Positions 1 to 36,477 of a stretch of DNA of 36,477 bases are shown here, one piece after another. The first letter of the stretch is position 1; the number at the start of each line of letters is the position of its first letter. The notes below the pieces were generated by a model that was not told where the DNA came from, did no database searches, and worked only from the letters and a program-made list of their open reading frames with translations. The stretch lies in contig WRDI01000006.1 in assembly GCA_009783515.1 (NCBI GenBank), positions 1 through 36,477 on the forward strand. Reading direction: 5' to 3'. This DNA is from Bacillota bacterium (GTDB lineage Bacteria; Bacillota; Clostridia; Christensenellales; Pumilibacteraceae). Made by a program: the position numbers and the translations under genes.

Positions 1-165
1 GGGGAGCTGAAAAAAATCGAGTGGGGGAGTCAAATTAGGTCTTATGTTTTTCAGCCGTATACCATGGTCAAGGACCATAGGACAAACTTTGAGGACAGCG
101 ATGTTTTTGGCGTGATGGATGGGCGGATAGAGGGGTTTATTTTTGATTTTTTGAGGAAGTCGTAA
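1..165 (+). CDS. prfB: Peptide chain release factor 2, C-terminal end (partial)
   Basis: Reading in frame 1 from the first base gives 54 residues ending at TAA 163-165. They include [22 protein letters not shown] and VMDG, the characteristic C-terminal block of class I release factor RF2, which recognises UGA/UAA and triggers hydrolysis of peptidyl-tRNA. The GGQ and anticodon-like motifs lie upstream of the window. RF2 genes often carry a programmed +1 frameshift near codon 25, which cannot be examined here. The next gene starts 78 bp downstream. Confidence 0.9.
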
Positions 166-243
166 GGAATGAGTGGTCAGTGTCGGTTGGTTTTAATAAT
201 AAAAAGTTGATCGCTTTGAATAAAATTCTGAGGAGCGCGACTA

Positions 244-1599
244 ATGGAAACAACAAAAAAACCGCGCGGCGTTGCGGGAATAGTATTAGGCGTAATCGGC
301 GTTTTATTATGCCTATGCCTTTTTTTCGTTTATGCATTTTTGCTTGCTTTTGCTCCTGCCGTCGCCTTTATTCCGCTAATTCCGGTTGCCTTGGTAGTTT
401 TGCTCGGACTGATATTAGCAGTATATTCGTTGAAAAAAGCGGGACAGAAAAAGGGTCATATTATCGGAACGGTATTAAACTCTTTATGTGTCGCGGTTGT
501 AATTGCAGGGTTAATTACACAGCAGGTTGTTTATTGGTACAATAAGCCGTCGGGCATAGCAGACCCGCTCTCGAATATCAATCAGCTTGTCCAAAAAGGC
601 GATAATTGGCGGCAAATTGTTCAAGACAGAACGATGTTTGAATTGGGCGAAACTGGAACGGAACCGTTCGGCTCGTTCGGGACTTTTCCGGCAATAGACG
701 GCTCTACCGTGCTGATACCGATGGCGGCGGACTTCGTTTGGCAATTTACCGATATTGACGACGTCAATTATACTGTTCCGAGCGAGCGGTTGTTTGAATG
801 GGAAACGCTGAACAACACCGTGGACTTTTTGAATTTTTCCACCACGTCGAAGGCTTATCAAAAGCTGATTTTTGGGGAAGAAAAAACAGGACGGATAATA
901 ATAAGGGACGACGATCTATACACTAAAAATCATTACCATTTCAGCAAAAGCCGTCCGGATATTGTTTTGGCGACAAGCCCGTCCGCCGATGAGTTGCAAA
1001 TGGCGGCAAACGCCAAAGTTGAACTGATTGTCGAGCCGATTGCGTACGATTCCTTTGTTTTTATTACTCATAAGGATAATCCGGTAAACAGCCTGACAGT
1101 CGAACAGATTCAAGGCATTTACAGCGGTAAAATCACAAATTGGAGGCAAGTGGGCGGCAAAAACGAAAAAATTGCGGCGTATCAACGCGAGCCCAATTCC
1201 GGCAGTCAAACGGCAATGGAACAAATGGTTATGGCGGGCAAGACTATAAAAAAGCCCCCGCAGTCACGCGTTATAAGGGGCATGGGCTCGCTTGTTGAGG
1301 TTGTCGCCGGTTATGAGAACCGCACAAACAGCCTCGGATATACGTTCAAATATTATGTGGACAGGCTGTATACACATCCGGACATTAAAATCATAGATAT
1401 TAACGGCATTATTCCGTCTGACGACAATGTCCGCAACAATTCATATCCTTTCGTCGCCCCTTATAACGCCGTTATCCGCGCAACAGATATTAATGCTGTC
1501 GGCGGGAAATTCATGCAATGGATTTTTTCCGACGAGGGGCAGGCGTGTATTAAGCAAGCCGGGTATGTAACATTGCGTAAAATCTTGCAAGAACAATAA
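244..1599 (+). CDS. Membrane-anchored PstS-like substrate-binding protein
   Basis: This 451-residue protein has two parts. Residues about 11-95 hold three hydrophobic segments, the last two separated by the short basic loop SLKKAGQKKG, an arrangement like DUF4190-type small membrane domains. Residues about 130-450 form a PstS-like periplasmic-binding fold, shown by the stretch KITNWRQVGGKNEKIAAYQR and the following SGSQTAMEQM, typical of phosphate-binding proteins. The usual signal peptide or lipobox is replaced by the membrane domain, so the binding domain is probably tethered outside the cell. No pstC/A/B genes lie nearby, so it may be a sensor or an orphan binding protein; the ligand is not established. 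AGGAG at 231-235 supports the start. Confidence 0.8.
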   Translation: METTKKPRGVAGIVLGVIGVLLCLCLFFVYAFLLAFAPAVAFIPLIPVALVVLLGLILAVYSLKKAGQKKGHIIGTVLNSLCVAVVIAGLITQQVVYWYNKPSGIADPLSNINQLVQKGDNWRQIVQDRTMFELGETGTEPFGSFGTFPAIDGSTVLIPMAADFVWQFTDIDDVNYTVPSERLFEWETLNNTVDFLNFSTTSKAYQKLIFGEEKTGRIIIRDDDLYTKNHYHFSKSRPDIVLATSPSADELQMAANAKVELIVEPIAYDSFVFITHKDNPVNSLTVEQIQGIYSGKITNWRQVGGKNEKIAAYQREPNSGSQTAMEQMVMAGKTIKKPPQSRVIRGMGSLVEVVAGYENRTNSLGYTFKYYVDRLYTHPDIKIIDINGIIPSDDNVRNNSYPFVAPYNAVIRATDINAVGGKFMQWIFSDEGQACIKQAGYVTLRKILQEQ

Positions 1600-1625
1600 G
1601 GGCGCATTTTTTATAATCTGACCTT

Positions 1626-1659
1626 CATTGTGCGTTGTGCTTTGTTTCATTGTGCATTT
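1626..1659. repeat. Degenerate 7-bp tandem repeat (CATTGTG family)
   Basis: Four imperfect units, CATTGTG, CGTTGTG, CTTTGTT and an 8-bp TCATTGTG, followed by CATTT, fill most of the gap before tsaD. The same word family recurs at 5857-5891 and 28918-28950. It is the weakest of the arrays because one unit has 8 bases. Confidence 0.5.
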
Positions 1660-1666
1660 AAAAAAG

Positions 1667-2806
1667 ATGAACGATAAAATTACCGAAAAATTCAATAAAC
1701 TCGCGGGACGAAACGACATTCTTGTCCTGGGGATAGAAAGCTCCTGCGACGAGACCGCCGCCGCCGTTGTTAGGGGGCGGAGGGTTTTGAGTGATGTCGT
1801 GGCGTCGCAGACGGATATTCACACATTATACGGCGGGGTGGTGCCGGAAATAGCCTCGCGCAGTCACGCCGTTGCTTTCACGGGGGTTGTGGACAGGGCG
1901 TTAAGGGAGGCAAATGTCACACTTAACGACATAGAGGCGATTGCGGTCACAAGCCGCCCGGGGCTTATCGGGTCACTGTTAGTGGGCGTTTGCACGGCTA
2001 AGGCTTTGGCGTTTGCCAAGGATATTCCCTTGATTGACATCAACCATATCGAGGCGCACATATGCGCAAATTACGTTATGGGCATGGGGGGCGACGGCGG
2101 CGGCGATAACAACGGCGACAATACGCGGCGCACCGAGGGCGTCGCGCCCTGCAACTCCCCACTCCCCACTCCCCACTCCCCACTCCTTGCCCCGCCCTTC
2201 CTGTCCCTTGTGGCAAGCGGCGGGCACACAAGCATAATCGACGTCACGGGGTATAACGAATACAAAACGATAGGGCGTACGACGGACGACGCGATAGGCG
2301 AGGCGTTTGATAAGGTGGCGCGGCTGTTGGGACTGCCTTACCCCGGCGGGCCCAACGTGGACAAATTGGCGCAAAGCGGCGACCCGTACGCTATTGATTT
2401 TATCAAAACAAGGGGCAAAAAGGGGTATTCTTTAAGTTATTCGGGGCTTAAGACCGCCGTCGCGAATTACGTCAACCAAAGGCGGCAAAAGGGCGAGGAG
2501 TATAATACAGCCGATGTTTGTGCTTCCTTTACACGGCAGGCGGTGGATATGTTATTGGACGCCGTTTTTGCCGCGGCGGAGGAATACGGGCGGGACACAA
2601 TCGCCGTGGCGGGCGGCGTTGCCGCAAATTCTTATTTGAGGCGGGCTTTGGCGGAACGGGCGGAGGCGAAGGGGCGGAGGATTGTTATTCCGCCCATAAA
2701 TCTTTGCACGGATAACGCGGTAATGGTAGCGTTAAGAGGCTTTTTTGCGGCGAGAGAGGGGGTCGGGCTTGCGGATTTATCCTTGAATGTCGAGAGCGTG
2801 GTATAA
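1667..2806 (+). CDS. tsaD: tRNA N6-adenosine threonylcarbamoyltransferase TsaD
   Basis: TsaD, with TsaB and TsaE, transfers the threonylcarbamoyl group to A37 of ANN-decoding tRNAs. Visible hallmarks from ATG 1667 are LGIESSCDET (residues 21-30), the metal-binding pair H127 and H131 in INHIEAH, SGGHT (184-188), the PYPGGP loop and CTDNAVM near the C-terminus. An upstream in-frame ATG at 1628 would add 13 residues of repeat-derived sequence and is not preferred. The 379-residue product is somewhat long for the family because residues about 138-176, between HICANYV and PFLSLVASGG, are an extra low-complexity segment. Part of it (SPLPTPHSPLLAPP) is encoded by a 7-bp tandem repeat. The rest of the gene looks intact. 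Confidence 0.95.
   Translation: MNDKITEKFNKLAGRNDILVLGIESSCDETAAAVVRGRRVLSDVVASQTDIHTLYGGVVPEIASRSHAVAFTGVVDRALREANVTLNDIEAIAVTSRPGLIGSLLVGVCTAKALAFAKDIPLIDINHIEAHICANYVMGMGGDGGGDNNGDNTRRTEGVAPCNSPLPTPHSPLLAPPFLSLVASGGHTSIIDVTGYNEYKTIGRTTDDAIGEAFDKVARLLGLPYPGGPNVDKLAQSGDPYAIDFIKTRGKKGYSLSYSGLKTAVANYVNQRRQKGEEYNTADVCASFTRQAVDMLLDAVFAAAEEYGRDTIAVAGGVAANSYLRRALAERAEAKGRRIVIPPINLCTDNAVMVALRGFFAAREGVGLADLSLNVESVV
2154..2186 (+). repeat. 7-bp tandem repeat inside the tsaD reading frame
   Basis: ACTCCCC is repeated 4.7 times without mismatch (2154-2160, 2161-2167, 2168-2174, 2175-2181, 2182-2186). Because seven is not a multiple of three, the peptide repeats every 21 bp, giving SPLPTPH then SPLLAPP. 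The reading frame is preserved. This is the only clear heptamer array found well inside a coding region. Confidence 0.9.
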
Positions 2807-2841
2807 AATTACGGCCGCAAAAGCGGCGAAGGATGGACAAA

Positions 2842-3261
2842 ATGATGAGAAATCCGGAGCAAACCGTAGGAAATTTGATAGACAATCAAAGCGTCGCATT
2901 TATCGGTTCGGTTGACGAAAACGGTTTCCCGAACATTAAAGCCATGCTCGCGCCAAGAAAGCGCGAGGGGATAAAAGAATTTTGGTTTACTACAAACACG
3001 TCGTCGAAGCGAGTGGCACAGTACCTTGTTAGTCCCAACGCTTGTGTGTATTTTTATGACAAGCGGTTTTTTCGCGGGGTGATGCTTAGGGGCATGATGG
3101 AGGTTTTGGCTGACGCGGAAAGTAAAGCATTAATTTGGCGCGAAGGCGACACGATGTATTACAAAGAAGGTGTAACCGACCCGGATTACTGTGTTTTGAA
3201 GTTTACGGCAAAAAGCGGACGATTTTACCAAAGCTTTAAATCTGAAGATTTTAGGATATAA
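2842..3261 (+). CDS. Pyridoxamine 5'-phosphate oxidase-like (FMN-binding) protein
   Basis: This is a 139-residue single-domain split-barrel flavoprotein of the general-stress/PNPOx-like group. Family features are the N-terminal helix, VAFIGSVDENGFPNIKAM, FWFTTNTSSKRVAQ and ACVYFYD, all placed as in small FMN-binding proteins. The catalytic substrate is unknown. Two in-frame starts exist: ATG 2833 directly abuts the AAGGA at 2829-2833, whereas ATG 2842 has that site at a normal 8-bp distance and is preferred. It sits between tsaD and mnmA in the same direction and may be co-transcribed with both (gaps of 35 and 16 bp). Confidence 0.85.
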   Translation: MMRNPEQTVGNLIDNQSVAFIGSVDENGFPNIKAMLAPRKREGIKEFWFTTNTSSKRVAQYLVSPNACVYFYDKRFFRGVMLRGMMEVLADAESKALIWREGDTMYYKEGVTDPDYCVLKFTAKSGRFYQSFKSEDFRI

Positions 3262-3277
3262 GCGACGGGAAAAAACA

Positions 3278-4399
3278 ATGTCAAAAACTGTGGTAGTGGG
3301 AATGAGCGGGGGCGTGGACAGCGCGGTCGCGGCGGCGCTTTTAAAAGAGCGCGGCTTTGATGTGATCGGGCTTTTTATGCACAACTGGGAGGAGGACGAG
3401 GACGGCGTTTGCGCTTCGGACGGCGACTGGAACGACGCGCTTGCCGTATGCGAAACACTGAAAATCCCTTGCTATTCGGTCAATTTTGCCGAGGAATATA
3501 TGCGGCGGGTGTTCGATTACTTTTTGGACGAATATAAAAAAGGGCGGACGCCAAATCCGGACGTGCTGTGCAACCGCGAAATTAAGTTTGGGCCGTTTAA
3601 GGAGTTTGCGGGACAGTTAGGCGCGGATTTTGTCGCGACGGGACATTATTGCGGGCTTGGCAGGGGCGGCGAGAGCGGAGAGAAGGCGGGGAACGGAAGC
3701 GGTTTGGCGGACGGCGAAAAAAGGGACAATCACCTTTTGAAGGCGGTCGACAAAAATAAAGACCAGACGTATTTTCTTAATCAGGTTAGGACGCGGCAAT
3801 TAGATAACGTGTTATTCCCGCTTTGCGATATTGAAAAGCGCGAGGTACGGCGAATCGCCGAAAAATACGGTTTTATTAACGCGAAAAAGAAGGATTCCAC
3901 GGGGATTTGCTTTATCGGCGAGCGAAAGTTTAAACAGTTTTTGTCGCAATATTTACCCGCGTTAAGCGGTGAAATCCGCGACACGGCTGGCGCGCTTATC
4001 GGGTGGCACGAGGGGCTGATGTACTATACCTTGGGACAGCGGCGGGGGCTTGGTATTGGCGGCAGATCCGGCGAAAGCGGGCGGTGGTATGTGGCCTGTA
4101 AGGATTTGAACAGTAATACCTTAGTGGTGTCCTGCGGCGAGGGAGAAGAGTTGTTCAGCAGTGGGCTTGCGGCGTCGGGCTTTAACTGGATTGGCACGCC
4201 GCCCGTTCTTCCTTTCGATTGCTTTGCCAAAACGCGCTACCGCCAGGCGGAGCAAAAGGTGTACGTGCGGCAATCGGGGGAACTTGTTTCTTTAGAGTTT
4301 GAGGTGCGTCAGCGGGCGGTCACTCCCGGTCAGTACGCAGTATTGTATTTGGGAGAAAGATGTTTGGGCGGGGGAGTGATAGAGAGGGTGTGGAGTTAG
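3278..4399 (+). CDS. mnmA: tRNA-specific 2-thiouridylase MnmA
   Basis: MnmA activates U34 of Lys, Glu and Gln tRNAs with ATP and inserts sulfur. The 373-residue protein has the PP-loop SGGVDS (10-15), the catalytic Cys98 in NPDVLCNREIKFG, the second catalytic cysteine Cys211 in STGICFIGER, and TLGQRRGLGIGG in the central domain. Residues about 127-152 (rich in Gly, Ser, Glu and Lys) are longer than the usual short loop before HLLKA. The last codons (VWS and TAG) are already inside a 7-bp repeat array beginning at 4388, so the C-terminal tail is repeat-derived. The ribosome site upstream is weak (CGGGA). Confidence 0.96.
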   Translation: MSKTVVVGMSGGVDSAVAAALLKERGFDVIGLFMHNWEEDEDGVCASDGDWNDALAVCETLKIPCYSVNFAEEYMRRVFDYFLDEYKKGRTPNPDVLCNREIKFGPFKEFAGQLGADFVATGHYCGLGRGGESGEKAGNGSGLADGEKRDNHLLKAVDKNKDQTYFLNQVRTRQLDNVLFPLCDIEKREVRRIAEKYGFINAKKKDSTGICFIGERKFKQFLSQYLPALSGEIRDTAGALIGWHEGLMYYTLGQRRGLGIGGRSGESGRWYVACKDLNSNTLVVSCGEGEELFSSGLAASGFNWIGTPPVLPFDCFAKTRYRQAEQKVYVRQSGELVSLEFEVRQRAVTPGQYAVLYLGERCLGGGVIERVWS

Positions 4400-4436
4400 G
4401 AGTGTGGAGTGTGGAGTTAGGAGTGTGGAGTGTGGA
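4388..4436. repeat. 7-bp tandem repeat overlapping the mnmA stop
   Basis: Seven consecutive heptamers: GTGTGGA, GTTAGGA, GTGTGGA, GTGTGGA, GTTAGGA, GTGTGGA, GTGTGGA, then a decaying GTTGAGG. Two unit types are mixed. The mnmA stop TAG (4397-4399) is the middle of the second unit. The same words appear at the valS stop (24350) and after fba (26714). Confidence 0.9.
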
Positions 4437-4469
4437 GTTGAGGTTGGGTTTTTTGAGAAAAAAAATCAA

Positions 4470-4571
4470 AATGTCATCCTGAGCGTAGCGAAGGATCTTG
4501 AACAAACGGTGAAATGCAAGCTGTTTTTAACTGCCGGCTATAAGATCCTTCGCTTCGCTCAGGATGACATT
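4470..4571. repeat. Inverted repeat, REP/MITE-like (CATCCTGAGC family)
   Basis: Arms 4470-4499 and 4542-4571 are reverse complements at 29 of 30 positions, with a 42-bp centre. Each arm contains CATCCTGAGCG and AAGGATCTT. Arms of this type are a widely seen dispersed intergenic word in bacterial genomes; here they form one long hairpin without coding capacity. No T-run follows, so it is not a simple terminator. Confidence 0.8.
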
Positions 4572-4637
4572 GGACAAAACGGACAGCATTGAACAAAATG
4601 AATGACACTAAAAAAATCGGATGACAAAAAAATGACC

Positions 4638-4672
4638 GTAAACTGCAAACTGCCAACCGATAACCACATAAA
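4638..4672. repeat. Degenerate 7-bp tandem repeat (AAACTGC family)
   Basis: Five in-register units: GTAAACT, GCAAACT, GCCAACC, GATAACC and ACATAAA. It ends just before the -35 box of the M42 peptidase promoter. Sequence decay is strong but the 7-bp spacing is kept. Confidence 0.55.
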
Positions 4673-4677
4673 ACATT

Positions 4678-4705
4678 TTGATTTTTTTTGTTTTTTTGCT
4701 ATAAT
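4678..4705 (+). promoter_or_regulatory. Sigma-A-type promoter for the M42 peptidase
   Basis: TTGATT (4678-4683) and TATAAT (4700-4705) are 16 bp apart, with TG at 4697-4698 forming an extended -10. The predicted start of transcription near 4712 gives a leader of about 45 nt carrying GAGG at 4747-4750. Confidence 0.7.
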
Positions 4706-4757
4706 AATAGCTGAACTGTACAATAGAACAAAATTGAGGTTTTTGTGAGGTAAAGGC

Positions 4758-5810
4758 ATGAAAGAAATGCAGACGGAGCTTGGGTATATTCTTGCGACGA
4801 TGAGGGAAATAATCGAAATAGACAGCCCCACGGGGTTTTGCTCGACCGTCGCTGATAAGGTTATTGAGATTGTGCGCGAGATGGGCTATAGCGTGCGCAA
4901 GACCAACAAGGGCAGCGTGGAAATCGACATAAAGGGCGAAAATTGCGGCGAAACGACAAAAAAGCTAGTTGGTATTGCGTCGCACTTGGACACACTTGGC
5001 GCAGTGGTTCGGGCGGTGGACGATAGCGGCGGTATTAAATTTTCCACCGTCGGTGGGCTTAATTTGGCGACCTGCGACGGCGAGTACTGCCGCATTTATA
5101 CCCGTGACGGCAGGTTTTATACGGGCACATTCCTGTCAAATCATGCATCTGTGCATGTATACAGCGACGCCAAAACGCTTGCACGCGACGCGGCGAATAT
5201 GTACATACGTCTTGACGAGAAATTAAAAACCGCGCAAGACGTACATAACTTAGGTGTCGAAAACGGAGATTTTATAGCGCTCGACACAAAATTCACCGTC
5301 ACCGACAGCGGCTTTGTCAAGTCGCGTTTCCTTGACGACAAGGCGAGCGTCGCGGTGATTTTAGCGGCGTTAAAAACCCTGTCCGACAAAAAACAAAAGC
5401 CAAAATACGACACACGGGTGATTTTGACGGTGTACGAGGAGGTGGGGCACGGCGCGGCAAGCTGCGGCGAGGGACTGAGCGAGGTTTTGGCAATCGACAT
5501 GGGCTGCGTGGGTGGCGACCTAAAGGGCGACGAGTACAATGTTTCAATCTGCGCGCAGGACGCGAGCGGCCCGTATGATTATGAGTTTACCTCCCGCCTA
5601 ATAAATTTGGCGAAAAAGCATGAAATCGGGTATGTGGTGGACGTTTTTCCTTTTTACGCCTCGGACGTAAGCGCGATGCTGCGGGGCGGGCGGGACGTCA
5701 AGGGCGCGCTTATCGGCAGCGGAATACACGCCTCGCACGGCATGGAGCGGGCTCACGTGGACGGCCTTTTGGGCACTTATAGGTTGGTTATGGCGTATTT
5801 GACGGACTAA
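4758..5810 (+). CDS. M42 family metallopeptidase (FrvX/glutamyl aminopeptidase-like)
   Basis: This is a cytosolic di-metal aminopeptidase of 350 residues. Putative metal ligands and catalytic residues are H76 and D78 (ASHLDTLG), D193 (SRFLDDKAS), the Glu pair E227/E228 (VYEEVGHG), D247 (AIDMG) and H327 near the C-terminus (GIHASHGMER). These follow the order of the M42 family, in which tetrahedral particles trim peptides or remove acidic N-terminal residues. Substrate preference cannot be read from the sequence. GAGG at 4747-4750 lies 7 bp before the ATG. The stop codon TAA is the first part of a palindromic repeat arm. Confidence 0.88.
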   Translation: MKEMQTELGYILATMREIIEIDSPTGFCSTVADKVIEIVREMGYSVRKTNKGSVEIDIKGENCGETTKKLVGIASHLDTLGAVVRAVDDSGGIKFSTVGGLNLATCDGEYCRIYTRDGRFYTGTFLSNHASVHVYSDAKTLARDAANMYIRLDEKLKTAQDVHNLGVENGDFIALDTKFTVTDSGFVKSRFLDDKASVAVILAALKTLSDKKQKPKYDTRVILTVYEEVGHGAASCGEGLSEVLAIDMGCVGGDLKGDEYNVSICAQDASGPYDYEFTSRLINLAKKHEIGYVVDVFPFYASDVSAMLRGGRDVKGALIGSGIHASHGMERAHVDGLLGTYRLVMAYLTD

Positions 5811-5892
5811 TGCGTAACACAATGAAGGATAATTATTAAAGTTAAAATATGACCGCCATTGTTGCGCTAAGGCGTTGTTTCGTTGTGCATTA
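5808..5892. repeat. Imperfect inverted repeat with 7-bp periodicity after the M42 gene
   Basis: The left arm begins with the stop codon (TAATGCG, TAACACA, ATG). The right arm holds CATTGTT, GCGCTAA, GGCGTTG, TTTCGTT and GTGCATT in register at 5857-5891. The reverse complement of its end (TAATGCACAACGAAACAAC) resembles the left arm (TAATGCGTAACACAATG). The word family is that of 28819-28950 and 1626-1659. Confidence 0.5.
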
Positions 5893-5927
5893 TAAACCAT
5901 AGTATTTCAAAAAAGGAGGCCAAATCT

Positions 5928-6701
5928 ATGCGTGCAGTATACCTTATCCATGGATTCGCGTCGGACCGCGACGATTATGCTACGCTCGCGCCGCTTTTGA
6001 CGGCGTATTACGACGAGGTGGTTTGCCCCAACCTGCCCGCCCACGGGATGGGGAAGGAAAAGGAAAAGCTGAACCACAAAGACATACTTGAATTTGTGGA
6101 AAACACCTTTGACGACTTAAAGTCGAGGCACGAAACGGTGGACGTTTTCGGCGTTTCGATGGGCGGGGCTTTGGCTTCATACATCGCAAGCAAAAGGGAA
6201 ATCGGGCGACTTGTGCTGCTTGCCCCGGCAAACAAATATCTCGCGCCGTTTTTTGTGCGGGACACTCTTAAATGGGCGTTTTTGGCGGCGCGTGAGGAAA
6301 AAAAGGCGGACTTCGAGGGGCACGAAAGCGACTGCTTGGTTAAAGAAATAATGGCGGACCAGCGCAAGGTGTTAAAAAAGCTGTTCGGCAGGTTTTTAAG
6401 GAGAATTACGCCAAACAACTTTATCGAATTCACCCGCGTGATAAAAAAATGCAACAACGCTTTGGCGGAAATAAACGTGCCTGCCATGATAATTTGGGGG
6501 GAAATCGACCAGCTTGTGCCATACGCATCAGTCAAACACGTATCGGCGTATTGCTGCCACCCCGTTACCCGCATCCATATTTGGAAGGATTTATCACATC
6601 TCATGATGTATTCCTGCCAATATTTTAGGATAATCGACGCAGTTTTTCGGTTTTTGGAGGACACGGACGCGCCGATGTTAGAGTGGAGCGGAGGGATTTA
6701 G
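5928..6701 (+). CDS. Alpha/beta hydrolase (serine esterase/S33-like)
   Basis: The 257-residue protein has the alpha/beta-hydrolase order of elements: oxyanion-hole region LIHGFASD (6-13), nucleophile elbow GVSMGG with S77, the acid D194 in WGEIDQLVPY and the catalytic H224 in DLSHLMM. No signal peptide is present, so it acts in the cytosol. It resembles small carboxylesterases or monoacylglycerol-lipase-like enzymes, and the substrate is not known. AAGGAGG at 5913-5919 with 8-bp spacing fixes the start at 5928, not at an in-frame ATG 15 codons upstream. The C-terminal tail (LEWSGGI) is coded by GGAG-rich DNA that leads into the following repeat. Confidence 0.85.
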   Translation: MRAVYLIHGFASDRDDYATLAPLLTAYYDEVVCPNLPAHGMGKEKEKLNHKDILEFVENTFDDLKSRHETVDVFGVSMGGALASYIASKREIGRLVLLAPANKYLAPFFVRDTLKWAFLAAREEKKADFEGHESDCLVKEIMADQRKVLKKLFGRFLRRITPNNFIEFTRVIKKCNNALAEINVPAMIIWGEIDQLVPYASVKHVSAYCCHPVTRIHIWKDLSHLMMYSCQYFRIIDAVFRFLEDTDAPMLEWSGGI

Positions 6702-6703
6702 AG

Positions 6704-6759
6704 GGGACAAGGGTCAGGAGTCAGAGGTCAGGATCTGTCCTTCCCTGACCATTGACCCT
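6704..6759. repeat. 7-bp repeat array with nested palindrome upstream of guaA
   Basis: Units GGGACAA, GGGTCAG, GAGTCAG, AGGTCAG and GATCTGT run in register from 6704. AGGGTCA (6710-6716) pairs with TGACCCT (6753-6759), and GGTCAGG (6726-6732) pairs with CCTGACC (6744-6750), giving a two-stage hairpin. No T-run follows. It starts 2 bp after the hydrolase stop. Confidence 0.7.
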
Positions 6760-6797
6760 ATCATAACATCAGCGAAAGCATACAAGGAGTAAAACAA

Positions 6798-8339
6798 ATG
6801 AACCAAACCATCCTTATTCTTGACTTTGGCGGGCAATACTGCCAGCTTATCGCAAGAAAGGTGCGCGAACATGGCGTTTACTGCGAAATTCTGCCTTTTG
6901 ACGCGCCGCTGAAAAAAATAATAGAGAAAAAGCCTATAGGGATAATATTTACGGGCGGACCCAACAGTTGCTATAGGGACGGCTCTCCCTTAGCGAATAA
7001 ACGGATTTACAATTTGGGCATACCCGTTTTGGGAATATGCTACGGCGCGCAGCTTACGGCTTTTCAGTTGGGCGGGCTTGTCGCGACGGGTCCGAGGGAA
7101 TACGGGCGACAGATGCTTAAGCCCAAGGGCGGGCGGCTTTTAGAGGGCGTGAAAAAGTCGGCATGCTTAATGAGCCATACCGATTATATCGAAAAGCTCC
7201 CCAAAGGCTTTAAGGTGACGGGAGCGACGCAAACCTGTCCCGTTGCGGTCTTCGAGAACGAAGATAAAAAGCTGTACGGTGTGCAATTTCATCCGGAGGT
7301 CGCCCACACACAGGAAGGTAACAAAATCCTGCGCAATTTCTTATATAACATCTGCGGGGCGGTCGGGGATTGGACGATGGGCGATTATGCTCAGCGGGCG
7401 ATTGCGGATTTAAAGGAGCGAATAGGCGATAAAACGGTCTTGTGCGCCCTTAGCGGCGGCGTGGACAGCGCGGTTACCGCCGTCCTTATCCACAAAGCTT
7501 GTCCGAGCCTTGTCTGCGTTTTTGTAGACCACGGCCTTATGCGCAAGGGCGAGGCGGACGAGGTTGTGCGCGTCTTTAGGGACGAACGAGGAATGAATTT
7601 GATTAAGGTGGACGCACAAAAGCGGTATCTGGACAAATTAAAGGGCGTAAAAGACCCCGAAAAAAAACGGAAGATAATCGGCAGGGAATTTATCCGCATT
7701 TTCGAAGAGGAGGCGAAAAAGATTGGCGCGGTAGATTACCTCGCGCAGGGCACGATTTATCCCGACGTGGTCGAAAGCGGCAAAAAAGGCAAAGGTAAGG
7801 GCAAGAAGGGCAGTGCGGTGATAAAATCGCACCATAACGTGGGCGGCCTCCCCAAAATGATTGATTTTAAGGAGCTTGTAGAGCCTTTGCGCGATCTATT
7901 CAAGGACGAGGTGCGGGTGTTGGGGCTTAAGCTTGGGCTCCCCGAAAGTATCGTTATGCGCCAGCCCTTCCCCGGTCCTGGCTTAGGCATCCGCGTGATA
8001 GGCGAGATAACCGAGGAAAAGTTGGAAATTGTCAGAAACGCAGACTTTATTTACCGCGAAGAGATTGTGCGAGCGGGTTTGGATAGAAGTATATGGCAGT
8101 ATTTTGCCGCGCTTTTGGACATCCGTAGCGTGGGTGTCATGGGCGATGCTCGCACTTATGACTATACTATCGCGCTTAGGGCGGTGCACAGCGTGGACGG
8201 CATGACGGCCGACTGGGCAAGGATACCGTATGAGGTATTGGAGGTTGTATCAAGCAGGATTGTCAATGAGGTGAAGCACGTTAATAGGGTTGTTTATGAC
8301 GTTACGGGGAAACCTCCCGCTACGATTGAGTGGGAATGA
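6798..8339 (+). CDS. guaA: GMP synthase (glutamine-hydrolysing)
   Basis: GuaA converts XMP to GMP using ATP and ammonia from glutamine. The N-terminal class I glutamine amidotransferase has the nucleophile C81 (GICYGAQ) and the H165/E167 pair (FHPEV). The ATP-pyrophosphatase part has SGGVDS (219-224), and the C-terminal part has [22 protein letters not shown] and the terminal KPPATIEWE. At 513 residues the length is normal. A small lysine/glycine run ([10 protein letters not shown]) sits just before the SHHNVGG motif and is longer than usual. AAGGAG lies a good distance before the ATG. Confidence 0.97.
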
Positions 8340-8395
8340 GAGTCCAAATTAAAAGTACAGTGTCATCAACCACAAAATTACATTTCGTAAAATTT

Positions 8396-8431
8396 AAAAA
8401 CTCCGAAAGCGTTGTACCATCGGAGTTTTTT
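8396..8431. terminator. Bidirectional intrinsic terminator between guaA and pckA
   Basis: AAAAACTCCGA (8396-8406) pairs with TCGGAGTTTTT (8420-8430) around a 13-bp loop. The flanking T-run (plus strand) and A-run (T-run on the minus strand) let the stem serve both convergent genes. Confidence 0.88.
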
Positions 8432-8465
8432 GTTGCAAATTGTTTGCGCCTTTTGCAAAGCCCGC

Positions 8466-10046
8466 CTATGCCTTAGGCCCTGCCTCGACGATTTCGCGCG
8501 GCATAGAGGGATATTTTTTGAAGTTTTCCTCAAAGAGCCCCGCCAATTTTTTCGCCGTCGCGTCGTAATCATTCTTATCCGCCCACAAAGCGCGGGGGTT
8601 TAAGAGGGCGGAATCCACTCCCTTGATACTTACGGGAATATTAAGCCCGAAAAACGGCTCCTTTTTAAACTGAGCGTTTTTAAGCGAGCCATCAATGGCG
8701 GCGGACACAATCGTGCGCGTCAAAGGCAGGCTCATGCGTTTGCCGACGCCGTATTTGCCGCCCGCCCAGCCCGTGTTGATAAGATAAACCTGCGCACCGT
8801 ATTTATCGATTTTTTCGCCCAGCATTTTGGCGTACACTTCACTCCTAAGCGGCAAAAACGGCGATCCAAAGCAGGTCGAGAAGGTGGCGGAGGGCTCGAC
8901 AATCCCCCGCTCCGTGCCGGCGACCTTGGCGGTATAGCCGGACACAAAATAATACATCGCCTGCTCCCTCGTCAACTTCGCGACGGGGGGCAGAACGCCG
9001 AACGCGTCCGCCGATAAAAACACGATGGTTGTAGGGTGTCGCCCTACCCCCGGAATCACGCAGTCATCTATAAAATCCACGGGGTAAGACACACGCGTAT
9101 TCTCTGTTAATGACTGATTGAAATAGTCGGGGTGTCCAGTTGCGTCCGCCACCACATTCTCCGCCAGCGCGCCGTGCCTGATAGCGCGGAAAATCTGTGG
9201 CTCGTGCTTTTCTGTCAAATCTATACACTTGGCGTAGCATCCGCCCTCGATGTTAAAGATTCCGTCGTCGCTCCAACCGTGCTCGTCGTCACCGATAAGC
9301 CGACGTTTAGGGTCGGCGGACAGCGTGGTTTTTCCCGTGCCCGACAGCCCAAAAAACAGCGCGGTATCCCCGCTCTCCTTGTCCGTGTTGGCGGAGCAGT
9401 GCATCCCCAAAACACCGCTAAGTGGAAGAAGGTAATTCATAAGCGAGAAAACGGACTTTTTCATTTCGCCGCTGTACTTAGAGCCGACGATAAGCACCAT
9501 TTTGCGGTCAAAGGACAGTACAATCGCCGCCTCGCTGTTTGTGCCGCATTCGGCGGGGTCGAGTTTTAAACCTGGGGCGGCGATAACGGCGAAATCTTCC
9601 GCGAAGTTTTTTGATTCGTCCGAAGTCGGGCGGATAAGCATATTGTTCATAAACAGGTTTTGCGAGGCGTATTCATTGATTACGCGGATGTTAACGCGGT
9701 GTTTTCCGTCCGCGCCCGCAAACCCGTCGAATACGTAAATATCCTTTCCCGACAGGTACGCGCCGATCTTTTTGTAGATTAAGTCAAACTGTGCGGAGCT
9801 CATTTTCAGGTTGTTTACGCCCCAGTTGACGTTGTGTGCAGAGCCCGCCTCCTCTACGATATATCTATCCTTGGGCGAGCGGCCGGTATACTTGCCGGTC
9901 TCCACCAAAAGCGCGCCCTTATCCAAAAGGCGGCAGGGTTCGGTCTTTATCGCCGTTTCTATCAAGACGGCAGGGGGGAGGTTACGTTGTACTGACCTTG
10001 GCGCAATGCCGTATTTTTCGATTCCATAGGTTTGTGTTTTTGTCAT
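8466..10046 (-). CDS. pckA: Phosphoenolpyruvate carboxykinase (ATP)
   Basis: ATP-type PEPCK (526 residues) interconverts oxaloacetate and phosphoenolpyruvate, either for gluconeogenesis or, in fermenters, for CO2 fixation with ATP gain. The P-loop (kinase-1) GLSGTGKT is at 233-240, kinase-2 LIGDDEHGW at 250-258, with FLSADAFGVLPPV and the RxxxGYTAKVAGTE region following. AAGGAG precedes the ATG by about 9 bp. A GTAGGG/CCCTAC palindrome at about 9031-9047 lies in a conserved part of the frame (GVGRHPTTIVFL) and does not disturb it. Confidence 0.96.
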   Translation of the reverse strand: MTKTQTYGIEKYGIAPRSVQRNLPPAVLIETAIKTEPCRLLDKGALLVETGKYTGRSPKDRYIVEEAGSAHNVNWGVNNLKMSSAQFDLIYKKIGAYLSGKDIYVFDGFAGADGKHRVNIRVINEYASQNLFMNNMLIRPTSDESKNFAEDFAVIAAPGLKLDPAECGTNSEAAIVLSFDRKMVLIVGSKYSGEMKKSVFSLMNYLLPLSGVLGMHCSANTDKESGDTALFFGLSGTGKTTLSADPKRRLIGDDEHGWSDDGIFNIEGGCYAKCIDLTEKHEPQIFRAIRHGALAENVVADATGHPDYFNQSLTENTRVSYPVDFIDDCVIPGVGRHPTTIVFLSADAFGVLPPVAKLTREQAMYYFVSGYTAKVAGTERGIVEPSATFSTCFGSPFLPLRSEVYAKMLGEKIDKYGAQVYLINTGWAGGKYGVGKRMSLPLTRTIVSAAIDGSLKNAQFKKEPFFGLNIPVSIKGVDSALLNPRALWADKNDYDATAKKLAGLFEENFKKYPSMPREIVEAGPKA

Positions 10047-10083
10047 GTTTTTCTTCTCCTTATATGTGCGGTTTTTATTTTTT

Positions 10084-10117
10084 TACGTTAAAAAAGAGGC
10101 TTTTATCCGCCTCTTTT
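10084..10117 (-). terminator. Intrinsic terminator after the PrsA-like gene
   Basis: On the minus strand AAAAGAGGC pairs with GCCTCTTTT (10092-10100 with 10109-10117) around an 8-bp loop, followed by further T residues. It separates the PrsA-like gene from pckA, so pckA probably has its own promoter. Confidence 0.85.
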
Positions 10118-10126
10118 CTGTTTTGG

Positions 10127-12061
10127 TTACCTTCCCAGTTGTTTGTTGATTTCCTTAATCCAGCTGTCGATTACCTTGTTTTCCTTTTTCAGATACAAAT
10201 CGGAATTGTCGCTAAGATACCTGTCCTCCCATATCTCGTATATGCCCGACCGACTTTGGCTTAACGCGCGTTCCTCAATCAAAGTGTAAATACGGCTGTA
10301 TCCGCCCGGTGTGACGTAATCGTTTAAGCCCCTTGTTTCTTCCGCCACAGGATCCATAAGGTAATACATAATGTGAATGCCGTAATCGGTAATACAGTAA
10401 GGAGTACCGTCCTTGTCGCGGAAAATTTCGCCCGGCTCATTGTTGTCCCTTAAGGCACGTGCCGCTTCGGCAAACTCTATCATATAAGTTTCGGATTCTT
10501 CAAGCCCCAGCTTGTATACCACGGCATAGCCGGTCTCGCGGCCGAAAATCCCGGGGTCTGTATTGTATTTATAAATAAACCTGTCAAATTCGCGTTCGGC
10601 GTCGCGGCGGCTTCTTTTCAAAAAGTCCATCCTGCCGGTTATTTCCTGCATGACTTTATCGACGGTCGTTACATTTGAGACGTCGTTTTCGCCGTTAACG
10701 TGCGGATAAACAGGAATTTCTTTTGCCATTTTTGCGCGTAATGCTACGATTTTATCCTCGTCGGTTTCGCGCTGGCGTATCTTTGTCAGCTCCGTCGTCT
10801 GCTCGGCAGAAAAAGGAATCAAGATGTGCTTGACAAAAACATACCTATCGGAGGGGTAATACAAAATCGGGTCGCCGCCGCCGTTTACCGCACTGTCATA
10901 GTTTGACTGCACCACAAATTTCTTTATTTGGTCATTTAAAAGGCTGTCGTAATATTCGGTCACGTCCTTTTCGCCGACAGAGGTATAATCCTTAACGACA
11001 TATTGGTTAAGCTTATTAATTTTCATGTTTTTGATGTGGGAATTGCCGAAGAGAAGCTTGGCGGCAACGGACTTGCCCAAGACAGGGAACACATACTCGA
11101 TGCCCTCTCTGTCCCTTATGCCCTTTAAGTCGTCAATTTCCTCGTCAATTTCGGTCTGCTGCGCTTTTGTGACGCCGATGATGTTTTGAGATTTCTCGAT
11201 AAAATCCTCGAAAAATACGGCGAAAGCTTGCGCGGCAAGACTACGATCTCTTTCGCTGCCGTATAAGCCCGGATATGCCGTCTTATAGCCCGCTCCCTCG
11301 ATATACCATTCATCGCCTGTGTACCATGAGTCAAACCACTTGTTGTCGCCCTCTTTTTCCTCCACGGGATAACGGGGGGACACGACTTCGTCTATATCTT
11401 CGGGAGGCAGGGGATAAGTGGTGCTGTCCGTCGCGGGATCGCCGCCCTTTGCGGGAATAGTGGGCAGGTCGTTGTCCGCTAAGATTTGGTTTTTGACCTC
11501 GAAAATGCTGTCGCCGATAGCGGTATAAACGCCGCGCTGAATCTCGTCCACGTCGCCTACCGTCCAGTATAAAATTCCTGCGTCGAAAAGCTTGTCCGCC
11601 TCTATCAGCAAAAGCTCGATTTTGACAAGGGTGTCAAGATAGCTCCTTATTTTGGCGTCAACGTCAAGCTCGCGATTTTGCTGCAATTCGCCGGGCAGGT
11701 AGTAATTTGTATAATTGACAAGCTGCGACTTATAAATCTCCACCTTGTCGGAGGTGTATTGTCTGGGAATAAATACCTGCACGCCATCTACAAAGACAGG
11801 AGCCCCCTTTTCGTCCAGCTTCGGAACTTTGGGAACGTCCTCGGTCACGGGCTCGCCGGTGATGAGGTCAAACACGGGGAGACCCTTTTCGTCAAAGACC
11901 GTCCTTTCGCCCGTCACGCCTTGCGTAAAGCTTTTGATGGTGGCTATGACCTGCGCGTAGTCTCTTTCGTAATTACGCACGAAAAGACCGCAGCCACTTA
12001 AACCACTTAAGGTAACGACGCAAAGAAGTACGGATAAAATCAGGCTGATAAATTTTTTCAT
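10127..12061 (-). CDS. PrsA-like lipoprotein with parvulin-type PPIase domain
   Basis: From ATG 12061 the 644-residue product has a lipoprotein signal, MKKFISLILSVLLCVVTLSG, then lipobox LSGC with C24 as the lipidated residue. The middle (about 110-380) is a long charged helical region as in SurA/PrsA chaperone domains. Residues about 405-575 resemble a PpiC rotamase: YVFVKHILIPF at its start and YGIHIMYYL at its end. It is about twice the length of B. subtilis PrsA, with an insertion inside the rotamase region, so catalytic activity is uncertain. It probably folds secreted proteins at the outer face of the membrane. The frame is open further upstream, but that stretch holds the promoter and has no ribosome site. 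Confidence 0.82.
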   Translation of the reverse strand: MKKFISLILSVLLCVVTLSGLSGCGLFVRNYERDYAQVIATIKSFTQGVTGERTVFDEKGLPVFDLITGEPVTEDVPKVPKLDEKGAPVFVDGVQVFIPRQYTSDKVEIYKSQLVNYTNYYLPGELQQNRELDVDAKIRSYLDTLVKIELLLIEADKLFDAGILYWTVGDVDEIQRGVYTAIGDSIFEVKNQILADNDLPTIPAKGGDPATDSTTYPLPPEDIDEVVSPRYPVEEKEGDNKWFDSWYTGDEWYIEGAGYKTAYPGLYGSERDRSLAAQAFAVFFEDFIEKSQNIIGVTKAQQTEIDEEIDDLKGIRDREGIEYVFPVLGKSVAAKLLFGNSHIKNMKINKLNQYVVKDYTSVGEKDVTEYYDSLLNDQIKKFVVQSNYDSAVNGGGDPILYYPSDRYVFVKHILIPFSAEQTTELTKIRQRETDEDKIVALRAKMAKEIPVYPHVNGENDVSNVTTVDKVMQEITGRMDFLKRSRRDAEREFDRFIYKYNTDPGIFGRETGYAVVYKLGLEESETYMIEFAEAARALRDNNEPGEIFRDKDGTPYCITDYGIHIMYYLMDPVAEETRGLNDYVTPGGYSRIYTLIEERALSQSRSGIYEIWEDRYLSDNSDLYLKKENKVIDSWIKEINKQLGR

Positions 12062-12161
12062 AATGTTTTTGTTTCCTCTGGTGAGGCGTGTCCTAACGTT
12101 TTTTTTCGAATTTTTCTTAAAAATCACCCGACACAACCTGCTTTTCACAATAGTGCAAGTT

Positions 12162-12190
12162 ATTATACTACGACAGTCATAAAAAAGCAA
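12162..12190 (-). promoter_or_regulatory. Likely promoter of the PrsA-like gene
   Basis: On the minus strand TTGCTT (12190-12185) and TATAAT (12167-12162) are separated by 17 bp. The -35 box is weak. The predicted leader is about 94 nt. Confidence 0.5.
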
Positions 12191-12230
12191 ATATTTTGAG
12201 TGTGCATTTTAAGGAATTTTTGAGGAGGAC

Positions 12231-12353
12231 GTAGTGTTTGGTTAGTTATTAGGTATCGGTTATCAGGTATCAAGTAATGGTCATTTAAAAGAAAAAATAA
12301 AAATAACGCCGCCTTTATCTGATACCTGATAACCGATACCTAATAACTCCATT
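12231..12353. repeat. Perfect 29-bp inverted repeat built of 7-bp units, touching the mfd stop
   Basis: Arms 12244-12272 and 12320-12348 are exact reverse complements over 29 bp, with a 47-bp centre. The left side reads in heptamers: GTAGTGT, TTGGTTA, GTTATTA, GGTATCG, GTTATCA, GGTATCA, AGTAATG. The right side reads CTGATAC, CTGATAA, CCGATAC, CTAATAA, CTCCATT. The mfd stop codon (minus strand, 12354-12352) lies at the end of the right array. No T-run follows on the minus strand, so a standard terminator is unlikely. Confidence 0.92.
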
Positions 12354-15300
12354 AACTTTCCCCCAAGAACCCCACTAACTTCTTAACGCTATCCGCCGCA
12401 GGACGGGTGAAAACCGAATTCGCCGCCGCAGAATAGCTAAAGCCCGCCTCGCTCGCCCGCTTTATCACGCCAAGACTAAGCGCGTTCGCCTTGAATAACA
12501 CTTCGCATTTGTTCTTTGTAAGATACACCTTTTGCCCGCCGATTTTGCCAGCCATGTTTTTTATCACCGCCACGGTCAGCAAATTCCGCACGGGGCGGGG
12601 CGGTCTGCCGTACACGTCCTTTAGGCGCACCAGTTCGTCCGCCGCGTCCTTTTGGTCAGCCGCGAGAGCAATCCGCCGATAAACCTTAAGCCGCCACTCG
12701 ATGTCGCCGATATAGTCCTCGGGGATAAACGCGGGGAAGTCGGTGATAACGGACACGTCCGCCGCCTCCTCCGTTTCCCGTCCCGCAATCTCGTCCATCA
12801 CCTCGCCTATCAGCTTTAAGTACAATTCGTACCCGACTTGCTGCATATGCCCGTGCTGCTCCCGCCCCAAAACATTGCCCGCGCCGCGAATCTCAAGATC
12901 GCGCATGGCAAGCTTAAAGCCGCTGCCAAAGTCCGTATAACCCGTAATGGCGTCAAGGCGTTTATACGCGTTTTCGGTCAGTATTTTTTTTCCGTCATAG
13001 GTGAAAAACGCATAAGCCAATTTTTCCGCCCGCCCGATACGCCCGCGCAGCTGATACAACTGCCCCAGCCCGAGACGGTCGGCGTCCACAACGACCATAG
13101 TGTTGACGTTGGGCATATCTATCCCGTTTTCGATAATGGTGGACGTGATAAGTATGTCCGTTTCGCCGTTAATAAACCGTGCCAGGGTGTCCTCAAGGCG
13201 GGTTTTTTCCATCTGTCCGTGCGCCACGCCGACCTTCAGCCCCGGAAACATACTTGCTATGCCGCTTGCGAATTTATCTATCTTTTCCACGCGGTTGTAG
13301 ACGATAAAAACCTGTCCGCCCCGCCCTTTTTCGCGCTGAACGGCGTCAAATACCAAACTGTCTGTGTATTCCGCGACATAGGTTGATACGGGGATACGTC
13401 CGGGCGGCGGCGTGGTCAAAAGGCTGATGTCGCGTATACCCGACATAGCCATATGCAAAGTGCGGGGGATGGGTGTCGCGGACAGGCTCAGCACACCCAC
13501 GTCGGTTTTTAGCAGTTTGATTTTTTCCTTATCCGTCACGCCGAAACGTTGCTCCTCGTCAAGCACCAGCAGCCCCAAGTCTTTGAAAATTACGTCTTTG
13601 CTTAAGGCGCGGTGGGTGCCGCATACCACGTCCACCAATCCCGCCTGTAAATCCTTCAATGTTTGTGTGAGTTCCCTGTCGGAATCAAACCGCGTGAGAG
13701 AGCGGACGTTTACTCCGAATTTTTCCATTCGCGTTGTAAGCGTACGAAAATGCTGCCTCGCCAAAATGGTGGTGGGGGAGATAAACGCCGCCTGCTTCCC
13801 CTCTAAAACCGCCTTGTATGCTATGCGCATCGCGACCTCGGTCTTGCCGTACCCCACGTCGCCGCAAAGCAGCCTGTCCATCACCTTGCCGCGCGTCAAG
13901 TCGCTCAAACATTCAGATATGGCGACAAGCTGGTCGGGCGTTTCCTCATACGGGAAGTCCGCCTCGAAAGCGGAGAGCGCGGCGTGGTCGGGGGAATATT
14001 TATGCCCTCTCGCTTCCTCGCGCTTACTATACAGTTCACGCAGGTCAAACGCCATTTTTTTAATGGACGCCTTGACCTTTTCTTTTATCCGCGCAAATTC
14101 CGCACCGCCGATTTTGTTGAGTTTTGGGTCTTCCTCGCCCGCGTATGCGGACAAAAGGTTGATGCTTTCCGCCGCGACGTATAATTTGTCGCCGCCCTCG
14201 TACCTTACCACCACGAAATCGCGTTCAGACTCGCCTAACTTCATGCGTTTTAAGCCTTCGCAAACCCCTATGCCGTGGACGTTGTGGACGACGAAATCCC
14301 CTAATTTAGGCCTAAAAAACTCGGCTTTTTTGGACTTTGAGGGGGCGGGACGTTTTTTAAAGGTCAAATCTCCATAACCTAACAGTACAAGGCTTTGGTC
14401 GAAGAACAGCCCGCCCTTGTACAGGCCGTTTTCGCATAGCCCGCCCGTCCCGCCGTCCGAAACAATGCTTGTGGGCAGAGAATTTTCGGTCAAAAACTCT
14501 TTCAAGTTCTGTGACAATACCTCGCCCGCGTATATTTTGACGGTCTGCCCGCGTCTGAGCCAAATCTTTATATCGTCCGCAAAACCCTGCATATTTTTGG
14601 CGTAGCCCCCTATTTCGGGCTCTTTAAAGTTAAAAACCGCGGCGGGGGAGAAAATGCGGTTTTGGCATAAAAGTTTGTCGAAACTCGCCATGGTTTTGCC
14701 GCAGTTTAAAGCTTCGCTTAACTGTTTTTGGGCAAATACAAAAGTCTCCCCCCTTTCGAGCAGGGTGGTAAGGCGGGAGCGGTGTTCGGACAAATGCGCC
14801 GTAAGATTATCCGCGCACTGCTTTTGCTCGTCAAAAATAATAACGTCAAAGTAGTCGGAGATCGCGGCGGACGGGGCGAGCGGCTTCAGACAATTAAGTC
14901 CCGCAAAGCTCCCGCCGTCGATTTTTATGAATAATTCCTCGCTTAACGCTTCTTGTCGCGCCAAAAACGGCGGCTCAAGCTTTTTGTTCAGGCTTTTTTT
15001 GATTATTTCTTCCGCGCCGGCGTTAAGATTGAATATTTCGCTGTTGGGTGGCACGGTGATTTGCGCTTCAGTGGCGGAAGCAAACTGTGTATCAAGGTCG
15101 AAACGGCGGATTTCCTCTATCATATCGCCGAAAAAGTCTATCCTATATCCATAAGCGCAATCGACGGGGGCAATGTCCAAAATATCGCCGCGCAAGGCAA
15201 ATTCGCCGGGGCTTTCGCACTGCGCTACCCGCGCATAACCCGACTTTGCAAGCTTTTTTGTTATTTCGTCTAAGTCGTAAGATTTGTCTTTTTCAAGGGA

Positions 15301-15690
15301 TAGTGTGTGGGTGCAAACGTCGGCAGGGCGCGGATAAAGCTGCAAATACCCCAAAACGGAAGTCACGCCTATTTTCGCTTTTCCGCTTGCAAGAGCGGAG
15401 AGGGAAGATAGTCGCACAAGATTATTGTCCGAATTGCCTTTATAAATGGACAAAACATCGTCCAAAGGGGGGATATATGCCACCTCGCGGCCGCGTATGC
15501 TCTTTAACTGCTCGAATGCCTCGGTGGCTTTGACGTAATCTGCGCAAACGTACAAAAAGGATGATAGCGCGGACAAAGCGATGGCGCGGGAATAAAAGGG
15601 CAACCCAAACACCGAGATATTTTTTTTATCCCGCAGGGCGCCGATTATTTTGTCGATATCTCCGGTCGGAGAAAGCAGTTGAATGTTCAA
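12352..15690 (-). CDS. mfd: Transcription-repair coupling factor Mfd
   Basis: Mfd releases stalled RNA polymerase and recruits UvrA. In the 1112-residue protein the RNA polymerase interaction (CarD-like) domain is at about 459-515 (GDFVVHNVHGIGV). The RecG-like translocase follows with Walker A GDVGYGKT (610-617), Walker B DEEQ (711-714), motif III SAT (737-739) and motif VI QLRGRIGRA. The N-terminal UvrB-like module and C-terminal TRCF domain are present. It starts with TTG (15690), with AAGGA 4 bp upstream, and lies 49 bp after mscL on the same strand, so the two may be co-transcribed. Confidence 0.96.
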   Translation of the reverse strand: MNIQLLSPTGDIDKIIGALRDKKNISVFGLPFYSRAIALSALSSFLYVCADYVKATEAFEQLKSIRGREVAYIPPLDDVLSIYKGNSDNNLVRLSSLSALASGKAKIGVTSVLGYLQLYPRPADVCTHTLSLEKDKSYDLDEITKKLAKSGYARVAQCESPGEFALRGDILDIAPVDCAYGYRIDFFGDMIEEIRRFDLDTQFASATEAQITVPPNSEIFNLNAGAEEIIKKSLNKKLEPPFLARQEALSEELFIKIDGGSFAGLNCLKPLAPSAAISDYFDVIIFDEQKQCADNLTAHLSEHRSRLTTLLERGETFVFAQKQLSEALNCGKTMASFDKLLCQNRIFSPAAVFNFKEPEIGGYAKNMQGFADDIKIWLRRGQTVKIYAGEVLSQNLKEFLTENSLPTSIVSDGGTGGLCENGLYKGGLFFDQSLVLLGYGDLTFKKRPAPSKSKKAEFFRPKLGDFVVHNVHGIGVCEGLKRMKLGESERDFVVVRYEGGDKLYVAAESINLLSAYAGEEDPKLNKIGGAEFARIKEKVKASIKKMAFDLRELYSKREEARGHKYSPDHAALSAFEADFPYEETPDQLVAISECLSDLTRGKVMDRLLCGDVGYGKTEVAMRIAYKAVLEGKQAAFISPTTILARQHFRTLTTRMEKFGVNVRSLTRFDSDRELTQTLKDLQAGLVDVVCGTHRALSKDVIFKDLGLLVLDEEQRFGVTDKEKIKLLKTDVGVLSLSATPIPRTLHMAMSGIRDISLLTTPPPGRIPVSTYVAEYTDSLVFDAVQREKGRGGQVFIVYNRVEKIDKFASGIASMFPGLKVGVAHGQMEKTRLEDTLARFINGETDILITSTIIENGIDMPNVNTMVVVDADRLGLGQLYQLRGRIGRAEKLAYAFFTYDGKKILTENAYKRLDAITGYTDFGSGFKLAMRDLEIRGAGNVLGREQHGHMQQVGYELYLKLIGEVMDEIAGRETEEAADVSVITDFPAFIPEDYIGDIEWRLKVYRRIALAADQKDAADELVRLKDVYGRPPRPVRNLLTVAVIKNMAGKIGGQKVYLTKNKCEVLFKANALSLGVIKRASEAGFSYSAAANSVFTRPAADSVKKLVGFLGES

Positions 15691-15739
15691 TTTTTCCTTG
15701 CCAAAGTTAAAAATTATTGTTTATAAAATAAGCGTGTGA

Positions 15740-16324
15740 TTATATTTCTTTTGCTTTTAAAAGGTCGCGGATTTCGGTCAAAAGCTGCTCTACGGGCGGT
15801 TTTTCGGGTGTATGGGTTTCTGTTTCGCTTGCGGCAGTGGTTGCTCTGTCGGCGGCTTCGGCGGGTTGTCCGTTTGTGGATTGCTCGTCCCCTTTCTGCC
15901 CATCTACCGAAACCCCGTCCTTTGATTGCTCTTTCAGCGTGTTCCAGCTTGTTTTTAACCGTATAAAAAGGCGCATCGCCAAAAACATAAACAGCGCGAT
16001 TATAAAAAAATCCAAAATAGCCTGCAAAAACAGACCGTACCGCAGAGCATTTTCGGCGACCTTTTCCACCCCGTCCACAATTTCCGCAGGCTTTATCACC
16101 CATTTCCAGTCCTTGACCGAGCTTCCGTTCACCGCCAAGGTAATCAGCGGCATTATCACGTCGTTTACCAAACTGGTCACTATTTTGCCGAATGCCCCGC
16201 CGATTATTACCGCGACGGCAAGCCCCAAAACGTTGCCCTTGTTGATAAACGCTTTAAAATCCGCGAAAAAGCCGTTGACGCGCTTGTCCTTTTGTTTTTT
16301 CGCCTTTTTTTCGCTTTTGTCCAT
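15740..16324 (-). CDS. mscL: Large-conductance mechanosensitive channel MscL
   Basis: MscL is a homopentameric channel that opens under membrane tension to release solutes during osmotic downshock. The product is 194 residues, longer than the usual 130-150. Features are the N-terminal amphipathic region FFADFKAFINKGNV, TM1 with the conserved GLAVAVIIGGAFGKIVTSLV, TM2 (LFLQAILDFFIIALFMFLAM) and the C-terminal helix LLTEIRDLL. The extra length is a hydrophilic, Thr/Glu-rich linker at about 128-180 between TM2 and the terminal helix. AAGGAG lies 9 bp before the ATG. Confidence 0.93.
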   Translation of the reverse strand: MDKSEKKAKKQKDKRVNGFFADFKAFINKGNVLGLAVAVIIGGAFGKIVTSLVNDVIMPLITLAVNGSSVKDWKWVIKPAEIVDGVEKVAENALRYGLFLQAILDFFIIALFMFLAMRLFIRLKTSWNTLKEQSKDGVSVDGQKGDEQSTNGQPAEAADRATTAASETETHTPEKPPVEQLLTEIRDLLKAKEI

Positions 16325-16391
16325 AATTTTTCTCCTTTGCTTAGCTTAACGGGATTTATCTTTAATCGCTTAAAATTTTCTTCGATACCGT

Positions 16392-16420
16392 ATTATAGCA
16401 TACTTTTCTTTACATGACAA
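16392..16420 (-). promoter_or_regulatory. mscL promoter, overlapping the divergent yycJ promoter
   Basis: Minus strand: TTGTCA (16420-16415), 17-bp spacer, TATAAT (16397-16392), with TGC directly upstream as an extended -10. Its -35 box directly abuts the -35 box of the opposite promoter. The predicted leader is about 60 nt. Confidence 0.78.
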
Positions 16421-16437
16421 CAAATTTTTTGTATAAT
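16409..16437 (+). promoter_or_regulatory. yycJ promoter (predicts a leaderless mRNA)
   Basis: TTTACA (16409-16414), 17-bp spacer, TATAAT (16432-16437). The usual start site, 7 bp past the -10 box, is 16444, the A of the yycJ ATG. No ribosome-binding sequence lies between. Confidence 0.75.
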
Positions 16438-16443
16438 GTCACA

Positions 16444-17220
16444 ATGAGCCTGAGTTTGGTCAGCTTTAGTAGCGGCAGTCGCGGCAACAGCCTTGTCGTA
16501 TTCAGCGAAAACACCGCCGTTGTTATCGACGTCGGGATTTCCGCGCCTTGTATAAAAAGGGGATTAAAGGTAGCGGGGGCACACCTTGCGCCGCAAATTT
16601 TGGTCACCCATGCGCACAGCGACCACGTCGGGTATCTGTATACGTATAGCGAACAATTTGCCCCCGACGTGTACTGCTTTGCCCCTGCCTATTACACGGT
16701 GAGTCGCGAGATGGCGGGCGGACGGCTCATTGCTTTTGACGGCGATTTTTTCGTCGGCGACTTTACCGTTTCGCCCTTTCGGGTAAGTCACGACGTGCCC
16801 TGTGTGGGGTACAGCGTCTATCACGCGGGCAATAAATTGAGTGTGGTCACAGATTTGGGGAAGGTGACAGAGGCGGTTTTTGAAGCGATTAAAGGTAGTG
16901 ATTTGGTCTTTTTGGAGGCAAATTACGACGAAAGTATGTTGATGAACAACGCAAATTACCCGGCTGTTTTAAAGCGGCGTATTTTGTCGGATAGAGGGCA
17001 TTTGAGTAACGAGGCGGCGGGGGCTTTTGCGGTGAGATTAGCGGAGGCGGGGACGCGGCAGCTTATACTTGGGCATTTGTCCGAGCAAAATAATTATCCG
17101 GAGCTTGCCTATAGGGTAGTGAGCGGAGCTTTAGCCGAAAAGGGGATAGAGGCGGGAAAAGATGTACATATTGATGTGGCTGGGTATAATAGAGTGACTA
17201 AAGTTTTTAGTGTAACGTAA
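16444..17220 (+). CDS. YycJ/WalJ-like metallo-beta-lactamase fold hydrolase
   Basis: The 258-residue protein has the metal-binding motif THAHSDH (H56, H58, D60, H61) and a second conserved block near SDRGHLSNE, together with LILGHLSEQNN. This is the arrangement of YycJ (WalJ), a 5'-3' DNA exonuclease-type MBL protein often linked to the WalRK genes. No walRK genes are in the window, so the walJ symbol is not assigned. An in-frame ATG at 16414 has no ribosome site and falls within the promoter, so 16444 is preferred. It is divergent from mscL. Confidence 0.88.
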   Translation: MSLSLVSFSSGSRGNSLVVFSENTAVVIDVGISAPCIKRGLKVAGAHLAPQILVTHAHSDHVGYLYTYSEQFAPDVYCFAPAYYTVSREMAGGRLIAFDGDFFVGDFTVSPFRVSHDVPCVGYSVYHAGNKLSVVTDLGKVTEAVFEAIKGSDLVFLEANYDESMLMNNANYPAVLKRRILSDRGHLSNEAAGAFAVRLAEAGTRQLILGHLSEQNNYPELAYRVVSGALAEKGIEAGKDVHIDVAGYNRVTKVFSVT

Positions 17221-17236
17221 GAAAATACAACTGTTT

Positions 17237-17331
17237 ACGACACTTTTTGAGTGCCCCAAAAGTGCCGTCCGTCTTGCCCAAAAGTGCCGTAAAATGGTAT
17301 AAAGGGGAGGACACTTTTGATTGTGCCCTCC
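17237..17331. repeat. Cluster of direct and inverted AAAAGTG boxes downstream of yycJ
   Basis: CAAAAGTGCCGT occurs twice exactly (17257-17268 and 17279-17290, 22-bp spacing). An inverted near-copy, ACGACACTTTTTG, lies at 17237-17249, and ACACTTTTG at 17311-17319. The last part also forms a hairpin, GGAGG-A-CAC (17306-17314) with GTG-C-CCTCC (17323-17331). No T-run follows. The rest of the gap to 17437 shows nothing clear. Confidence 0.6.
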
Positions 17332-17437
17332 CACTTGACCCCCTTTCGCAGCGATTTTAAGGTTTGATTTTTAGAAAAAATGTGCAAAAAAATAATCGGC
17401 TTTTATAAAATTCGTTAGAAAATGAAGGACTGATAAT

Positions 17438-18484
17438 TTGGTTAGCCTCGACAAAAAATTTAAAACCGTGTACGGCACGGGAATATACGCCATAGCGGTG
17501 GCGGCGGCTTTGGCGTGTAACCTGATTTCGTCGGTGGTATTGTCGCTTGTGCTTAGTGGGGAGGGTCGCGAAGTCGTACAAACCGCGCTTGGTCTTATAT
17601 TTCAGGCGGCAAACCTTGCCGTTTTTTTGGCCTTTATTCTAATAAAAAGGACAAAGCCGGATATTTTGTGGCGGATGGGCGTTAAATTCGCCGAAAACAC
17701 GTATTCTCGCACAAAATCCGCCGCATTTGCTACGATTTTTTGCGCCGCGGGCGTGATTTTCGGCTTAGTTTGCCTGTTTTTCTTCGCCTCCTTGGCTACG
17801 GCGGGACAATACGTCTTGTCTGGTTTGGGCTATAAATTAGCGCCGCAGTATTCAGGCGCTCCCTTGCAGAACGTATTTTTGTTGATTATCACGGTCGCCG
17901 CCGCCCCCGTTTGCGAGGAGTTAATCTACCGCAGCGCACTTGCCGGCGGGCTGAAAAAGCGATTTAACGACTTTGCCGTCGCGGCGTTAGCGGGGGTCGC
18001 CTTCGCTCTCATGCACATGAATCCCGAACAGACGATTTATCAATTCTTTCTCGGTTTTGGCGCGACGCTTTTGACGCTTACATCGGGTTCGGTTATCCCC
18101 GCTATAATAATGCATGCCGTAAGCAACCTTGCCGTTGCGTTGAATATGGTTGGTGCGGCGGGTTTTACTCATTATTTTGACTGGTATATGGCAGTATTTA
18201 CGTCGGACGGCTGGCGATTGGGACTTAGCGCGCCTTTTTTGGCGGCGGTAGGTCTTGCGATTTTCGTTTTTGGCGCGAAACTTCTTAAAAAGTACGCAAA
18301 TAGGTACAGCTCAAGTGGCGAAGAGAAAGCCGTCGAAGAAAAGCAAAAACTTAAACGCGGTATCGAGGAAGAAAAGGTTGGCTTTTTAGCGAGTAACGCC
18401 GCAATGCTACTTTACACTCTCGGGCTTGCCGTCAGCTTGTTTATGTGGATTTCAATATTTGTATCACGGCTAAACATGGCTTGA
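17438..18484 (+). CDS. CPBP family intramembrane metalloprotease (first of two)
   Basis: This 348-residue polytopic membrane protein has the CPBP (CAAX-protease/bacteriocin-processing) motifs: EExxxR in CEELIYR (E160, E161, R165), FALMH with H193, and the third motif MHAVSN. It has about eight hydrophobic segments. It starts with TTG at 17438, with AAGGA at 17425-17429. The substrate is unknown; no bacteriocin, prenyltransferase or pheromone gene is adjacent. A paralogous gene follows 66 bp downstream, and both end in a hydrophobic helix. Confidence 0.88.
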   Translation: MVSLDKKFKTVYGTGIYAIAVAAALACNLISSVVLSLVLSGEGREVVQTALGLIFQAANLAVFLAFILIKRTKPDILWRMGVKFAENTYSRTKSAAFATIFCAAGVIFGLVCLFFFASLATAGQYVLSGLGYKLAPQYSGAPLQNVFLLIITVAAAPVCEELIYRSALAGGLKKRFNDFAVAALAGVAFALMHMNPEQTIYQFFLGFGATLLTLTSGSVIPAIIMHAVSNLAVALNMVGAAGFTHYFDWYMAVFTSDGWRLGLSAPFLAAVGLAIFVFGAKLLKKYANRYSSSGEEKAVEEKQKLKRGIEEEKVGFLASNAAMLLYTLGLAVSLFMWISIFVSRLNMA

Positions 18485-18550
18485 CAGGAGCAGAATAATA
18501 TGGTAAAATATGAAATAAGTTAATGGTGAAAACGCAGTAAGGGAGTGAAT

Positions 18551-19576
18551 ATGGACGCAGGAATAGTAAAAGAACAAGACGTCGCCGCCGAAAAAATAAT
18601 AGCGTTTGAAAAAAAACGTAACCGTGCCGTCGGTTTCGCGCTTTTCGCCGTCGCCGCAGGGCTGGCGCTAACCCGGATAGGCGCGTATTTTTTGTATGAC
18701 GCATTTGACAAGCTTGACTATGCGCCATGGGTGAGCGAATACATTATGGACGCGATTTTCACCGTGGTCACGCAGGTGTTTGTCTGCTTTTTGATACCGC
18801 TCTTGACGTATCTTTTCTATCAAAAGCGCACGGTCAAGGAGATATTTGCCGACGCCAATTATCATAAAGTCAGCTGGAAAATCCTGCTTTGCTGTGTGCC
18901 TTTGGCGATAGGGTGCTATCTTTTCACCATTTACGTCATGAATTACTGGCTGTCCACTCTGATCGGCTTAGGGTATACCTATCGTCCCGCGTCAAGCTCG
19001 TACCCCGCCGCTTTTAGTCCGTGGCTGTTTATACTGTCGATATTTTTGACCGCCGTTTTGCCCGGCTTTTGCGAGGAATTCATCATGCGCGGCAATTTTC
19101 TTACGTCCTTGAGGCATAATTTCAAAAGCTTTGGCGTGATAATTTTGGCGTCGATGGCATTCGGGCTCTTTCACCAAAACATTTTACAGTTTGTTTATAC
19201 GGCAGTGTTCGGCGGCTTGATGGCGTTTTTGGTTATAAAGACGCGCACCGTATGGCCTGCCGTCATTATCCACTTTTTAAACAACGCCATAAGTGTGATT
19301 ATGGGGTACGGGTCGAACTATGGTTGGGGGATAGTGTCTTTCATTGATAATGTGTTGTATCAGCCGTTTGCGATTTATTTATTCTTGGTTTTGGGCTTGG
19401 GGCTGGTGGTCGGCTTTACCTTTCTGATACTCAAAATCGCCAAAAAGGGAAAGCAAGAAACACCTATTTTGAGGCTGTATAAACCCTCACGCAGGGAGAA
19501 CGCGTGGCACTTCGGAGCGATAACCTTGGCGGCGGCGTCCACTTTCTTTACGTTTATGTTCGGGATGCTGTTTTAA
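18551..19576 (+). CDS. CPBP family intramembrane metalloprotease (second of two)
   Basis: The 341-residue product is a second CPBP protein with CEEFIMR (E175, E176, R180), FGLFHQN with H208, and IHFLNN as the third motif. The two neighbours share order and topology but little sequence, pointing to an old tandem duplication. GGGAG at 18541-18545 is 5 bp from ATG 18551; a GTG two codons upstream overlaps that site and is not favoured. The stop codon TAA touches the long inverted repeat that follows. Confidence 0.87.
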   Translation: MDAGIVKEQDVAAEKIIAFEKKRNRAVGFALFAVAAGLALTRIGAYFLYDAFDKLDYAPWVSEYIMDAIFTVVTQVFVCFLIPLLTYLFYQKRTVKEIFADANYHKVSWKILLCCVPLAIGCYLFTIYVMNYWLSTLIGLGYTYRPASSSYPAAFSPWLFILSIFLTAVLPGFCEEFIMRGNFLTSLRHNFKSFGVIILASMAFGLFHQNILQFVYTAVFGGLMAFLVIKTRTVWPAVIIHFLNNAISVIMGYGSNYGWGIVSFIDNVLYQPFAIYLFLVLGLGLVVGFTFLILKIAKKGKQETPILRLYKPSRRENAWHFGAITLAAASTFFTFMFGMLF

Positions 19577-19701
19577 CAATGCGCAATGCTTAATGCGCAA
19601 TGCTCAATGGCGGATAAATTTTAGTAATGTGCCTTGAATGTTAAGAATTGATACGCTTAAAAAAACGCGACCGACATTGCGCATTAAGCATTGCGCATTG
19701 T
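19576..19701. repeat. Perfect 27-bp inverted repeat of 7-bp units at the CPBP2 stop
   Basis: Arms 19576-19602 and 19675-19701 are exact reverse complements with a 72-bp centre. The left arm reads CAATGCG, CAATGCT, TAATGCG, CAATGCT, CAATGG. It begins with the last base of the CPBP2 stop (19574-19576), and the right arm ends 24 bp before rlmH. The same words make up the repeat at 28819-28950. Confidence 0.92.
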
Positions 19702-19725
19702 AAAAAATGTTTGGACAAATATCCC

Positions 19726-20163
19726 ATGAAAAAAATTGAAATTGTCGCCGTGGGGAGGCTGAAAGAAGATTTTTTTGTCTTCGCCGCGGAGGAATATATA
19801 AAGCGTTTAGGGCGGTTTTGCGATGTCAAAACCGTTGAGTTGAGCGAAGTTGGCGGCAAAGCAAAGGAAAGCGAGGCGATTTTAGCGGCGGTCAAAAATC
19901 GGCGTTTTTGGTTGTTAGATATTGCGGGCGAACAGCTTGACAGCGAGAGCTTTGCCGCGCTACTTGATAAGGAATGTCAGGGCGGCTTGGCTGTTTTTGT
20001 GATAGGCGGTAGCGAGGGCGTGAACGAAAAGGTATTAGAAGCGGCGGCGCGGCGTATTAGTTTTGGGAAATTCACATATCCGCATAGGTTGATGCGAGTG
20101 ATGCTGCTTGAGCAGGTTTACCGTGCGATGACGATTATCGAGGGGATGCCGTATCATAAGTAG
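19726..20163 (+). CDS. rlmH: 23S rRNA (pseudouridine1915-N3)-methyltransferase RlmH
   Basis: RlmH is a SPOUT methyltransferase that methylates pseudouridine 1915 of 23S rRNA on assembled ribosomes. The 145-residue product has FVIGGSEGV (the SAM-binding knot region) and the diagnostic C-terminus LMRVMLLEQVYRAMTIIEGMPYHK in its expected order. It is slightly shorter than the usual 155-160 residues, with the difference in the middle. The start at 19726 matches the family N-terminus (KKIEIVAVGRLKE); an upstream in-frame ATG lies inside the inverted repeat. Confidence 0.95.
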   Translation: MKKIEIVAVGRLKEDFFVFAAEEYIKRLGRFCDVKTVELSEVGGKAKESEAILAAVKNRRFWLLDIAGEQLDSESFAALLDKECQGGLAVFVIGGSEGVNEKVLEAAARRISFGKFTYPHRLMRVMLLEQVYRAMTIIEGMPYHK

Positions 20164-20174
20164 GTATAAGATTA

Positions 20175-20332
20175 GACTTCCCAACAAAACTCACATAGTC
20201 GTCTAACGGCGTCTTTTCGCCGGGACGAAATCCTTGCTCGGCAGGTACGTAGCGCTGGACCCCCGCCTCGCAAGTTTCCGTCCCGGCGAAAATCCGCTCG
20301 TTATCCGACAGCGTTGAGTTTTGCAAGAAGTC
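20175..20332. other. Long imperfect palindrome, candidate structured RNA or MITE-like element
   Basis: Paired segments in nested order: GACTTC with GAAGTC; AAAACTC with GAGTTTT; TCG with CGA; AACG with CGTT; TTTTCGCCGGGACG (20214-20227) with CGTCCCGGCGAAAA (20279-20292, 14 bp perfect); then CTTGC with GCAAG inside. Only the apex of about 30 nt is unpaired. A second small hairpin, TACGAAG with CTTCGTA, follows at 20338-20368. There is no credible coding potential. Confidence 0.75.
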
Positions 20333-20371
20333 TATTATACGAAGAAGGATTCGTGGTCTTGCTTCGTAGCA

Positions 20372-20434
20372 GGGATTAGGTATTGGGTATCGGATAGTGC
20401 CGGATTTTAGGATAACAGTTAACTGATATTGACC
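20372..20434. repeat. Degenerate 7-bp tandem repeat (GGTATCG family)
   Basis: Units GGGATTA, GGTATTG, GGTATCG, GATAGTG, CCGGATT, TTAGGAT, AACAGTT, AACTGAT and ATTGACC run without loss of register. The first half matches the words of the mfd repeat and the second half resembles those at 4638. A short hairpin, AAGTGTG with CACACTT, lies a little further on at 20466-20486. Confidence 0.65.
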
Positions 20435-20509
20435 GCCGAGAAAAATCACCCCGCCCCAAGCAGGGAAGTGTGTGCTCGGCACACTTTTATGTTACTAAGG
20501 TATATTCAG

Positions 20510-20611
20510 GTAAAGCCGGCACTTTATGAGGTTTTTAGCACAAATATCCGTTTGTATAAAGGCGCGATACAAACGAGGCCGTACGGAAAGCGGTAATATC
20601 GCCGGTTTTAC
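20510..20611. other. Second structured non-coding segment upstream of the M14 gene
   Basis: GTAAAGCCGGC (20510-20520) pairs with GCCGGTTTTAC (20601-20611) at 10 of 11 positions. Inside, CGTTTGTAT (20549-20557) pairs perfectly with ATACAAACG (20567-20575). The layout is a closing stem with an internal hairpin, as in a leader RNA, but it matches no riboswitch consensus I can recognise. Confidence 0.45.
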
Positions 20612-20616
20612 GTTAA

Positions 20617-20665
20617 TACACCAACCTTACCTGATCCCTTGTACCTGATCCCTTCACCAACCCCC
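20617..20665. repeat. 7-bp tandem repeat (CTGATCC family)
   Basis: Units TACACCA, ACCTTAC, CTGATCC, CTTGTAC, CTGATCC, CTTCACC and AACCCCC are in register, so the clearest visible repeat is 14 bp long. Confidence 0.7.
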
Positions 20666-20710
20666 TCCCTTCTTCATATAATGTAGAAAACATTGTAGGG
20701 GGGCTTTTTT
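20661..20710 (+). terminator. Terminator-like hairpin just upstream of the M14 gene
   Basis: CCCCCT (20661-20666) pairs with AGGGGG (20697-20702), and AATGT (20680-20684) pairs with ACATT (20690-20694) inside. Six T residues follow at 20705-20710, only 27 bp before the ATG. It could end an upstream non-coding transcript or act as an attenuator. A competing reading is a -10 box, TATAAT, at 20677-20682 with a poor -35. Confidence 0.5.
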
Positions 20711-20736
20711 GCATTCCCTAAAACCGAGGTGTACAA

Positions 20737-21585
20737 ATGTATACTTACTCAAGACTTAACGAGGATTTGGCATACCTATCCTACAGCGGAATCGACGTCG
20801 GCTCTATCGGGACGAGCATAATGGGCAACTCCATCCCATACATTCACGTGGGCGAATACTGCCACCCGCAGAGCATAATCACGGGCGGCATCCACGCGCG
20901 CGAAAACGTCACCTCACTGCTGGTAGTGCGGCAGGCGTTTAGGGCGGCGTTTAAGCGCTGCGGATTTGAGGGCGGAATTTATTTTGTGCCCATGGTCAAC
21001 CCCGACGGCGCGCTTTTGCTGGAAAAAGGCTCCTGCGCCATGGGTGGAAGGGCGGAGTTTTTGTGCAAAATCAACGGAGGTGAGGACTTTTCGCTGTGGA
21101 AGGCAAATGCCGCGGGGGTGGACCTTAATAATAATTTTGACGCGCTGTTCGGGCAGGGCGTGGGGCAGGTGAAGGATCCCGCGCCACAGGGTTACGCGGG
21201 TCCGCACGCCTTTTCCGAGCCGGAAACAAAAGCGTTACGCAGTTTTACCGTCAGCGTCGCGCCGCGCATAACGGTGAGCTATCACGCGATGGGACGGGAG
21301 CTTTACTGGTATTTTTTTCAAGAGGGGGAGGAGCGCGAAAGAGATTTAAGGATTGCAAAAAGGTTGGAGGCGGCGACGGGGTATGTGCGGGTGGACAGCG
21401 ACTGCGGCTCGAGCGGCGGGTACAAGGATTGGTGCATACAGAATTTGCGGATTCCTTCTTTTACGATCGAGATTATCGGCGGGTGCGGCAAAAAGCATCC
21501 TATTGATTGTTGCGACTTGGACGGCGACTGGGAGGCGAATAAGAACGTGCCGTATATTGTGGCGGATGCGGCGGGAGAGGTATAG
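20737..21585 (+). CDS. M14 family zinc carboxypeptidase
   Basis: This is a 282-residue M14 peptidase with the complete zinc site: H53 and E56 in GGIHARE and H183 in SYHAMG. The catalytic glutamate is E245 in FTIEIIGG, and the GGYKDW segment before it is typical. There is no signal peptide, which suggests an intracellular enzyme, for example one cleaving gamma-D-glutamyl-diaminopimelate in recycled peptidoglycan peptides; that role is inferred. GAGGT lies just before the ATG. The gap to the upstream gene is the largest gene-free stretch in the window and is rich in hairpins. Confidence 0.88.
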   Translation: MYTYSRLNEDLAYLSYSGIDVGSIGTSIMGNSIPYIHVGEYCHPQSIITGGIHARENVTSLLVVRQAFRAAFKRCGFEGGIYFVPMVNPDGALLLEKGSCAMGGRAEFLCKINGGEDFSLWKANAAGVDLNNNFDALFGQGVGQVKDPAPQGYAGPHAFSEPETKALRSFTVSVAPRITVSYHAMGRELYWYFFQEGEERERDLRIAKRLEAATGYVRVDSDCGSSGGYKDWCIQNLRIPSFTIEIIGGCGKKHPIDCCDLDGDWEANKNVPYIVADAAGEV

Positions 21586-21658
21586 GGATAAGTACCGGCG
21601 ATTAAGGGTATAGGGGGTTTGTTTTTAGATTTTTTTGTTATGCCGTTTAGTATAACGC

Positions 21659-21687
21659 TTGCCTTTGGGTGATAGAAGTGATATACT
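21659..21687 (+). promoter_or_regulatory. Possible valS promoter
   Basis: TTGCCT (21659-21664), 17-bp spacer, TATACT (21682-21687). The predicted leader is only about 34 nt, which leaves no room for a T-box, and no T-box sequence is seen in the 142-bp gap. Confidence 0.45.
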
Positions 21688-21727
21688 TTTGTCCAGAGGA
21701 GTTTTTCTTTTTATAAAGGCGAGGATT

Positions 21728-24355
21728 ATGGAAAAAAACTACGACCCAAAACAGTTTGAGGAAAGAATTTATGCGCGTTGGTTAGACAAGGGGTATTTTA
21801 CCGCCTGTCCCAACACGGACAAAAAGCCGTTCACGATTATGATGCCGCCGCCTAACATCACGGGGCAGTTGCACATAGGTCACGCCCTGGACGGGGCTAT
21901 TCAGGACGCGGTCATACGGTACAAGCGTATGCGGGGATACGAAGCTCTGTTTATGCCCGGCACCGACCATGCCTCTATCGCCACAGAGGTGAAAATTTCT
22001 GCAAAACTGGTCCAAGAAGGGACGAGCAAGGAAAAATTGGGGCGCGAAGGATTTTTGGCGCGCGCCCATTTGTGGAACAAGCAGTACGGCGGGCAAATCG
22101 CGCTTCAACAAAGACGGTTGGGACTTAGTTGCGACTGGCGGCGGAGTGCATTCACCATGGACAAGCAGCGGTCTGGGGCCGTGCGCGAGGTCTTTGTCAA
22201 TTTGTACGACAAAGGGTTGATTTACCGCGGCGACAGGCTGGTAAATATGTGTCCTTCCTGCCGCACTGCGTTATCCGACGCGGAAGTGGAGTTCGAGGAT
22301 GCCGACTCCCGCCTTTGGTATGTCAAGTATCCCGTCGAGGAGTGTGACGAATATATCACGGTCGCCACCACCCGACCGGAAACCATGCTGGGGGACACCG
22401 CCGTCGCCGTCAACCCCAAGGATAAAAGATACAAAAATCTTGTGGGGAAAACCTTAACTCTGCCGCTGAACGGGCGAAAAATCCCCGTAATCGCCGACGA
22501 TTATGTTTTAGCGGATTTTGGCACGGGGGCGGTAAAAATCACACCCGCCCACGATTTTAACGATTTTGAGGTGGGCAAACGCCACAACCTTCCCTCCGTT
22601 ACAGTGATTGACGACGATGGGAATATGAATAATAATGCGGGGGAGTTTGAGGGATTGACGGCCGCCTACGCCCGTCTTGCGATTGTCGAGGAATTACAAA
22701 AGCAAGGGTTTTTGCTTAAAACCGAGGAATACAAAAATAAGGTGGGGCACTGCTACCGTTGCCGCTGCGTCGTCGAGCCTTTAATCAGTAAGCAGTGGTT
22801 TGTGCGGATGGACTCTCTTGTCGCCCCTGCCGTTACCGCCGTAAAAAAAGGGAAAATAAGGTTTCTGCCGGTGCGGTTCAAAAATAATTATTTGCGGTGG
22901 ATGGAAAATACGCGGGACTGGTGCGTTTCCCGTCAGCTTTGGTGGGGGCACCGCATTCCCGTTTATTATTGCGCCAGGTGCGGGAAGGAAACGGTTTCCA
23001 AAACGGATTTGACAAAATGTCCGGTTTGCGGCGGAGCGGTAACGCAGGACGAGGATGTGCTTGACACGTGGTTTAGCTCCGCGTTATGGCCGTTTGCTAC
23101 GCTAAATTGGCCGACAAATTCGCCCGATTTGGACTTTTTTTATCCCACAAGCGTGCTGGCCACTGCCTATGACATTATCGGATTTTGGGTGTCGCGCATG
23201 ATTTTCTCAGGACTGGAACATACGGGCAAAATACCGTTTTCCGAGGTCTTGATTCACGGCATTGTACGGGACAGGGACGGCAAAAAGATGAGTAAGTCCA
23301 GCGGTAACGGCGTCGACCCCCTTGACGTAATTGATATATACGGGGCGGACGTGTTGCGTATTTCGCTCATTTCGGGCGTGTCAATGGGCGGCGACATGAA
23401 GTATTCCGAGGAAAAGGCGGAGGGCTACCGCAACTTTATGAACAAGCTGTGGAACGCTTCGCGCTTTGTTTTGCTGAACTCCGAGGGGTTGACGTTGATT
23501 GACCTTAAAAAGGCATGCGCGTACCTTGGTTTGGCGGAAAAATGGATTTTGGGGCGTTTTAGTATTACTGCGGGCATTGTGCGCAAACTAATGGATAAGT
23601 ACGAGATTGGACTTGCGGCGTCGGTGATTTACGAGTTTTTGTGGAACGAGTTTTGCGACTGGTACATCGAGGAATCAAAAATTAGCTTGTACGGCAGCGA
23701 CCAAAAAAAACGCAACGTAACGCTGAATGTGCTGTTGTATGTGCTACGCGAGACGTTGAAGTTGGCGCACCCGATTATTCCCTTTATTACCGCCGAGATT
23801 TTTGACCAACTGCCCAACAAGGACGCGGAGGATATAATGGTGTCGCCGTATCCCTCGGCGGGTCGTGGGGCGTTTAAGACGGCCGTCAAGGACATGGGGG
23901 AGGTGATTGCGGCGATTAAGGAGATACGGGCGTTAAGGCATGAAATGAATGTGCCCGCCGGCAAACGTCCTGCGCTGTTTATCCGCCCGCGCGATGGGGC
24001 GGAAAAGTTAGTGAAAGATTCTTTGAAGTACGTCCAAAAGCTGGGTTTTGCGAGCGACGTGACTGTTATTAAGGATAAGCCTGATGGCAAAACTGTGGTT
24101 TTGGCAACCGCCTTGGGCGAGGTATATATCCCTATGGGCGAGCTTGTGGACGCCGCCGCGGAGCTTTTTCGGCTTGATAGGGAGTTGGAACAAATTGCGG
24201 AGGAGATTGCGCGCGCCGAAGGGAAGCTAAGGAACGAGGGCTTTGTGTCAAAAGCGCCGCCCGCCCTTATCGCACAAGAACGAGAGAAGCTGAATAAGTT
24301 TATTGCGCAGAGGGAGCTTGTGGTAAAGGCGTTAGAACGGTTGAAGAATGTGTAA
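21728..24355 (+). CDS. valS: Valine--tRNA ligase
   Basis: The 875-residue class I aminoacyl-tRNA synthetase has HIGH at 49-52 (PPPNITGQLHIGHAL), the KMSKS motif (DGKKMSKSSGNGVDP), the editing domain with TTRPETMLGDTAVAV, a four-cysteine cluster CARC...CPVC before DVLDTWFSS, and the C-terminal coiled coil (ELFRLDRELEQIAEEIARAE) typical of bacterial ValRS. ATG 21728 is chosen because it begins the conserved N-terminus (YDPKQFEERIYARW) behind GCGAGG. The last codon and stop (GTG TAA) form the first bases of a repeat arm. Confidence 0.97.
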   Translation: MEKNYDPKQFEERIYARWLDKGYFTACPNTDKKPFTIMMPPPNITGQLHIGHALDGAIQDAVIRYKRMRGYEALFMPGTDHASIATEVKISAKLVQEGTSKEKLGREGFLARAHLWNKQYGGQIALQQRRLGLSCDWRRSAFTMDKQRSGAVREVFVNLYDKGLIYRGDRLVNMCPSCRTALSDAEVEFEDADSRLWYVKYPVEECDEYITVATTRPETMLGDTAVAVNPKDKRYKNLVGKTLTLPLNGRKIPVIADDYVLADFGTGAVKITPAHDFNDFEVGKRHNLPSVTVIDDDGNMNNNAGEFEGLTAAYARLAIVEELQKQGFLLKTEEYKNKVGHCYRCRCVVEPLISKQWFVRMDSLVAPAVTAVKKGKIRFLPVRFKNNYLRWMENTRDWCVSRQLWWGHRIPVYYCARCGKETVSKTDLTKCPVCGGAVTQDEDVLDTWFSSALWPFATLNWPTNSPDLDFFYPTSVLATAYDIIGFWVSRMIFSGLEHTGKIPFSEVLIHGIVRDRDGKKMSKSSGNGVDPLDVIDIYGADVLRISLISGVSMGGDMKYSEEKAEGYRNFMNKLWNASRFVLLNSEGLTLIDLKKACAYLGLAEKWILGRFSITAGIVRKLMDKYEIGLAASVIYEFLWNEFCDWYIEESKISLYGSDQKKRNVTLNVLLYVLRETLKLAHPIIPFITAEIFDQLPNKDAEDIMVSPYPSAGRGAFKTAVKDMGEVIAAIKEIRALRHEMNVPAGKRPALFIRPRDGAEKLVKDSLKYVQKLGFASDVTVIKDKPDGKTVVLATALGEVYIPMGELVDAAAELFRLDRELEQIAEEIARAEGKLRNEGFVSKAPPALIAQEREKLNKFIAQRELVVKALERLKNV

Positions 24356-24532
24356 AGTGTGGAGTTATGGGCGGAATTCAATAAAAAATTGAGCCTCGTT
24401 GCGTATTATTAAAACAGAAGTAAATATCCCATCGTTTTCGCAACACATATCAAGAAAAAACGATTTTCTGTTTGCTGCCGAAGTAATAAATTATTATGCG
24501 TTGAAATTCGACCTTAACTCCGCACTCTACAC
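24350..24532. repeat. 183-bp element with inverted heptamer arms at the valS stop
   Basis: Arms 24350-24381 and 24501-24532 match as reverse complements at 26 of 32 positions. They contain GTGTGGA and GTTA-type units on the left and TTAACTC, CGCACTC, TACACTT on the right, where the array decays to about 24550. The centre (24382-24500) is AT-rich and partly self-complementary. The left arm covers the valS stop codon. Confidence 0.75.
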
Positions 24533-24559
24533 TTCATTTTCCGCACTCTCTTAAACCGC

Positions 24560-24588
24560 TTGACAAATTTATCAAAGGCGCATATAAT
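24560..24588 (+). promoter_or_regulatory. Consensus promoter for the zinc-ribbon gene pair
   Basis: TTGACA (24560-24565), exactly 17 bp, TATAAT (24583-24588): both boxes match the sigma-A consensus fully. The leader would be about 163 nt. The part at 24640-24715 contains GGAGG without a following ATG and no structure I can name. Confidence 0.85.
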
Positions 24589-24718
24589 ATAGCCAATCAA
24601 GTTAGAAGCAGTAGGTATTTGGTATTATTTTTCCATATAAAAAGTCGGAGGCATTCAAGAGGGCTTAGCAAAGATTTTTGTGGGCTGCTGCGGCAAAGTC
24701 TCGAAAGCAATTAGTATA

Positions 24719-24746
24719 AATTACAAAATACAAATTACAAATTGAG
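24719..24746. repeat. 7-bp tandem repeat (AATTACA) ending in the ribosome site
   Basis: AATTACA, AAATACA, AATTACA and AATTGAG are in register. The last unit supplies the GAGG (24744-24747) used by the next gene. Confidence 0.7.
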
Positions 24747-24757
24747 GTGTAAAATAC

Positions 24758-25069
24758 ATGGTTTGCGACAAATGCGGAAAAGAAATACACAACAAGGCGG
24801 TAGTTTGCCCATACTGTCATGCGTCTACGCCTAATCCCGTGCCTAACGCGTCTTATCAGCCCATGTCGGGGTTTTTCCTAAGTTTTTTGATAGCGCCGAT
24901 CGGCTTTTTTGTGTCCTTGGTACAGTTTTTCAGGGCGCTAAAGCGTAAGGGGCTGTGGCTATTCCCACTTTTTGGAATAATAATCAGCTTGACCATCACG
25001 ATTACGGTCGTGGTGTTAGCGTTAGCGTGGGGCGCTCTGGTTATGGAGCTTTTGCGTGGGGCGGCATAA
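24758..25069 (+). CDS. Zinc-ribbon membrane protein (small)
   Basis: This 103-residue protein has an N-terminal zinc ribbon (CDKCGKEIHNKAVVCPYC, two CxxC pairs), a Pro/Ser/Asn linker, and two hydrophobic helices at about 38-60 and 68-98. Such proteins are common in Gram-positive bacteria and mostly uncharacterised; the ribbon is expected on the cytoplasmic side. Function is unknown. It shares its design with the next gene, so the pair may come from duplication or function together. Confidence 0.75.
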   Translation: MVCDKCGKEIHNKAVVCPYCHASTPNPVPNASYQPMSGFFLSFLIAPIGFFVSLVQFFRALKRKGLWLFPLFGIIISLTITITVVVLALAWGALVMELLRGAA

Positions 25070-25087
25070 ATGTGGGGCGGCATAAAT
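25056..25087. repeat. Exact 16-bp tandem duplication across a stop codon
   Basis: GTGGGGCGGCATAAAT occurs at 25056-25071 and 25072-25087 with no mismatch. The first copy encodes the last codons and the TAA stop of the small zinc-ribbon gene. The copy number is two and the period is 16, so it does not belong to the 7-bp family. Confidence 0.9.
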
Positions 25088-25110
25088 AGTGTATTTTGGA
25101 GAGTTGAGAA

Positions 25111-25503
25111 ATGTACTGTAAAAATTGCGGACAACAAATAGACGACCGCGCAGTGGTTTGCGTACACTGCGGGCGGCTCACAGATAATTACGGGCGGCCA
25201 CAGCAGACGACGGTTGCGCGTCCTATATACCGCAGTCAGTACCGAAACGAGTTTTACGCCCCCTTTTTAGGGCTTGTTTTTAGTGGCTTAGGGGTTGTTT
25301 TGCTACCCTTAGCCGTGGTCGGATTTGTAATGTCGATTATACAATACCGCCGCGCAAAAAACGTGTACGGAGAAACCAAGTACACGCTTGCAGGGATTAT
25401 TATCGGCGCGGTAATAATCGGGCTGTATGCGTTAACGGTTTTTGTGTCGGTATACAAAGAGTTTTGGGCGGGATTGCCGTTGCTTTCATTTTTGGGCATA
25501 TGA
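25111..25503 (+). CDS. Zinc-ribbon DUF4190-like membrane protein
   Basis: The 130-residue product starts with MYCKNCGQQIDDRAVVCVHC (zinc ribbon), then a Gln/Arg/Tyr-rich linker, and two hydrophobic helices (about 50-75 and 91-113) flanking the basic loop QYRRAKNVYGETK, a DUF4190-like layout. The function is unknown. It lies 41 bp after the first zinc-ribbon gene and shares the upstream promoter. The ribosome site GAG lies close to the ATG. Confidence 0.75.
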   Translation: MYCKNCGQQIDDRAVVCVHCGRLTDNYGRPQQTTVARPIYRSQYRNEFYAPFLGLVFSGLGVVLLPLAVVGFVMSIIQYRRAKNVYGETKYTLAGIIIGAVIIGLYALTVFVSVYKEFWAGLPLLSFLGI

Positions 25504-25507
25504 GTAT

Positions 25508-25546
25508 AAAGGGTATTCTTCCTTAGGGGGAGGACGCCCTTTTTTG
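25508..25546 (+). terminator. Intrinsic terminator after the zinc-ribbon pair
   Basis: AAAGGG (25508-25513) pairs with CCCTTT (25537-25542), and TCCT (25520-25523) pairs with AGGA (25531-25534). A run of T residues follows. Confidence 0.75.
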
Positions 25547-25613
25547 TATGGTAAAATGAACATGTCGCCATACAATGGAATAATCCGCCTGTCGAAAAAC
25601 ATAATATATATTG

Positions 25614-25710
25614 ACCGCTAACTAATTTTTAAAGCGGTGCGTCGGGGCGCTGCCCCCTGTGACTCATGACCCCTAAAAGCAGCGCGTCAACGGTCGTTGC
25701 GCCCTACGGC
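25614..25710. repeat. REP-like palindromic segment upstream of fba
   Basis: ACCGC (25614-25618) pairs with GCGGT (25634-25638). GGGGC and GCCCC flank GCT at about 25643-25655, and GCAGCGC/GTTGCGCC segments follow. CGTTGCGCCCTACGG at the right end resembles part of the palindrome at 31723-31799. There is no coding potential. Confidence 0.45.
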
Positions 25711-25723
25711 AAAAAACTTCGAT

Positions 25724-25765
25724 CTTAACTCCATACTCCATACCGACCCCTAACCCCAATTATCC
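25724..25765. repeat. 7-bp tandem repeat upstream of fba
   Basis: CTTAACT, CCATACT, CCATACC, GACCCCT, AACCCCA and ATTATCC run in register. The array is the reverse-strand counterpart of the GTGTGGA/GTTAGGA words and ends 17 bp before the fba ATG. Confidence 0.7.
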
Positions 25766-25782
25766 AAACGGGAGAAAAAAAT

Positions 25783-26712
25783 ATGCCGTTAGTTTCATCT
25801 AAGGAAATGCTGCAAAAAGCCTACGCGGGCAGGTACGCCGTGGGTGCGTTCAATGTCAACAACATGGAGGTCGTCCAAGGCATCATGGACGCCGCAAAAA
25901 AAGAAAACGCGCCGCTGATTTTGCAGGTCAGCCCCGGCGCGCGCAAGTACGCGGGTCCCATTTATCTGCGCAAACTTGTGGAGGCTGCCTTAGAGGACAG
26001 CGGGCTGCCGATTTGCCTGCACCTTGACCACGGCGATTCCTACGAGCAGTGCGTCGCCGCCATTAAGGACGGCTTTACCTCGGTCATGATTGACGCGTCG
26101 CACCATTCGTTTAACGAAAACGTCTTGATTACGGCGGAGGTGGTGCGCTACGCCCACGAGCGCGGCGTCACGGTGGAGGCGGAATTGGGGCGGCTTGAGG
26201 GCGTGGAGGACGACATTAAGGTGACGGCGGCGGAGTCGAGTTATACCGACCCTTCGCAGGTGCGGGAATTCGTGCTGAGGACGGGCGTGGATAGCCTGGC
26301 GATTGCGATCGGTACGTCGCACGGCGCGTTTAAATTCAAGGGCGAACCCAAGCTGCGGTTTGATATTTTGGAGGAAGTCGAGCGGTTATTGCCCGATTTT
26401 CCCATCGTTTTGCACGGGGCGAGCAGTGTGCCGCCCAGAATGGTTTCGTTGATAAACGGGAACGGCGGGGCGATTGCGGGCGCGAAGGGGGTGCCGGAGG
26501 ATATGCTGCGCAAGGCGGCGTCCATGGCGGTGTGTAAAATCAATATCGACTCCGATTTGAGGCTTGCTTTTACGGGGGCTGTGAGGGAGAGCTTGGTGGG
26601 CAATCCGTCGCATTTCGACCCTCGCCAGTACCTGCGCCCCGCGCGAGAGGCAATCAGCGAGATTGTGCGGCACAAGATTATCAATGTTTTGGGGTGTAGC
26701 GGGAAAGCGTGA
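25783..26712 (+). CDS. fba: Class II fructose-bisphosphate aldolase
   Basis: This zinc-dependent aldolase (309 residues) cleaves fructose 1,6-bisphosphate to DHAP and glyceraldehyde 3-phosphate. D82 and H83 in HLDHGD are the proton donor and a zinc ligand. The other zinc ligands lie in IGTSHGAFKF and VLHGASS, and KINIDSDLR binds the substrate phosphate. The length and motif order match the FbaA group; tagatose-bisphosphate aldolase of the same family is the main alternative. GGGAG precedes the ATG. The stop is followed after 1 bp by a 7-bp repeat array. Confidence 0.93.
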   Translation: MPLVSSKEMLQKAYAGRYAVGAFNVNNMEVVQGIMDAAKKENAPLILQVSPGARKYAGPIYLRKLVEAALEDSGLPICLHLDHGDSYEQCVAAIKDGFTSVMIDASHHSFNENVLITAEVVRYAHERGVTVEAELGRLEGVEDDIKVTAAESSYTDPSQVREFVLRTGVDSLAIAIGTSHGAFKFKGEPKLRFDILEEVERLLPDFPIVLHGASSVPPRMVSLINGNGGAIAGAKGVPEDMLRKAASMAVCKINIDSDLRLAFTGAVRESLVGNPSHFDPRQYLRPAREAISEIVRHKIINVLGCSGKA

Positions 26713-26713
26713 G

Positions 26714-26762
26714 GGGAGTAGGAGTGTGGAGAGTGGAGTTAAGGTGTCAGGTATTGTTGGGT
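26714..26762. repeat. 7-bp tandem repeat directly after fba
   Basis: GGGAGTA, GGAGTGT, GGAGAGT, GGAGTTA, AGGTGTC, AGGTATT and GTTGGGT are in register. The words shift gradually from the GTGTGGA family to the GGTATT family within one array. Confidence 0.75.
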
Positions 26763-26881
26763 TTGAATATAAAGAGACAACCGCTGATAATTCCCCTCTT
26801 GAGGGGTGCCCTACGAATGCTTCTTTGACGTGGGGCGGGGTGGCTGAAGTCGAGCGAAATATAGCTTGTATATATACGCGC

Positions 26882-26920
26882 AAAAAAAGTCGGGGCGTTT
26901 TTTACACCCCGACATTTTTT
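26882..26920. terminator. Bidirectional terminator between fba and the RCC1 gene
   Basis: GTCGGGG (26889-26895) pairs with CCCCGAC (26907-26913), flanked by A7 on the left and T6 on the right, so it can serve both convergent genes. Confidence 0.88.
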
Positions 26921-26932
26921 ATGCCACAGGAA

Positions 26933-27097
26933 TCACTGAGGAATTATATAATAACCCCACTGATATAAGTTGCCTTCTGCATCCAAGGCGATGCTTTGTG
27001 TAAGCCCCGCGCCGATAGCGGTAAACTTAGTCCCTTCTTTTATCGGCATGGGGGTAGAATATTGACTGCCGTAACCGCCTGTACCGTCGCCAAGCTG
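26933..27097 (-). pseudogene. Out-of-frame seventh blade of the RCC1 protein
   Basis: In the alternate minus-strand frame from 27097 the sequence reads QLGDGTGGYGSQ, then IKEGTKFTAIGAG, SIALDAEGNLYQWGYY and stops at TGA 26935-26933. It matches the other blades in every conserved position. It has no start of its own and is best read as the lost C-terminus of the upstream reading frame. Confidence 0.8.
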
Positions 27098-28263
27098 CCT
27101 TCGTAATTGTTACCCCAACCCCATAGGTTACCTTCTGTATCTATTGCTAAACTGTGATTTTCTCCCGCGGCTACGGCGGCAAACTTTGTCCCTTCTTTTA
27201 TTTGAACGGGAACCTTACTAACGCTTTCATTGCCAGTTCTGCCGTCGCCGAGCTCGCCGTGAAAGCCGTACCCCCATGCCCACAGATTGCCGTCAACATC
27301 AATGGCAAGGGTGTGGGTGCGCCCCGCATTGACGGCGGCAAACCTTGTTCCCTCTTTTATTATTATCGGGACATCGACAAAACCTGAAGAGCCGGTTCCA
27401 AGCTGTCCGTAATTATTGTCTCCCCAAGCCCATAGGTTGCCGTCAACATCAATCGCAAAGCTGTGGGATTCGCACATCGACGCGCTGATAGAAACAAATT
27501 TTGTCCCCTCTTTGATTTGTATCGGAACGTTGCTGCTTGTCGCTTCGCCCACGCCCGGCAAATAGCCGACAACCAGTCCCCACGCCCACAAATTGCCGTC
27601 GATATCTATGGCAAGGCTGTGGTAACATCCCGCGCTGACGGCGGAAAATTTTGTTCCCGCTTTTATCTGTACGGGAGTAGAGCGGTCGGTATTTGTGCCG
27701 TCGCCAAGCACCCCGCTGTAATTGCTTCCCCACGCCCACAGGTTTCCGTCAATATCTATCGCGAGGTTGTGCGATGCCCCCGCGCTTGCCGCGGCAAATT
27801 TCGTATCTTCTTTTATTTTGATTGGGCCGCTACCGCCGCTAATTTCGAATTGAGGACGCCCCCAAGCCCAAAGGCTGCCGTCTTTTTCTATCATAAGACC
27901 GCCATTCCATCCAAAGCTGATTTGTATATCCTCATGCGGCAAGGCGGGGACGGTGTATGTTTCAAAATAACCGCAACCCTCGCGCTTACAAACTTTTGCA
28001 TATACATTTTCGCCGGTTTCTTGGTTGTGCGTTATTTCCCAGTCGGTTAAGTCGTGTCCGAGTGCGGGTATGGGCTTTGTTTGAACGTGAGAGTAGTCAT
28101 ATTGTGAACAAGCTCTTGTTTGCAAGCCTGCCTGCGTGCAAGTGGGCAACATTGTAGGCGTCCATTCTCCAAAATCGCACAAATGAAAATTACACGCGGT
28201 AAAAGGTAAAGTGAAAAATATGGCAAAGAAAACGATTGCAGCAAGTTTCGTAACTCTTTTCAT
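27040..28263 (-). CDS. RCC1-repeat beta-propeller lipoprotein (frameshifted near the end)
   Basis: Start ATG 28263 has GGAGG 5 bp upstream. The signal peptide ends in the lipobox FTAC with C24 lipidated, so the protein is tethered outside the membrane. Residues about 25-110 form a cysteine-containing domain with the pattern GEWTPTMLPTCTQAG...PALGHDLTDW, common in Clostridial surface proteins. Next come RCC1/ATS1 repeats with the signature LAIDIDGNLWAWG and LGDGT. Six are in this frame. The last 20 residues after NNYEGSL are out of frame, and a seventh repeat continues in another frame to 26933. Adding one base near 27097 would give NYEGQLGDGT and a complete seven-bladed propeller. The binding partner is unknown. 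Confidence 0.8.
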   Translation of the reverse strand: MKRVTKLAAIVFFAIFFTLPFTACNFHLCDFGEWTPTMLPTCTQAGLQTRACSQYDYSHVQTKPIPALGHDLTDWEITHNQETGENVYAKVCKREGCGYFETYTVPALPHEDIQISFGWNGGLMIEKDGSLWAWGRPQFEISGGSGPIKIKEDTKFAAASAGASHNLAIDIDGNLWAWGSNYSGVLGDGTNTDRSTPVQIKAGTKFSAVSAGCYHSLAIDIDGNLWAWGLVVGYLPGVGEATSSNVPIQIKEGTKFVSISASMCESHSFAIDVDGNLWAWGDNNYGQLGTGSSGFVDVPIIIKEGTRFAAVNAGRTHTLAIDVDGNLWAWGYGFHGELGDGRTGNESVSKVPVQIKEGTKFAAVAAGENHSLAIDTEGNLWGWGNNYEGSLATVQAVTAVNILPPCR

Positions 28264-28363
28264 GAAAACCTCCAAATAATTTGTCCCATATATAATACGA
28301 ATTAAAAACCCCAAACCCAACAAAAAGTTTTGTGAAATTTTTTATGTATGAGCAATATCAAAT

Positions 28364-28392
28364 CAAAAAAGCCACACGGCTTGTTTTTTATG
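28364..28392. terminator. Probable terminator after the TSCPD gene
   Basis: AAGCC (28369-28373) and GGCTT (28378-28382) form a short stem with loop ACAC, flanked by an A-run and a T-run. On the minus strand it lies about 90 bp beyond the TSCPD stop. The other parts of 28264-28482 show only a weak heptamer register (AACTGAC, AACTGTT, CACTTAC) at about 28461-28481. Confidence 0.55.
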
Positions 28393-28482
28393 TAAACAAA
28401 CCGTCGAAAACAATGCCAAAAGGGCGAACACAGGCAGTCCCCTACTTTCCCGATTCTTTAACTGACAACTGTTCACTTACCC

Positions 28483-28782
28483 CTACTTCTTCCCTTCCTT
28501 GCCGCCCTTTTCCACGCCCTTTTCCTGCCGCGCCTTGTAATCCAGCATGGCGCGGGCAAGCTGGTCTGGGCAGGAGGTGTTGCCCTTGCAGGGAATACCC
28601 TTCAGTTTTTCGGCGATTTCGTCAATCGGCATCCCGACGCAAAGGCGGGCGAGCGCCTGTTGGTTGCCAGAACAGCCGTGGATAAACTTGCAGCTACTCA
28701 GTTTGTTGTCGACGCTGACCGTGTAAATGATTTGCTTGCAACACGTGCCGCCCGTACTTCTGAACGTTTGTAATTGGTCCAA
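28483..28782 (-). CDS. TSCPD domain protein (TIGR03905 type)
   Basis: This 99-residue protein has the TSCPD domain seen also at the C-terminus of some ribonucleotide reductases: TGGTCCKQI, KFIHGCSGNQQALARLC, and the naming motif TSCPDQLARAM. The cysteines suggest metal binding, though the function of the free-standing form is not known. The start is TTG 28782 with AGAGG 8 bp upstream. The C-terminus is a Lys/Gly/Glu tail. It follows DUF4364 on the same strand, separated by an inverted repeat. Confidence 0.88.
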   Translation of the reverse strand: MDQLQTFRSTGGTCCKQIIYTVSVDNKLSSCKFIHGCSGNQQALARLCVGMPIDEIAEKLKGIPCKGNTSCPDQLARAMLDYKARQEKGVEKGGKEGKK

Positions 28783-28818
28783 TGGTATATCCTCTTTTTT
28801 ATGTAGTTTATTTTGTTT

Positions 28819-28950
28819 TAATGCTCAATGTGCAATGCTCAATGCTCAATTATGGTTGCATTTTTCTGAGCGTATCAATGCTTAACAATCAAGGTATATT
28901 ACTTAAAATTTGTCCTTCATTGAGCATTGTGCATTGAGCATTGTGCATTA
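28819..28950. repeat. Inverted repeat of 7-bp units overlapping the DUF4364 stop
   Basis: Arms 28819-28850 and 28918-28950 match as reverse complements at 28 of 32 positions. Units are TAATGCT, CAATGTG, CAATGCT, CAATGCT on the left and their complements on the right. The last three bases (28948-28950) are the DUF4364 stop codon on the minus strand. The same words form the repeat at 19576-19701. Confidence 0.9.
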
Positions 28951-29484
28951 CTCATCTACCAATTGCTCATAAATCCCCGCGTAAATCGTCGCCGCCTTGC
29001 CCTGCCACTTCTGGGCAACAAGCTTTGCCGTCTCCTTGTTGGGGACGATAAACCTTAAGTCCATGGTGACGCGGGTGGGGTTCGCCGAATCTATAATCTT
29101 CAAAATTACGCTGTAAGAGCGGTCGGGGTTGAGCTGGTATGACGTCGCGTATTCCTGCCGCCGACGTATCGTCAGCCTGTTTTCCTTTACAAAATCCGCG
29201 ATATGCGAGCGCGTCGAGGAGGGGATACGGCTGTAAAAGTGCGAAATGCACTCCCGTCCGTCAGGCGTGATGGTATAGAAAGGGGTCTTGTCGAAAAGCG
29301 CGCGGAACAAAAAGCCGTTTTCGGTAAGGCCGCTCATGGCAGACATGCAGTCCATATACTCCATCCACGGATTTTCGTAATAGCAAGCTTTCAGGATGGT
29401 GCTTTCGGTCAGCGCGACGTCCATCTTGTCCATAAAATACAGCAAAATCAGCTTGTTAAGTATGGATATTTCTTTTTCTTCCAA
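28948..29484 (-). CDS. DUF4364 family protein
   Basis: The 178-residue protein has the DUF4364 pattern: an N-terminal winged-helix-like part (LNKLILLYFMDKMDVALTES) with YYTI-type wing residues (TPFYTITPDGRECISHF), then a C-terminal alpha/beta part ending IYEQL. The family occurs mainly in Clostridia and is presumed DNA-binding; its targets are unknown. The start is TTG 29484 behind a G-rich ribosome site (GGGGTGG). A strong promoter lies 22 bp upstream. Confidence 0.88.
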   Translation of the reverse strand: MEEKEISILNKLILLYFMDKMDVALTESTILKACYYENPWMEYMDCMSAMSGLTENGFLFRALFDKTPFYTITPDGRECISHFYSRIPSSTRSHIADFVKENRLTIRRRQEYATSYQLNPDRSYSVILKIIDSANPTRVTMDLRFIVPNKETAKLVAQKWQGKAATIYAGIYEQLVDE

Positions 29485-29505
29485 GACGCCACCCCCCTAA
29501 TTGAC

Positions 29506-29534
29506 ATTATAACATATTTCTCGGCAAATTTCAA
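29506..29534 (-). promoter_or_regulatory. DUF4364 promoter
   Basis: Minus strand: TTGAAA (29534-29529), 17 bp, TATAAT (29511-29506). Transcription would start near 29499, giving a leader of only about 15 nt that is almost entirely ribosome site. Confidence 0.75.
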
Positions 29535-29667
29535 GGCTTTTTGCAAAATATTTTTGGATTTTTTTACGTTAATGTGCCCTAATTACCGCGGGAAAAGCAA
29601 AAACCGCAACCGCGCACCCTAAAAAGGCGAGATCGTCCTAAAAAACATCTTTAATAAACGTCACTTT

Positions 29668-31650
29668 TTAAAGCATATATTCTTTCAGTTTCTCGATTAT
29701 CTTTTCGATATCGATAGGCTTTTTTAAGTGGCTGTTCATGCCGGTGGCAATACATTTGTCGATATCTTCTTTGAACGTGTTGGCGGTCAACGCGATAATC
29801 GGAATCGTGTCGGCTTTGTACAAACCGGAAGCGCGTATGAGATTTGTCGCCTTGTATCCGTCCATATTCGGCATATTTATGTCCATAAGTATCAAATCGT
29901 AGGCGCCCGGTGAAAGGGCGAATTTTTCCACAGCTTCCCGACCGTCCGCAGCGCAATCTATCGTGACGCCGGTATCCTCTAAAAGGGCGACCAATATTTC
30001 CCTGTTGATTTCTACGTCCTCGGCAAGTAAAATTTTATAACCCGCAAAAATGCCCCCGTCCGCATTGTTTACAACTTCCTCTCGTCCGCTTTCCGTTTTT
30101 TGCAATACTTTTTCGACGGGGAATCTGACGGTGAATTTAGAGCCTTGGGAAAGAACGGATTCTACGTCGATTCCGCCGCCCATCATCTCAAGGACGTGCT
30201 TAGAGATAGTAAGACCCAAACCTATGCCGCCGAATTTTCTGTCCGCACCGCCGTGAATCTGCTCGAAAGGGCGAAACAGCATTTTTTGCTGTTTTTTAGA
30301 AATCCCTATTCCGTTGTCCTTTACCTCGATTTGGATGTTACACATTTGCCCTCGTTCGCAAGTTTTTCTCGCGCTTAACGAGATTTTCCCGCCGTTGGGA
30401 GTGAATTTTACGGCGTTGGAAAGCAGATTTTTTATTATCTGCATGACCCGCCGCTCGTCCGAAATAACATTTTTGGGAACATTTGGAGCGATTTCTACGG
30501 TCAGCTCCTGATTGTGCTCCTTTGCGGCAAAGACGGCGCCGCGAACGGCGAAGTCTATCATCCTGCCGAAGTCGAATTTGCTGTAAGATAAAGTAAACTT
30601 ATCCGATTCTATATTTGACATATCGAGTACGTCGTCGATAAGGCCCAAAAGGTGGCGAGAGGCTTCGCTGATTTTTTGGTTGCAGTAATCCTTGCGTTTT
30701 ATGTCGTCCGACGCCCAGCTTATCGCCGTCATCCCCATAATTGCATTCATGGGGGTGCGCATCTCGTGACTCATGCGGGCTAAAAAGTCCGATTTTGCCT
30801 GAGAGGAACGCTGCGCGGCATTTTTAGCTTTCTCAGCCAGCAGTCGCGCTTTTACCAATTCCGTTGTGTCGTGAAGAAGAATCATGACCCCGTCGGCGCG
30901 GTTTTCCGTGTCAAGCATGGGTGTAAGCTGGATTTGGTAGTGGCGCAAATGCCCGTTGTGCCCGAAATCTATCGTATGCTCCGTTTTTTGGGTTTGCTTT
31001 TGAAAAAACGCGACGTCGAACATATTTTCGATGTCGCCAATAAAATCGACCGAAACAAGGGGTGTGAAAAGCTCGCGCAGGTGCTTTCCCGCGACATCCT
31101 TGACGGATGGTATTTCGCTGTTTTTAAGGTACGAATCACTGACAAACGCCAGCCTTTTGTCAGATCCAAACAGCAAAATCGGGTCGGGGCAATTGGCAAG
31201 CAAAAGGTTGACGTACCGTTGTAAACGTGATTTTTCGTCCAAGCTGATATTCCACCTGCGCTCTAGCTGCTTTACCATATTGTTGTAGGCTTCGGAAAAG
31301 TCGCCCATAAAATCCACGCGCTGTTGATAATCCCCTTTTGCCACCTGCTGTGTCTGCCAGGTCAAATGCCTAAGCGATGCGTGCAACATTTTTAAGGGCG
31401 CGGCTATTTCGTTGTCAGAGGAGGGCAGGGCGCAATTAAGATTGCCGCCCGCCAGTTCTTTCGCGAGCGTCTTTGCTTCGGTTACTATTTCGCTGAAAAA
31501 AACCAGCCCCATGCCGAAGTCGCGGAACTCGGCTGGTAACCTGTCAACGTCAAGTAACGCCTTTTCGGGGCAATAAATGACGTCGCGCAGGTACTCAAAA
31601 AGGGTGTCGGCTACAAGGCTTAAGCTTTTATTGTCGTTTTCTTCGGTCAA
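29668..31650 (-). CDS. Hybrid sensor histidine kinase with PAS and receiver domains
   Basis: This 660-residue protein has no transmembrane segment, so sensing is cytosolic. Residues about 85-135 form a HAMP-like helical linker and about 145-265 a PAS domain (CPDPILLFGSDKRLAFVSDS). The HisKA dimerisation helix carries H295 in SHEMRTPMNAI. The ATPase domain has N (NLLSNAVKF), G1 (DNGIGI) and G2 (GGIGLGL) boxes, and the receiver (538-660) has the phosphoacceptor D590 in LMDINMPNMDG and K at LKKP. No output domain or separate regulator is adjacent, so phosphate probably passes on to another protein. The start is TTG 31650 with a weak ribosome site. It lies downstream of the V4R gene under the same promoter. 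Confidence 0.9.
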   Translation of the reverse strand: MTEENDNKSLSLVADTLFEYLRDVIYCPEKALLDVDRLPAEFRDFGMGLVFFSEIVTEAKTLAKELAGGNLNCALPSSDNEIAAPLKMLHASLRHLTWQTQQVAKGDYQQRVDFMGDFSEAYNNMVKQLERRWNISLDEKSRLQRYVNLLLANCPDPILLFGSDKRLAFVSDSYLKNSEIPSVKDVAGKHLRELFTPLVSVDFIGDIENMFDVAFFQKQTQKTEHTIDFGHNGHLRHYQIQLTPMLDTENRADGVMILLHDTTELVKARLLAEKAKNAAQRSSQAKSDFLARMSHEMRTPMNAIMGMTAISWASDDIKRKDYCNQKISEASRHLLGLIDDVLDMSNIESDKFTLSYSKFDFGRMIDFAVRGAVFAAKEHNQELTVEIAPNVPKNVISDERRVMQIIKNLLSNAVKFTPNGGKISLSARKTCERGQMCNIQIEVKDNGIGISKKQQKMLFRPFEQIHGGADRKFGGIGLGLTISKHVLEMMGGGIDVESVLSQGSKFTVRFPVEKVLQKTESGREEVVNNADGGIFAGYKILLAEDVEINREILVALLEDTGVTIDCAADGREAVEKFALSPGAYDLILMDINMPNMDGYKATNLIRASGLYKADTIPIIALTANTFKEDIDKCIATGMNSHLKKPIDIEKIIEKLKEYML

Positions 31651-31845
31651 TTTTGTATTTTCCGCCTTTGTAATAAAAAATGCTTCGCCGTATCTTGCTG
31701 CTTCGACGCCTCGACTACAATCCCGTAGAGGCGGCCATCGCTCGTCGCAATAACAAACGCATTATTCGCTACACGAACGACCGGTGGTCGCCCATACGGT
31801 TTGTGCGGTATCTCGTTGCGGTTTATGTTGTGCGGCGTTACTCAT
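31647..31845 (-). pseudogene. Possible small gene, frame-broken, between V4R and the kinase
   Basis: A 64-codon frame (31841-31647) reads HKPYGRPPVVRVANNAF, then VIATSDGRLYGIVVEASKQQ, and ends with TGA overlapping the TTG start of the kinase (TTGA). It has no ATG, GTG or TTG in frame; the nearest ATG (31845) is one base out of register. It may be a small coupled gene with a frameshift, or only a chance open frame through the palindrome at 31723-31799. Confidence 0.3.
31723..31799. repeat. 77-bp palindromic REP-like element
   Basis: The ends CCGTAGAGGCGGCCATCG and CCGTATGGGCGACCACCG (on opposite strands) match at most positions, and the middle continues as AATAA with TTATT around a short loop. 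The whole element can fold on itself. It lies in the V4R-kinase gap. The rest of that gap shows no other feature. Confidence 0.65.
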
Positions 31846-31865
31846 GCGTCACGCCCTGCGAATTT

Positions 31866-32396
31866 CTATTCCACCACGCCTCTGAAACGGCATACCCTGT
31901 CGCCGCTTGCCCAGCAATCTATCTCCTTGACCTTGTAACGCTTGCCCGTGTATGCCTGCAAAATGCCGGCGATAAAGCCCTCGTCATAGTCGCAGACCGT
32001 TTCGTTGGTGATAGGCAGACCGCTGCAATCGAGGTCCTGCCCCACGGTAAGGATAATTTCGCCGGTGCTTTCGTTAAAACCTTCCATCCTCAAAATGCCG
32101 ACCTTTAACGACTGTAAGGTTTTTTGAAGGTTGAAAACAAAGGTGCTGAAATCCGCCGTTAGGTCCAAAACATTGCGCGCAAACTCAGTGCCCGCCAAAT
32201 GCCCCGCCGCGCGGATATAGTCGTTGGCCTTTTCTTTGCCGAAATCCTTGGTCAATACGTCGAGCATGGTGTACTGTAGAAGGCGGTAGACCAACACGGG
32301 CATTTCCTCGCCCAAATCGCCCCGCCCCCCCTTGATGTCGCCCAAATCCGCCCACGAAAATGAACTGTGGCTTTTCTTTTTGAAAATGTTTTCCAT
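31866..32396 (-). CDS. V4R domain sensor protein
   Basis: The 176-residue product ends in a V4R (4-vinyl reductase-like) domain: ETVCDYDEGFIAGIL, YKVKEIDCWASGDRVCRF with the conserved Cys pattern (about 130-172). V4R domains bind small hydrophobic ligands or metals and often serve as sensory inputs. The N-terminal half is helical (LVYRLLQYTMLDVLTKDFG). ATG 32396 is chosen because GAGGGG lies 6 bp upstream; an earlier in-frame ATG falls close to the predicted transcription start. It leads the transcript that includes the hybrid kinase. Confidence 0.85.
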   Translation of the reverse strand: MENIFKKKSHSSFSWADLGDIKGGRGDLGEEMPVLVYRLLQYTMLDVLTKDFGKEKANDYIRAAGHLAGTEFARNVLDLTADFSTFVFNLQKTLQSLKVGILRMEGFNESTGEIILTVGQDLDCSGLPITNETVCDYDEGFIAGILQAYTGKRYKVKEIDCWASGDRVCRFRGVVE

Positions 32397-32460
32397 AAAA
32401 ATCCCCTCGTTTTTCTTTTTTTGTTTTTTGATTATTATGTCCGAAAAAATGAACACATAT

Positions 32461-32489
32461 ATTATATGGGATCAAGGTGGCTTTGTCAA
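32461..32489 (-). promoter_or_regulatory. Consensus promoter of the V4R-kinase unit
   Basis: Minus strand: TTGACA (32489-32484), 17 bp, TATAAT (32466-32461), a full consensus match. The predicted leader is about 58 nt. Confidence 0.85.
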
Positions 32490-32618
32490 GTAATAAGAGC
32501 TTGTTTTCATAGGCAATCCGCCGTTTTACTTGACAAAAAACTTGACAAGTAGAAAAAAATGTGTCACACTTATCCGGCGCGCGGCGTACTGCGCTTTTCA
32601 CAAAAAAACGGGAGTACT

Positions 32619-33695
32619 ATGACAATTCCGAGCGATATTATTTTTCAAGAAAGAGCTGTTTCCAAAGCGGCCAGGGTAGGGGGTCTTCGTATAGGCGGCG
32701 GCGCGCCGGTCAGCATACAGTCCATGCTTAGTTGCGATACGCTGGATAAGGAAAAGGTTTTTGCCCAAATTGACGCGCTTGAGGCTGCCGGTTGCGACAT
32801 CATAAGGCTGGCGGTCGAAAACAAAGAGCAGACCGAAATATGCCATGAGTATGTCGGCTACGCGAAGGTCCCGCTGGTCGCGGACATTCAATTTGACTAC
32901 CGTCTCGCGCTTCTTTCAGCGGACGCGGGTTTTGCCAAAATCAGGTTTAATCCGGGCAATATCGGCGGCGAAAAAAATGTGCGCGAGATTGTCCGTGCCT
33001 GCCTTGCAAACGGTACGGCAATCAGGATAGGCGTCAACGCGGGTTCTTTGGATAGGGAGCTAATCAAAAAGTACGGCGGGCGCACCGCGGAGGCTTTGGC
33101 GGAAAGCGTGCTGTCTTCTGTTTTGATTTTGGAAAACGAGGGGTTTGACAACATCGTTTTGTCGGCAAAATCAAGCGATATACGAACTATGGTGGACGCA
33201 AACCGCATTATCGCCGAAAAATGCGCGTATCCTTTGCATATTGGGCTTACCGAAAGCGGCTACGGAGAGGCGGGGATGACGGCGTCCGCAATAGCCGTCG
33301 GCAGCCTTCTGTTATATGGGATAGGGGACACAATCAGGGTTTCGCTTACCGGAGAGCCCGTGCGGGAGATGGCGGCGGCAAGACATATTTTGGACGCGTT
33401 GGGACTAAGTGATCGCTGCCGCGTGGTGTCTTGTCCAACCTGCTCGCGCTGTAAATGCGACCTTTTAAGCGCGGTAGAAGAGGTTTCGGCGGCGGCGCAG
33501 GGCATAAAACGGAAGATGAAGGTGGCAATTATGGGATGCGCTGTCAACGGTCCGGGCGAGGCTGCGGACGCGGACTGCGGTGCGGCTTTCGGCGGAGACA
33601 ACGCCGTTATTTTTAAAAAAGGCAGGATAGTAAAAAGCGTAGCGGCGGAAAACGCGGCGGCAGCGCTTATCGAACTTCTGAAAAACGGGGAGTGA
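32619..33695 (+). CDS. ispG: 4-hydroxy-3-methylbut-2-en-1-yl diphosphate synthase IspG
   Basis: IspG catalyses the penultimate step of the MEP isoprenoid pathway, reducing MEcPP to HMBPP with a [4Fe-4S] cluster. The 358-residue protein has the cluster cysteines C272 and C275 in SCPTC and C307 in MGCAVNGPGEA, with E314 in the same motif as the fourth ligand. The TIM-barrel part shows QSMLSCDT and HIGLTESG. ATG 32619 with GGGAG at 32610-32614 gives the family N-terminus. Two TTGACA boxes lie upstream (32530 and 32542), but no matching -10 was found. Confidence 0.96.
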   Translation: MTIPSDIIFQERAVSKAARVGGLRIGGGAPVSIQSMLSCDTLDKEKVFAQIDALEAAGCDIIRLAVENKEQTEICHEYVGYAKVPLVADIQFDYRLALLSADAGFAKIRFNPGNIGGEKNVREIVRACLANGTAIRIGVNAGSLDRELIKKYGGRTAEALAESVLSSVLILENEGFDNIVLSAKSSDIRTMVDANRIIAEKCAYPLHIGLTESGYGEAGMTASAIAVGSLLLYGIGDTIRVSLTGEPVREMAAARHILDALGLSDRCRVVSCPTCSRCKCDLLSAVEEVSAAAQGIKRKMKVAIMGCAVNGPGEAADADCGAAFGGDNAVIFKKGRIVKSVAAENAAAALIELLKNGE

Positions 33696-33774
33696 CGCAG
33701 AAACAGGGAAAATAACGAAATAGTGCGTAACTATGAGTAACGCAGAAGATAAAATATATCGGATACAAAAAATG

Positions 33775-33801
33775 GGCGGCATTATTTCTGCCGCCTTTTT
33801 C
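33775..33801 (+). terminator. ispG terminator
   Basis: GGCGGCA (33775-33781) pairs with TGCCGCC (33789-33795) around a 7-bp loop, followed by five T residues. Confidence 0.88.
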
Positions 33802-33976
33802 TTTGGTGCTTCGTCAGCACGCTGCGGACCATTACCGCAATTATAGTATCCTGCCTGAATAGCAAAAAAATTCGCTTTTTCGTCAATCCTAAAATCTTTC
33901 AGCGCGTTATTCTAAAATTTGCCGCATTCGATTACCTGATCTTAATCCCCAATCTCTTACGCCCGACCAAAAACGC
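33802..33976. other. Gene-free stretch between ispG and ung
   Basis: No coding potential. A weak 7-bp register (GATTACC, TGATCTT, AATCCCC, AATCTCT) at 33930-33957 resembles the CTGATCC words at 20631. Before the terminator a short GTAACGC/GTGCGTA stretch (33723-33750) may be another decayed array. Nothing else is seen. Confidence 0.35.
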
Positions 33977-34005
33977 TTGCGGAAATTATTAAAATATGCT
34001 AAAAT
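33977..34005 (+). promoter_or_regulatory. ung promoter (near-leaderless)
   Basis: TTGCGG (33977-33982), 17 bp, TAAAAT (34000-34005), with TGC upstream as an extended -10. Transcription would begin near 34012, four bases before the ATG at 34016. No ribosome site is present. Confidence 0.6.
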
Positions 34006-34015
34006 ATATGTATAT

Positions 34016-34735
34016 ATGTTCACCCTTGAAAATGAATGGAAAAATAAACTGGCGGGCGAATTTAACGCCGATTATTACCAAAAGCTTGTTGTCACGCTGG
34101 AGTCGGAATATCAAGCTAACGTCGTTTATCCTAAAAAGGACGATGTTTTGCGCGCCCTAAGGATGGTGGACTATCCCGACGTAAGAGTGTGTATTTTGGG
34201 CCAGGACCCGTACTATGGCGCGGGTCAGGCAAACGGAATGGCGTTTGCAGTGCAGGACGGTTGCCCATATCCTCCTTCTTTGGTCAATATTTTTGCCGAG
34301 CTTAAAAACGATTTGGGTGTGACCGGGGTCAAAAGCGGCACACTTTTGGGTTGGGCTAAGCAGGGTGTACTCCTCCTTAACACCACGCTGACGGTATGCG
34401 AAAACCGGCCGCAAAGCCATTTGGGTCTCGGATGGGAACGTTTTACCGACGCCGTGATTTCCGCGTTATCCGACGCGGGGCGGCCGACGGTTTTTATTTT
34501 GTGGGGGGCTAACGCGATTGCTAAAACCAAGCTTATCGCGCCGCGGCACCACATCATTTCTTCGCCGCATCCCAGTCCCTTATCCTGTCACCGCGGTTTT
34601 TTTGGGTCGAAGCCCTTTTCGCGCGCCAACGCGTTTTTGACCGGGGGCGGATTCGCCGCTATTGACTGGTCGGACGTTTCGGGTAGCCGCGCCTCTTATT
34701 ACCGTACGGCGAAGAATATTAGGCTCTTGAAGTAA
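34016..34735 (+). CDS. ung: Uracil-DNA glycosylase
   Basis: Family 1 UDG removes uracil from DNA. From ATG 34016 (239 residues) the water-activating loop GQDPYYG has D64, the uracil pocket includes LLLNTTLTV, and the leucine/minor-groove loop HPSPLS has H185, followed by RGFFGSKPFSRAN. The C-terminus runs about 20 residues past the usual IDW ending (SGSRASYYRTAKNIRLLK). The start lacks a ribosome site, consistent with the promoter position. An upstream TTG in the same frame overlaps the -35 box and is rejected. Confidence 0.95.
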   Translation: MFTLENEWKNKLAGEFNADYYQKLVVTLESEYQANVVYPKKDDVLRALRMVDYPDVRVCILGQDPYYGAGQANGMAFAVQDGCPYPPSLVNIFAELKNDLGVTGVKSGTLLGWAKQGVLLLNTTLTVCENRPQSHLGLGWERFTDAVISALSDAGRPTVFILWGANAIAKTKLIAPRHHIISSPHPSPLSCHRGFFGSKPFSRANAFLTGGGFAAIDWSDVSGSRASYYRTAKNIRLLK

Positions 34736-34807
34736 AAATTTGTCGAAAGCGTCACAGCAATAGGCATGGCATATTTTGTCAGACTCTAAATAATTTGTCA
34801 AAAGTGA

Positions 34808-34857
34808 CATAGTACCCGCTTTTTTCGCGTTTTGTCGATTTCTGCGGGTACTATGTT
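34808..34857. repeat. Perfect 13-bp inverted repeat between ung and recD2
   Basis: ACATAGTACCCGC (34808-34820) and GCGGGTACTATGT (34845-34857) pair exactly around 24 bp. TTGTTTTC follows, so a weak terminator for ung is possible, but the T-run is interrupted. Confidence 0.75.
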
Positions 34858-34888
34858 GTTTTCGATAAAATTATCAAAAAAGAGACTT

Positions 34889-35071
34889 ATACTAATCCGC
34901 TTTCTGATTTTACATATTCTGCGGCATCTTTTTTGTGTAAACCCGTCATCAGAAAAACTTTGTTTTTCTTAAAAATTTCGTTAGTAGCGCTGCTACGAAC
35001 TCAATTTTTTGACGGTTTTACCCTAAAAAATCTGCTCGCAAAATATGCAAAATCAGAAAGCTACTTAGTAT
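34889..35071. repeat. 183-bp MITE-like palindrome next to the recD2 stop
   Basis: Arms 34889-34918 and 35042-35071 match as reverse complements at about 26 of 30 positions (core GCTTTCTGATTTT). Inside, GTAAA-CCGTCA pairs with TGACGG-TTTAC, and GTAGC-GCT-GCTAC makes a third stem. The right end is 2 bp from the recD2 stop. No reading frame is contained. Confidence 0.75.
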
Positions 35072-35073
35072 TG

Positions 35074-36477
35074 TTATCCTTTTTCTCCGAACAATCGCAA
35101 ATAATTTTTTCCCGCAGCCTCTAAAAAAAAGCTTAGGCCGCTGTTGCGGCGCGCGATATAATCGTTGTCGACCATGCGTTTGACGGCGTATTCCTCGCCC
35201 ACCAAAACCACAAGGCGGCGGGCGCGGGTTATCGCCGTGTATAGCAAATTCCGCGTCAAAATCAGTGGGCTGCCCAAAATCGCGGGCAAAATTACCGCCT
35301 CGAACTCGCTACCCTGACTCTTGTGTACCGTTATGGCGTAGCTTAACACCAGCTCGCCTATGCTATCCGTATATGCGGCGCGTTTTCCGTCTTCGAACAG
35401 CACTGTAAGCTCCTTTGTCGCGACGTCCAGGGACTCTATGACGCCCATGTCGCCGTTGAACACTCCTTCGCCGTGTTCGCTCCCCCTTTGGTATTCCAAA
35501 GAATAGTTGTTGGAGGTCTGCATCACCTTGTCACCCTCCTTAAAGCTTGTGCTGCCGCTGATTATAACGGGGCGATTAAGCGGGTTTAATACGGCGGAAA
35601 GTAGCGCGTTAAGGTTGTTCGCGCCCGCGGGACCGTTTTTCATGGGGCAAAGCACCTGTATTTTATCGGGTGTTACCCCCAGATACTTCGGCAGACGTTT
35701 TGACACCAATCGCACAATTTCGTCCGCAACCTCGATGCCCTTGTTCCGCTTGATAAAAAAGAAATCCTTATCCGTACTTTTTAAGTTAGGCATTTGCCCG
35801 CCGTTGATTTTGTGGGCGTTTTCGATTATCAGACTGCCGCCATCCTGACGATAAATCTTTGTCAAACAAACCTTGGGTAGCTTTTGCAGCAAATCTGCCA
35901 AAACATTGCCCGCGCCCACGCTTGGCAGTTGGTCACTGTCCCCTAACAGAATCAGCCGCGTGCCGTCCCGTACGCACTTGAGCAAGGAATAAAAAAGAAA
36001 AATATCCAGCATCGACACTTCGTCCACTATCACGTTGTCCGCGCCGACTTGAATGGAGCTTTGTTCGCTTTGTCCCGGGGTAAGCTTTAGGGCGCGGTGG
36101 ATGGTCGCCGCCTCCTCGCCGGTGCTTTCGTTAATGCGCTTTGCCGCCCTGCCCGTGGGCGCCATGAGGTTAAAGCTTTCGCCGCGCTTGTTGAACAAGA
36201 AGATAAGGCATTTGATAATTGTGGTTTTGCCCGTGCCCGGTCCACCCGTTATCACGCTTACCGCGTTTTGCATAGATGAAACGACGGCGTTTTTTTGTTC
36301 GTCGTTAAGCTCTATGCCGTAAATGCGGCGATATTCGTCAAGGTCTTTTTCGATTTGTCCGCGGTCGGTTTGCTTATTGAAATTATTTTGTAGTGCGACG
36401 ATTTTGCCCGCGCTGCCATATTCGGACGCATAGGCAAAGTGCAGGAATAGGGCTTGCTTATTGTCTATAATCACAGA
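35074..36477 (-). CDS. recD2: RecD2-like ATP-dependent DNA helicase (partial, 5' end outside)
   Basis: At least 467 residues of the C-terminal part are present; the N-terminal domains lie beyond the right edge, so the GTG at 36474 is not the true start. Superfamily 1B helicase motifs are Walker A GGPGTGKTTIIK, DEVSMLD (motif II), LGDSDQLPSVGAGNVLADLL (motif III), the SH3-like insertion with KEGDKVMQTSNNY, ITVHKSQGSEF, and YTAITRARRLVVLVG (motif VI). RecD2 acts in DNA repair without RecBC. A conjugative TraA-type relaxase helicase is less likely given the housekeeping neighbours. Confidence 0.92.
   Translation of the reverse strand, partial: SVIIDNKQALFLHFAYASEYGSAGKIVALQNNFNKQTDRGQIEKDLDEYRRIYGIELNDEQKNAVVSSMQNAVSVITGGPGTGKTTIIKCLIFLFNKRGESFNLMAPTGRAAKRINESTGEEAATIHRALKLTPGQSEQSSIQVGADNVIVDEVSMLDIFLFYSLLKCVRDGTRLILLGDSDQLPSVGAGNVLADLLQKLPKVCLTKIYRQDGGSLIIENAHKINGGQMPNLKSTDKDFFFIKRNKGIEVADEIVRLVSKRLPKYLGVTPDKIQVLCPMKNGPAGANNLNALLSAVLNPLNRPVIISGSTSFKEGDKVMQTSNNYSLEYQRGSEHGEGVFNGDMGVIESLDVATKELTVLFEDGKRAAYTDSIGELVLSYAITVHKSQGSEFEAVILPAILGSPLILTRNLLYTAITRARRLVVLVGEEYAVKRMVDNDYIARRNSGLSFFLEAAGKNYLRLFGEKG

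Follow-up and report, generated by a model that had tools for sequence, protein, structure and literature searches.

Downstream of rlmH, the window (the whole stretch of 36,477 nucleotides analysed here) carries a long, highly paired non-coding element, which raises the question of whether it is a structured RNA or mobile DNA of palindromic form. Our analysis indicates, with a probability of about 0.94, that it is a non-autonomous MITE with IS5-type ends and an ANT target duplication, presumably moved by an IS5-type transposase supplied in trans. The second option of the sequence-only reading was thus borne out by dispersed copies with target-site duplications and by ends shared with IS elements, and the element, though genuine, is bacterial mobile DNA of an ordinary type.

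Analysis of the flanks revealed that the exact borders of the 160-bp element (20174-20333, no strand assigned) are set by a flanking 3-bp direct repeat; the span first proposed, 20175-20332, placed the element correctly, with each end one base short and the direct repeat left out. The fold statistics, the copies and the duplication-defined bounds identify the element as a MITE that forms an imperfect palindrome along its entire length. For 20175-20332 the predicted fold energy is -72.8 kcal/mol (plus strand, z -7.83) and -95.0 kcal/mol (minus strand, z -11.68), and 0 of 200 dinucleotide shuffles reached the fold energy, in agreement with the earlier claim of pairing beyond chance. Likewise, the estimate of about 120 paired nucleotides in 158 compares well with the 61 pairs (122 nt) in the minus-strand structure of the window copy with its duplications, and the proposed 14-bp perfect stem was found as TTTTCGCCGGGACG/CGTCCCGGCGAAAA, the core of the 22-nt central arms (20209-20230 and 20276-20297), which enclose a loop in the unstranded feature 20209-20297. 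The 160-bp element contains no transposase gene, and the open reading frames overlapping it are unsupported chance frames only.

The left terminal inverted repeat, AGACTTCCCAACAAAACT (20174-20191, plus strand), is a CCCAAC variant assigned from its sequence, while the right one, AGACTTCTTGCAAAACT (20317-20333, minus strand), is identical to the left end of an autonomous IS at locus L077. Both ends, AGACTTC and GAAGTCT, run on into the near-full-length palindrome, and the element is bounded by the target-site duplication ATT, which immediately precedes AGACTTC at 20171-20173 and is repeated immediately after GAAGTCT at 20334-20336 (neither repeat being stranded). Searching the 140 contigs (1.49 Mb, 86% complete) of the assembly that contains the element revealed no fewer than eight copies, at unrelated sites and with differing flanks, on contigs C6 (the window), C8, C89, C56, C54, C112, C7, C111 and C25. 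On C8, C89, C56 and C112 the contig starts or ends inside the element, as would be expected of a repeat too long for short reads to bridge; the copy number, which comes from sequence searches, is therefore a lower bound. The copies share the end consensus AGACTTC[CCAAC or TTGC]AAAAC, the CCCAAC variant recurring in the left ends of C8 and C7 and the right ends of C89 and C56. Their interiors vary: the C54 copy has an enlarged centre, the centre of the C111 copy has diverged and is still palindromic, and the C7 copy has lost most of its interior. The two-ended copies are flanked by ATT/ATT (window), AAT/AAT (C7), AAT/AAT (C111) and ATT/AAT (C54), so that the target duplication is exact in three of four and mismatched in C54. 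Many genomic copies with target duplications had been named beforehand as support for a MITE, and both were thus observed.

To place these ends in a wider context, we scanned GTDB genomes for TAGACTTCTTGCAAAAC. At least 120 stretches matched, chiefly from Campylobacterota and also from Candidatus Fukatsuia, archaea and Clostridia; about 30 chance matches were estimated for a 17-mer in that amount of GTDB DNA, but chance does not explain inverted ends that occur in pairs. Many short, internally unrelated palindromic elements of other phyla bear the terminal inverted repeat AGACTTCTTGCAAAAC, and the matches listed included 47 non-redundant two-ended short elements (53-271 bp). Among these listed elements, the base preceding TAG is the same as the one following CTA in 91% of the 47, against 42% expected when flanks were exchanged; other offsets stand out less, and positions -2 and +2 are almost always A and T, respectively. 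As read from these flanks, the 47 elements carry a 3-bp ANT duplication around AGACTTC...GAAGTCT. ANT is the target duplication of bacterial IS5 transposons (PMC4482050). In viral contigs, ten matches to the inverted repeat were found, none with a partner end, and the element core pattern had no match. Because AGACTTCTTGCAAAAC occurs on unrelated palindromic MITEs in Campylobacterota, an aphid symbiont, archaea and Clostridia, one might suppose that full-length hairpin MITEs repeatedly arise or are favoured on the IS5 group with ends AGACTTCTTGCAAAAC and target ANT, a suggestion we consider rather unlikely; the folded single strand would then perhaps aid transposition or act as a shield for such MITEs.

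Two complete autonomous IS elements with these ends were identified. The first, 901 bp long and flanked by ATT/ATT, lies in an archaeal MAG labelled Candidatus Bathycorpusculum (L077:5469-6369); the second, 885 bp long, with ends AGACTTCTTGCGAAACT...GGTTTCGCAAGAGGTCT and flanks ATT/ATT, comes from the window's own taxonomic family (G032:C56, L174:1075-1959). Their transposases share 64-67% protein identity. The L077 transposase is encoded in two overlapping frames, connected by a -1 shift at an A-rich stretch; the query with both frames joined by eye matched the NCBIfam IS5 family transposase NF033581 (E 3.7e-63) and the Pfam family PF13359 (DDE_Tnp_4; E 1.6e-24), and HTH_Tnp_4 was also matched. 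The transposase of the 885-bp IS likewise lies in two frames. In both genes, at L077:5469-6369 and L174:1075-1959, the split falls at an A-rich site (CCTAAAAAAAGCAAAAAT; CCAAAAAGGGGCAAAAAT), and these two IS5-family transposases are probably made via a -1 frameshift, which the sites suggest to be programmed. The sequence-only reading had recognised no known family, which stands for the internal sequence and fails for the ends, since these belong to a known IS family. Comparison of the element's internal sequence with the IS revealed nothing obvious in common beyond the terminal inverted repeat.

Taken together, the short length (160 bp), terminal inverted repeats, target duplications, dispersed copies and ends common to autonomous IS elements are those of a MITE. 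In the proposed mechanism, a DDE transposase of the IS5 type, provided in trans, would bind the ends of about 17 bp (AGACTTCTTGCAAAAC), move the 160-bp segment and insert it at an AWT site, generating the 3-bp duplication; the hairpin would arise from the near-palindromic arms, and a host function need not be assumed. Judging from the ends and duplication, a transposase of the IS5 group presumably moved the window element itself. In its own genome assembly (86% complete, 140 contigs, broken at repeats), neither PF13359 nor a full-transposase match was found, and the element is therefore non-autonomous there. It may be orphaned in this genome, as the missing transposase may have been lost or may fall outside the incomplete assembly, and its present mobilisation would appear to be blocked for want of the enzyme.

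The closest known system is the IS5 family with ANT duplication (NCBIfam NF033581, transpos_IS5_4), which has the same 17-bp terminal inverted repeat and ANT as the window element and which we take to be the ISL2 subgroup of ISfinder. These IS elements contain a transposase, whereas the window element, at 160 bp and without a transposase gene, is alike at the ends only. Comparable bacterial MITEs include MITECca01 of Cardinium, which derives from an IS982 element (PMC9769881), and QMITE2 of Coxiella (PMC10969869). Like them, the window element is short, non-coding and multi-copy, with IS-shared terminal inverted repeats, direct repeats and a transcript predicted to be stably folded; it differs in its parent IS family and in pairing nearly end to end. 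It also differs from bacterial MITEs in general in that a parent IS was not found in the same genome. No description of this MITE family was found in the literature searched, whose coverage is partial, and the family is apparently undescribed.

The position of the element bears on a possible host role. It is intergenic and lies directly after the stop codon of rlmH (19726-20163, plus strand, best ATG start), an open reading frame with a 46% identical homologue in G001, the only other genome of the genus. The gene that directly follows rlmH in G001 lies downstream in the window (20737-21585, plus strand); the gap between the two genes measures 24 bp in G001 versus about 570 bp in the window, where it holds the 160-bp element and other repeats. 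The G001 gap contains neither an inverted repeat nor the element, and no conserved rlmH unit therefore includes the hairpin; the exact pre-insertion site is unreadable at the nucleotide level in G001 because the intergenic DNA has diverged too far. A different MITE of 78 bp, sharing these ends but with an unrelated core and mismatched flanks (AAT/ATT), is present elsewhere in G001. The place directly past the rlmH stop codon, the very stable hairpin and the ability of prokaryotic MITE transcripts to form such structures (PMC10969869) would suit a MITE that the host has co-opted, its hairpin now retained to terminate transcription in both directions or to stabilise the mRNA 3' ends of rlmH and its neighbours. 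We regard this as improbable: no T-run follows the main stem, the single terminator-like prediction within the element is a minor stem of 5 pairs, and other copies occupy unrelated places, some (C7, C25) lacking an arm or the interior. The copies thus give no sign of constraint on the fold.

A structured RNA 3' of rlmH, either a non-coding gene or a cis-regulatory element, with its fold conserved and most likely on the minus strand, is still less credible. The C6, C8 and C111 copies fold much better on the minus than on the plus strand, a difference that arises from G-U pairs, and in an alignment of five copies 87.9% of cells are paired in the minus-strand structure. Six pairs are changed on both sides, compared with 3.2 in shuffles (six being reached in 27 of 500), the control being weak with five related rows. 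However, in the C54 copy it is the plus strand that has a slight advantage in stability, and C-to-T changes in one arm also give a one-strand G-U excess; homogenisation of the palindrome arms by conversion could also shape the pairing pattern. Rfam covariance models gave no match to the element at the gathering score or at E <= 5, and sequence conservation was found neither across the family or order nor at the rlmH locus of G001. Family- and order-wide DNA searches with the internal sequence returned only short matches (E about 4e-4 to 1e-3), all taken as chance; the one in a relative at L018 (G033:C1:274683-274724) spans 42 bp at 81% identity and falls within an apparent coding sequence. The copies bear transposon-like target duplications, and the weak covariation signal does not outweigh the transposon evidence; the RNA option raised by the earlier reading is not upheld.

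Least plausible of all is a palindrome of the REP/ERIC type with no relation to IS5, for instance one mobilised by a REP-associated tyrosine transposase or by a TA-duplicating transposase of the IS630 type. Such an element would also be palindromic, intergenic and multi-copy with TA at both ends, but the duplication spans three bases (ANT), the position just outside TA agrees in 91% of the elements among the matches listed, and the same ends occur on IS5-family ISs. A TA-duplicating (IS630/ERIC-like) element was our first idea and was ruled out by the three-base duplication statistics. ERIC of enterobacteria is an imperfect palindrome of comparable length, intergenic and multi-copy; it differs from the window element in its ends and target duplication and is unrelated in sequence.

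The assignment as an IS5-type MITE strikes off one candidate non-coding RNA and illustrates that a strong fold score can stem from a transposable element. The combination of terminal inverted repeat and ANT offers an easy annotation key for apparently undescribed IS5-type MITEs in bacteria and archaea, also in fragmented metagenome assemblies, where contigs break at such palindromes.

Other repeats surround the element. A second interspersed repeat of about 130 bp, unrelated to the MITE and with ends GTAAARCCGGC, lies at 20493-20623 (no strand assigned) and recurs at no fewer than nine further places in the same genome; it adjoins the MITE copy on C8 as well. A third repeat family, of about 28-40 bp around ACGAAGAAGGATTCGTGGTCTTGCTTCGTAGCAGGG, occupies 20342-20383 and is matched at about 20 other sites in the genome. 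On the 5' side of rlmH, at 19578-19710, inverted repeats of the type AATGCGCAATGCTTAATGCGCAATGC are present, and similar runs flank other sites in the genome (L025, L031).
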